A stretch of DNA of 64,000 nt from Branchiostoma floridae. Taxonomy: Eukaryota > Chordata > Leptocardii > Amphioxiformes > Branchiostomatidae. The stretch lies in assembly GCF_000003815.2 (NCBI RefSeq), contig NC_049989.1, forward strand, positions 11,425,273 to 11,489,272. The letters are read 5' to 3'. A program made the translations under genes and the position numbers. Shown here one piece after another: positions 1 through 64,000 of this stretch. The notes beneath the pieces were generated by a model. It worked only from the letters and a program-made list of their open reading frames with translations. It did not search any database and had not been told where the DNA came from. Positions within the stretch are counted from its first letter, which is position 1. Each line of letters begins with the position of its first letter.

Positions 1-360
1 GAAATTTGTCTCACATCTCAACATTTTCTCATACATACTAAATAGTAAATATTACACTCTATTACTGGTATATGGTTGCTGTGTGACAAAACACATTGAA
101 TTTTATTTGTTTTGCAATTGGTTTTTGGCATAAGAAATCTCGTAGTCGACAATTTAAAAGATACCTTTATTTGGTACGATGTTAAACATTCTTCCAACAC
201 AAAGGTATACATGGATCAAATATCCTTGGACGGCCACTGTCGCCTTCTTCAGGATCAAAAAGGTAACAGTGGTTGTTGGAAATTATAACTGTTACCTTTC
301 TGTTCGAAGAAGTTTAGCATTGCAGTATGCTAGTAATTACTACATGTACTACTACTAAGG

Positions 361-637
361 CCCCATTTCCACTAGACGGCGATCACGCTGCGCTCTCACT
401 GCAACCTAAATAGGATATGTGTAACCTTCACTTTCAAACTGGGTATATCATACAAATCATACAGTAAATGTGACTAAGAAGACAACAACTGAGAAGACAA
501 CAAAACACAGAAAGTGTAAAAAGGCTGGTGTCTATACTGTCAAAACCCCAGTGTCTATACAATTCGTTGAGCAAATATGTCCAATTTGAGGTCATAGAGA
601 CAGCACAGTGAGAGCGCCGTCCAAGTGGAAGGGGGGT
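361..637. mobile_element. Short non-autonomous DNA transposon (MITE)
   Basis: The two ends are imperfect inverted repeats: CCATTTCCACTAGACGGCG on the left and its near complement CGCCGTCCAAGTGGAAGG on the right. The interior has no plausible coding frame. A clean target duplication was not found, so the superfamily is not assigned. Positions 1-360 to its left hold no feature I can support. Confidence 0.6.
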
Positions 638-760
638 ATAACACAGATGAGCTTCCATGATAATTGCATACAAAATGTAGTTTAGTTGCATTTCTGCAAA
701 ATCTCACCAAAGTGAGTTAAATTAGTTGATCTGACAGTGTCACATTTTCCATGATTTAAG

Positions 761-1990
761 GACACATCAACAAGAAGGAAATGGAGAAATACAGGTCGTA
801 CCTGTTTGCAACAAGGAAGACCATGCCTGGTGTGGTCGACCCCAGCATTTGGAGGTCACGGCCACAGACACAGATGGCAAGGTCCAAAAGCTCCAACAGG
901 TGAGTCAGTGAAAGGGAGTACAGTACTGCAAATACATGTACTTTTGCAGTGGTCTTATTTTGCAGTAAGAGAGAAAGGCTTTTTGCAGCATTATTAACTT
1001 GTGGTTGGAACAATTCTGTGGTCCAGTAGTAACACATTAGAAATATTTCCAGTGTCATGAATTTGAGGTTCCAAAAGGATTTCTAAAAGCCAAGGTCATG
1101 GGTAGACCCCTGAAGCGCTGGAAGGATCAAATTTAAAAAGACATTGGACTGAGTCTCAAGTGTGCGGAAATAAGTACTAAGGAACATGCGGCTTGGAGAG
1201 TACGGAGCAAGGGGCCAGTCCCTGGTCTAAGCACTTTGGCAGGAATTTGAGGTGGAGAGGTTGCTGCAAAAACAAAACCACTGCATAAGTTGCAAGATTT
1301 ACAGTTACTGTATCATGTAACAGTAATTTACTGTAAAGTAATCTTCTATTTGAACATTAATTCTGACATACAATGTAGATGCCTTGGGGAGTCAGACTAA
1401 AGTTGTCATAACCTACAGAGCCATTAAAAATTTTACAATTTAGTTTGCTGTATGAAGCTGTGAGCAATGGTGGAAAAAAATTTGTCACATCAAAGTTTTT
1501 TCTGAACTTTGCTAACAGCGATGCAGAGTTGTCCAGAAAGTCAGCTCCAGCCAGGAATGGCCATCCAAGGAGAAATTCAGGTAAAGTTACTCTTAATAAT
1601 TTTTTACATCTTTGGACTTGACTTTTCTTGACAGTTTTTTTTTAATTTCTTTGTTCTTACGGGTCACTATTGACATGTGTTTAAGTGATGTCAACAGAAC
1701 TGTTCAAAGGAAACAGAGTTGTCTTAACTTGTAGATGTTGATCATTCATCTTTGACAGCACAAAAAGAGAGTCCACCAAAGAGTTCCCCACCGGATGAGG
1801 ACCTCTCACAGTCTTTCAACTCCATCAAGCTGGAGCCAAAACCAAGAGATCAGAACAAAAAGGAGGAGCCAAAGTCAAAGTCATCACCCCAGAAAGAGGA
1901 GAAAACTCAGAGTGAAGAAGCCGAAGAAAAGGCAAAGGAAAAAGAAGAGGATGAGGTAGAGGAAGCTGATGAAGGTTCAGATGATGGAAG
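761..1990 (+). CDS. Partial gene, three internal exons, charged C-terminal region
   Basis: Three exons at 761-899, 1519-1580 and 1759-1990 each have AG acceptors and GT donors, and their phases join into one frame. The first contains KKEMEKYRSYLFATRKTMPG and a WRSRPQT motif; the second is short, basic and serine-rich; the third is a highly charged lysine/glutamate/serine stretch ending in an acidic run (DEVEEADEGSDDG). The last visible codon is split (AG), so the gene continues into or beyond the gap at 2070-2611. No domain is recognised. It converges on VPS29. In human the gene convergent with VPS29 is FAM216A, so that is a positional candidate only; I cannot confirm it from residues. It is also possible that the third exon belongs to another charged, disordered protein. 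Confidence 0.6.
1075..1265 (+). mobile_element. LINE 3' end fragment (degenerate reverse transcriptase C-terminus)
   Basis: Reading forward gives RPLKRWKDQI, then after a stop a stretch ending AAWR and a terminal arginine/glycine-rich tail. This is the usual look of the last ~50 residues of a CR1/RTE/jockey-type LINE reverse transcriptase ORF, where R-P-x-K-R-W-x-D-Q and D-R-x-x-W-R type motifs recur. It carries stops and lies in an intron of the gene at 761-1990. The LINE clade is not resolved. Confidence 0.5.
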
Positions 1991-2069
1991 GTACTAAGTG
2001 TCCCACAGAATGCACCTGTGCATGTACACGTCTCAGCATGGTTATCTAATACCCTCGTCACATGTAGCG

Positions 2070-2611
2070 NNNNNNNNNNNNNNNNNNNNNNNNNNNNNNN
2101 NNNNNNNNNNNNNNNNNNNNNNNNNNNNNNNNNNNNNNNNNNNNNNNNNNNNNNNNNNNNNNNNNNNNNNNNNNNNNNNNNNNNNNNNNNNNNNNNNNNN
2201 NNNNNNNNNNNNNNNNNNNNNNNNNNNNNNNNNNNNNNNNNNNNNNNNNNNNNNNNNNNNNNNNNNNNNNNNNNNNNNNNNNNNNNNNNNNNNNNNNNNN
2301 NNNNNNNNNNNNNNNNNNNNNNNNNNNNNNNNNNNNNNNNNNNNNNNNNNNNNNNNNNNNNNNNNNNNNNNNNNNNNNNNNNNNNNNNNNNNNNNNNNNN
2401 NNNNNNNNNNNNNNNNNNNNNNNNNNNNNNNNNNNNNNNNNNNNNNNNNNNNNNNNNNNNNNNNNNNNNNNNNNNNNNNNNNNNNNNNNNNNNNNNNNNN
2501 NNNNNNNNNNNNNNNNNNNNNNNNNNNNNNNNNNNNNNNNNNNNNNNNNNNNNNNNNNNNNNNNNNNNNNNNNNNNNNNNNNNNNNNNNNNNNNNNNNNN
2601 NNNNNNNNNNN
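2070..2611. other. Assembly gap (N)
   Basis: A run of 542 N. The next exon(s) of the gene at 761-1990 probably fall here, because its last visible exon ends on a split codon. Confidence 0.99.
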
Positions 2612-3272
2612 TAGTAAACATGTAAGCAGTTATCGGCTGTCAATACTAGTACTTATTAATATCTAAATACTTAATTTTTTCTGTCCACTTACAACAATGA
2701 TCACAAAATTCAATATTTTGCATGATAATATATATGAATACTGTGCAGACTACACACAATATCACTTAAGGAGATTACAATGAAAAACTGATTACCTATT
2801 CAAAGTACAGAACGTTTTAGCTTTCTATAGTACCTCGAAAAAGTACAGTCACTGTGGTAACTTTAACAAAATGCTTTGTTTGCCACTTAGCCCTGAAAAA
2901 AATCCTATGAGCTGCTAATATGACATCCACCCCTGAGGCGTCGCCAAAAATGGAATATGTCTCAGTGTGCTAAACTTGAACTAACCATATCAGTTATTTC
3001 CTTCACAGTCAGGATCACAGACAATATATAACATATGAATTCAATAATACATTGATGCCAGGCTTGTCATGCCCTGTCCATCATAACTTTAGATGGGTCA
3101 AGATTAATCTAGCCAATAAAACTGTGTGTTCAATCACATCCCTGTAATCATCAATTGATTGGACAATCCATTAAATGATTGACAACACAGGTACTTACTG
3201 AGGATACATTCTTTACAATTATACAAATACGAAGAGGGTGAGAAAGACAGGAAAAGTGTGCTAGGAGAGGTG
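2612..3272. other. Intergenic stretch downstream of VPS29
   Basis: AT-rich DNA between the gap and the VPS29 stop codon. No open frame, RNA gene or clear repeat was seen. It must hold the VPS29 3' UTR and perhaps the 3' end of the convergent gene. Confidence 0.5.
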
Positions 3273-6200
3273 CTACTTCTTGTACTCGATACGCTCCACC
3301 TTTACATCGTCCCCAATCAGCTGGTACACGTACGTCACCACTGTGGTGGCCTGGATGTCCATCAGTACAAACGATGGTGTTACACCACTACAGGGGAGAA
3401 AAAAACAGCTGTCAAAAAAACTACATGTACAAGTAGGTTGGGGCCTGGATGTCCATCAGTACAAACAATAGTGTTACACCACTACAGGGAAGAGTAGAAA
3501 ACAGTTGTTAGAACAAACTACATGTACAAGTAGGATGTCCATCAGTACAAACGATGGTGTTACACCACTACAGGGAAGAGTAGAAAACAGTTGTCAGAAT
3601 AAACTACATGTACAAGTAGGTTGGGCCTGGATGTCCATCAGTACAAACAATAGTGTTACACCACTACAGGGAAGAGTAGAAAACAGTTGTTAGAACAAAC
3701 TACATGTACAAGTACACATGTAGGTTGGGACTGGATGTCCATCAGTACAAACGATGGTGTTACACCACTACAGGGAAGAGGAGAAAACAATTGTCAGAAC
3801 AAACTACATGTACAAGTAGGATGTCCATCAGTACAAACAATAGTGTTACACCACTACAGGGAAGAGTAGAAAACAGTTGTTAGAACAAACTACATGTACA
3901 AGTACACATGTAGGTTGGGACTGGATGTCCATCAGTACAAACGATGGTGTTACACCACTACAGGGAAGAGGAGAAAACAATTGTCAGAACAAACTACATG
4001 TACAAGTAGGATGTCCATCAGTACAAACGATGGCGTTAAGCCCCATTTACAAATCAAGAATTTAGCTCGGCCGAGTTGTTGGCGAGCTCCAAATGGACAT
4101 TTTCGGCCGGAGTATGACCGGCGTTTTGGTGATTATGCGGACCTCGACCGATTTTTAGCAGCTCGGCCGGCGTTTGCGGGGCAGTTCGGCCTGCGCTTAA
4201 TTTCAGCGAGGCCTCGGCGGGTCAATGGGTTGCCTGTAGCTCGACCGGAGCTTGTCCGAGCAATGGCCAAGACTTGGCCATTACTCGGGCGGCAACCCGA
4301 CGGTTTTTGAATCTCTCTTTATCGGTCGGAGTTTGCCCGAACTCTTCTGCCTCGCGCCAGACTCGTTCTGGCTTCCTGCAATAACCGGACGATATTCCGT
4401 CCGACTTTTAACAAGTTTGGCGTGCTTTGGGAGAGCGTTGTGTTGGTGTCGCTGGGAGCTCGGAAGGACTTCGTCAGAATTTTGACTGTCACCTAATCAA
4501 TTTGACACCAGTGTTGAACATGTGCCTTTGTTTTGGGCTTTTGTCTTTAGTAAACAGTTTGTTCCGAAAAATAAGATAAATAAAGACTACTGTATGAACT
4601 TAAGAAAGCTGCGTACCTTTTATAATGTAAGGCAATTGGACACGAAAACAGTACTTCATATTTATTTTTTGCTGTAGGTTTGAATGTGTGAGATCATATA
4701 TTCTTCATTTCTGAAGGCTTCCAGTCTGAAACTCGGACGGCCTTTGCCGGCCTTCGCTCGAGGTTCGCCAAAGGTTCGCCCGAAGTTCGCCCGATTTCAG
4801 CTTTGTCCAAATTATTGTATTATGTTGAATAAGACTGGTCTGTTCACTTTGTGGCTCTTGTGGTAGTTTTTGGATTGGTGTATCACAACATTCCTGTTGA
4901 TATTATTGTTTTCAGTGTGCTCGTCCACTCCACTCATGCTCTACATATATCCCGCAACTCAGAAATTAGATTTGACACAAATATTAGCTTTTTACAAGGT
5001 TAGTCAGTTCTGACTTCGTCCATGTTTAAGACATAGTACAATATCATTAACAAATTATAATCAGTTGTCTTGGACGGACGTCGGACGGGCTCCGTTCATT
5101 TGTAAAGGGGGCAGATTTTCAGCGAAAAATACAGCCGATACTCGGGCGATGTTGACATTCGGCGAGCTCTGACCGAGCTGCAAATTCGGCCGGCGTCCGC
5201 ATGAATTGTAAAGCCGGCTTTACACCACTACAGGGAAGAGTAGAAAACAATTATCAGAACAAACTACATGTACAAGTAGGATGTCCATCAGTACAAAAAC
5301 GATGGTGTTACACCACTACAGGGAAGAGTAGAAACCAATTGTCAGAACAAACTACATGTACAAGTAAGTTGTCCATCAGTACAAAAACGATGGTGTTACA
5401 CCACTACAGGGATGAGGAGAAACCAGCTGTCAAAACAAACTACTGTACATGTACAAGTAGGTTGGATGTCCATCAGTACAAACAATGGCGTTAAAAAAAT
5501 TAAAGCTGAAAACAGCCTTGATGTAGTTCAATTTATTTCAGCCTATGGGAAATTGTGAAGTTCAAAATGTGTACTGAATTCTAAAATTGTAGCAAACTGG
5601 CAATCAAAATAAATCAATTATAAATTCATATAGTCCAATACCCATGAAAACAAATATGATTCTAGTATGTTGTATATGCTTAGGTTGCTATTTATTAAAA
5701 CTAACCTAATTCAGCGAGTGTAACAGGCTGCAATGTTGTTTCAGCATATCTATGTATTTATGTATACTGGTATGTATGAATAAAAGGACTAGGTAGGTAC
5801 GCAGGTAGGTATGAATAAAAAAAAATCACTAGTACTTGCAAGGAAGGTGAAATCTGCTCCACAAGCAACAATGAGCTTTTCTGGACAAAGGCTGATTATA
5901 ACGCCATAAATGAGGAGTCTTGTTATTTGTATCATACTAAAGAAGTGTTCAGTAACAATGCCATACCTGTCTAGTGCATTGTATGCTCCTGTTGCTGTTC
6001 CTGGGTTGATGTAAAACTTGTTTTCATGTTCAAAAGCCTCAAACTTGTGGGTGTGTCCAGATATCAAGATGTCCACATCCAGCTGTCTCTGTACCATGGC
6101 TAAACTCTCAATGTCACCCCACGGAACAACCTGTTGTAGACAATTCATTATGTATACGAGTTTGGGAAAAAGCGAAATTCTTCTGGGACGTATGGGCCAT

Positions 6201-8437
6201 CATGTTGACTCACAAGTCAGTAAATAACTGTCACAGAAACCTATTTGTAGCCTCGCCAACTGCCTATACTGGGCTCGAAATATTTTTTTCTGCATACCTG
6301 CACTGGTGGCATTGAAAATTACCTGCGCCACACAAACTTTACCTGCACCAATCTGAATTTAGGAAGTATGGATCATACTGAAATTGTTTAGGGACCATTA
6401 TTTTATACTTTATAGGTGGTAGCAGTCAATGCAGCTAATAACAATCTACATGCACCTACACCATAGGATATTTCACTATAAAACCTAGAAATGGACCTGT
6501 GCAGGTTAGGTGCAGGTAGACACCAGAAATACCTGCACAGGTCCAATTTTACCAGCATTAACCTGCATATGCAGGTGATATTTCGAGCCCTGCTATACAA
6601 TATACCTTGAGGAGGCTCTGCTAAACTGGGCTGAGATTACCACTTTTGTGGGCGTGGCCTCTAACCAGCTGTCAGTCAGACTCTGAGATTCAGCCTCACC
6701 AAAAGAAAACATTTAGGCAGTAATCTGATTGGCTGACAGTAGTTGGAGGCTACGCACACTAAAGTGGAAATCTCTGCCTATTTAAGCAGAGCCTCAGCAA
6801 GGTATATTGTATACTAGTAGGCCACTGGCAAGTATCTGCATAGGAAAATGTTGAAACCAAGCATGATATTGATAAAGAGCTACCAACATACAACACAACA
6901 CCAAAGATGCAGCAGGATACTACAAACAATACATAACTAAGAGAGGACCAGCACTACTAATAATGTTTAAAAGAGTTTTGGGGGGTACCTGATGCCCATG
7001 GCAAAGTCCTATCTTGAACTGTCCAACTGTGACGACCTTCTGTTCCGGATAACTTAGGTTCTGAAACAATGATAAAGGGAAAAAAATCATAGTAAACACT
7101 GCTGAAAAGAATACTTGGAATAGTGCATTTGTGAAGGCTAGATATCCAGGCAAACAATATTCAAATATAATTCAATGTTTACAACTGGATAAAAATGGAG
7201 ATTTACTTTCGAATGTTTTGACTGACATCCATCACTCATCTTCTAGCGACGCTGAAGAAGAGTGATGGTGTCACTTGAAACATCTGGAAGTAAATTTCGA
7301 TTTTTATCCAGCTGTAGAGATTGAATTGTATTTAAACTTGGAAAAGTGTTGTTACTAGGGAAAAAAGAACGCCTTGTTTCTTAGTTGCTAAACCTTCCAT
7401 TTGGAAATCCACAAGTTTGACAATAGCCTTTTTAGATGCCATAGTCGGTTCAGTTAAAGTACAGACACTAATATTTGAACATTACCTCATCAAAGTCCCC
7501 TTTAACAACATGGACATCACTGGCCAATGTTTTCAGGTAGTCGAAGGACTCCTTTGTGCAGAGGTTGCCCGTACAGAGGATGTGTTGGATCTTTCCTGGG
7601 ACCAGCAGTTTCTTAAACTTGGCCGGCATTCCATTGGACCGGTAAGGAATGTGTAAGTCTCCTAGTACAAGAACCAACTGGAAAAGGAAACAGGTTGCGA
7701 TCAGATTTCTGTTTGCATCTACCCAGTAGACTTCTTATAATGTCTGCACTGGCCACAACGCAGAATAGAAGAGGAAACAACAACATACCAAACCTATATT
7801 TCTCAACTACTGTGTCTTTTGCCATCTGCATATTATATTTCTACAGCACAATGCAATTACCTTCAATATTGGGATGAACACTTTTCCTCTATTTGTGAAA
7901 ACATATTTCTTCCCTTTATGTTCCACTTGTCTGACAATATAAACTGTAAACCAGACGACTATGTAATTGTTTAGATTCATAATTTCACATTTCCACTTGA
8001 AAAATATCTGTCTTCTTCTTTCTTTTGAGGCCACCGACTTCATTTATAACGTTACTTGACTTGAAGTGAAGATTCTGTAGCCTACATTCTGTAGTCTTAT
8101 GTCACACTACACAGTCACAGTCTGACAGCAACCCTATGTATAGCTATCCGTACGACGCACTAGCTGTGCCATTACTTAGTGGAATACATTAGTGACAATC
8201 TAGTGTGTTCAGTGCGAGTCATATGACTTCCTTCCTGTTTCTCTGCGCTCGTGCCCCTCCCCTTAGCAAATGAATAGGCCCTAATATCTCACATTACAGA
8301 AAGTTCTTCCAATTTCTGCATCTCTCCATGAAGAAGATTTATTCTCTATACATTCTAGAACCAATATACAGACAATAAAATCCACGACATTTGCGAATAA
8401 TAGGTAATTTCGCCAAACATTTGCCACAACTCACCAT
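3273..8437 (-). CDS. VPS29: Vacuolar protein sorting-associated protein 29 (retromer subunit)
   Basis: VPS29 is a subunit of the retromer complex on endosomes, where it binds VPS35 and supports endosome-to-Golgi and endosome-to-plasma-membrane recycling. Five exons on the minus strand: 8435-8437 (only the ATG, followed by a GTGAG donor), 7486-7677, 6989-7060, 5967-6130 and 3273-3387. They join in frame to 546 nt, 181 residues, against 182 in human. The metallophosphoesterase-type fold motifs are visible: GDLHIP (residues 7-12), CTGNLC near 41, GDFDE (61-65), GHQV near 88 and [21 protein letters not shown] near 113. The tail ends VERIEYKK. A start codon alone in exon 1 matches the vertebrate gene. 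The intron before the last exon contains a tandem array of partial copies of that exon. The gene shares a promoter with RAD9. Confidence 0.97.
3340..5500 (-). repeat. Tandem array of partial VPS29 terminal-exon copies with splice acceptors
   Basis: Units of about 86-104 bp repeat GATGTCCATCAGTACAAA near 3355 (the true exon), 3449, 3535, 3631, 3735, 3821, 3925, 4011, 5280, 5366 and 5467, with a part unit at 5222. Read on the minus strand, most units contain CCCTGTAG followed by codons for [12 protein letters not shown], that is the 3' splice site plus the first third of VPS29 exon 5. Units alternate between two subtypes, with ACGATGGTG or ACAATAGTG on the + strand. Two units near 5300 and 5385 have a 2-base insertion that would shift the frame to a stop. 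The last unit near 5467 has lost the acceptor. Confidence 0.95.
4039..5219. mobile_element. PIF/Harbinger-like non-autonomous element inserted in the VPS29 array
   Basis: A 1181-bp GC-richer block splits the tandem array. The ends are AGCCCCATTTACAAATCA and, reverse-complemented, AGCCGGCTTTACAATTCA, an imperfect inverted repeat. TTA flanks both sides (4036-4038 and 5220-5222). Removing the block with one TTA restores the normal repeat sequence GCGTTACACCACTAC. A TTA duplication is typical of PIF/Harbinger. No transposase frame is seen. Confidence 0.8.
5501..5966. other. VPS29 intron 4, unique part
   Basis: AT-rich intron sequence between the array and VPS29 exon 4. A short GTA-rich run (GTAGGTACGCAGGTAGGTA) lies near 5793. 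Nothing else is supported. Confidence 0.5.
6269..6592 (+). mobile_element. MITE, CAGGGCTCGAAAT family, copy 1
   Basis: The ends are CTGGGCTCGAAATA and its complement TATTTCGAGCCCTG, flanked by a 5-bp direct duplication CTATA (6264-6268 and 6593-6597). The inside is built of many ACCTGCAC / GTGCAGGT motifs in both orientations around a conserved core with ATCATACT and ATACTTTATAG. It sits in VPS29 intron 3. Confidence 0.85.
6596..6830. mobile_element. Foldback MITE
   Basis: The left arm (ACAATATACCTTG, AGGCTCTGCT, then GGGCGTGGCCTC) recurs as an imperfect reverse complement at 6733-6828 (GAGGCTACGCACAC, AGCAGAGCCTCAGC, AAGGTATATTGT). The element abuts copy 1 of the CAGGGCTCGAAAT family. There is no coding frame. 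Confidence 0.65.
7165..7340. mobile_element. Foldback repeat in VPS29 intron 2
   Basis: Two arms of roughly 80 bp are inverted: ACTGGATAAAAATGGAGATT, then CATCCATCACTCATCTTCTAG, opposite GAAGAAGAGTGATGGTGTCA and AAATCGATTT-like sequence ending CCAGCTGTAGA. The loop contains GCGACGCTGAAGAAG. Other repeat classes share the CTGAAGAAG..GATG signature, so the family is not assigned. Confidence 0.55.
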
Positions 8438-8674
8438 TTTGGCAGGATCTGTTCTCGATACGCTTACACGCATGCGGAGGTCAAAGTGCAATATTTTATA
8501 AAACCTCGATTTCTATTGGTCAGAATTTTATCAAAGTAACCAATGGCGAAAAGGTTAATGGAACACATTTGGAGAGTGAAAAAAAATGGCGCCGAACTCA
8601 AATTTTGGAGCTTATGGTCGAGACTGATTTCTTGAGATGTTTCTTCGCTTCTTCAGACCCAGTGTGCAGTAAAA
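8438..8674. promoter_or_regulatory. Bidirectional VPS29/RAD9 promoter
   Basis: Only 237 bp separate the VPS29 ATG (minus) and the RAD9 ATG (plus). The interval has CCAAT boxes in both orientations (TATTGGTC near 8515 and AACCAATGG near 8540), an NRF1-like half palindrome CGCATGCGG near 8469, and ATGGCGCC near 8586 that resembles YY1/E2F sites. No TATA box is seen. This is a typical layout for a shared housekeeping promoter. The site names are by resemblance to consensus only. Confidence 0.75.
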
Positions 8675-11600
8675 ATGAAGTGCATCATTCCAGGAACTAA
8701 TATCAAAGGTAAATGTAGAGCTTCTGTTGTCTGAAAGTTTGTTTTTATGCTTATATCGTTTTTATCGAAAAGATGTTGCCTGTTTTGATGTTCCCGGACT
8801 TTTGAGTATCATGACAGATTTTCCCCAAGATTCCACTTATGCCTGGATAAGTGAATGATGACAATCGAAATAAACTTGTATTACTGAATACATGGTAAAT
8901 ATAGAAAATATACATGATCTTTGTCTAAAAGATGAGATGATATTTTCTGTATATAATGTTATAGAGATACTTCCCAAGTTGAGCTTATCTATGTCTATGG
9001 AATTTTACTGTGTACAGTGTTTGGCAAGGCGATCCATTCCTTATCAAAAATAGGAGAGGAGTTGTACTTGGAACCACTCGAACATGGGGTAAGTTAGTTA
9101 TTTTTGTTTCCAAATTTGCATACAATTACTAGTACTAGTCCATATTAATCCGGCTGATAACATAAGATCATCCGATTTGTATTGTATATTGCAAGCTGCA
9201 TTTCTGGACAGATTTATAAATAGTTCTAGTTCTTGCATTTGATTTCCAATACTGCTTGGCATTTGTTCGTCTTGATTTGACAGATGCCAGTTAGTATCAA
9301 ATTACAATTGGATGCTCTTTTAAAGGTATACATGATATAAACAATGTTTAATTCCATGTGCCAAGGAGCTTTTATCAGATAAAAGATATCTGATAAAAGA
9401 GCTATGTAAGCGTGCCACACAGCACGTTTCGACGGCGTCAAAAGTGCACAGGAAACACGCAATGACGGCAGTCCCAAGGTGCCATATTGGGTACCCACAA
9501 CGGCTGTTTCTTACGGTCTCAACATTGACAAAGGGCACAAACAGTGGACTATACTCGGTCACAAAATAGATTAACAATCATACTTTACGATCTTTTGGTT
9601 TCTATGAACGACAGAGCTTACGAAAATACCGAAGTTGCCAAGTTCGTACGGAGCGCCTGTCAGAACTTGCGAGCGCGGATCTTGAAGATCGTTCAACTAT
9701 CCCGTCCTGAAAATAAATAAAAACAGCACCAAAACTATAAACTTTTCCACTTCTTATAATCTTCAGATGTCATAGTTATGATTTGCTTCGCAGAATCTGC
9801 CAGTAAACCTGCGAAAAACCTGCAGGTACCGCCGATCTCGGCTCGGTGCTCGGCACGGAAAAATCCGCCGCCATGATGGATTTGTGGGACAGAAGCTAGC
9901 CTCTTATTGCGACACAAACGATACGGCGATACGGCGACACAGCGTGAGTTGTCTGCATACGCCAAGCTCAGGGTCTTTTTTGAGTCCGGAGATTTTGGGA
10001 CATAAAGCTTGAAGTGTCCGCAATTGATTATGCTTAGTAGTAGTATGTTTATGAATGACGTGTTTTCGCACAATAAAGTATTAAAAAGCATGCACGAGGA
10101 ACTCAAAACACGCCGTCGCCACGTGTCCCTCAGCACGTCAAGACGTGCTGAGCTGCACGCTGTGACTGAAGTTTGGTGAAAGTGTAGTGACTATGGACTT
10201 TCCTGTTACAGTTTTGAGGCATTAAAGTAAGGGCTCAAAATTGTCACAGCGCATTGCAGGCCGCATTTTCAATATAGTCACGGAACAAATCCATTAAATA
10301 CAGGTAAGTACTGTAGTTGTACAATAATGATATGATAATAATAGCCTTTATTGCACATTCATATGTTGTGCGACTACCGATCGTCGACCGTCCTCCAGTG
10401 CGGTGCTGCACACTGTGATGGCCGAGCTCTTTCAGGTACAGCATTTCGCTCTTATTTCTAGACACTAGTATTCCTCATTATTTCCATTTGACATTTGATT
10501 TGCGATGTTGTAGTAATTAGAACTTTATTTTCTTGTTGCTAGTTATGTTGCTAAAAGTACATTTTGAAATTTCTTTATCGTTTGTTATACTCTGCCGTTA
10601 TCATGCGCGGACCCGCACGCTTTAACGGCTGCACGGAAACTCACCGCAGCAGGTTGCAATCATATTTTTGAAATGATAAATTTCGTCCTTTGATTAGCGA
10701 CCAGAAAATGATAGAATTTTTTTTATTCTTGCTAGTCATTCTGTTGCTAAAAGACATTTTCAAGTTTTTAAAGAGTTTTTGATCGTTTGTTATATCATGC
10801 CGTTATCATGTGCGGACCCGCACGCTTTGACGCTTATACGGAAACTCAACGACAAAACGTTGTAATAATTACTATATATTTTTCATTGGTAAGTTTCGTC
10901 CTTTAATTAGCGATCATAGAATTATAGAAAATTTGTCCTATTGTTGCTTGTCATTATGTGCTAAAAGACANNNNNNNNNNNNNNNNNNNNNNNNNNNNNN
11001 NNNNNNNNNNNNNNNNNNNNNNNNNNNNNNNNNNNNNNNNNNNNNNNNNNNNNNNNNNNNNNNNNNNNNNNNNNNNNNNNNNNNNNNNNNNNNNNNNNNN
11101 NNNNNNNNNNNNNNNNNNNNNNNNNNNNNNNNNNNNNNNNNNNNNNNNNNNNNNNNNNNNNNNNNNNNNNNNNNNNNNNNNNNNNNNNNNNNNNNNNNNN
11201 NNNNNNNNNNNNNNNNNNNNNNNNNNNNNNNNNNNNNNNNNNNNNNNNNNNNNNNNNNNNNNNNNNNNNNNNNNNNNNNNNNNNNNNNNNNNNNNNNNNN
11301 NNNNNNNNNNNNNNNNNNNNNNNNNNNNNNNNNNNNNNNNNNNNNNNNNNNNNNNNNNNNNNNNNNNNNNNNNNNNNNNNNNNNNNNNNNNNNNNNNNNN
11401 NNNNNNNNNNNNNNNNNNNNNNNNNNNNNNNNNNNNNNNNNNNNNNNNNNNNNNNNNNNNNNNNNNNNNNNNNNNNNNNNNNNNNNNNNNNNNNNNNNNN
11501 NNNNNNNNNNNNNNNNNNNNNNNNNNNNNNNAGAAAAATTGTCTTATTGTTGCTTGTCATTATGTTGCTAAAAGACATTTTCAAGTTTCTTTAGAGTTTT

Positions 11601-14600
11601 TTTATCGTTTGTTATACACTGCCGTTATCATGTGCGGACCCGCACGCTTTGACGCTTATACGGAAACTCAACGGCAAAACGTTGCAATACACACTAGACT
11701 CAACGTGCACACATGCAATACTAAACAAATCAACATTTATTGAAGTTTTGCTTTCACAGGCGCAATAGTAGAAAATATACAAAGCCACGAACTACTAGTA
11801 CTACTGCTACTTCTACTACTACATACATACATACAGACTAGATGATAATGGAAACTACATACAATACTCATAAAATTGATGTACAGCACAGAATACAGAA
11901 ACTTAATGTTAGAACTTAATAGTAAATAGTTAACAAGTGGAACAAAGTTATTCATTATGCCTTTTTACACAAACAATTAACAGTTGACAATTAACCGATT
12001 AAAAAAAGACATTTCTCTAAAATCTAACAAACATGAAATCTTACTCATATACAATACGGAATACATAAACTTAATGTTACAACTCAACAATTATCATTGT
12101 CCTACAAGTCCAACTTCCTGGTCCGTTTTCTGGTCCTCGATGTTCGGCGTGGCGACGTCTCTGCGGCTGGAGCTGTTGTGGGAGGGACGGAGGGCATGGA
12201 CGGCGGAATTGAGTGGGAAGCTCGAGCTACTCGTTTTCTACACCTTGCAGGCTGTCTCAAGATTCTTTTCACCGACCTAGAGGACGCTGCCTTCGGCGGT
12301 GGGCAAGTGACATCTCCGGTGGTGTCCTGGCCGTTCTCCCCGGTGGTGTGCTGGCCGTTCTCCCCGGTGGTGTCCTGGCCGTTCTCCCCGGTGGTGTCCT
12401 GGACGTTCTCCCCGGTGGTGTGCTGGACGTTCTCCCCGGTGGTGTCCTGGTCGTCGTGCGTGGCGATGGGCTGGGTGTCGGCTATTTTAGACCAATGATG
12501 ACTTGCATTAATGTTGGTACTATTCTATGCTAGCAAATTAGAAGAAATCACATACAAATACTGTAAATTCCAGCAGCATTTACTACAAGTACTATTAGTT
12601 TAATTTTCAACATTACTAAGAAACGAGAAGCCAAACAAATGTATCATAATAGGTTTTGAACCCATGTTTTAGATTAGTCTTAGGACTGTGTAATAAAGGC
12701 CATTATCATTATTAAGTATTAGAAAGAAATAAACCCACCAAGGAGATGCTCCAGTCCATAGTGCTGGTAGCACCGACGTAAAGTTCCACGCAGGAAGGAT
12801 GCCCAGCTTCTGGTCTTCTTCTGCTCCGGTGTTCTCGGGTCAACACTCAGCGTGTAGGAGACGTCGGGGTCCCAGAACTGCCACCGGGCCCCGTCCTTCC
12901 CCCATCGCGGCTCCCGTTTGGTGGTGATGCGGATGGCTGTCCGAACGAGGGCACGCAAGCCCTCCATGTTCATGACCTCTAGTCCACATACTTCTTTCCT
13001 CAGATCTGGTAGGTCAGGAGTGGCTGATTCTGTCTCCTCTCCGACAGTCCTCGCTGGCTCCAAGTTGCTCTGTTGTCCTGACGGTCTTTTCGCATGGAAG
13101 CCGTCCATGATCGCTGGCAGATGATCCAAGAGGGCTTCTCTTAGGCACGCCGTTCCCCAGTGAACGAATCGGGGTTGATGCGTGTTCTTGTCTGGAACAC
13201 ACGCAAGGATCACGACATCATTGCCGCCATCAACAAGCGCCGATGCCCTTTTCTCCAGTGATGTCCATTTCCGAAAGTTGCGTACTGTCATGTGCTCCGT
13301 CATGGTGATATTGTTCTAACTAGTTGCTGAACTAGTACATCATTTTATAGCAAACTTCAAAAAGGTTCTCCGAAATGACATGATGCTTACACCGCGTGTA
13401 CTTCCTTTGATCATGGTAACTACTCCATCTTCATTTGATCATGGTAAAAGGTCAATCATGATAACAATTTTTTTTGAGATCTGATTATGATAACAAGTCC
13501 ATTGTCAAGAATAAAAGATTGTCGGACAGCTTTGCCAACGACGCATTTTCTAAAAAAATTGTTCCGTTGTTTAAAGCGACGCCGCAATGTTGTCTGTGTG
13601 TTCCGAAGGACACGGATCTGTCCACAATCACTACCCAAAGGGAAACTGTATGAATAGGTACTTTTACTGTATGAATAGGTAATATTTGTTATGTACGCTT
13701 TTACCGCCACTGTAAGCCATAAGACCCGTGCTCCTATGTATGACGTCAAAGACTGCAAACCCCCGAAACAAAACGATTACAGTCACTTTGTTCACAATCA
13801 TGATCAGCGAATCGGTTTCATGACAAGTGCATCCCTTCTACCCCAAGGAGGTAGTTTGCAAGTGAACCGTGTTTTTTTTTCGAGAGAACTGTTTAGCTTT
13901 TCCGTTTAGATCAATGCCGTGTAAAAGGGCCTTCTTTGTCCCGTCGGCGCCATGTTTGTTTGGATAATTAGCGCACACCATTATTTCAAATTGATATGGT
14001 TTAATCGTCGACTTTAGTAGGTCGATTCATTTCTTAGCTCCCAAATTTCTTAGTATACACTTTTCTATGTCAAGCTGCAGTAAACTTTCATGTTTACTTC
14101 ATCCAAAGAGTCATGAATGTATCAAAGCACACTGTATTTCGGAAGATTTCAGCCGGTTCAACCGGACCTAAATAAACAATCCCCCTGTATATTTACTTTG
14201 TCTTAGGTGCACTAATTGTCCGCCATTGTTCTATCGGCTTTTGGAAACAGGTATACTAGCATACAACTACCATTAACAAAAAAATAGGAATGCAGTCAAG
14301 TCTACACGTTGTGGTAGAATAATGTAGTATTAGCTTACTTGTTTCTCATTCACACACGCACACACGCCGAGCTCAATCGGAAGTTTTCGTTCTAACCAAG
14401 GAGGTTAATCAGCCAAGTGTTCCAACACACTACTTTCACCTCATTTCTTGTATATCTCTCGTTCAAGTGAAGAAAACAAAGCCTCTTGAGATTTTTATAC
14501 TGTTTATTAATGAAATCAAATTATGTACAATCACAAATACAAGTTGACCATATTTTGAGCACTATAACACATGCTGTTACACTTTTACTCTAGACGTTTA

Positions 14601-17600
14601 CATATGCTGTTTGTTTACTATGTTTCAATTCCACAATATTAAACATGATACCATAATTACTCCCAAGATATTTCTAGCTGCTGCTGTTTGTCTATATTCT
14701 TGAATGCCAGGAAAAGTGCAGCGTTGAAGAGGAATTTGCTCTGAGTCATGTACGCCAGCTGGGCCTTGATGCGTTTCAATCCTGCGTTAGCCTGCTCGTT
14801 GATTTGGGAGTTTATTTGCTGTACGTCGATGGAACCATGTTGTCCGTAAGAATCCATGCAGTAACCGTCGCTGCATCCGGTGTGGTTTATCCAATGTAGC
14901 CGATCAACGCAGAAGAGGGTGTTCATGAAGAATACGGGCTCCCTGTGAGAGGAAGAACAAATGCGCTCAAGTCATACGATTGATTTCACGGAAGCATAGC
15001 CATAGAAAACCAAGATATAAATTACAATAATCAGTCAATCAGACCTAGCAGGGACGACAAAGGAATATCCAGGCTTTAATATATTTTTGGAAGTGGCCAT
15101 GTACGTGGCGCACTAGTATTTATTTGTCAACCATTTGATCGTACTGTAATTTCAAAAAGTAGAAGCAGGTACAATGTAGTAAAAAAACACTTACCTGTTG
15201 AGACAGTACTGGTGAAGACGACATGCATTGTCGTACACAACCACCCGCGGCGCCCGATTGAAGCGACCTATCAGTATCTCGAATGGATGCCGTGGAGACT
15301 CGTGACTCTTCAATATTGTGAAGTCATAGCAGACTCCGTGTTGGCAGAACATTGTGAATATTCCANNNNNNNNNNNNNNNNNNNNNNNNNNNNNNNNNNN
15401 NNNNNNNNNNNNNNNNNNNNNNNNNNNNNNNNNNNNNNNNNNNNNNNNNNNNNNNNNNNNNNNNNNNNNNNNNNNNNNNNNNNNNNNNNNNNNNNNNNNN
15501 NNNNNNNNNNNNNNNNNNNNNNNNNNNNNNNNNNNNNNNNNNNNNNNNNNNNNNNNNNNNNNNNNNNNNNNNNNNNNNNNNNNNNNNNNNNNNNNNNNNN
15601 NNNNNNNNNNNNNNNNNNNNNNNNNNNNNNNNNNNNNNNNNNNNNNNNNNNNNNNNNNNNNNNNNNNNNNNNNNNNNNNNNNNNNNNNNNNNNNNNNNNN
15701 NNNNNNNNNNNNNNNNNNNNNNNNNNNNNNNNNNNNNNNNNNNNNNNNNNNNNNNNNNNNNNNNNNNNNNNNNNNNNNNNNNNNNNNTGAGTGGTCTATT
15801 TGTAGCATTCCACAAAGTGGGCCGTTCTTCGCCAACTCACCTAAGAATTTTTTATATGGGTTGGGGGCTATCCGGTGGGATCCGTTGCGACTCAACCTCT
15901 CCAGCAGAGTAGCCAGTGATGAAAGATGTGGGGTAGTCGACAGTGAACTCAACAGTTCACGGTACTGCTGGGCTGACAGCGCACTGGGTCGTCGTGCTTT
16001 CCCTCTTTTCTTCTGACTTGGGCTCACTCCCGCGAACTGGGACAGGAAGACGCGAGCCTGAGGGATTGGTAGGAAGACGCGTTCTTCATGGTCACTTCCC
16101 TTAACTTGCAAAGACGACTGCTGTGTCTCTCGATTGGACTCATGGTTGATCAAATCCTTTCTGAAGCCAAGCGATGTTCCGTCACAGATGATGACATCGG
16201 GACTTCCTTTGCACACTGGGCACTGAAATGATGTCTGCCAGTTTATATCCAGTAGATGTGAAAAGCTGTCCCAGGCGCGGCGCATCTTGTGGAGCGGAAG
16301 CACATCCCCCTGTCCAAGTGCACGGACTTGACGTCGGTAGGCTCGGTGGAAGGCGGCTAAGGGATTCCTGGCTTCCAGCATTAGGTGGAGGTACCGGAAG
16401 AGCATGGAGTAGGCGATCAGATCCTTGTTATTCAAGTTGAAGAGGAGATCCTCTTGTCCATCATACGGAAGCACACATCTGCAGTCGCCAGTGCAGATTC
16501 TGTAGAAAACTAAATGGAAATAAAGCTCAGTTAATTTGTTGTAATGAGGTAGACGATTTAATTGACCCACGAGACAACGACACATATGATTAAAGAAAGT
16601 ATCTGTTTACGATACTTTGTAAACAACAGATGGATGTAAGGTCATGTTGAGAGTAAAAATATTACATACAAAGAAATCACAAACGTTTGTTTACTATACT
16701 GAAATTAAGCTTCATAGACATTTCAATAGTTATTGGAGGACGTGGTGCAAAGTCTTACCTTTAATGGCTTTCAGTTCTCCATCGGCGTTTGTGTGTTGAA
16801 ATGAACACTGCTCTGTGTACACCGTCACAGTCTCGTCGTAACACCATCCTTTTTCGATTGGGTCGGCACTATCCCAAGCACAATTGTTGGGACAATGCGA
16901 GTCAGGTATGCCGGGCACAAGATTCTCTGGAACCGCAAATAGGCCCGAGTCGTACTCCTGTTGAAGTTCACGTAAGTCATCCGGGAGGGGATATGGTATT
17001 GGTTGCCATGACTTAGCAGACGGCAGTGCCGTCGGTGTCTCGCTTCCGTCATCCATGGGTTCATCTATACCCTCTTCTCGAAGCCATTCCCGATATGCGG
17101 TGACATGACGACAGCTCCGCACGGCGTAGTCGCAAGTAAGGCAGTGCAGATATCGCTGACGTCTAGTTGCTCCAACAACGGCCTTGCCTCCGTCACACGA
17201 GATCAATGCAATCAGCGGCTCTGCTCGTATGAAATGAACATTGTTGCCGTTATTTTCCTCTGCCTCGTCCTCTTCCTCCATTTCGTCGTTGCCTTGTCCT
17301 GGAGCAACACCAGGCTCTTCTTCAAAAGAGCTAGTCATACGGCAGTGGATGCAGTAAGCACCCTCCTCTCTGCAGATAAACTCTTCGAAATCTTCCGTGA
17401 CTTTTCTACTTGTTTCATATAGACGATGTTGTTGGCTACTAGCTTCTCGGCAGGAACAGATCCAGAAGGTATGAGTGAAACCGGTCACACTTGTGAAAGA
17501 TGTGTCCATTTTTTCAACAACTACGTACTTTTCTTTTAGTTTGTTTCCATTCCAATCGCGAATTACCCATACCTTCACACCATCTTGAAGTTGCACTTCA

Positions 17601-20600
17601 AACATCTCGCCTTCTGTCCTCAGCATCATCTTATATGTGGCCAGGGGATCACTCACAGTCACAGATGTACTGGCTGCTTCGAAGTTCAGCCGCTGACGCT
17701 TTCCTCTTGCATCCGATCCTGTGCTGTCTCTTGACCTCTTCTGGCTTGGAGTGCGCGGGTGGCCGTCACGCCCTCTCATGAAACTGAACTTGGCCCTCGG
17801 CGTCTTAGCTTTTATAAGCCTTCGATCTTCCATCGTTTCTAACTTTCCCAAATGGGACTGAGGTACAACACTTTTTCTCCGCCTTTTATACCCTTCGGTC
17901 GACAGATGAACAATGGAAATCGGTCAGAGCGCCCTGCTACGATGAGATCCTGCTTTCCGATTGGTCATTGCACCAAAACGTAACAATAAAGAGGTCAGTG
18001 CAGGGCACCCTACCCTTAAATCGTGATGTAAAATCAGTCGGAGCGCCCTGAGATCCTGCTTTCCGATTGGTAACCACACCGACTACGTAACAATGAGGTC
18101 GGTGCAGGGCGCACTTTCCTTAAATGTGGAAAATCAGCCAGAGCGCCCCGAGATCCTGCTTACCGATTGGTAACTACACCAAATACGTAATAATGAGGTC
18201 GGTGGCAGAGCGCACTAACCTTAAATCGTGATGTAAAATCAGTCAGAGCGCCCTGAGATCCTGCTTTCCGATTGGTGCACTACACCAAAGTGCGTCGGTG
18301 GCAGAGCGCCCTAACCTTGAATATGGAAACTACAGTAAGAGCGCCCTGAGATCCTGTTTTCCAATTGGTGCACTACACCAAAATGCGTCGGTGGCAGCGC
18401 GCCCTAACAGCCTAACCTTAAATGTGGAAAAACGGCGCACGTACTGGGATCCTACTTACTACATTATGACGTAATAATGAGGTCTCACAACGTCTCTGAC
18501 CTTCTATCCAACTTGTGTTTTATTGCGGGATCCATAAGACTGTTCTAGAACGTACAACGAGAGTTACGAGACTGAAACGTCTCCTTGGGTATGACATGGT
18601 TCTACAGGAAGCACTATTGCTGTCCGGGAATTTAAGATCTTATGCAAAATTTTAACGTCACAGCGTGCCAATGGGCACCCTGTAACGGTGTCATGCCTCA
18701 TGGCGTCATCGCGTACGTCTGGACACGGAGCGACGGGGCATGGAGTTGCATGCTGCTTAGCATGTAGCATCGGAATTTTTGGAAGTTAATTCAGATGCTG
18801 GGGTTGTACCGGCAAAAGTCAGCTGTTGAAAAATTTCTCATCGTCATGTAACTGAAAGACAAGCAGTAACCCACCCATTCAACCCACCCATTCCTTCTTC
18901 CCACCGCACCGTCGAAGTGTGCGTGGGGGGCACACTATAACGCAGCGCCGATAATGACCGTTGGGGATTCTAAACGACATTCTTGCAGAAACCTGGCACT
19001 TTTAGCAAAGTCTTGTATACGTAAAATACCCTTATCTAAATCTTAGAATTATAACAGAAATATGCTACACCTTAACCAGTTCACCATCAGTCCACGAAAC
19101 TTCAACGTCACAGCGTGCAGCTCAACACGTCTTGACGTGCTGAGGGACACGTAGCGACGGCATGAGGAAAGTTCCTTTTAAAATGCCTTTTGATATTTTA
19201 TTGTGCGAAATTAAAACACATAATTCATAAACATACTACTACTACGTATAAATAAGCTTTTAGTCCGAAAATCTCCGTGGTGACGGACTCACAAAAACAA
19301 AAAAAGACCCTGAGTTCGGCGTATGCAGACAACTCGCGCGTGTCGCCGTATCGTTTGTGTCGCAATAAGAGGCTAGCTTCTGTCCCACAAATCCATCATG
19401 GCGGCGGATTTTTCCGTGCCGAGCACCGAGCCGAGATCGGCGGTACCTGCAGGTTTTTCGCAGGTTTACTGGCAGATTCTGCGAAGCAAATCATAACTAT
19501 GACATCTGAAGATTATAAGAAGTGGAAAAGTTTATAGTTTTGGTGCTGTTTTTATTTATTTTCAGGACGGGATAATTGAACGATCTTCAAGATCCGCGCT
19601 CGCAAGTTCTGACAGGCGCTCCGTACGAACTTAGCAACTTCGGTATTTTCGTAAGCTCTGTCGTTCATAGAAACCAAAAGATCGTAAAGTATGATTGTTA
19701 ATCTATTTTGTGACCGAGTATAGTCCACTGTTTGTGCCCTTTGTCAATGTTGAGACCGTAAGAAACAGCCGTTGTGGGTACCCAATATGGTACCTTGGGA
19801 CTGCCGTCATTGCGTGTTTCCTGTGCACTTTTGACGCCGTCGAAACGTGCTGTGTGGCACGCTTACATACCTGGATAAAAGCTCCTTGCATGTACTGTTC
19901 TTTGCTGTCTTCCCTCCAGCTGGCGCTACGTACTGTCAATGCTGCCAGGTCAGCGTATGGCTGTTTCATCTTCGCACCCGAGTTCTTCTATCACTATGAC
20001 GACAGCTCAGGTGGTACAGAAGGAGAGATGGAAGATGTCGAGGAGACGTTCAAGTGTAAGATACAGATGAAGGTAAGGTTGTTGAATGGACCACTGAATC
20101 AATCCTTCACAGGGCTCAAAATACTTTTTTCTGCATATACCTGCACTGGGTGCAGGTAACATTGAAAATTACCTGCATCAGACTAATCTTACCTACACCA
20201 CTTTGAGTTTGAATTTAAGAAGTATGGATCATACTAAAATTGTTCTGGAACCACTGCTATTTTTCTTTTATACTTTATAGATGGTAACAGTCAATGCAGC
20301 TAATAACAATCCACATACACCTGCACCATAGGATATTATGTATAAAACCCAGTACATGGACCAGTGCAGGTTAGGTGCAGGTAGACACCAGAAAAGAAAT
20401 ACCTGCACAGCTCCAATTTCACCTGCACTAACCTGCACATGCAAGTGGTATTTCGAGCCCTGCTTCAGGTACTTTTACATGATCAACATGTTTAGTCCTT
20501 GCATTTGGCCAAAGAAGATACTTTTTACAATCATGTATTTGGCAGATATCTCACCAGTGCTACAGCCATGTGATATACATGTATCAAAAGGAAAAATTAA

Positions 20601-23600
20601 GCAAAGATCTTATTGAAAATGAAATGACATTCTGACTGTTCATTGTATGAGTGAGATTAATTGGTAGATATAGTATTGTTCTAATTTTTCATTGGAAGGG
20701 TAAGAAGTTACCATACATATTTTGTTAGAATTCTGGAAAGTAACTTTGGATTCATATAACTACTAATATTGCCTATGAATTCTATGACTATCTGATGACT
20801 TCACATATACACAAAACGCTTTAAACTAGTTACAGTTGTGAAATACCTATTTGTTAGTTTAAGACCACATTACCTAGTTTGTAGTCTGAACATGCCCTGT
20901 GATTTTTTTGTGTCACAGTCAGTTCTGGCAGTGTTCCGTTCACTTTCCACCCTGGAGCGAACAGTGGACCGATGTAAGATCACTCTGGATGAGGGGCCAA
21001 GACTGGTCTTCCAACTCTACTGTAAACACAGTAAGTTGTCCTGCAAATCATATTTAATGTAGTAGACCATAAAAGATAGGTGCAGTACTCTCATGTCCCT
21101 AATAAACGTACCGGGACGTTTATTTTTTTCAGCCTCACAATCCACCCGGTACGTTCTTATTTTGGACGGTACGTTTATTTTTTTTCTGAAAATTGGGGCT
21201 TTGCTTAGCCAGGACCCTCAAAGAATCGAATTTTGGGGGTTTTCTGCCCATATTTCCGCGGTATTTTTGCTCAAAATTCCCTATTTTTCGGGCGAAACGG
21301 CGCGGATTTCCATGAGCGTGTACGAGTACGCGGTACTCTTTCAGTGATTTCGGTCGATCTCGCTATGACGCTACGAAGTAAATGTTGTTCTTGGGGGAAA
21401 ATAAAACGCCACACTGACGTTTTGAAATACAATTTTTACATAAATAACTTTTAGTTTTAATTTAGTAGTAGTTTATAGTCTCTGTTTACATCGTAAACCG
21501 GTTAAACCAGCACCTTGCACGAGGAATTTCCCGCCGGTCTTGTGGTTCCATGCGCTTTCGGCAGCGAGGCGGAAGAGTGATTCGTTCACATAATAAATAC
21601 TGGACGTAAAAATAACAACTATAACTTCGTTTCTCTTGTGATATGACTTTTGACGCCGCAAATTCTCCCAAACGACAGGAATTCGTCGGTAAAACAGCAA
21701 ATTCATAATCATTTCTAAGCATCAAACCGCCACAACTTTCCTTTGTAGATGCATGTGCCATTATGCCGAGATGGTCACGTCGAAATAAAACTTTCTTAAC
21801 GTAGGCTTATTTCTTTGACAAAAATCAACCTTAGTCTAGTTTTCACATAACTAACTTTTCTTTAATAGATTTTAATCGTTTTTATACCGTAATCACTATT
21901 TTATGCTACACATCAGAAATCTTGTTGCGATATTTTACCTTGGTAAAAGTGGAGTCGTCCAGTGACCCCTAGTGACCTTGTTTACAGCTGCTGCGACGCC
22001 ATGTTGGAGAAAAACCGAAAGACGCAGATTTCCATTTTTGGCCCGCGGAATACAAAAATTGTGACAGCGTACATGCATTTCAAGAACCTAAAACATCAGA
22101 TACATGAACGGACGGTCTATTTGTAAAATCTGCCCATATAGCCTTCCAGTCTGCACAGAAATGACGATGTAGAGAAGGGTAGAAGTGCAAAGAGTCTGAG
22201 ATGAGAAAAAAAACGCCACGTGAATTCAACAACACTTCGCATAAAATCACATAATTTTGTATAATGTTTCCTTTATTCAATGTCTCCTTCATAAAGAGTC
22301 CAAGTTGAACCGACATCTTGCTGATGTAGTACAGAAAAAACGTGATCCCCTCGTGGATAATTTACTATTTAGCGCAGCGTAACGCGGCCGGCCACGCGTC
22401 CGTGACGGCAGTGTTGGCATAGCGGCCGGACTGAAAATCGTCTGGCCGCGACCGCATTCGACAGGTGCTATAGACTATTTCTTAATGCTTAGGTCAACGG
22501 GAAAAATCCAAGGGACCGACGAAAACTGACCGCATGGCCAGTTACATGGCCCCTCAGTTACGTGGCCCCTATACTCAGGTGACCCTAAGGCAGGTTTCAC
22601 TGCAAATTTCAACTTACCTTTTATTAAAAAAGTGAGAAAACATCATGATTCCAACAAGATATCTATATAGTTCTTCAGCTCATCATTTATAGAACTAACT
22701 GATGTGGTTCTTAGGCATAAATGAATAAAAAGACCTACCTGCTTATCATCTCCTTTTCTTTGGACAGAAGTAGCGTGTTCACAGTTAAATACATGTCAAT
22801 TTGGTAATTTTCCGCGGGGTATGTTTATTCCGGGGGGTACTTTTATTAGATATTGACGATTTGTCCGGGGGGTATGTTTATTCCGGAGGGTATGTTTATT
22901 AGGGACATGAGAGTAATCATACATATGAATTTAAAAGGTATAAGTATAAGTCTAAATCCCAAAAGCTTTCTGAGGTGAAAGGTCAATCCCTCTACTTTTG
23001 TTTTACTTCCCCACCCAAAGTCAGGGCCCCCTTTACAGCTGGGTGGAGAGAGGAAAGTTGTGTAAAGTGCCTTTCCCAAGGTCACAACGTGTACGTCTAG
23101 CCAGGAATACAAGGAATCACACCCGTTATCCCGGTCTCATGTTCGCTGTTTTATCCACTCATGCAGCAATTCAATGTGACCTCAAATTAAGTATTAAAAC
23201 TCTTTATAAACGTAATTTTTAAATTGCTATCATGTCCCCTTGTCTTACTCTTACCACATTGACAAGGATGATTCTTGGCACTAGGTCTTTTATACATGTT
23301 TTATCATAACACATATTCACAGGATATTTGAGGAAAGTTTAAGTGAAAAAACATCATCAGACAACATACAAATTGAAAAAAACAAGAACCCTCAACGCTG
23401 ACATCATAGTTGATCTGCGTTACGGTTATTATTAATGTCTCATGCTTTTATTTTTCTTGCAGGTATAACAAAGACATACAACTTGACCTTCCAGGAGTGT
23501 GAGACGTTACAAGCTGTCTTCTCTAAGGACCTCTGTCCAAATGCCATCACTGCACAGGCAAAGTAAGGAAGTACTGAATCTAACAGTTAGTTGTACCATA

Positions 23601-26600
23601 ATGATTGTGATATAGCTCTATCATTGTTCTCCTTTCTTCTTCAGCTCAAATCATATTGGGTACTGACACTAAGGGGCAATTTGAAAACCACTGGGGTATG
23701 GACACTTCAGGGGTATGAACACTACTGGGAACCGACACTACTGGTCTTGAGATACAGATACTACTTGGGTACAGACACTATTTGAAGTATAGTAATGAGG
23801 GTTAACGCACACTTCTTGGTATACAGAATGATACTTCGATGGAATCAGACACAACTGGGGGTACGGACACTACTAGGAATACAGACTCTTATAAAGGCTG
23901 GCAGCAAAATACACAGACATGCTCAGGAAAGACACAGGCCTTGAAGTTGACAACGTACAATGAGTAATGATTGACAGGGAAGCATGGGCAGCCATCACAA
24001 CTCGAGACCGGATGGACTCGACATAAGCAAGCAAGTAAGCAAAGGGGCACAAACACTAGTACTGGGGGTACGGAAACAATTGGAGGTACGGACACAATTG
24101 GGGTATGGACACTTACTGGGGGTACAAACACTGCTGGGATTACGAATACTAATCGGGGTACTGACACTTCTGGTGGTACGGACACTACCAGGTGTCAGTG
24201 GTCTTTATTAAGAAATGGTGACTAGTACAGGTTTTTTTTTTCTTACAGACTCTTGACAGAGGTGGTACAGAACTTCCAGCTGTCTCTAGAAGAGATCACT
24301 CTCATTGTCTCTCCTGAAAAGGTCATCCTGAAGAACTATGTTGAATCTGAGCCTGGTAAGTACTGCCTGTTAAGCAAAACTCACACAAAAATTTTGAAGG
24401 GTCAGGGTTTATATTTGTAGGAAGAGGTGTTGATATTTATAATGTGATGTGCATGTACATGTAGGTAGACATGTTAATTTGTAATTTCTTTAGAATATCA
24501 TTTACATTTCCAAATCATCATCATCATTATCCTGGCGTGCTGGTTGCCCGGATGGCCATGACTCTCTTCCTCCATCCTTCTCTATCCTCCATAGCCTTGG
24601 GCAGTTCTTCAGCCGAGCAACCAGAATCATCACAAATTTGATGTACATATGTTTTGCATGCCTCTAATCCAAATGTTTTTGTTAATATCTAATGATAGCT
24701 TGTAATAAAATAATTTTTTCTTGACTCCAGGAAGAGTAGAAACTTACTAGAAAGCATCATCATCATGATAGTATTATTTTGCAATGGTTTGTCATGTTGC
24801 ATGTGTATGTGTGAATGATGAATACCCTGATAAATAAACACCATTGACGTCAGTATGTACTTCTCTGCAGACCCAAGCAAAGTGCTCCACACTCAGATGA
24901 GCCTAGCAGCAGAAGAGTTTGACTACTTCCAGATAGGAGTGGATACAGAACTCACCTTCTGTCTCAAGGAACTCAGGGTATGTAGGAAGATCCTGAAACC
25001 ATAGATTGTCTTAAATGGGTCATCTTATCTAGGTGTTATTTCACTTTTCTAGGTGTTACAGTCAAACCTGCCCAACACGACCACCCGGGGGACCGGGAAA
25101 AAACGGTCGATTTGGACAGGTGGTCGCTGAGAAGAGTATCGACTCAAAACATGCCCGATGCAAAGTATAAATGGTTTCCGTTGTGTTGAATGGCAAATAG
25201 CAAGCACACTGCACGCACGCAAAGAAGCGACACGCACACTGTAAACTGTAAATTTAACCCAAAAATCCGACGCAAACTGGCCGATTTCGGCACAAAATCG
25301 CGCTAGTTATCATAAAAAACCGATGAATACCTCAATTTTGAAAATGATGCGGTCGTTATTGGTCCCAATTTGGGCCGGTCGCGGTCGCGTTGGCCAGGTG
25401 GTCGTTGAGAAAAGGTCGCTTAATGCTTACGTCAATGGGAAAATAAATCGGGACCGAGAAAAAGCGGTCGAAATGGCCAGGTGGTCGCTGAGAAGAGGTG
25501 GTCGCTCGGGCAGGTTTGACTGTATTTCAAAGATTACAGAGTCTTGGACCTTTTCCCTACTTGAGGCCAATCTGTGCAACTGTGTTTGTGTTGAGCACAG
25601 CAGCAGAAGACTGCTAAAAAGATGCAGCAAAACCTCTTATTTAAATTTTTTGATAAAACATTTACTTAACTGTGCAAGATAACCTGAAATATTTGACCAT
25701 TTACAAATCTAGAGTTTCTTGAGTTACTGTTATACTGTGTATAAACTACTACCTGAATTGTCTAACTTTCATTGGCACATTTACTTTGTAATTTTAGGTT
25801 TCTGAAGTGTAATTCAAACCTGAATGCTTACTATTCCCTCATGAAAATTAGCTCTGATTTGTTCTAATCACACTAATCTCTTTTTTACAGGCCATCTTAG
25901 CCTTTGCAGAGGCAGCAGGCATGCCCCTGTCCCTGCACTTTGAAACAAGTGGCAAGTAAGTACAACTATTTAGGCCTAGGAAACAAAATGTTGTGTTTCC
26001 TTTTTGTCCTGAAAAAGTAGGTTCGATAGGTAGGGATTATTTTTTTATTGTATTTTTTAGATTCTAGCCAAAACTCAAGTGGTGCAATACAGTTTAACAA
26101 AGTTTAACTAAATTCATGCACTAATAGTTTCAATATCAAACTTTAATTTTGTGCAGAATGGTTCCAAATCTGTGGATACATTTATTCTTTATTAGATAGG
26201 ACAAGCAGTTTTTTTTAAATTACAGTTTTTGGCTCACCCCTCAAAAAAGGCCAGCGTTGGGAGGTTCTTCTAGGGTCAGTTGGGAAACAGGAACAAAACA
26301 CAACAACTTTTCCTTAGGCCGTAACCTCTTTATATAATACTGTCATTTTGTCATATTGAGCAAAAGTCAAGAAAACATAGAAACAATGTTAATTGATCTG
26401 TTCCTCCGAATCATTCAAGATATGCTCTACTTTTTACTCCTAGACCTATAGTATTTTCATTGGAGGGAGACCCTGCCTTTGATGCAAACTTTGTGATGGC
26501 GACATTAGCTGATCTTGGCTCCACTCAAGGTTCACAATCATCTCAACAACAAGCTATCAACAGACCTGGGACATCAATGGCTGGAACCTCAAAAACAAAA

Positions 26601-29214
26601 AGGTGATATCTGTTTTCCTGCACTTTAAATGTTAGCAACAAGATTTCTGCTGTCTCATCAGCCTTAGCATCTGTATCAATGATCATTTGAGGATAAAACA
26701 GAAAATATTGGAAGACAAGTGTTGTTTCTTTCGCTTTGATTTGAATTTTTATTGCAAGTTTGTACCTTGAATCTTTTGCGTTTTGTTTGAATACAGAACA
26801 GTGAAGAAGACGCAGCAACAAGGCAGTAAGAGGAACGAAAGTGACATAATGGAAAATAGAAGATTCCAGGCAAACAGGCAGCCAAACAGGTGACAAACCA
26901 TAGTTAAGCTCTTACTTGAGGGATTATCCCACCTCAAATGTCCTTGTGTCATTAAAGAAAACTATAATTCAATGTCTTACAAGAAGAGCTACCTTCAACT
27001 GTTGTCAGGAGTAAAAGCACCTCTGCAGTTCCAGAGCAAGCTGCAAAGGGACCAAATAAACCTACACCACTTCTTCCTCATGCAGAAGCTATCTGCCTCC
27101 AAGAAATCAAGACTGTTGCATGTTCAGGAGTAAAAGATACAGAAACAAAACATTAAGTTCAGCTGCAGTATCAAGACCTTGATCTCCATTTAACATAATG
27201 GCACACACTCACATACACAGTCACACAGAGACATATATACACATGCACACACATGCACACACACACACACACAGAGACATATATACACATGCACACACAT
27301 GCACACACACACAAACATTTAAAAAAACAATACATCCATTTTTTCATGGTAAATATTACTTGATAATGAGCAGTATGTGTATATCATTCTTAGGAAAAAT
27401 AATGTACTAGGAGAATTATTGGTTAGGAACTTCAAGGAAGATGATGGAAATGAAAAACTGTCTTGATCTTACATGCAAAAGTACCATGAAGTCTGAAGAA
27501 ACATATGGACAAGCTAACCTCACTGCAGAACAAAAAAACAGGCAGACACAGAAAAATGTTCCACTACCCCTTATGATAGTTTTGAACATCATTCCCATAA
27601 TGTTCCTGTGTATATGTCAGGTCCTGTGCTGGTGGGAACAGCTTCTTGCCAATGGACAGTGGGTTTGATGACATGATGAATGATGGGATGGATGATGTCA
27701 TAGCCATGGGAGCCAATGAGATGGAGGCAGCTATGTCCCAGGAAACAGAACAACAAAGGTATGGGTAAAAACGATAGTACAATTAATCATGATTAGTACC
27801 TTTCCCTATAAGAATTTATCAAAATGCAATGTTGTGGTATTAACTTTCTTCCACTTGTAGCTGAAATGACCACGTTATTGTAAAATTTCTGAAATGACCT
27901 CCCTTATCCTTGAGCTCATAAGTGACATGTAGTCTTAACCAAATTAAAGTAAAATTCCTTCCCTGTAATACATTAGGAATGGTACATCCCGACATGAGGC
28001 TTCTCCTGAGAGGTCTGCTAGCCCAGAGATCCCGCTGGAGTTAGGAAAAAGACCCCGAACTCAGTAAGTCTGGTAGAGCTCTTGATTGTGTGCTTGCCAT
28101 GTTTTGTTTTGTTTTTACTTCTACAATACTCACTTAATATCAGCCAGTTCTTTTCTAACTAATTTAACAACGTCTAACAACATCTTTAAAGTTTTATGGG
28201 TTTACTGTATATTTCTATTTATTCCAAAGTTATCCTGATGAGAAGCCCACATCACATGACCAGTCACATGATGATGTTTCCATGGTGATGGAAGAGGAGG
28301 GAGAGGAGGAGGAGGTACTTGTACCAGGCACACCTCCTAGCAAAAGGGTAGGGACAGATACAGCTTGTTACATTCAGTGAGGAAAACTCTTCAAGCAAAT
28401 TGTTCTCTGGACTGAATCTGCCATCTAATATACCTAAGGCATAGGTCCCAATTGCACTGGTGCCCGTCAGGGATGTAGCCCCAGCAGAGCTCCGAAGCAG
28501 CAACTTTGTCCCCGTGGACTACGGGATACCAGGGGTATCTCTCGGTGTTTCCCTCGGGTACGTCATGGCGTCTATTTTTGACCAGGTTTCAAGTTTATTT
28601 TAAGTCTGACCTAAAATTAACCTGGTGCCCACCATGCCTTAAAAATACCCCGGGATCCCCAAGGTGTCCCACAAGTGCCACAAAATCGGCCTTAAACTGC
28701 CTGTCAAGGCTCATTTCATTTTTTACAATTGAGACCTTAAAGCCTAAGCAACAAAAATATGAAATGTATTCAGTGATACTTAAGCTTTAGCCTCACTTCT
28801 GTATGATCCAAATGAAAGTTTCTCCATGATGCATGTCAAAAGGAAATAGTTAATGCCTTCTTTAAGAAGGTTATTTTTTTGGTGCCCTTGATTTTAATTT
28901 GAAACATTGACGTTGACTTTATAAGATCTTGATATACTTTACAAGCAGAGGTTTGGCTCTGGTCTTTTTTACTTGATTTTAGGCATTTTTTATATTGTGC
29001 TCTTTTCCAAAAACACATCAAAAACAGCCAGAGAAGAATCACAAATTGAGTCAGGCTTATATGCTTTTGACATAACTTTTAATTGTTTGTATTTCCTTTC
29101 CAGTTTCGCTCCATGTTCTTTGGGATCTCCTCCCAGTCTCAGGCCACACAAGCACCAGCAGAGACAGCAGACACAGCTGAGGTCCTGTGTGAAGACACAG
29201 ACGATGAAGACTGA
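8675..29214 (+). CDS. RAD9: Cell-cycle checkpoint protein RAD9 (9-1-1 clamp subunit)
   Basis: RAD9 with RAD1 and HUS1 forms the 9-1-1 DNA-damage clamp, and its C-terminal tail recruits TopBP1 to activate ATR. Fourteen exons: 8675-8708, 9018-9088, 19920-20072, 20919-21030, 23463-23562, 24249-24355, 24871-24977, 25891-25955, 26444-26602, 26797-26889, 27621-27758, 27977-28063, 28230-28347, 29104-29214. They total 1455 nt in one frame, 484 residues, longer than human RAD9A/B because of the tail. The PCNA-like region (about 1-270) shows [44 protein letters not shown] and FCLKELRAILAFAE. The tail has the [20 protein letters not shown] segment, [15 protein letters not shown], and an acidic end (CEDTDDED) like the CK2-phosphorylated end of RAD9A. 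It cannot be assigned to the A or B vertebrate copy. Exon 10 is basic and could be optional. Intron 2 holds a 10.5-kb transposon. Confidence 0.96.
9362..10174. repeat. Left terminal inverted repeat of the KDZ element
   Basis: It matches the reverse complement of 19098-19888 over almost its full length, with small indels. The outer end carries a local palindrome (TTTTATCAGATA ... TATCTGATAAAA, 9369-9401) absent from the right copy. The inner end has the hairpin CAGCACGTC-AA-GACGTGCTG (10131-10150). An open frame on the minus strand here recurs on the + strand of the right copy and is a by-product of the inverted repeat. Confidence 0.85.
10175..10540. other. Inner flank of left terminal repeat
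   Basis: Non-coding element sequence, including ATAATAGCCTTTATTGCAC near 10338. No gene or repeat unit is supported. Confidence 0.4.
10541..11690. repeat. Left subterminal tandem repeats with GTGCGGACCCGCAC palindrome
   Basis: Units of about 190-210 bp start near 10541, 10734, 10945 and 11555, the third running into the gap. Each has TTGCTAAAAG, a T-rich run, TATCGTTTGTTATA, GCCGTTATCATG, then GTGCGGACCCGCAC followed by GCTTTGACG. The motif is at 10605-10618 (variant GCGCGGACCCGCAC), 10810-10823 and 11632-11645. It is an inverted repeat of GTGCGG with a 2-base spacer. More units probably lie in the N run. Confidence 0.8.
10971..11531. other. Assembly gap (N) inside tandem repeats
   Basis: 561 N flanked on both sides by the same ~200-bp repeat unit, so the gap is probably repeat collapse. 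Confidence 0.99.
11691..12101. other. 3' flank of the NRF1-like transposon gene
   Basis: AT-rich, no credible frame. It holds a short TACTACTAC / CATACATACATACA simple repeat (11795-11835) and would contain the 3' UTR of the minus strand gene. Confidence 0.45.
12102..13303 (-). CDS. NRF1/EWG-like DNA-binding protein encoded by the transposon
   Basis: Two exons, 12739-13303 and 12102-12481, join in phase (CTTG|GTGGGT donor, AAAATAG acceptor) to about 314 residues. Residues ~5-65 ([20 protein letters not shown], then [10 protein letters not shown] and [17 protein letters not shown]) and ~118-185 resemble the NRF1/EWG DNA-binding/dimerisation domain. The second part keeps its hallmark order: [25 protein letters not shown], a R-T-x-E-Q-K motif, [26 protein letters not shown]1 binds palindromic GC-rich sites as a dimer in the nucleus. 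The second exon adds octapeptide repeats (DTTGENGQ) and an arginine/lysine-rich tail ending [11 protein letters not shown], which could act in nuclear import or DNA contact. A TATA box lies 40 bp upstream. Its role in transposition (end binding or transcription) is inference. The NRF1 resemblance is recognised by eye, not by search. Confidence 0.85.
12310..12465 (-). repeat. 24-bp coding minisatellite
   Basis: About six 24-bp units (GGTGGTGTCCTGGCCGTTCT type on the + strand) encode [24 protein letters not shown] on the minus strand, within exon 2 of the NRF1-like gene. The units differ at few bases, so the expansion or homogenisation is recent. Confidence 0.9.
13343..13349 (-). promoter_or_regulatory. 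TATA box of the NRF1-like gene
   Basis: TATAAAA on the minus strand, 40 bp upstream of the ATG at 13303. It would put a start site about 10 bp before that ATG, which supports this start codon. Confidence 0.6.
13350..14656. other. Spacer between the two transposon genes
   Basis: Non-coding. It has two GATCATGGTAA repeats near 13412 and 13437, and a CACACACGCACACACGC run near 14352. The 3' UTR of the transposase gene should lie in its right part. No further gene seen. Confidence 0.45.
14657..17851 (-). CDS. KDZ-superfamily transposase (Kyakuja/Dileera/Zisupton)
   Basis: Three exons, 16759-17851, 15195-16509 and 14657-14942, have proper GT/AG borders and give 897 codons in one frame, including 422 N bases. 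The family mobilises DNA by a DDE-type RNase H-fold reaction. The N-terminal ~365 residues carry CSC and CIHC cysteine pairs and a SWIM-like zinc motif ([17 protein letters not shown]). Exon 2 begins [19 protein letters not shown] and has [20 protein letters not shown]. After the gap come [20 protein letters not shown] and [17 protein letters not shown], where YDNAC is the KDZ counterpart of the second catalytic aspartate. Exon 3 has [16 protein letters not shown], where E is the likely third catalytic residue. The first aspartate presumably lies in the gap. Related genes occur widely in metazoa near HMGXB3-like proteins. Confidence 0.88.
15366..15787. other. Assembly gap (N) inside the transposase exon
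   Basis: 422 N. The frame is the same on both sides. The core region before YDNAC, where the first catalytic aspartate of the family is expected, is hidden here. Confidence 0.99.
17884..17890 (-). promoter_or_regulatory. TATA box of the KDZ transposase gene
   Basis: GGGTATAAAAGGCGG on the minus strand, 33 bp upstream of the first ATG (17851). This implies a very short leader, so initiation at the second in-frame methionine (residue 7) is also possible. Confidence 0.65.
17913..18428. repeat. Right subterminal tandem repeats with CCAAT boxes
   Basis: Five units of about 95-118 bp begin near 17917, 18033, 18129, 18235 and 18330. Each contains GAGCGCCCTGAGATCCTG, then CCGATTGGT (an inverted CCAAT box), ACACCAAA, and a GGTGCAGGGCGC / GGCAGAGCGCCCT stretch. 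They lie directly upstream of the transposase TATA box, so they may act as enhancer repeats, transposase-binding repeats or both. Confidence 0.85.
18429..19097. other. Inner flank of right terminal repeat
   Basis: Non-coding element sequence. AACGTCACAGCGTGC (18654-18668) repeats the inner edge of the right terminal repeat (about 19104), so a short subterminal duplication is present. Confidence 0.5.
19098..19888. repeat. Right terminal inverted repeat of the KDZ element
   Basis: The counterpart of 9362-10174. Its outer end GATAAAAGCTCCTTG stops 31 bp before RAD9 exon 3. The inner hairpin is CAACACGTC-TT-GACGTGCTG (19123-19142), slightly decayed relative to the left copy. Confidence 0.85.
20110..20462 (+). 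mobile_element. MITE, CAGGGCTCGAAAT family, copy 2
   Basis: CAGGGCTCAAAATA at the left and TATTTCGAGCCCTG at the right are flanked by the 5-bp duplication CTTCA (20105-20109 and 20463-20467). The internal ACCTGCAC motifs match the other copies. It lies in RAD9 intron 3, 37 bp after exon 3. Confidence 0.9.
21088..22913. mobile_element. 1.8-kb TA-flanked non-autonomous DNA transposon
   Basis: Inverted ends CTCTCATGTCCCTAATAAAC and its complement GTTTATTAGGGACATGAGAG are flanked by TA on both sides (21086-21087, 22914-22915), as in Tc1/mariner-type insertions. Just inside are further repeats of the GGTATGTTTATTCCGG type. No transposase frame is visible. It fills much of RAD9 intron 4. Confidence 0.8.
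23655..24195. repeat. Degenerate minisatellite, GGGTACGGACACTACT type
   Basis: Short units around GGTACNGACACTACTGG of roughly 17-24 bp recur at 23655-23890 and, after a break, 24055-24195 in RAD9 intron 5. Open frames through it (VSVPP-type repeats) arise from the repeat and are not genes. Confidence 0.8.
24520..24645 (-). mobile_element. LINE 3' end fragment
   Basis: On the minus strand the sequence reads [20 protein letters not shown] and stops soon after, followed by an ATG/CAT simple repeat. This is the usual C-terminal end of a LINE reverse transcriptase ORF followed by a microsatellite tail. It lies in RAD9 intron 6 and is 5'-truncated. Confidence 0.55.
25059..25522. mobile_element. 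Tc1/mariner-like MITE
   Basis: Inverted ends CAGTCAAACCTGCCC and GGGCAGGTTTGACTG are flanked by TA on both sides (25057-25058, 25523-25524). The interior has repeated GGTCGCTGAGAAGAG / GGTCGATTTGGACAGGTGG blocks. Related words (CTTAATGCTTAGGTCAACGGG) occur near 22480 inside the larger TA-flanked element. No frame. Confidence 0.85.
25956..26443. other. RAD9 intron 8
   Basis: AT-rich intron sequence between RAD9 exons 8 and 9. No repeat, frame or RNA gene is recognised. The other RAD9 introns beyond the elements listed (20463-20918, 22914-23462, 25525-25890, 26890-27190, 28348-29103) are likewise featureless. Confidence 0.5.
27199..27312. repeat. CA-rich microsatellite
   Basis: ACACACATGCACACAC units, with ACAGAGACATATATACACAT occurring twice 46 bp apart. 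It lies in RAD9 intron 10. The small frame across it is low-complexity and not a gene. Confidence 0.9.
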
Positions 29215-30166
29215 CCTGATGAACCTTGTTGCTGTCCCACTTTATCTACACATTTTAAAACAATTTAGTGTAAATACTACATGTACATATTAAAAGAATG
29301 AGGAGGCAGTCTTTTATGAAAAAGAACGGACGGTTATGTACTACAAAATAGTTACTCCATTTATCACGACATTGGTACAGCTGTTTTTCAACCTGAGAGT
29401 GTTTTGTTCTCGAGGAATTTGTGTTAGCTTCCTGTATGCTGTACTCATTATGTATTATTGTCTTTCAACAGTAAAAGCTATTGTACTTAGTGTTAATGGA
29501 ACATAAGACATATCAAGTACTTGATTTAGTACACAAGAGACCAGAATGCTAGAGTTTATCTATGTGTGTTTGCCTAAAAGCATTACATTATGTTCTCAAG
29601 CACAGTGTCTTCGTGATTCATTTTTCCACGTATAACTCTGATAACTGTAGATTCTACATTATGCATCCTCATTGACACATGTAACAATGATTTAACGATG
29701 ATTGTAGATTTGACCAAAGAAGCTGAAGTAAGGGGAAAATTTCGTACTGTGAACCCTCTGTCCAACATTTTGATGGATCATGAGGAATATGACATGACCA
29801 GTTTAATTTTTTACCAGTTGAAGGCTTGTTGAAATACACTGGTGTAGAATCTCCCTGGTATGTTTGCATTCTTTATCTATATCTGTTACAAGGCGACATT
29901 TTAGAACATACTTCACTGCAAATGGGTCCCAAACCTGGTGCATGTAATTCCAGTCTTTTATTACAATTTGGCACTGTGCTATATCTTCAAGTGTGTCCGT
30001 TGCAGCTGCCAGACTCTGTGTTTGGATATTGGTCATTTGGTGAGCCGACTACTCTCTTCACAGCGTGGGGTTGACTTACGAGGAGCTTATAAAAGTGGCT
30101 GCCATTCAGCGCTAACTTAGGTGACCTCAACACAACAGTAATTGCCCCAGATGCAAATACCATATG
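29215..30166. other. RAD9 3' UTR and downstream DNA
   Basis: No frame with coding character. No perfect AATAAA was found close to the RAD9 stop, so the 3' end is not placed. Confidence 0.4.
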
Positions 30167-30480
30167 CATATGCAGGTTAGTGCAGGTAATATTGGAGCTG
30201 TTCAGGTATTTCGCCTGCACTAGTACATGTACTGGGTTTATATATACATATACTATACTGTAGGTGTACTGTGGGTTTTTTAGCAGCTTTATTGACTGTT
30301 ACTACTTTTGAAGTATAAAGAAATACATTGTACAATGGTAATGGCAATGGTTTCTGAACATATTTTCGATTGATCAATACTTCCTAAATTCTGAGAGGTG
30401 CAGGTAAAATTTTTCTACTGCAGGTAATTTCCAATGTTACCTTCACCAGTGCAGGTATGCAGCAAAAAGTATTTCTACTC
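30167..30480 (-). mobile_element. MITE, CAGGGCTCGAAAT family, degenerate copy 3
   Basis: Reverse orientation. CATATGCAGGTTAGTGCAGG, the ATAGT-core and GTTACCTTCACCAGTGCAGG are recognisable, but the terminal GGGCTCGAA bases are lost at both ends. No target duplication. Confidence 0.75.
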
Positions 30481-31294
30481 TTATTTCTTAAGTGTAGTGG
30501 GTTCTTAATGATGCTAAAGGTGTGGCTGTGGGAAGTCCATTTCCTATCCAAGGGATAGCCCTAACAAAAGCTCATTTTCACCTGAGTGAAGTGAGGAAGT
30601 CGTGTAAAGTGCATTTTCCAGGCCTAACAACAGATTCCAACCCAAAACCTCACGTTATGGGTCGAACATTAAGCCACTTCCCCCCACAGTGTAGCGAGGC
30701 CCCCTGGTGGAAGAGCAGTAACATTGCAGCTGAGGCAATGGAACCTGAGGACATCTTGATTATTACTTCAAGCACCACAGTAGTCAACCTAGGATTGATG
30801 TATTCATATTTTCTTATAAATATTGTGGAATGGAGCTCGTTGCCATCAACTTTTGTAGGAGAACCCTCATTCTATGGATGACATCAGTATTCGCATTGAT
30901 TTTCGCAAGATCTTGGGCAAATAAATTTTCACCTCGGCGATACTCCACATACTGAAAACGGGAAAATCTGTTGCAAACTGATCTAAGTTTTATTGCAAAA
31001 TGCCTTACATGTAAATAGACATTTTCACATGTACATCTTTTGTTTCGTGGTGACTGTGCTATCAAATATGTTGGAATAAAGGTATACTAAAAGGTATACT
31101 ACTATAAAGGATAAGTGGCAACATCTGGTATGAAATTTGTTCAGCTACAATGTAAATATGAGTGTTTAACGTTATATATCAGTCACTGCTAGCGAGATTA
31201 GCAGCCTTATTGGCAATCTTATTGAATACAAAATATAGGCATCTTCTTGATTTGCCAAACTTGTTTTTAGTGCACACGATATTACATGTGGCTG
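30481..31294. other. Intergenic DNA between RAD9 and PPTC7
   Basis: No gene recognised. Between 30530 and 30720 is a stretch (AAGTCGTGTAAAGTGCATTTTCC) resembling 23054-23080 in RAD9 intron 4, probably a dispersed repeat. Confidence 0.4.
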
Positions 31295-31393
31295 TTTAGC
31301 ACCAAGGACAGGTATGCTCGCTTTGGTGTTCAGCGCCAGGGACAAGTTTGTTTAGCTAATGATTGGGCGGTGTTCAGCACCAAGGACAGGTGC
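31295..31393 (+). promoter_or_regulatory. Cluster of three RE1/NRSE-like sites
   Basis: Sites at 31295-31315 (TTTAGCACCAAGGACAG core), 31329-31349 (TTCAGCGCCAGGGACAA) and 31373-31393 (TTCAGCACCAAGGACAG). Against the RE1 pattern NTYAGMRCCNNRGMSAG, the first and third match at all positions and the second at all but one. All are in the same orientation, with starts 34 and 44 bp apart and dissimilar spacers. RE1 is the binding site of the REST/NRSF repressor. The nearest promoter downstream is PPTC7. Binding is inference. Confidence 0.6.
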
Positions 31394-32097
31394 ATGTGCC
31401 TTTAATACCTTTGGTACCATCCTCGGGAAGAAGGCGACGCTTAACAATGAAAGAATGCAGGAATCACTTCAAACACCTAGTCGTGGCGACCGTAAATCCT
31501 ACAGCAATCGACACGGCTATCTAATTGTTCGCAAGATTTCTTGTTGACGCCCCCCCTCCCCAACTTGCGCAACCCTGATATCGATTCGACAGGTCATGCG
31601 ACCAGAGGGCGAATAAAAGCTAGAAAATAATGGATGCCACGTTATTCACTAACGCTGATTCACTAACTGTAAAACTTGAACAACAAACTTCAGGGAGGTT
31701 GAAAGTTAAAAGAACAAAACGCCTCCTTGGACATCGGACGTCTTTTCACGACACCGTGGCAATCTGATTGCTCACGGTCTCACAGCGACCCCTAGTGACC
31801 AGAAATCAAAATGCAGGGTAAAATATTTGCAGGGTAGGTGTTAATCAATAGGCTACCATTGGTCATTGTAGGTATCATCTTTACCAATGAGAATGCTGAA
31901 GACATTGTCAAATTGAGAAATCACAGATAAGAAACAAAAACTTTCCGCCTGGAATAATGTTAATGGTAATAATGGTAACATTACATGTAATAACAATTTT
32001 GTCCGCAAGACGGCGTTTCTGCATCACCCACCATAACATTTCACCGTGTTCTCACCATTTACCGAACACGGTTACCATTTGACGCAGATCAACTCAG
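31394..32097. other. Intergenic DNA between the RE1-like cluster and a Harbinger-like element
   Basis: No gene recognised. It includes CAGCGACCCCTAGTGACC near 31785, a phrase also seen at 21960 inside the TA-flanked element (CCAGTGACCCCTAGTGACC), so part may be repeat-derived. Confidence 0.4.
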
Positions 32098-32100
32098 TTA

Positions 32101-32969
32101 GGCCACATTGATTTGATTATATGGATGACATCCGCGCTCGCACCAATTTTCGGCCATTTCCACAAAAAAAAAGTTTTCGACCACACAATAAATTGTGCAA
32201 AGCAGCTGTAAAATGAGCAGAAGTATTCCGTAGATTGAAAAAAAAAGTATCAGAAAACAGATAACTAATGCCATACAATGCCCAAATGAATCTGAAGTCA
32301 AAGAATAAGATGTGAAAGGACAGAAAGAAAAAAATCTATTGTTGGTTGGGGGAGGTACCAGTACAGAAAATTCAGGTCCAGAGGATCATTTCCAGGTCCG
32401 GACATGAACCTTTACCTGATTGTCTGTGGAAACTTGAGAACTGGCAATACTCAAAACAATGGTAATTGGTCAATTGTGCTACAAATGAATCTGTTTGGTA
32501 GATTATTGGACTCCCACTGCATTTTAAAATCCCATCTCCATGTAATAAAGGCTAACTGTCTCTGTACCTTTGACTGTAGAAACTTGGTGCAATTGACTAT
32601 AAACTCTACTTGACTTCGCTCTTGTTGTCTTCTTGGCCCCCCTGTTAGACCCCAAATCGCTGCCGACATAGTGTGTCCATTTTGTAATTGGCGAAACCTG
32701 TTCCTCTGGGTTTTTTTTCAGGTCTGTTTTTTTCGGATTGGTCCAAGAAGAAAAAAATGTTTTGCACCCGTATGATGTACTGGTCCCTACACCTAACTGT
32801 TGGTATACCATACTATGTGTGTTTAGTCCTATGTTCAACCTTCCTGGCCACTTTGATTTCATACTGAAGGCAACTTTTTTTTTTGGCCAAACTTTTTTTT
32901 TATTCGCTCGCTCGCATCAGTTTTGGAGTTCCCGGAGGATGTCATCCATATAATCAAATCAACATGGCC
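32101..32969. mobile_element. PIF/Harbinger-like non-autonomous element
   Basis: Inverted ends GGCCACATTGATTTGATTAT and the complement of ATAATCAAATCAACATGGCC continue through ATGGATGACATCC on both sides. TTA flanks both ends (32098-32100, 32970-32972). No transposase frame. Related, more decayed ends occur at 33540-33600 and 41150-41215. Confidence 0.8.
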
Positions 32970-32972
32970 TTA

Positions 32973-34030
32973 GTATACAAAAATATTACTAGTGATTGCC
33001 GAATTGCATATTAGCCATTTGGCAGGAGAAATTGATTTTTGTTTACTTGCTAAGTATATAACGGCACTGCAAGTGAGTTTAGGTCATAAAATGTTTTGCA
33101 AGACTTGTTACACTCTTTTTTTTTCAAATTTGAGTAAACTTTTGTATTCCATTCATTTTATATGTAACGTTGCGCGTCTTGAAGGAGAATTATAAAAGCA
33201 CTTTTTCTTGGCAGTCAGAAAATGTATTTAACAGTGGTGCCGATTTGTGCACAGCATGATACAGGCATGAAAAGAGGTGAGCTCTTGTAAATTTACTTTT
33301 TCTTTTTTTTTTCTTAAAGAAATGCTAAACTTATTCTGTCATAATTATTATAATGTTGACACCAGTGTCACTTACTGCACCACAACGTTATATTATATAT
33401 ATATCCCTCAAGACAGGAATAAAAGTCTTGTTTGTTGTAGCGTCATATATTTCATCATTCCAATTCATGTTCCAAGCTTTATTGTCTTTAAATTTGAAAA
33501 TTTAGGTATGATCTTTTTTCATTGCCCACCTTGTCATTTTTTCATACGGTCGCATTAGATTTGGAGTGTGCATAGGATGCCATCCATAAAATTTGCCTTA
33601 GAATTTTAGTTAGATAGCTTCAATACACAGTACAGTCTAGTCTGATGCAAAATTTCAAAGGCATAGCAAGTCGTTCAGTGTAATGTAACCAGTTGATAGG
33701 ATTGACCAAGGTCCTTTGACTGGCCAAGGACATTGAATTTAAATCTGTGAGTTGACAATTTTTTTCGCACAAAGTCTGTGTAACCAATCTGGGCCAGAGT
33801 AGAGTAACACTGAACTTCTACCAAGCTTGCTTTTTTGATAAACGAGCCATTCAGTCACCAAGATCAGACCTATTCATGTTATCTGCCACTTGCTATCGTT
33901 ACTAACGTTACTTACATCTTTGCCGCGCACCACAAGTGTAGTATTTTATGTTTATTAATCAGCTGATGACCAGAACGTGCTGCCCATATAAGGGCATGCA
34001 GGAGTAGGCGTTGTCTCATTACGCAATCCA
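32973..34030. other. Intergenic DNA upstream of PPTC7
   Basis: AT-rich. Around 33540-33600, CATACGGTCGCATTAGATTT and GGATGCCATCCATAAAATTTG resemble one end of the 32101-32969 element family. No gene. Confidence 0.4.
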
Positions 34031-34209
34031 TGACGTCAGGGGAAACCTGTCATGCGCAGTGGCCTGGTCAAGATGGCGTCGCTAAAAATGCAGTCAGAAC
34101 CGGAGGAAGCCGCGACTTTGTGACCGAGTTTTGTCCTTCATTTGGAGCGGAGTTGCGTCCATCGGGGCCGTTCCAAGGCATGTGAAGACGACCGGGAAGC
34201 CACAGAAGC
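34031..34209 (+). promoter_or_regulatory. PPTC7 promoter
   Basis: A perfect CRE, TGACGTCA, at 34031-34038 is followed by an NRF1-like CATGCGCAG (about 34051) and a YY1-like AAGATGGCGTC (34070-34080), all within 180 bp of the PPTC7 ATG. There is no TATA box. NRF1 and CREB sites are common in promoters of nuclear genes for mitochondrial proteins, which suits PPTC7. Sites are named by consensus only. Confidence 0.65.
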
Positions 34210-37200
34210 ATGCAGTCGGTGATCGTGTACGGTCGCATGCTGACGAGAGCTCTACTTTCTCCCGCCACCACTCAGGACCTGCGGACGAAGAGAAAACGAG
34301 ACTTGTGCCTGGTTTCAACCGCGCAAGGATTTTCCAAAGACTTCAACAATTCAATACACAAGAAGGGACTTTTCGGCGACGATGCCTACTTTATAGCAAG
34401 ATATAAAAACGTAGACGTCTTAGGTAAGTACCCTTCTTCGACATTTCCGAACTACACAAAGGACGACCGCGCATGGAGAAAATCCTCGTGGGTCCGGGTA
34501 TGATGACTTTCCGGTTTAAATTCCCACGGGGTACGGCCGGTTAGGTAATGTTGACTTCTGGACAAGATTACACGGCTGAAGTCCTTGTACACACAAGTAT
34601 TGTCTCCACTTTAACTACATAAGTAGCCACACAAAAACAAAGCGTGTTCAGATTGGAGTACTTTATGGAGGAGTAGCGAGAACAGAAAGGGTCAGACTCG
34701 TTTTGGGCGGCTTCGTTGGCTGTTCTGCTAAAAAATTCCACTGTGGGTTGTTATTCTTGACAAACTACAAGGTTTGTGATCGACATCAGCGACAATATCT
34801 CACTATAATTCGTCTAAAACAACCAGATACTACGCAGAGGTCATCGAAGGTCAAAAGTCCACCTGTCCCCCATTTCCCTGGTGATTTCTTGCCCCTGTCA
34901 GGTTCTGATTTATTATCGCACCCCTGTGACCCTGCTAGGACACTTCACAGAGGGCCAACTGTCCCACATTTGGTATGATGACCTATCAAAGGGTTACAAA
35001 ATGCTAAATCAAGTCTTTCCAGAAACATGGTACCATAAGCATACAGTGGTCCCCCCTTAAAGTTAAATTGATTGTGATGCAAATGATGCATGTGTGTTTA
35101 TGGTCTCTTGTTTTGTTTACACAATGCTGCCAGGCAGGTGTAAGGCAGGGTAACACTAAAGTGTGAGCACAAATAAATGTTAGTTATAGTTGTGTGGTGC
35201 ACAATACTACCCGGGCTAACACAATAGTCCTCAAACTAAGACAAATAAGCTTGAAGTATGTGGTTAGATAGACCAAGGAGGTGGATAGACTTTCGTAATG
35301 CAAGAAAGAAAATAAGTTCTACGACATTAGGCCAAAATATTTTGAGATCACAGAAAAAGTTACAACTTCAAATTTTGCAGGCTAAACAGAAAGGCACAGA
35401 AATTACTAGTACATTGCACCACTCTAAAACCGATATGGAACTTCAACAAACTCCAAGGTCAAAATCTTGGCACCATATTTGTACTGAACAGTGCCTTCGC
35501 ATGGATGGAGATTTTCATGTATCCCTATGTACCTGTAAAGTAAAACATTGTAGCGTGGCATGGTCCATGTCCAACTACTTGTACGTTGTAGCTGGTAGTC
35601 TTACCAAAGACTAACAGGAGAGACCTGATAATGCTTCTGTGTCCCTGTTGTTTTGGTGACAGCTACACTGACAAGTGACAACTCTTATCTTCCATGATAA
35701 TGAAGGGTTGAATAGTTACTAGTAGTATCTGCCTATACTCTGGCCCTGTAGCTGGCCCCTTTCCCAAACAATGCCCAACCATCTCTGACCATGACAATCA
35801 GTCCCGAATGTAATGCTTGGGGCAATCCAAAACATGGGCATTCTTCTGCTAATGGGAGGTCATCAGACTCCAGAGATGTCGTGTTCCAGTAAAGCCATGA
35901 GAACTTGGCCCATTGTTCCTCTACAGAAGTTGAACACACCTTTGCATTTCACAATACAAGTGTATGTAATGGCTGGTAAGAATGCCTGGCATCTACGTGA
36001 TCTAGACCAATTTTTGCCGAAAAATATGCTATTGTCTTGCTTGAAAGGTCAACTTTCTTATCGACTTTCTTCCTTACTACAGTATTCTTATTCCCCTTTT
36101 CTTGGATGTCTACTGCCTTACATGTCAATAACAGCAACATTTAAAACAAAAAAAACTGTTTTGATGCATAAGTTTAACATACAGATACATGTACACTTTT
36201 TTATTTGGCCTCCTCCTACTACTAGCTAAAGTCATTAAAAATGCATAAGCATAATACTGGGGTGTTTAGTGCCAAAAATATTGATATAGGTTTCTCTGTC
36301 AGTAAGTGTAGAAGCGTATGTTGTGTTATAGATATGCCTAATGTAAGGGTAAGTGCTAAATATGATGTAATGACCTAGTAACACTGTCACATTAGTCTTT
36401 TCCCTATAGGGTTTCCTGGTCCAAATTTGCAGTAAAACCATACTGGTATTGGCAGTCCTGACCCCAGAATGATTTCCTATTGGGTTCATGACCTCAGATT
36501 GTATTTCACACACCAGTAAGGGGTATGTGGCCAGAGGACATCACTGAAGGGCACATTCCAAATGTCACTCAGATTTTCTCAGTTCACGGTGAAGTACAAC
36601 TGATCTACATTTTTAATTATGAACATTGCAACTTTCTACTGTCCTGATTTTTTTTGATAGCTTAAAGATCTTTTGAAACTAGAATATCACATCTCAAGGT
36701 AAATATTTTGAAATTTTGGCTCTTAATTTGGTACAGATCAGCCTCTTGATTTGGCACTCATGTGAACTCTTTCCGAAAGGACAAGAGACTTGTTATGAAG
36801 AGTAGTACTTGTCTTGTGTGCATTGCTGTTTTCACATCTTCCACATTGGTTCAGAACCAAGGAGGTTTGAAAATAGCAGTGCAGGCAAACATGCTAGATT
36901 CATGGCCTTTATTATGTTTTGAACTACTAGGCCAGTTCTATAAATAACTTGTGATGACTGATGCTGTCTTGGTGTAAATGTAACAACAGGTCACCAGAAT
37001 GCAGAGGTCTTTTCTCGGTCACTTTATAAACTAGTTCACATACAGTCTACCCGGTATATGGTACATCCAAGCTAAATTGTGTCAGTGACCATTGCAGGGT
37101 GAGAAGTAAGATTTTAAAGAAAGAATGAAATGTTGAAATGACACAATAAACTGTTATACAACTTATAGTATTTAGAACCAGCGTAGAAAAGATGTATAGA

Positions 37201-40200
37201 TTGGTTGAGTCCGTTGACTACTGTAAATGCATTTAAGTTTGCAGAGATTTAATTTTGCGATAGCGGGAAAATGGACTTTTCGCGGTGGTTTATATTTCGC
37301 GGTAGCACCATGCACTGTAGTCTCTCACTGCCATGGAAAAATGTTCGTGGTGAATTTGAATTCGCGGTGAAGCGGCCGCCGTGAAAACCACAAACATTAA
37401 ACCACCGCGAAAGTTTCTGCATTTACAGTATTCAAGGAAGTAGATGGATGGAGTGTCAATGGTGATGGGTACATATTACAAAATGTAGATGATAAGATAT
37501 ATGAACATTATGTACATCATCCAGACTTCTTGCCAGTTATGTGTAATATATACCACCATGAGACTCAGCACTAACAGATGTTTTACTCCTAGTATCAGTA
37601 GTAAAGTAACCCATATGAAATTATTAGGTGCTGACTGACGCAGTCCATCTTGCCGGATGAACGAACATAAATAGTATCATAGAAATGTCAAAGAATTCCT
37701 TGCGGACTTTATATCTCAGTTGATTTTTTTGTCAATTTATTGCCAATGGTTGTCATAATCGTATTCTTGAAGGTTCGCCTTGGTCTCACTTTGAATGATT
37801 TCACTGCCCCCTGTCTTTAGATAGAATCCTAAGAATGTGACCTTTTAAGTATTGACTCGACTCCATGAACTTCTTCCTTATTGTACTTTCTTGCCAAGTA
37901 GGTAACCCAATATGACAAGTAAAGATCATTGGATTTACCCCCAATCCCCTGTAACTACTTATGTAGTCTGAGATAGAATTGTCCCCTTCACTGAAATATT
38001 ACCCCATGACTTATTTATTATTATCAGAAAGCCATCTGTAATTTCTACCTTTTGTTCCATTCAACAGTAAAACCTTGGGTGAGAATTAGCAAAGTCATTG
38101 AATGTATTAAATCTCATTGTTCATGTCACCATCTCTTACAATGAATAACTACACTGAAAAGGACCGTGGGAGAGTTACTAGTAACATTGTCCGTGCAGTT
38201 ATTTCTGGCTTACTGTAATGCATTTTTCTGTAGTATGACGTTTAGCCTTTTTCTGGCAACATTCCTTTGAACACTTGATGCTAAGGAAAGTTACAGCCAA
38301 GTTCAAGTTTCGTGGGGTATGTTTCAACTGGGCACAGACTTTCAACTGCATAAAATGATAATGGATTTGACATTTAGGAGTCATCCTTTTAGCCGAACCC
38401 ATGACTTGATTTATATATTAGGTCATAAACCCTCAGTTGATGACTTTCTATTTGTGTGATCATAACTTGCTTTGTTGGTAGACTTCTGCTCCAAGCATAT
38501 AACCCTGGCCTGAGAATTTTTATGATCTCTATGTTGGAGAGCTGGTGACTAATTTTGAAAGAGTGGATGATACACATACATTAATCATGTTCACAGTTAC
38601 AAGTCTGACAGAGTTCTAGCCAGGATTTTATTCTAGCATAATCAAAGTGACCAATCTGGGGGGTGGTGTGGAAGGGGGATCTTGGCCCTTCCACAGTGAG
38701 ATTTTGAAAATGTAGAGTAAAAATGTTGGCATTGTTAGGGTATACTTAGCTCTATTAACATCATATGTAATTTGATGGATTTTTTGTCAGTTTGGAGTGG
38801 CATATCATCATTTTTCATATTTGATTGACATTGTTCAACAAGTAAATGTTGAAAATTATCATAGTGGCCCTCAGTTTAGTGTGGTGGTAAAAAAATTATA
38901 GTGTAGTGGCTAAAAATGCACTAGCTAGAACCTTAAGTTACAGACTGACTTGCTTGAAAATGCCGGTCACGTCTGGTGTTCTTTATGAGGACATTGACCC
39001 CAAAGACAAAGAGACCTTCAGTTTTATGGGTTGGGCTGGTAACTGGTTTGGTAGTTGCTCAATCAGATGTAGACAGCGCGATTTATAGTACCGTTCAACC
39101 CCAAGTGGTAGGTAATTTCCTCTGACGAAGTGCAGGTAATATTGAAAATTACCTGCACCAGACAAATTTTACCTGCACCACTCTGAATATATGAAGTATG
39201 GATCATACTAAAATTGTTCAGGATTATTGCTATTTTTTCTTTTATACTTTATAGGTACTAGGTGGTAACACTAACAGCCAATGGAGCTAAGAACAATCCA
39301 CATGCAGCTACATTATAGGACATTAAAATGTATGCATAAAACTCAGAACATCGACCAAAGCGGTCAGGTGCAGGTAGACACCAGAAATACCTGCACAGCT
39401 CCAATTTTACCTGCACTCACCTGCATATGCAGGTGGCATTTCGAGCCCTAGGGTGGAAACGATTGGGTAGAACTAGAAAACAGAACAAGCATTTTTTGCA
39501 GCAGATTTATGTCCGTAAAGAGTTAACTGTGAAAACAACAGGATTTATAAACCCACCACAAAAATTTCAACATTTACAGTAATAACTGTCCATATATATT
39601 GTTCACTTTTCATCAGTATGTAAATTTACAAGCAGTGTTTTGAAGAACACTCTTGAGGAAGACAGAAGGGCACCTAATGCCAGTGATACCAAGTTAACAG
39701 GCACTCCTGAGGTGGAATTGAAGTTGGGTTTTGAATTGGGAGGTCCATCAGACCACGAATTTGCTTTTCCATTAACCTGGCTTTGCGGTCTGCCATTCAG
39801 CTGATAAAAACATCCACTCTTATTGTCTTTCAAAATAAAAGAAGCAATTTTTTGTGGATCCAGACAATATAAATGTTTGCAATTTCCTGAAAGGCCAAAA
39901 AGCTTATGTAATATTCCTTTGCGAATATTGGATGAGAAGGGAAAGCTTAGTTTTGTGATAACAAGAATTGAAAGCTTAAGTGATAAAATCATTGGGCTGG
40001 TGCATTCCCATCATGTTATAAACCTTTTAGTAGGCCTGGATATGCTAGAGTGGCTTGTATGGATCAATGCATGTTCCATTTTCACAGAGTCCCAGATGGC
40101 GTTCTGAAAGTGCTGAGGTTCAATTTATGATAAAATCGTGTTTAGTCTCAGAAGTGCGATTTCAGCTCTCTTTCTCACTGATGTAGTTCCAGTTACGTAT

Positions 40201-43200
40201 CCAAAGTTGCACTGTGAATAGCAGATTTTTGTAAGAAAAGAATGAATTTGGCATAGTACTATTCGGCATAATGCTCTTAGTCTGTATAACACAAACTCTG
40301 CTGTCCAGGTCTGTAACTGGCCCCTCCCCTCTAAGACTAGAAGGCTGGGGGGATGTTGGACGGGCTGCTGTGAGCAAGATTTAATCAGGATATCTTTGTC
40401 TGATGATCTTAGATAATTCTACTTAACTCCTTCAAAAACACAAAACATAAATTTGTTAGTCGAGGTATAACACAGTGCCCTAACGTCTGCAGCCCCTGAC
40501 CCCAAAACTTTACGGAGTAAACAAAAACGGGTGTCGATAACGCCCTTAAACAAAACAGTTGCAACAGATATCCCCCAATAGCTGAGCTTGCAGACGAAAA
40601 CGATCCATAAGCCATTGTTTTGCGTAGCGTTGTCTATTGTTACCTGTAGATGTGGTCTGCTCGTTGCTACAAAATCAACCTAACCTTTAGGGCATCTAAG
40701 GCTTCTTGATTGTTGTGTTTTGGTCTAATCTGTTTGCAAGGGGTCACATACACAGACTATACTGTATACATCATTTATTCAGATGGAGTAGTTTGCATCA
40801 CAGGTAATGCCACACTGTGAGTGACTTGATCATAATATATAACATTGGTACATGCATCAATCTCCGCCCAAGGAAAAAAATTGCGACAATGCTGTTAATC
40901 GTTTAAAGGAGCTACAAAATGAGCAAATAAACAGTGTAATGGGAAAAAAACTATCAGAAAACAGATACTAATGTGGTAGAATTTTAACTTCAATTGCAAA
41001 GTCAATGGAGTAGATGTACAAATGTGAGGGAGCATAGAAACTATTGTTTGGTCATTCTGTGTGTTCAGTTTTCAAACTTCCTGACTACTGACATGTAGAT
41101 TTTAAAGTGAAGGGTTTTTCATGTGTACCTTCTTTTTTTTTTACAAGCTTGCATCATTTTGGGGTCTCCAGAGGTTGTCATCAAACCATATAACCATTCA
41201 AAATGGCCTAATGTGGTATTTTGTAAGTTATGCATTATTAATAATAAGGCTATGGCAATATTATTGATGATATTATTATGTCTGGGTTTTGAAATTGCAG
41301 CAAAATGGACATGGGAGAAAGGATGCAAAAACATGAGAAATTTCTGGACTTTATGCAATTTTTAAAAGACTTACTCCTATTTTTTTAAATGATTCAATCA
41401 ATCAATCTTTATTGCATAGCAACTGTAACGGATACAATGTATGGCAAGTTCTAAGGCAGGACATACATATGATTTGCACAAAAATTATGGCTTATGAAAA
41501 TGTAAAACAGGGCAGAATAGAGAAAGTAGACTAATCTTGGCTGTTCGTCAAAGGGATTATTTAGCCAATAAGATTAAGGCTTTAGCTGGGTGTGGCAGCT
41601 TATTTGGTCTTTAAACAAAGGTGTACAACTATAAGGGAAGGTTGGGCACAAACAATATACAGGACCATTTTTTCTATGAATTGTTTAGTTGTTTGTAATT
41701 CCTAATAGAAAAGAGTCTAAGACTTAGTACTTTTACCACTTGTCAGTTGTATATATTGAAGATAGCATTTGCAAGAAGTGATGCTTACACAAATATAGTA
41801 CATAAGAATTAAGGTTTGGTCAAAGACACCCTTTAATTATTACAGGATATATGTTCCATTGTCCCTTGAGTCAAGGGGCAGGTTACAACCAGTTTTACAA
41901 GCTTATGTACTCATTATTATTCATAGGCTTCTGAAACCCGTGGGTTGAAAGTCACCTTTCGCATGTTTTACACTGTGCTGATTATGCAATTACACTGGCA
42001 TACAAATTTGTGTTCACATTTTTTAATTATATACAGGTGGCATGGCATATTTCATTATGTAGTACATGTATCTGAAAGCTGTTACCGGCCAGCTTGGTTA
42101 TTGGTGTGACATTCTTTAATAATTCAATATCTGTTCTGAGTAGCTTATCAATGCGCCAAGGGCTATAGTTGAACTGTACATAAAACAGCCGTGTCCATGA
42201 TATTAAGAATTAGAGCTATCTAACAGTTTAGCCAAAAACCGCGATCACATCCAGAACATTGATGATATCAAAACAAGAGGTACTGCTGCAGTTCTGTAAG
42301 AAGCCTCTAGGGGGCCCAAAATCATGGTCTTATCAAGACCTAGTCACAAGCCAAATATCAAGACACACACACAAACAGACAGAAACATAACCTCCATTTT
42401 TCTTGGAGGTAAAAAGTGAAAACCTAGAACCATCAAGGATAAGATATAAACTATTTGATTAATAATTGATAATTACAAACATGTGTATGTAGATACAAAG
42501 CTGTTAGCAGACATTGATGAATTGTGGCTTGCGAAAGTTTCTGTTGTATAAACATGTCATACTGTCAATGGAAAATTTTCATCTCAAATGATGTATGATC
42601 TTGTCAATTTGTTAAACATGTTACATAAATTGTGGATTCATAGTTTTGTGACATAAGGCTAGTTTAAACCTTTATCTGTCGGGTAACCTATGTCCGGTTT
42701 TTTAATAGGGTATTTAGGGTATATCATGTTGATGGATTGCGGTTTCAAATTGCAATACAAACTGTATTTTTAAAACATGGCACTGGCGATTTGATATCAT
42801 GAAATACCCTGGCTTTTTTTAACAACGGATATAGGTTACCCCACGGATAAAGGTGAACTAGCGTTACACTTGAATGTGATTCACTCACTCACTCACTATC
42901 TGGTTTAGAGTCCATTGTTCCCTGTCTTGCAAGGGTTGAACATTTTGAAATGTCGTTCAGGTCTATGACATATTAATGATTCATAATCATATACAATGTA
43001 TTTATGAAAATGCCAGAAAAGAAGCCACCAAATTTTATCCTAATAATAATATCTCCACGTTTACAGACAAAAAGAAAACTACTCTCCTTTTAACGTCGCA
43101 AAACCCACACATTACAGAAAAGTGGTATCTTTCGTCTTCCACTGTCTCAGAAAAAGAAGTCAAACCCAATAAGTTACATCTTTAACCAGTTTAAGTTAGA

Positions 43201-46200
43201 CAAGAGTAGTCACTTACTATACTGTTTACCATTATTTGTATGTCTTTTTGTCACTTGCAATTAGCCCTCGGGCAAGAATTTGAAATAAAACTATTATTAT
43301 TGTGTTTATGACCTGCAGGGGTAGCGGATGGGGTTGGAGGATGGCGAGACTACGGAGTGGATCCTTCGCTCTTCTCAAGTTCCTTAATGAAGACCTGTGA
43401 AAGACTAGTGCTGGCAGGACGCTTCAAACCCACATTACCCATCGGGCTCATCGCAGCCAGCTATTACGAGTTGTTAGAAAGTAAAGGTCCAATTGTAGGT
43501 GAGTATGGGGGAAAGAAGCCTCTTCTTTTTGGACTGTTAGCATCTGACAAGGAGTGTGTATATGTGTATGTGTATATAGATATAGAATACAACACAGTGA
43601 ATTCCGTATCACCCGAGGTACAAGCCCGACTGCGGGAAGGATCACCAGACTCACCTGAGAAAACACATGTTTCGATATGAAATGCAGCAGAAGTTGAGAA
43701 AATGTTGTGTCCTCGAACAAAAAATTGTAACAACAGCAATATTCTAACGTCTGAATCCGAATTTCAAACCGTGCCGCACTCGTCCCGCTCGAAACATTTC
43801 AATTTCTTCAAAGGAAGCCCGTGTAATACAGCTTCGAAGCCTGTTTGATACAGAAAGTTATCACACGGTCCAGAATACTTTCGTGTATCGAACATTTTGG
43901 TGGCCCAGGTATGACATAAATAGAGAGTATAACCAAGTGTATTCTGTATCATCCAATTCTGAAGTTCCATCCAGACTGAGGAGCATCCAAAGAAAGCTAC
44001 ATGCCCACAAAAGCACACACACACTGTGTGCTAGAACTTAAGAAAATTTCAAACAAGAACAAGTTTTAAGAACATCAAAATGAATGTCCAAATCCAATAC
44101 TCAGTATTGTATGAAGGGTTTGTGGTGAAAGTCCTTGCAAAAAACGGACCTAAAACTGCTGTGAATATTTCTCAATGCATATGTTACAATTACGTGTTGG
44201 AGGATGCATGAGGGGAAAGTATGGGTCAACGTCCTTTTGTGATTATGTCAGACTGAGATACAGACAAACAGACATATGCCACAAGAGCTGGCAAACGTAC
44301 ATGCCAACATTTTCTCAACTTGCAATAACAAGTAGTGTTCATCCATGGCGTTTTGGACGGTCCCAAAAAGTGGCTTGTCTGCACAATGATGATCCCCACA
44401 GATACACAAGTTAGTGCCAAGTTGTATGTACAGTATGGAAAGATATATACCAGCACCTCCAGATAAGTGTGTCTTGAAAAATTAGAGAATAGAGTACACT
44501 TTGAATTTGCTTTTGACTGCAAAATCACTTCAATTAAGCCCCACCAATGTAAATTAGCTGCATAAGGAATTTTCATGGACATTTAGATGTCCTTGTAATG
44601 TCCTTACCTCTGTGATTGGCCCTTTTTCTTTAAAGAGGTAATTTTCTCTGATTGACCTGTCAAGGGCAGAAGATTTTGCCATGCCTCATCAACTGTTACA
44701 TGATGTGGCTGCTCACAGTATTTCTACTTACAAAATGCATTCAATGCCTTCTATGTCAATTTCGTGAAAGTACTGTAAATGTAGATACTTTCGCGGTGTT
44801 TTTTGTGGTGGCTGCTTCACCGCGAACTTAAAATAACCGCAAACATTTTTCCATGGCAGTAAGATACTACCGTGCATGGTGCTCCCGCGAACTTAAAACC
44901 ACCACGAAAAGTCCTTTTTCCGGCTACGGCAAAATTAAATCCCCGTGAATTTAAATGCATTTACAGTATTTCACAGAGTAAGAACATGTCCAGAAACAGC
45001 AGGGAGTCAATGACATTTGGCACACTTGTAGTGGTATTTGGACTGGGGTTTCACAATTTTGACAATGCCAGCCCTTGGGTGCAAGCCAAAACCCTTGCAC
45101 TTACGCTTTCACCTACATTTGTACATTAGGCTGCCATACTGTTAACATTTGGCCTCGTACTGCCTAACCAATTTAGATACATGATGTAAATTTCAATTAG
45201 TAGCTAAATGGTTACTTCAGTGTTAAGCATAACCTCAATATTGAAACATTCTATCATTAATGTTAAGACAGAGGAATATAACCTATACAACATACCAGTA
45301 CCACATGGCCCTGCCTTTTACAGCATTGACTATATGTGGATATACCAAAGGTAAAATGTGGTGTCAATAGTCCGAGGTTAGTTGATCTGTTTTGGAGTAC
45401 AGGGTGAATCCCTGACACTTTGCCATTCCCCCAAATGGCAGTAAGCCTTAAAGGGTTTGAAACAGATCCGGATGTTTTAAGCCGTTGTCTACTGAACGTC
45501 GTGCCGGCATTTACCAAAATAAGAAGAGGGGAATTCCCCATTACATATTGAAGACATTGTACATATTTTGGTGTTTGCCCTGTTTGTGAACAGTGGGAGA
45601 ATAATGTGTTTGATTGAGATGTGTTGTTTTAAGATGATCATCACTTTTTCTCTTATAGTCTTTATGGCCCCCTTTATAGTGATTTCTGTTCAATTTCTGC
45701 TTTTGTTAGAATGCTGATGTTCATGCGTCCTTTCAGATGATTAACTCAATGAGGGTCTGTATGGGGGGTCCCGACAACGATTTACGCTGAATTCAGAAGA
45801 ACCCCCTACATATTATGCTAAATCAAGGAAGGTAATTACGCTAAATTTGGTCGCGTCGCTACGAATTACGTAGATAAGATGGTTTTCCCTACGAATTACG
45901 GGAAATAAAATAGGCTGCCTACGCCTTACGGAAAAGAGCATGCAGACCCTCCTCAATCTGTTTGTATGTGTATGTGTGGTAGACATAAAGAAAAGGGACA
46001 ACCAGGCAAAGATGTAAAAAAAAAACAGCCAGATCCAAACTTCTGCTTTGAGAATACACTATAGGGTGATGTTACCTTTTTGACCTTCCATGTTACATGC
46101 AAATACCAATTTGAAAGTGTAGCTCTTCCTGCATGGTAAAAAGCGCTCTTACCACAAGTTGATGAAACACTTCACACTTTTGGAGAGCTTTCACTATCGT

Positions 46201-49200
46201 CTGAAGTCGACAAATGAACAGTTGGACCATCAAGCTAACACCCTGGGTCCACTTTACACAGAGTTGCCACAAAGTGCAGTCAATGGCTCATGTCGTGTGT
46301 CTCATAATGGTTTCCACTTTGATCAAGCTCCGTGTTAGTACTAGTGTTAGCATGTGGGTCTACCTACCAAGTCAAACTTCAAAGAAGTTGGCGTAAATGT
46401 TTAAAGAAGAAATGCTACACTTTAGTAATAATCTGCCCAGGGTTTGAAATTAACTGTCCCCATGGCCACTGGCCACTAAAATTTGGCTTGATTTGATTTT
46501 TGAAGATTTTTACTTCTTCAACTTAAAGCATAGAGTCTTGACAGAAAGAACTGTTAACCTAAGAATTAATGTACCTGCAAGACCAACAAGGTTCAAAGTG
46601 GATGAATGTGCATGATGAAGTAAACAAATATGACGCTAAAAGGTAATGCTAAAATTTAAAAAAAAAACTAGATACTCAAGAATCAATCAAAATACACTGT
46701 AAGGAGAGAGTTTGTATAATACATCATAGACTTTGTATACTCTGCTGTAAGGAATTAGAAGAAAGGGATGGCTTTTATATAAAGGGAGATCATTTAAGAA
46801 TTCAGCTCCAATGGACAAATCTCAGATATTGCATGTTTGAGAAGTACATGTACATCAAATGAAGCCCACACACTGTCCCTGTCATCCTGACCTGTCTCAA
46901 AGTTAAACCATCTCTCAAGTTAAGACATAGAGGATTTGTATAAGCCAGACTTGTTAAGGACAAAGTAGCTGTCTCTACCCGTAGGACCTGACATGGGACA
47001 ACTTGATCATGGAGAAATCCTATTATCTCCCGCTCCCCTATGGGAAACTCATTTCTCACAGGTCATTGTGCCATTGGATATTTTATTATACACAAACAAT
47101 CTTCCTGCTCTTGACAAAGGGTCTCGAACATGCCAGACAGCGTGTACACATTGGCTTGTCTTTGACAATGTTTTTGGCCAATCTATCTTCCTTTCTGTAC
47201 TGTTACAGAGAAGTAATTTTGTGATGTATGATAAGTCCCCTGATGAATATTGAGAAGCAACTTTAACTTTTATCTAAATCTAAATCATATTGTAATTACA
47301 GCTCTCTTTCATGTAATTTGGTCTGATACCCAATACCCTATATAATACCTCACATTAAAGAAACTGTGTCCCCAGGAATGTCTTGGATATCTGAAGTGTG
47401 TATATCTTGGGGATTAACTGATGCTGCATTTGTTAATCTCTTTCAATTCATTATTTTTTTAATGAGGCAGTGTTAGGGTACTCAATGAAATTTGACATAG
47501 TGAAACACTGTCCCTGTGTTTGTTCCTTTACTTTTGAATTGAAATTGGCGTTTTTTATTTATGTCCATTTTAATGATTCCTGCTCACCTTTTTTATTATT
47601 CTGAGATCATTTACTTCATCATCATCTGCCCATTTATTTTATTGTTTTCTTTTAATTTATTTTATTGTCCTTATACGTTATTCCTTTGAGGAAAGGGTTG
47701 TGATGAAATTGATTAGGGAGCAGTAAACGAAAAGAAAAAGTTAGTGTACGAGTTAACCAGATGCTGATCAGTTTATACTTTCTCCTTACAGGTAGCAGTA
47801 CAGCATGTGTCCTAATCCTGGACCGCCCCAGCAGAACACTGTATTCTGCAAACCTAGGTGACTCAGGGTTCATGGTGGTGAGGAAAGGAGAAATTGTACA
47901 TAGATCAGAAGAGCAGCAGCATTACTTCAACACCCCCTTCCAGTTGTCATTAGCATCTCCACGGGAGGATGGGTTGGTGCTCAGTGACAGGTTGGTACTC
48001 AGTACAAGTGTTTTGCCTATGGGGATTTATATGGTTAAGGACCCCAAAGTACTTAATGATTACCAGGGCAGGTAACATTGAAAAGTACCTGTACCAGACA
48101 AATTTTACCTGCACCACCCTGGACTTAAGAATTATACATCATACTAAAATTGTTCAGGAACCATGCATTGTTTTGTTTTTTTCTCTCATACTTTATCAAT
48201 GTAGCTAATAACAATCCATACACACCTACATCATAGGACATTTATGTATAAAACCCAATACATGGACCAGTGCAGGTTAGGTGTAGGTAGACACCAGAAA
48301 TACATGCACAGCTCCAATTTTACCTGCACTAACCTGCATATACAGGTGGTATTTCGAGGCCTGCCACTTACAGATCCCCAAAAGATTGCCCACGTTTTGG
48401 CGCGTAGACAGCACGTACGGCGGGTTGTGCCCTTAGCTTAAGGTGTGTACGTGTAGATAGATTGAAGTTTCTGTCAACTTGACAGGTTCCCCGTTGTTTC
48501 CCCCCTCATACAGCCCAGAGGCAGCTGGCTTCATGTCCTTCCTGGTGGAGGAGGGGGACCTCATCGTCACGGCAACAGATGGGCTGTTTGACAACCTATC
48601 AGACTCCATGGTCTTAAAGGAATTATCAAAACTTAGGGTGAGTCTTAAGTCTATAGTAAGTATTTTTATGATAATACCCTCACAGAAGGAAAACATTGCA
48701 AATGCTTTGTTTCTTCTGGTCCCTTACCAAATACACACGACCTGGACCAGACAGCTGTCACCATGGTTACTGATCAGGCAGCTGACACCCTTTGGTATTC
48801 TATTACATAATGTAGCAAGTGGTAGGATAGGCAGGGGGGGCTGGTCACCACATGTATATGAATGTGTTAGAGACTTAGAGTAAGAATAAATAGAGCAGTA
48901 GTTTGTTAGGCTAGACTATGTGAGGATAAACATTATGTATTTGCTTTCAAATGTTGTCTTACTAGTTTCTTTTAAAACTTACACAGAACATAAAAGTGGT
49001 TACCTGCTAGCATCAATTTAACAGAAAAACATAAAAGACTATCCTTAAAATCATCAGCACATTGTAGTGAGAAGCAAAGCTGTTCATGTGATGAACAGTC
49101 TTCCATCTTGGGACTGTCTTCTAAAGACATTTATCTACCATGGAATGTGCTAATGGGAATCAGTTTTACACCCAATCCTGGCAAAGTGATGGCAATCACT

Positions 49201-51586
49201 GCTAAAATTAGAACATGGGGATTGGCACATTGAGTTAGCTCTGATTGGCTGCTGAGGAAATGTAATTACTCTTGGCTGTCTCTTTCATGGTACCAGCCCA
49301 GCATCTGTCACTGTCTGCTCTGAATTAGGCAGATAACTTAGATCGATAGAAAGAGAGGTTTCTATATAGATTAAGTCAGTAAGTACCCATTATGTACAAG
49401 ATGCTGGTACATTCGTGTATAGCATATTTGTGCAGAATATATTGGCAAAAATACTGTACCACTCTTTTTGATATCTGCACTTTGATACATAATTTTGATA
49501 TTATGTCAGATCGTATATTCTGTCATATAAAATATGAGAACTATAGTCAAAGCAGTTGCTGGGCAGACTGATACCACTTTTTCCTCCCACAAAAACATAC
49601 ATGACACACATTTGTGTCACTTGTACAATTATATTTGGTATGTGGGTAGATGTTGATGAGACGGGGAAACGATTAGATTTTGGGCCCCCTAGCAGCTTGT
49701 TACGATATCATTGTAAGTGGAATCATATCTATAATAATTTGCTTTTGTCATGTTTGCATAGACAATGAAAAGCAAAAATTCTAAAAGTAAAATGTGGTGA
49801 GATAATATAGTTATGCAAACATCATAATCACTGATATGGCAAAGTGTAAAATGCTGCATTCCTTTCAATCATAATTCATATCCTTCTATTGGGCTTTGTC
49901 CAGCATTTTGTCTCATATACACACTTCTTGTTTGTGTCACACACATGTTTATGATCAATACATCAATGCCTTTGAGAGTTATGCTGTCCATCCACACAGT
50001 ATGGTTATAATACTTAATCATTCTCGCAATCTGTCAACATCTAAGACCTATTTCTTGGGTTTTTCAGGATCACAAGTACGAGAACATCGAGCGAACGGCG
50101 CAGAACTTGGCAGAACAGGCGCAGGAGTTGGCCTTTGACCCAGAGTACATGTCACCCTTCGCCACAGAAGCACAGCAGGCTGGGATAGATGTCAAAGGTT
50201 TGTCAGCTTGACAACTTTCTTTGGGAATTTTTGGCTATTCCATTTTAGAAACCAGACGGGGGCAGTTTTTTTGTCTATGATACAATTACAAGGGCTTTAT
50301 ATTTGAGAGGACTGGTAATTTTAAAAAAGGTTTTCCAATTTGTTGTGAAGAAGAGTAGGGTTGGCCCAGTGTGCTTGGCTAAAACATCCAAGCCATAGCA
50401 TTTCGCTACTACTAGCAAAGAAAAAAGTGCCATACTTTATCCTCAGTCAGGTTTCACAGCTTTATTATTTTTACTTTTATCTTTGCAACAATTTGTTTTT
50501 GACTGTATATTACTGATGAATGCTGAAAGCTGATTTAGCCTTAAAAAGTTTGACCCCTAAAATCCAAACATGAACTTGTTCCGCCTTTATGACCCCTAAA
50601 ATTTGAACATGAACTTGATCTAAAACAGTTTCCCTCTGACATTTGCAACTTGATCTTGCAGCTGTTGCTCTGACAATCCTGTAGGTCAACTGGTTTATCT
50701 CCTTATAGCACTAAGGGGAAATCATTGTCAACTTAGTGATAAATAATTCCCCTGTAATACTGACAGATATGTCCCTGATACTACTTCTACTTACTGTTAA
50801 TCAAGGGCTCTGTTCAACATCCTGATATTGACTCTATTCCCAGTTGACTTATAGCATGCTTTGATCTTATTAATCTGGCTGCTTCCCAAATAGTACATGA
50901 GCACAAATTGATGCTTTCCTGTATCGTGATCTTCAGCATTCGTTATCTGTAGATGGAGTGGTGCTTGGGGATTCCACGCATATTAGCCGCTTCGCTTAAC
51001 ATGCTTCTTGATGAAACATTTACAGGGCTCGAAATACTACCTGCAGGTTAGTGCAGGTAAAAATGGAGCTGTGCAGGTTTTTCTGGTCTACCTGCATCTA
51101 ACCTGCACTGGTCCATGTACTGGGTGTTATACATATTAAATGTCTGACTCCAATGATGTAGGTGCATGTGGATTGTTCTTAGCTGCATTGGCTGTTACTG
51201 CCTATAAAGTATAAAAGAAAAGAATACCAATGGTTCCTGAACAATTTTAGTATGATCCATACTTCCTAGATTCAGAGTGGTGCAGGTAAAATTTGTCTGG
51301 TGCAGGTAATTTCTAATGTTACCTGCACCAGTGCAGGTATGCAGAAAGAAGTATTTCGAGCCCTGATTTACCAGGATATTGTCATGGCTGCAATTCAAGA
51401 CAGTTCATTCCCTGCTAGCATTTTATTTTGCATGAATATTTTAAACCCAAAGAAATGACCAAATATTGTTTAAAAAAGCTGTACTATTTTACTAACAAGC
51501 TTTTTTTTCTTGCCTTTTTTTCTGCAGGAGGAAAACCAGATGATATTACGGTGCTGCTGTCAGTGGTCGCTCTGTATGCAGACTAG
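34210..51586 (+). CDS. PPTC7: Mitochondrial PP2C-type protein phosphatase PPTC7
   Basis: PPTC7 is a metal-dependent (PPM/PP2C) serine/threonine phosphatase of mitochondria that affects coenzyme Q synthesis, protein import and mitophagy receptors. Six exons: 34210-34423, 43319-43498, 47792-47990, 48514-48637, 50068-50197, 51528-51586. They total 906 nt in frame, 301 residues (human 304). The N-terminus ([16 protein letters not shown]) is basic and amphipathic, as for a presequence. PP2C motifs are intact: [55 protein letters not shown] and [10 protein letters not shown], with the metal-binding aspartates. The start matches the family's beginning and follows a promoter. Intron 1 is 8.9 kb and, like the other introns, carries several MITEs. 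It lies next to RAD9, as in human, although here both read in the same direction. Confidence 0.97.
34424..37220. other. PPTC7 intron 1, first part
   Basis: No coding frame resembles a known protein, and no repeat with definable ends was seen. Confidence 0.4.
37221..37428. mobile_element. TA-flanked MITE, CTGTAAATGCA family, copy 1
   Basis: Ends CTGTAAATGCA and TGCATTTACAG are flanked by TA (37219-37220 and 37429-37430). Internal blocks such as TTCGCGGTGG and ACCACCGCGAAA are inverted relative to each other, so nearly the whole 208 bp folds back. Tc1/mariner-type MITE. Confidence 0.85.
37431..39131. other. PPTC7 intron 1, middle part
   Basis: AT-rich intron sequence. No feature supported. 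Confidence 0.4.
39132..39450 (+). mobile_element. MITE, CAGGGCTCGAAAT family, copy 4 (5'-truncated)
   Basis: Starts inside the element at TGCAGGTAATATTGAAAATT and ends GCATTTCGAGCCCT. The core and the ACCTGCAC motifs are clear. No target duplication, consistent with loss of the left end. Confidence 0.8.
39510..39584. mobile_element. Partial copy of the CTGTAAATGCA MITE family
   Basis: AACCCACCACAAAAATTTCAACATTTACAGTA resembles the right end of the 37221-37428 element. The left end is missing or decayed. Confidence 0.5.
39585..40879. other. PPTC7 intron 1, third part
   Basis: A 129-codon minus strand frame (39603-39992) has no recognisable domain and no supporting splice context. I do not call it a gene. 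Confidence 0.4.
40880..41213. mobile_element. Decayed copy of the 32101-32969 element family
   Basis: TATCAGAAAACAGATACTAATG (about 40951) matches 32250-32272, and the right end GTTGTCATCAAACCATATAACC followed by AAATGGCCTAA parallels the right end of the Harbinger-like element. The left end is not identifiable. Confidence 0.55.
41214..42657. other. PPTC7 intron 1, fourth part
   Basis: Contains AATCAATCAATCTTTATTGCA (41396-41417), a phrase often found at the 3' ends of LINEs read in reverse, but no adjacent reverse transcriptase remnant. Nothing else supported. Confidence 0.4.
42658..42862. mobile_element. Foldback MITE in PPTC7 intron 1
   Basis: GCTAGTTTAAACCTTTATCT then GGGTAACCTATGTCCG on the left is mirrored on the right as CGGATATAGGTTACCCCAC then GGATAAAGGTGAACTAGC. 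The arms are about 45 bp. No clear target duplication. Confidence 0.75.
44773..44966. mobile_element. TA-flanked MITE, CTGTAAATGCA family, copy 2
   Basis: Ends CTGTAAATG and ATGCATTTACAG, flanked by TA (44771-44772, 44967-44968), with the same TTCGCGGTG / ACCACGAAAAG interior as the copy at 37221. In PPTC7 intron 2. Confidence 0.85.
45751..45951. mobile_element. MITE with GAGGGTCTG ends and 6-bp duplication
   Basis: Ends GAGGGTCTGTATG and CATGCAGACCCTC are inverted repeats with a 6-bp direct duplication CTCAAT (45745-45750 and 45952-45957). The interior repeats CTACGAATTACG. PPTC7 intron 2. Superfamily not assigned. Confidence 0.8.
45958..47791. other. PPTC7 intron 2, last part
   Basis: No feature supported. 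The run near 47440-47650 is T-rich. Confidence 0.4.
48065..48362 (+). mobile_element. MITE, CAGGGCTCGAAAT family, copy 5
   Basis: CAGGGCAGGTAACATTG at the left (the terminal block is deleted) and TATTTCGAGGCCTG at the right, with the usual core. It fills most of the short PPTC7 intron 3, 75 bp after exon 3. Confidence 0.8.
48638..50067. other. PPTC7 intron 4
   Basis: AT-rich intron sequence without a definable repeat or gene. Confidence 0.4.
51023..51365 (-). mobile_element. MITE, CAGGGCTCGAAAT family, copy 6
   Basis: CAGGGCTCGAAATAC and GTATTTCGAGCCCTG ends are flanked by the 5-bp duplication ATTTA (51018-51022 and 51366-51370). Full length, reverse orientation, in PPTC7 intron 5. Confidence 0.9.
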
Positions 51587-54068
51587 TAGGACAATGGGGG
51601 GTGGGGGGTTGTAGCTTGGGTAATGTTATATTTACTTGGTCAAATCAGTCATTTCTTTCAAGTTGTATCCATCTAGATCAACTTCCATTCAATCAGTCCA
51701 ACACCTGAATGTAATTTTCTGTCTAGTCTGTCACAATGTGAGAGCTAGATCTGACACTTCCTGGCTACGGTCAAAAACACAACAAGAAATAACTGTCGGC
51801 AAAAACAAACCATGTCATGTGCAGAAACCTGTACGTATGATATTTGAATCTAAGGGAGGAAAGTTCTCTATCAGATTTGTGTGAATTGGTAGATGGCTTG
51901 TTTGATGACATTGACTGACCTTGTCCAGATGGGTGGGTGTGGGAGGGGGGCAGATTTTTACTGACTTGTGTTTAAGTGTTACAGATTGTACCTTGCAGTG
52001 TCTATCTTCTGCATTTCTGTACATTTATTGTCTGTCTGTATATAAACAGAAGTGACGGGAAGCTTGATATGCTAAGTTTATTTAGCATAATGGTATCTTT
52101 TTTATGTCTTAATTAATTGTATTTCAAGACAAAGTTTCTATAAATGCGTCAGCATAACTACTTGGATATCACTTTTAACCATCCCCTCACGGTGTATAGT
52201 TCACATACATCAAACTATCAACTCTGAAATGTTCAAGGGCCAGTAGTCATTCCTTTAGTCAGTGGAAAGTGACAAGGATTTGAATTAGACAATACTCTCA
52301 AAGAAAGTCCAACAGTCTTGCATCTACACTGTAGTTTTCTTTGAGTATTTTGTACGAAGTTCAGCCTGTTTTACTATGTAAAATGGGCTGTTGGTACTCA
52401 GTGTAGAGTTGCAACATTGAGAGGAAACCAATATTATGTTGAAAAATGATTGAGGAGAAAGAAATTATTACAGTGCCCTGTCAATCAAAGATAGGCTTCT
52501 CCCACTACAAGCTCTCTCTCTCCTCCCAGTTAACCCTCTCCCCACTGAGGATGCATTCATACACTAAAGATGTATTTATTTCAACATATGTCAGTAGGGG
52601 GAAGGTTAAGAAAGAAACCAGGCACTATATGTTCTAACTGAAGGGACGGTTTGTCTTGCCAAAGTCAGAATTGTTATGAATAGTCACTGTTAAGTGCTTT
52701 GGAACCTTAAACAGTATTTGAAGTGTATCGAGGTATACATAAGAAAGTATTGAGTAGCTGTTGCATGACTCTGTGTGTTATACATGTATGCTCCTAGGTA
52801 CTTATTCCTATGTATTTTCCTCTGGTAGTTTTGATTTTAGTTGTTCAGTGGAACAAGACATTTTTGAGGTGGCTTTCTCGTGGAAACTCAATTCTCAATT
52901 GTTCTGTTAATGTTAGAAGGATACAAACATGTGAAGAAGAAAAAGAAGAAAATGACGTCTATGTGAGAAATGCACCAAAGGCATTGACCACTTTTAGCCA
53001 TTGAATGTTATGTAGTTCGTTATGGGTAGCATTTTAGTAAGCTCACATACGACCATAGACAGAAAAGAATGATTTTAGATTTAGTAAATGTAGTAGGAAT
53101 TATTTCACTGTAGAAAGGGCTTGAGAATGACGAAAAAAATGTGACAAAAACGTGTAGGTTTTAGTAGAAACCTGTCACCTAAATATGCACTGTACAGTAC
53201 CAAAGTATTAAGCTGCTGTTGATGTGAAAGGTGTAAATAATAAGAACTGAGAGACCTTTAAGAACATATTTATGTGGACATGAAACGTATCAACATGTAA
53301 GGTAGTGGGCAGGGTGGGACTTAACAATGCAAGTGTAGAAGGAGCGAGAATTGTGCCTAGCTTAGTACTAACATGTTGACCATGTTACACCAGATTTGTG
53401 TTATGAGGGAAAATTCAATTTATTAATATTTCAGCTTTTTCTATGGTAGACATTTCCCTTAGTGGTCTTCTTGTATTATATGTTAAACCCTGTTGTTAGC
53501 TTTTTGAAAATCACATGTTTAAGCTGGGCCAAAGCTGCAGATTATACTTATAGGTGCCAAGAAGTTGTTCAATGTTAACGGATACTAACACTAGTTTGTG
53601 CTTTCTCAAAGTTATTTTTTTTTCTTACATTTTGAGGAACTCAAAGGATGTTTGTCTGATGTTTTGACAAGGAAGATTTGGTTATGATGTTACTTCAGCT
53701 GTTTACAAAGCGTGTTATTGTTGACCGTTAAATTTTGTAGCTACCTGTGGTGAGGAAGGTATAACAAAAATATCCCTGAGAATTTTTCTCTTTAAAGTAA
53801 CATACTTCACTATGTTACCTGATGTATAAACCCTTTGGTCTGTGATGTTTTGTGAAGCTATGACTTTGTCGAATGCCAAATGACCCAAAGGCTGTATTTT
53901 TTAATATGTTTTCTGGACTGAAGCGAGTGGTTTATGATAAGCGGAGATACAGAAATGGCATGGAAGATGGTAATGGCAGTTGGATGTAGAAATGACAAAA
54001 TTTGGGGGTGTCTTCACTGTAGTGCCTGTACGCTTGCACTGCAAGAATGGTACACCCTAGTCCCTTAG

Positions 54069-54326
54069 GAAACCAGTTACCCTGGGGGGGCAGCCGGGAT
54101 TGGGCAGCTAGGACAGTTTATTCGGTGGCCCAATACAGTCTGGCCCGTCGATCTCCTATTAGCGCCCCGGGGAGTTAATGCCCGATGAGGTCCACCTGCC
54201 CAAAAGGGTAGCGATAACTCTTAGCCTAAACTCCCTGGAGCGCTAATGTGAGATCGGAGGGCTGACTGCCTTGGGTCCCGAACATTGGCTACCCGATCCT
54301 GTCTGGTACCCAGGGTAGAAACCAGT
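54069..54326. repeat. GC-rich foldback element
   Basis: The left arm (AACCAGTTACCCTGGG, then GATCTCCTATTAGCGCCCCG and GGGAGTTAATG) is mirrored by AACTCCCTGGAGCGCTAATG, TGAGATC and ACCCAGGGTAGAAACCAG. About 258 bp forms one long imperfect hairpin in otherwise AT-rich DNA. Confidence 0.75.
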
Positions 54327-55349
54327 GGGTATTACCACATCTGGAAAAAGGAATGATGACTTGAGGGGTAAAAAAGAAGTAGACTAAGTTTATGGCAAAG
54401 TCTTACTTCATGTTGAGACAGAGAGAGAGGAAGAAATTATAGGTGATTTCTCGTGTCTGCATTGAGTAGTTTTTGTCAGTTGTACATCATGTACTGCACT
54501 TGTCATCATGTCATGTTTGTCTGTTCTCAGTACTTACGATACCACTGATACTACGTATGTCATGTTTGCAGCACTGCTAGATGGACAACTTACAGCATGT
54601 CTTCAGTACTTCTCGGTTTTGTACATCTCTGCTACACTTTGATTACCGCAGTCTTCTTTGTACGATTGAGGCTATAGACGTGCTTTTGCTTGTTGAGCAG
54701 ATTTTCCTGTCAAAATTGTGAAAAAAGAATTGTGAAATTGGATTCAACTGAAAAAGGTAGTTTTGGGACTCCAGTCAAAAAAAAGGTGGATGGGCAGAAG
54801 CATCCAATGTTGTTCTTTTTTCATCAATGGAAAAGCAGAGGCAACTTTGGTGAACAAATTATTTGGCTGGCCTCACCATAGTTTGGCATGAATATTATGT
54901 GGAAGTTGCTGTGTACATCAGTATTATGCTTGTAAGATACTGCATTCAAATTTACGACTTGTTCATAGTTCATGCTAATTGGCTTAGTGCAATACTGTTC
55001 TGATCATGACTACATCTGCAGTGTAAGACATGCACTCATGTAGTCAACATGATTAGTCCACCCCCCACCCCATAAATTTTATTTTTACACAGAAGAGTTA
55101 TTCCTGGCATGTACATTTTTGCTGAAACCACCCTGGGAAACAATTCCAAACATAACATCTATAGTACAGCTTTGACCAAGTTTCTATTTTGCTGTGTTGT
55201 AATTATTTCTGAACCTTCCCACCACATACAAGGTAATGAACATAGTCGAATGTAGAAGAAGCAGAAATGATCCTCTGACAAACATTGACAAACCGGTGCT
55301 GTATAGGGAGAGTGGAACTTGTCTTTTTTTGTGTATTCAGAGATTTGTA

Positions 55350-55355
55350 AATAAA
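55350..55355 (+). terminator. Polyadenylation signal, probably PPTC7
   Basis: AATAAA followed by a GT/T-rich stretch (TTGTGGATAGTAATGTTTTGTGG), as expected for a cleavage site. Confidence 0.5.
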
Positions 55356-56486
55356 CTTTGTGGATAGTAATGTTTTGTGGTTTCCTTAATTGTGCCTCTT
55401 TATTTTAATGAAATTGCAACAATGCAATACAGTGGTGAGCCCAGGTATAGTATTACTGATTCTAACATACTACAGTTGAGAAGTCACATATAACTTAAGA
55501 CTTAGGTTACAAATACATTCAGAATTGTGGTTTGTTAACAACAATTAGATCTACATTTTTAATGTACTTTATAACTTTCGTCAAAATGTACGTAACGTGT
55601 GCCAACCTAAGTGAGAATGATATGTAATATTTAAACTAAAGGTAGAATGAACATGTAGTATACATTACATTTGAAATTGATTACAAAGAAATACACAGTT
55701 TTGTGAGTATGTAATATATACAACTCACAACTAAACTCTTTGGTACTTTGAACTACATTTTTCATCGTTTTAATTTAAAGAATACATCAAATGCTATTTT
55801 GACAAAGACCAGCAGTGTCCACTCGAAAGTATGTAGAAATTAGAGAAAGACCCAGATTTTGTATCTGAGACTTATATACATATACTTTATTCAGATTGTA
55901 ACAAAACAGTACGTTGTGGACACTAGGCAGCAGGGCTGGTATCGTGGCCACAGACATATAAATATTAAATACAAAATGAACATATATACTAGTAGTGTCA
56001 GGTATTTCACGGACTACGAAAAATTGCATTGCACAACGGACAGCTCAGGCAGCTCTGCAAAACGACTGGCGCGTGGCGGGGTGTGTCGCACATGGGTCCC
56101 CTAATTGTAAAACATGCCGCGCTCCGCCCCATGCCCCAGACTATCGAGATGACCGGGAAGTGAACACTTTGAATTTTGAAGTATAAATTGTAAAGATAGA
56201 ATTCCTTCTTATTAAGACAGCTTTTTCAATAAGATTTCAGATACATTTCGTACCCTGGTGGCACAGGTCAGCCACCCTTTTTATTTTTTTGGACGCATTC
56301 AGCTCGGATGAGTGCGTCTTTCCCCAAAACAATGCGTCCGAAAACGCGTCGACGTATGCCTGGCGGGAACGCTAGACTATATACTAGTAGTCGAATAAAA
56401 TAGTTTTTACGTTAAAGACAGGTAAAGCTAACACTGAGACTTAAGACTGACGAAATGAAATAAAATATTTCAGACTGCACTTCAAC
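55356..56486. other. Intergenic DNA
   Basis: No gene. GGACGCATTCAGCTCGGATG and GCGTCTTTCCCC with AATGCGTCCGAAAACGCG (56290-56350) suggest a small GC-rich repeat remnant. Confidence 0.4.
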
Positions 56487-56888
56487 CAGGGGTGGGTACC
56501 GGTACAAAACCGTTTTTTCTCATTGGATCGGTCGAGAAAAACACGGACCTGAAAAATTTCGGTGGACCGGATGTTGGACCGATTGATAAATGAAAAGCCA
56601 TTCACACGTGTTGGGGCTTACCGGTCGATCGAGGAAAATAACAAAAGCGAAGTAGAGTATAGTCTTGCTTCTACCAAGTTTTATGGCTAATCGCACAGAG
56701 ACAGATAGCCTTTGAAGTCGAATACTCCGGAAAACAGATCTCTTTTGACTTTATAGCGAAATGGACCATTGTTTTGAGTATCGTTCATTCACAAGTTTTC
56801 ACATACTGAATCCGGTTCAGGTCCGGACCTGGGCCTGTTCCTCTGGACCTGAACCGGACCTGGATCATCTGTACCGGTACCCACCCTA
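56487..56888. mobile_element. MITE with GGGTGGGTACCGGTAC ends
   Basis: Inverted ends AGGGGTGGGTACCGGTAC and GTACCGGTACCCACCCT. Just inside are GGACCTGAA/GGTCCGGACC repeats in both orientations. This end sequence recalls hAT-type MITEs, but no clear 8-bp duplication was found. Confidence 0.75.
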
Positions 56889-57019
56889 ACCTCAACTACA
56901 GGACATTGCCAACAGGAAGATGCTGTGAAGATGATCCTTAGTCAAACTGACAGAACATGCTCTGACCTCCCTAACGGCGCATGCCCTATCTTGTTGTGAA
57001 TTCCCGCCGCATACTCCAC

Positions 57020-57160
57020 GTCATCGCCAGTCATGTGCCACTGGCGTCACTAGTCCACAGGGCAAACGTCACTCTCTGACGGCTCCTGACGTCACTGGCG
57101 ACGCATAGTTCCTATTTTAAGCCCAGCAAGCTTTACATAGCGTGGTGATAAAATAGCCGA
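57020..57160 (+). promoter_or_regulatory. Possible promoter for the gene at 60490
   Basis: A CRE-like CTGACGTCACTGG (57086-57098) with related GGCGTCACT and AACGTCACT copies upstream, then CCTATTTTAAGCCC as a possible TATA-like element at about 57111. It lies 3.3 kb before the coding exon, which begins right after a splice acceptor and so needs an upstream leader exon. The link is inference. Confidence 0.3.
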
Positions 57161-60100
57161 CCCGAGGCGTTTGAATTCTGCAGTTTTGTGTTACTCAGTT
57201 ATGCAGACCTTAGCTTAGGACAGAGTGATGCAGTCGACCCCGGTTATGATGCATCCGTTACGTTGTTTCTATGTAGATGCAAATCTAAAGGCTTTGGCCA
57301 CAAGCCATATTAATGTTTAACAGGGAAAACTACAAAGTAAAACGCAAAGAGGAATACCGGAAGCATAAAAATGCATACTAACATACGAGGTTTGAATATG
57401 AAGAGAGAGTGTCTAGAAAGCTCACAAAAAGTAGCATACTTTCATTGTGTGAAAAGGTTAAATTCTTCTTCATATAAAAATACATGTAGTACCCGGTGTA
57501 GCACGTAGAAGGAAGGTTAGAGACTGCAGTATCACCGTGTGCTCAAAACGTGCCCTATCCATCCAGCCAGGGGACTTTCTTATATATAGTGACTGCGTTT
57601 GAAACCACCAATCCGTCGGACAAACACTGCAACTTTATCCCTTGCCTTTCTATCATAGTAACAGATACAGAACGTAATCAAAAGTTAATTAATCATAAGT
57701 TACAACTGCAAAGACGTAACCACAGAAACAACATGCAGCTGTGAGTACAATGGAAATGAAAACCGAATGAAACAGCTAGTCTACTAAGGATTACTATAAT
57801 TCGTTTCTACTGATGCTAGTGTTTTGAAAACTGGGAGTCGCTTGCTAAATGTGGCACAATGCTTCATCAAATTCAGTGCCTGAAGTACCTGTCTAATATA
57901 TGATAACTTTCTTGTGACAAGTTGAGAGTTTGGAAAAATGAAATCTTGTCGAATGATGATAAACGGTAGTGTTGATCATGGCCTTGTCAGAAGTCCAGCC
58001 ACTAAGCAGCTCCTCCTGGCGCCAAGTGTTATATTGCACAGTTAGATACTCTACACACTTAACAGAATTTCAAAAGGAAAAATGGAATCTATGGATTGAT
58101 AAACACAAGCACCAAAGCACCAGTGCATCATATATATCAGTTTTAAGTCTTCCTGTTTTAAAACATAGGATTGGATGTGATAGATCTTACATATTTACAT
58201 GGAATATACACTCGGCCACTTGCACTTCTGTTGGTATCATGCGAAAAAAAACCTATGACAATTGCGTTGTTTGGGAGATGTTATAGATGTTACCGTTCTT
58301 TATTATAAACATTCACATGGTTGAAAACGAAGTGAAATAAGACAAAAAAATTAAAACCCCTTTGCGAGCCTTTCGCGATTTCCCCATTCCCAGACAGATC
58401 GAAATTTGGCAATTTGGCGGTCGTCTTGGCCACTTTTCAGGTCGCGGCCGGGAACGGTACTGCAGCTTGGGCTCTGTTAGGGTACATACTCACGTCTTCT
58501 TAAAGGTGAAAATAGACAGGAATTGGGCGTAATGCCAGTAAACACTTCCATATACACATTCAGACCTCTTTATCTTAATTTAGATTGGCATTAGAGACTT
58601 GTAAAAACACAAATTGACATAAAAATGATAAATTGTTTGGCACCGTGCGAAGGATCATATAGCATAGTAACAGCGCCGCCTATATTCGGGTACAAATCAT
58701 TTCGTGTATGTAATGAGCAGTTTAAGGATATATGTGAACATTATCCGCCTTTGTTTGACAACATTTGGCCTTTTACTCAACTGTACGTTCCTCCTCTGAT
58801 ATACTATCATCCGTACACAAGACCATGGTCTGGTGATAGATCAAGGGCTGGTTTACGGAATGCATGACCCGTTCGCAATTTGCCTCAAAGCTTTACGTTG
58901 ACACAAGTCACCTTTTCGTAAAAGAAGAAAATACTTTACACCGTAAAGCACCTTAAATCTACAGTTTTAGACTGCCTGTATATACATGCTGTACCCATGC
59001 ACTGTGACATCACAAAAGACAATGGGTATTCGTCTTTTTAATTGTTACGTTCCATGTTAACTTGTATAATGTTCTGGAACTGTCAATGGACACTTATGAC
59101 GTAACAGAGTGTTCCGAATGTCACAATGCACTGTATGGTTTGTTTTCTTGACTGCGTGTTTGGTCGCGTCGAGCACACAGAGTTACGCATTTACTCTCAT
59201 ACGTGCGTGACAGACAAACATTTGTGAGAAGGAAAGATGTAACCATTTTCTCAGACAAAGTTGGGACATAAGTACAAGTATATTGAGGTAAGTAACGTTA
59301 ATTTTCTAGGCAATGTTCTGTTTGCCTTTGAACGAGATAGCGGTTGAGGTCGCCATACACGGGGTTCGATCGACTCAGACACTAGACAATATTCTTTATA
59401 TCAAGACTTAAATGATCATATTTGATATTCGCACGCTGAACAAAAAACAACAAAACATAACAGTGAATTTAAGCATTCTTGGACTCAAGAAAAATCTTCA
59501 AGCAATGTTTATTTTCTGTCCTTGGGGCCCACACGTGCACGGTGCACGGTGTAGTGTTCTAGAACATCTTTAGAGAATCATGCTCTTTCTAACCCTCACA
59601 AACTTTTATAGTTTCATCTTCTGGGTTCTTCCGTCTTTAATGCGCTTAATTACAGTTGAAAAAAATGTTACAACTTACAAAATTGTCGATTACATTTTTT
59701 CGGATCGAAAAAATCACTATCAAACGCACGTACTGGAACGTTTCGTTCCATTTTTGTCTACTAACAAGGGTATAAATTTTCAATATTGACGTCACGTTAC
59801 AAATATTTCATAAATGAAAATTTTGGTTCAGAGCTATCATTTGAATTATTTTCCTGACATTTGAATTATTTTCCTGAATTACTTTCCTTTCTGTTTCCTG
59901 TGGCCGACATAAAAAAGACCATTCGTCGCAGTACTGTTGAAATAACGTGCTAACTTCTACCTTACTTTGACCTGTCCTTGGTGCTGAAACGGTATTCGTC
60001 CTTCTGTTGTGCTGAAATACAGCAGACATCTATCGGTTTTTATGTTATAAGAACCAGGTGTTGTCAGCACAAAAGATATGTCCTCTGTAAACCCTAGTTA

Positions 60101-60478
60101 AACTTTCTTCTTAGTATCTGATTTGAAGTTGCATGCTTTATAAGGACGATTGTATACAGAGCGAGAAATGCAATGCAAGTATGTCTACAAGAGATAGTTT
60201 AGCATTTAGCTATATTCTGAAGACTTCAATCACATGACCGTTCCCAAAATTAACGATTACTTAGATCCTTAAGGCCTTGTTGGTTAACTTCAACAAGTTA
60301 TCTGGCGTATGAAGTAGTTATTAAAACGTTTAGCTCACATATTAAACTTCAAGCGACTCACGCCATTTCCTGGGGTGGTCTTGCATAACAGTCTACCTTC
60401 TGGCTTGACAAGACAAGTTTGTCTACACTATAACAAACTTAAGAAGAATAGTGACTGAACTTTTTTCTTCATCACAGC
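57161..60478. other. Presumed 5' leader intron or intergenic DNA
   Basis: No repeat with definable ends. A short frame at 58625-58867 (80 codons, aromatic- and proline-rich, with HYPPLFDNIWPFTQLYVPP) looks somewhat protein-like but matches no family I know and has no clear splice or promoter context. GGTGCACGGTGCACGGTG occurs near 59538. Confidence 0.35.
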
Positions 60479-60489
60479 TTCTATCAGTG

Positions 60490-62658
60490 ATGTCTGATGA
60501 GGGAAGCGTTGTCCAAGAAGCCGAGCATGCCGGGATATCCCGTATGCCCGTGTTTCCGGCCAGGCCCGTTGACATCTCGGCTGTCCGTCCGCGGAGGTGG
60601 CGGGAACCTAACTCCGACTGGCGCACCGTGGTCCGCCCGCCCACCACACCCAGCGGGGACTCCCCGTACGTCGCACCTGATCTCAGCGGACTGAAGATCA
60701 CAGACGACAACTCTGCCAATGCCTTCCGCATTGACGTCAATCTGTTGAAACAGAAGCAGGAAGATGTGGCACCAGAGGAGGCTTCTAACGACATGTATAC
60801 GATTACCAACGAGACAACAGGCACCCCACGCCACAGCATTAGCGATTCGTCCCTCCTAACGACTCCAGCATCTCCAAAAGCGCCAAAGCTAAAACCACAG
60901 CTTGGAGGAAAGAGCGGCACGCGTGGTCGAGCGGCTCGGCTGAGCACCTCGTCTTCTGCCGTCCCCGTGCGGGCGACGTTCCAGTATCCATACGCCTACG
61001 CACCATCAGGGAACGGGACGATACAGTACTCACCTGCAACACCTAGAAGGGATGACCCGCCGCGTCCTCCATCAAGACGGGGTCGCGATACAGCCGACAA
61101 TAAGTTTTCATTCGGAGGTTTTAGGCAGCAAAACGGTTTCGTATATGTAGACCACGATGACAATGTCGTACATCCTCCGCCTTCTGCCGCCAAGCCAAGG
61201 TTCCGGCGTCCCCGCACGATGTACAAAGTTGCCGCCTGTCAGGATATGTCCGTCTACGTCAAGATCGCGACAGAGGGGCGCGAGTCGTCAACACCTAGCG
61301 CTGCTCCAGAAACAAGAAAAGAGCTCTTAGCTTCTGATACGCCTCCGGGTTATGCAGAAGTACTTAAAATTGAGCATGCAGAGCCCCACGGCAAGGATGC
61401 GAAAGAGAACACTCCAGGATACATCCTATTTGAGTCGGAAAGCGGGCCAACGTCTGAAACTGGGGAAGAGATTGAAAATCAGGCTACAAGCGTGCAAACT
61501 GTGTCAGAAGGAAATGGCAACAGTGAGGCAAATCGTAATAACTACTGGTGGGAGGAAAAGCCATACAGTCATGTGGCCGGGTTTGATCCGGACGAGTACA
61601 TCCTTGATTTGTTTGACCAGGGAAGGATCACTGCTACTCAGAGGCGTCAGGCCTACAGTAGTGGTGTGGAGTTTCCAGATTCTGCCTACCACATCGAGCA
61701 GATGTTCGGACTGCATGGAGAGGAGAACGCCCTCTTCGTGGACGACAACGTTAACACTCCGGTTCATACAGTCAGGCAGTATTCGTTCGACGATCATGCT
61801 ATGGACTTACTCGTAGGCGCTGGAAATACCCATCAAACTGTTGATGATATTATCTACTCCTACGAGCACGGTGGTTTGGGGAATGGAGGAACGGGGAACC
61901 GCCATGTCGAGAATGACGAGAGAGCTTGGTCCAAGCTTTTGGGCGACTTGACTGAAGTGGAGGGACTCCTGGAGTCAAGCGAGCCTGTCGCGACGAACGT
62001 TGTGGGTCGACAGAGCGGAAGGAAGAAGCAAAAGAAACAGAAAGGCAAGAAGAAAGGATCCAACAAGAAAAGACTGAATGGTGTACCGGAGAGAAGAAAA
62101 TCAACAACGAAAAGCCCGAACCCATCTTTCAAGGAGATTGATTCAAGGGAGGTTTATGTGTCTCCAGAGTTGAACGAGTTGAAGCTAGCGCCGCCTGGCG
62201 AGACCCAGCTTACCGCCATGTACTCGGAGACGCCAGAGGAACGGCGCTACAGGGAGGTCCGAGACGTCAACAGGTACGTTACCATGATGGACAACAGAAA
62301 ATCCATCCTCGACCAGTTTGGACCGGATCCCACCGGTAAAAAGAAGTGTAAGAAGCCTCGCCCGGTCTCGCGGCCACATGACCCCCTCAGCTCACAGTTG
62401 GACGGTACAGAAGGTATGTACGATGCTGACGACACTTTGGGAGGAGGGACCCACATGACGGAAAACACCCAGAACGCCATCGCGTTCCTGTACGGGGACA
62501 AGGAAGTGTTCGAGAGGCGTCCTTCCGGATACTTCGCAAAAGCAGCAGCTGACTCAGCCGTCTGTCAGTCTCCGGTATCCATGGCAACGGACGATATTGA
62601 TGCTGACTTTGGAGGACCCGGGTATGATCCAGGTGAAGACTGGACAACCCTGGGTTGA
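60490..62658 (+). CDS. Large disordered protein, unknown family
   Basis: One long exon encodes 722 residues from MSDEGSVVQEAEHAG. The frame is open from 60451, but TTTTTTCTTCATCACAG at about 60462-60478 is a strong splice acceptor, so I start at the ATG at 60490, 12 bp into the exon. Composition is polar, rich in proline, serine, glutamate and arginine, with no signal peptide or membrane segment. More ordered-looking blocks are RRPRTMYKVAACQDMSVYVK (~250-270), GFDPDEYILDLFDQGRITAT (~367), SAYHIEQMFGLHGEENALFV (~400) and ERRYREVRDVNRYVTMMDNR (~588). A lysine-rich tract (KKQKKQKGKKKGSNKKR, ~516) could be a nuclear localisation signal. Two AATAAA signals follow. No family is recognised and no function is proposed. 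Codon use is GC-richer than the surrounding DNA. Confidence 0.85.
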   Translation: MSDEGSVVQEAEHAGISRMPVFPARPVDISAVRPRRWREPNSDWRTVVRPPTTPSGDSPYVAPDLSGLKITDDNSANAFRIDVNLLKQKQEDVAPEEASNDMYTITNETTGTPRHSISDSSLLTTPASPKAPKLKPQLGGKSGTRGRAARLSTSSSAVPVRATFQYPYAYAPSGNGTIQYSPATPRRDDPPRPPSRRGRDTADNKFSFGGFRQQNGFVYVDHDDNVVHPPPSAAKPRFRRPRTMYKVAACQDMSVYVKIATEGRESSTPSAAPETRKELLASDTPPGYAEVLKIEHAEPHGKDAKENTPGYILFESESGPTSETGEEIENQATSVQTVSEGNGNSEANRNNYWWEEKPYSHVAGFDPDEYILDLFDQGRITATQRRQAYSSGVEFPDSAYHIEQMFGLHGEENALFVDDNVNTPVHTVRQYSFDDHAMDLLVGAGNTHQTVDDIIYSYEHGGLGNGGTGNRHVENDERAWSKLLGDLTEVEGLLESSEPVATNVVGRQSGRKKQKKQKGKKKGSNKKRLNGVPERRKSTTKSPNPSFKEIDSREVYVSPELNELKLAPPGETQLTAMYSETPEERRYREVRDVNRYVTMMDNRKSILDQFGPDPTGKKKCKKPRPVSRPHDPLSSQLDGTEGMYDADDTLGGGTHMTENTQNAIAFLYGDKEVFERRPSGYFAKAAADSAVCQSPVSMATDDIDADFGGPGYDPGEDWTTLG

Positions 62659-62942
62659 GAGAATGTGGGTCAAGTTGTACCCACGCTGTGATCATCACGT
62701 GACATTTCATTGTAATGCGCTACTCAAGTCAAGATATACGTTTTATGTATCTTTATCACCGATACCTTTAGCTTGCTATGAGAACCTCCGTAACTTGACG
62801 TTGGTTCAGAGGTAACGTAGCATGCCAAATTGTAACAGAACACGTCTAAGTCATCATTGGGGCCCATATATACTGTACATTGTTTAGAGGTTACAGGCAC
62901 ATGTACCTTGTATATTTAACTACAACATGTACGATGTAGATA

Positions 62943-62948
62943 AATAAA
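62943..62948 (+). terminator. Polyadenylation signal of the 60490 gene
   Basis: AATAAA about 285 bp after the stop codon. A second AATAAA at 63275-63280 is an alternative. Confidence 0.55.
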
Positions 62949-63470
62949 AATTGACAATTGTCAGCGCTAATTTATTCCCTTCTTAAATCGTACCATATTG
63001 TATACGTTACACTGTGCAGTGCTGATTACATTTAGGCCAGGCAAATTTACTAAAACCTAGATTGCAGGAAAACCACTCAGTATCATTTTCTTGCACATTA
63101 TCATTTCTTCCAACGAATTATTGGACTTACACGTGCTAATTACTATCACATAGCATTATACATCCACATCCACTGTATCCATTTGCAGAAAAGCAGTGTT
63201 CTATAATCAACAGAAGTCAGATAATATTGGTCTGTTTCTGATGGTGAATTGACCCACATCAATGTCATTCATGAAATAAAGTTTGTGTTAGGCTTTAAGG
63301 GAGCCTTCTGAAGCGTTAACACAGGAATTTAATGAACTGCATTTTTCATGGATGTGGTGAAACCCATGTTATTTATACTTGTATGAAATCTATCAGCAAC
63401 TCATTACAACCTTTCACAAAAAAACACACGCACGAAAATCTCTCGTATTTCGATCTGGTTTTTATTGAAT

Positions 63471-63476
63471 GTTTTT
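63471..63476 (-). terminator. Polyadenylation signal of the minus strand gene at 63500
   Basis: AATAAA on the minus strand, 24 bp beyond the TAA stop at 63500-63502, giving a very short 3' UTR. Confidence 0.6.
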
Positions 63477-63499
63477 AGTCAGTACAGATAGCCGACATG

Positions 63500-63652
63500 T
63501 TAGAACACCATCTCGTGTGGGTATTGGCCGTTCTTGAGGGAGAAGGTGGAGCGCATGTAGCTCTTCAGGTGTTTCTCATTGGTGAGGAGTGGCAGGATCT
63601 GACTGTCCACTTTCACCTGGTCCTCCTTTCTCTCCTGACTCACAGAGTATTT
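63500..63652 (-). CDS. Terminal exon of an unidentified gene
   Basis: On the minus strand a CTCCCTCAG acceptor is followed by 50 codons and TAA. The residues begin KYSVSQERKEDQVKVDSQIL and end KSYMRSTFSLKNGQYPHEMVF minus its first residue. The composition is that of an ordered, conserved protein end, and the short tail to AATAAA supports a real terminal exon. The rest of the gene lies beyond the right edge. I do not recognise the family. It is convergent with the 60490 gene. Confidence 0.7.
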   Translation of the reverse strand, partial: KYSVSQERKEDQVKVDSQILPLLTNEKHLKSYMRSTFSLKNGQYPHEMVF

Positions 63653-63698
63653 CTGAGGGAGGAAAAACATTATGATTCAGTAACAATGCCTTACACAC

Positions 63699-63973
63699 CA
63701 GGGCTCGAAATACTTTTTTTCTGCATACCTGCACTGGTGCAGGTAACATTGAAAATTACCTGCACCACTCTAAATTTAGGAAGTACAGATCATACTAAAA
63801 TTGTTCAGAAATCATTGCTATTTTTTCTTTCATACTTTATAGGTGGTTACAGTCAATGCAGCTACTAACAATCCATACACACCTACATCATAGGACATTT
63901 ATGTATAAAACCCAGTACATGGACCAGTGCAGTTTACACTAACCTGCATATGCAAGTGGTATTTTGAGCCCTG
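63699..63973 (+). mobile_element. MITE, CAGGGCTCGAAAT family, copy 7 (internally deleted)
   Basis: CAGGGCTCGAAATAC and TATTTTGAGCCCTG ends are flanked by the 5-bp duplication CACAC (63694-63698 and 63974-63978). It lacks part of the right-hand ACCTGCAC block. It lies in the intron before the terminal exon at 63500-63652. Confidence 0.85.
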
Positions 63974-64000
63974 CACACCAACTTTTATCAAACAACACAT

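Follow-up and report, generated by a model that had tools for sequence, protein, structure and literature searches.

The window, which is the whole stretch of 64,000 nucleotides of Branchiostoma floridae DNA that was analysed (C11:11425273-11489272 of a 513-Mb genome in 431 contigs), contains an autonomous-type KDZ DNA transposon with a lineage-specific second gene for a PF10491 protein. We consider it somewhat better than an even chance (a probability of about 0.55), judging from the comparisons described below, that this NRF1-like protein works as an accessory factor on the repeats of its own element, either to activate it or to counter its silencing, as plant VANC proteins do. The positions of the genes, repeats and ends are listed in Table 1.

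Table 1. Parts of the KDZ transposon and their positions in the window
Feature	Position	Strand	Basis
Whole KDZ transposon, 10,474 bp	9400..19873	.	Ends common to other copies; 8-bp target site duplication at both borders
Left target site duplication GATAAAAG	9392..9399	.	Sequence
Right target site duplication GATAAAAG	19874..19881	.	Sequence
Left terminal inverted repeat	9400..10166	.	Outer 534 bp 99% complementary, inner pieces 89-93%
Right terminal inverted repeat	19107..19873	.	Pairs with left repeat
Subterminal repeats, ~215-bp units; 10971-11531 reads N	10518..11690	.	Sequence, other copies
Conserved core, unit 1 (TGCGCGGACCCGCAC at 10604)	10595..10628	.	Repeat alignment
Conserved core, unit 2 (dyad GTGCGGACCCGCAC at 10810)	10800..10833	.	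Repeat alignment
Conserved core, last readable unit (dyad GTGCGGACCCGCAC at 11632)	11622..11655	.	Repeat alignment
NRF1-like gene, predicted exon 2: tandem 8-aa peptides (DTTGENGQ type, DNA 12316-12454) and basic C-terminal tail	12102..12481	-	Splice model, repeats
NRF1-like gene, predicted intron, GT-AG, 257 bp	12482..12738	-	Splice model
NRF1-like gene, predicted exon 1: dimerisation and DNA-binding domain	12739..13303	-	PF10491 64.1 bits; 8k4l E 7.7e-11; splice model
Transposase, C-terminal exon	14657..14971	-	58% identity to C19 KDZ transposase; 81-84% to C9 copy
Transposase, middle ORF with CxC4 cysteine cluster; 15366-15787 reads N	15191..16606	-	PF18717 26.9 bits; relatives
Transposase, N-terminal ORF (stop to stop; first Met ~17833)	16730..17923	-	Open reading frame; relatives
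Tandem repeats of ~100 bp with ATTGG boxes, just upstream of the transposase ORF	17943..18408	.	Sequence

The transposon and its two genes

The NRF1-like gene sits inside the terminal inverted repeats of the KDZ element. The stretches 9400-9933 and 19339-19872 are inverted and 99% complementary, and shorter arms of 89-93% reach inward to 10166 and 19107. The best-matching other copies start at the same point, with the ends AGCTATGTAAGCG and CAGGTATGTAAGCG, and variants of these ends are found in more diverged copies. Target duplications of 8 bp are a stated trait of Zisupton in the available text of PMC12730594, and such duplications are present here. They are perfect at two insertions, the window element (GATAAAAG twice) and a 3.8-kb copy on C17 (CTAAAATC twice), and the flanks of a third insertion, an 11.2-kb copy on C1 (TGTAGGTG and CGTAGGTG), are alike in 7 of 8 positions. 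Because the three insertions have three different duplications, these ends have moved. By eye, a clean target duplication was not found at the 0.77-kb copy on C14. The neighbours of the window element are a VPS29-like gene on one side and a Rad9-domain exon on the other.

At least three open pieces on the minus strand, between 17923 and 14657, make up the transposase, and the NRF1-like gene lies downstream on the same strand. The CxC4 domain of the transposase (KDZ-associated, PF18717) scored 26.9 bits, which is exactly equal to the cut-off. The visible KDZ piece at 15191-15364 scored 15.1 bits, under the cut-off of 26.6, and the adjoining masked stretch reads N. An unmasked relative at C19:9728990-9730249, located within an open frame of 434 amino acids, scored 30.2 bits against the same KDZ cut-off; its identity to the two C-terminal transposase pieces of the window is 65% and 58%. 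The KDZ family membership of the window transposase therefore follows only through this homologous C19 transposase. The VYDNAC and NEQANAG blocks, which we take to be part of the KDZ acidic catalytic residues, are visible in the transposase, and the N stretch covers the expected site of the first acid. The tandem repeats with ATTGG boxes are a probable promoter.

The preliminary description had claimed that this element carries a two-exon gene of the NRF1/EWG type, in which the landmarks of the NRF1 domain are kept in order. In the predicted model, which is derived from sequence only, the gene is open, encodes 314 amino acids and ends in a stop. The exon 1 frame matched the PF10491 (Nrf1_DNA-bind) profile over positions 51-211 of 213 with an E value of 2e-17 and 64.1 bits (cut-off 23.5), so the profile search gave a strong match instead of none. 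In single-sequence phmmer comparisons with the solved human NRF1 chains 8k3d and 8k4l, the E values were 6e-11 and 7.7e-11, respectively. WGKDG, FWDPDV, RT-x-EQK and SW...LR...CYQHYG align with WGKES, WWPEDI, RTEEQK and SW...LR...CYKQHG of human NRF1, and the claim is borne out in the class of the protein, the predicted exon structure and the landmark order. The mean pLDDT of a single-sequence AlphaFold2 model of the exon 1 frame was 36, too low for the model to be of use.

The number of exon 2 peptides varies among copies. No stop interrupts the parts of exon 2 that were read in the C1b and C17 copies, nor the sequence flanking a masked stretch in C1 on both sides; a frame break in the tail of the C323 copy counts against the best reading. 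Comparison of the gene with an older, broken C11 sequence gave dS 0.49 and dN 0.13 over 59 codons, and a second comparison, again with such C11 sequence, gave dS 0.73 and dN 0.24 over 60 codons. The excess of synonymous change would fit a protein that has been in use along the lineage. Pattern searches of viral contigs for the protein yielded two pattern stretches, neither of which encodes a relative.

Subterminal repeats and the proposed role of the NRF1-like protein

The stretch from the left end to the NRF1-like gene contains, inward of the left inverted repeat, repeat units of ~215 bp. In 23 units from five copies, the block TGCCGTTATCATG[CT]GCGGACCCGCACGCTTT is invariant in 29 of 31 columns; the units were picked by an anchor outside the core, and their effective number is smaller because the copies are related by descent. 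TG[CT]GCGGACCCGCAC occurs in 22 of these units, and the remaining one has a C-to-T change. The word GTGCGGNNCCGCAC has 19 sites in the 513 Mb, 17 of them in this element family, and the reversed control pattern has 11. This count shows that the word is rare elsewhere; its abundance in the family is itself by descent. Within the window, TGCG-N4-CGCA is found in two places, both in the subterminal repeats, and its arms and spacing are as in TGCGCATGCGCA of NRF1, a likeness that we noticed only in hindsight. The 9,488 readable bases of the element contain 12 TGCGC half-sites, compared with 22 in 52,987 bases elsewhere in the window, a difference that base composition may partly explain.

The diverged relatives that were fetched showed no dyad apart from one lone TGCGGAACCGCA at C19 that is compatible with chance. 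We considered the dyad as a signature common to both transposon subfamilies (A, that of the window, and B, described below) and rejected it; the candidates were this C19 TGCGGAACCGCA, which is inside the intron of the gene, and one unlike TGCGACAACGCA in L050.

We propose that the NRF1-like protein would dimerise through its NRF1-type domain, and that the dimer would bind the subterminal repeats of its own element, with the core around the dyad GTGCGGACCCGCAC as the likeliest site. The repeat-rich, basic tail may recruit partners or spread the activity. The element would thereby stay transcribed and unsilenced, and the protein might also help to assemble the ends for transposition. The binding loop would have been rewired away from GCGCATGCGC, the site of host NRF1. 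Retention of the same gene pair in several related elements points to an element that controls itself through a borrowed gene switch.

TnpA of Spm is a transposon-encoded protein with a comparable accessory role, and the VANDAL elements of plants, whose VANC proteins provide the closer comparison, are Mutator-like. According to the available text of PMC5735166, VANC proteins of Arabidopsis VANDAL elements are sequence-specific for short motifs in tandem non-coding repeats, contain tandem peptide repeats, and give specific activation or anti-silencing of VANDAL elements. The window element resembles this system in encoding a protein of a DNA-binding family and in having a family-specific motif in tandem non-coding repeats, which the protein would bind. 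It differs in that it belongs to another transposon superfamily and its protein has an NRF1 domain. By analogy, the KDZ lineage might have made a factor for self-recognition out of the fold of a host master regulator, NRF1; the NRF1-like protein and the tandemly amplified dyad might have co-evolved away from the host site and might constitute an animal counterpart of VANC anti-silencing; we put this forward tentatively, as an extension that may well not hold.

The main rival explanation is that the protein is a subunit or end-binding helper that brings the KDZ transposase to the ends and does not act on transcription. In the preliminary description, it was suggested that the protein directs the transposase to its ends or drives its promoter, and both are possible, as the repeated dyad would fit either. 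The location of the repeats inward of the left inverted repeat, their retention in the non-autonomous C17 copy and the presence of a KDZ transposase match upstream of the NRF-like gene in nine loci argue for a transposition helper. However, the dyad repeats are on one side of the element only, and the other side has different repeats. Moreover, the short C14 copy has the ends and lacks the repeats (100 of the fetched bases are masked), a finding that we also counted against the best reading. A helper role of this kind is unlikely in our judgement, with an appreciable chance left to it.

Copies of the element and recurrent pairing of the two genes

A protein search of the genome returned the window gene and a copy on C1, followed by older, mostly broken relatives. 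In this second insertion (C1:25361816-25373043), exon 1 is open and 99% identical to that of the window. The C1 gene (C1:25365060-25365653) has 198 open codons, with two synonymous and two non-synonymous differences from the window gene. Exon 1 is present in two of the five fetched copies with a readable left end and repeats, namely the window and C1 copies; the other three are C17, C323 and C1b. The C17 copy is a non-autonomous form with an internal deletion, which has lost exon 1 and the transposase and kept the repeats. The matches of C323 and C1b end at ~12454 and ~12653, respectively, and C1b is masked where exon 1 would follow. A copy on C13 consists of the right end and a 100-bp piece of the transposase only. 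Among the family copies fetched, which were few and in which the C1 transposase is largely masked, no whole transposase was found without the NRF1-like gene.

The preliminary description had looked to other copies with the same gene as support and to copies lacking it as the mark of a chance insertion. Copies with the gene exist as the second insertion on C1 and as older, mostly broken forms beside related KDZ transposases. Those fetched copies that are readable without the DNA-binding exon are also without the transposase, except for the 100-bp piece on C13, and none of them marks a chance insertion.

Among the matches listed, 9 of 18 NRF-like clusters (host excluded) have a KDZ-transposase match at most 6 kb upstream on the same strand. 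A match upstream on the opposite strand within 6 kb was found for none of them, and one downstream on the same strand for a single cluster. The clusters were formed from 23 NRF-like rows joined at 8 kb on one strand. The rows came from 19 with E up to 0.1, of which three overlapping ones were left out, and 8 with E up to 0.01, of which host NRF1 on C5 was left out. The transposase matches, including weak ones (E up to 0.01), were joined at 8 kb into 39 clusters, and the cluster counts are lower bounds, as the best candidates were scored. The limits of 6 and 8 kb were chosen by us after the positions had been seen; with a limit of 6.4 kb, a divergent pair at C19 would add one case on the opposite strand. 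KDZ-profile matches were left out of the pairing pool, and most of the extra places that they mark are KDZ transposases with no NRF-like match nearby. In the transposon-rich region of C9 at 0.3-1.77 Mb, 6 of 11 clusters were paired, compared with a permutation mean of 0.49, and 0 of 20,000 permutations reached 6.

The nine clusters with no upstream transposase match include C1:25365060, where the transposase part reads N. Conversely, about 30 of the 39 KDZ-transposase clusters had no detected NRF-like neighbour among the matches listed, which counts against the best reading. Among them is the 66%-identical transposase at C16:6266306. The NRF1-like gene is thus a trait of part of the KDZ lineage, or it has been lost or has decayed in the rest.

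A second, diverged group of NRF-like genes, subfamily B, was found first at C19:9720313 with a PF10491 score of 39.1 bits. The C19 gene has a possible N-terminal exon, which has no Pfam match, and a different tandem-peptide frame and a basic tail are found nearby. The gene and the KDZ transposase at C19 are divergent and 6.3 kb apart. No terminal repeats were found in the 16 kb read; the gene and the transposase probably constitute one element.

These data bear on the explanation that a host gene fragment was captured by chance and is passively carried with no function for the element. The broken state of most older copies and the many KDZ-transposase clusters with no such neighbour would fit it. 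Against it stand the same open exon 1 in two insertions, the single order and strand in nine loci, the synonymous bias, and the diverged NRF-like gene of subfamily B in the vicinity of the C19 KDZ transposase. We regard passive capture as improbable, and a chance insertion is not indicated because the gene is open in the second insertion as well, with 99% identity, and the pairing recurs in 9 of 18 clusters.

Relation to host NRF1 and to known KDZ elements

Host NRF1 on C5 was the single locus found in the genome and was matched in five places as exons, unlike the transposon, in which the NRF1-type domain is in one exon. NRF1 is a methylation-sensitive activator (PMC9729108, available text). 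In the NRF1-DNA structure, as described in the available part of PMC10810270, three residues read TGCGC, R206 being responsible for the TG step and N242 and R244 for the remainder. We set the residue numbers on the phmmer alignment, and G220, G223, W224, K253 and W258 then fall as they are named in that part of the article. By this alignment, the transposon protein keeps one of the three base-reading residues, R206, and has N242 and R244 replaced; both are replaced in each of the five transposon sequences whose alignment covers the site, namely those of the window, L056 and three B copies. The placement of the gap in the loop is uncertain, yet there is no N or R at the places of N242 and R244 in the window protein. 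The protein is, on this comparison, a member of the PF10491 domain family and not an equivalent of NRF1. In NRF1, N242 and R244 read the outer CGCA and R206 reads the inner TG. The dyad has kept this CGCA but not the TG, and the protein has kept R206 but neither N242 nor R244. The bases retained in the dyad are those whose reading residues are lost in the protein, so that NRF1 does not fit on the dyad in any simple register, a point against the best reading.

Mimicry of host NRF1 as a means to enter active promoters, another proposal of the preliminary description, is not upheld by these replacements. In such a scheme, the protein would lead insertion into active, NRF1-bound promoters. The location of the window element between the VPS29-like gene and the Rad9-domain exon agrees with this, as does a weak NRF1-like motif (two mismatches) at 8467, ~0.9 kb from the element end. 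However, this insertion context is an anecdote of one insertion, and copying of the host NRF1 target is unlikely, since two of the three base-reading residues are replaced in the alignment. We rate host mimicry, too, as improbable. The exact NRF1 consensus GCGCATGCGC is absent from the readable window; with up to two mismatches, it is found in seven places, four of them within the element.

Among known systems, the element resembles the Zisupton type of KDZ (Kyakuja-Dileera-Zisupton) elements in its KDZ-related transposase, the associated cysteine cluster and the 8-bp target duplications (PMC12730594, available text), and differs in its second gene of the NRF1 family. Fungal KDZ elements carry a TET/JBP second gene (same text) and are thus alike in having a second, chromatin-related gene; that cargo is a dioxygenase in a fungal host, whereas the cargo of the window element belongs to a DNA-binding transcription-factor family, in an animal host. 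In fish, an F-box is found in one isoform of the Zisupton protein and in fusions in fish genes, and there is an association with CxC7 (PMC12062965, available text), so host-type domains are tied to KDZ elements there as well. The F-box is within the Zisupton protein isoform, whereas the window has a separate NRF1-domain gene, and NRF1 is unmentioned in the available main text of that article. In the literature searched, the scope of which was set outside Repbase and subscription papers, no KDZ element with NRF1-family cargo was found. With NRF1, erect wing and P3A2, the window protein has the dimerisation and DNA-binding domain in common; it is set apart from that family by the replaced residues, the single-exon domain, the repeat-rich tail, its mobility and an identity of 36% to the host protein in the DNA-binding part.

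An accessory factor of the kind that we favour, acting on the repeats of its own element, would be a lasting NRF1-fold cargo. Such cargo provides a way to ask how transposons gain transcription factors of their own, how a factor of this type escapes the host binding site, and whether animals have transposon-encoded anti-silencing as plants do. The diverged NRF1-fold sequences are also useful for the question of the origin of NRF1. Over the DNA-binding part, the window sequence (A) is 36% and the B sequences are 43-51% identical to host NRF1, and the sequences fall into three separate groups, namely subfamily A, subfamily B and host NRF1. This grouping would be compatible with the reverse direction, in which a KDZ accessory gene of the present type gave rise to host NRF1 by domestication, but the comparison is unrooted and covers one eukaryotic genome. 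The host gene is old and constrained, as its identity of 85% to human NRF1 over 95 aligned residues in the DNA-binding part indicates, and we regard this explanation as very improbable.

Host genes around the insertion

The KDZ element is flanked by host genes, with a VPS29-like gene on the left and a Rad9-domain exon on the right. Two apparent short exons at about 8675 and 9020 of the window seem to resemble the N-terminal part of Rad9. Because these apparent exons and the Rad9-domain exon bracket the element, it may have inserted into a Rad9 intron, close to a presumed divergent VPS29/Rad9 promoter. A weak NRF1-like site (8467-8478; two mismatches to the consensus, both strands) is located approximately 0.9 kb from the element, within this presumed shared promoter.

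Features of the element, its surroundings and related loci
Feature	Position	Strand or orientation	Remarks
VPS29-like exons	window 5789-7734	-	left of element; 7468-7734 matches PDB VPS29, E 1.6e-35
Rad9-domain exon	window 19914-20075	+	right of element; Pfam Rad9, 38 bits
Tandem repeats, ~100 bp	window 17943-18408		immediately upstream of transposase
Miniature copy, 0.77 kb	L048 (C14:5292502-5293269)		little beyond the element's two ends
NRF-like gene and KDZ transposase, contig C19	L049 3551-5875 and L073 3948-5252	divergent	

Repeats in the element

The tandem repeats contain ATTGG boxes and inverted AGGGCGC/GCGCCCT pairs, and the array is likely a promoter or a second protein-binding array.

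Related copies in the genome

A second NRF-like gene, itself diverged, lies at the C19 locus; its frames are open and its peptide repeats are of a different kind (PTAHRT type). In divergent orientation to it is a KDZ transposase whose frame is open over 434 aa. No terminal repeats were found there in 16 kb. On contig C9, the region at approximately 0.3-1.77 Mb is crowded with old remnants of NRF-like and KDZ-transposase sequence and holds 11 of the 18 NRF-like clusters (host NRF1 excluded); it is perhaps a transposon refuge, such as heterochromatin.
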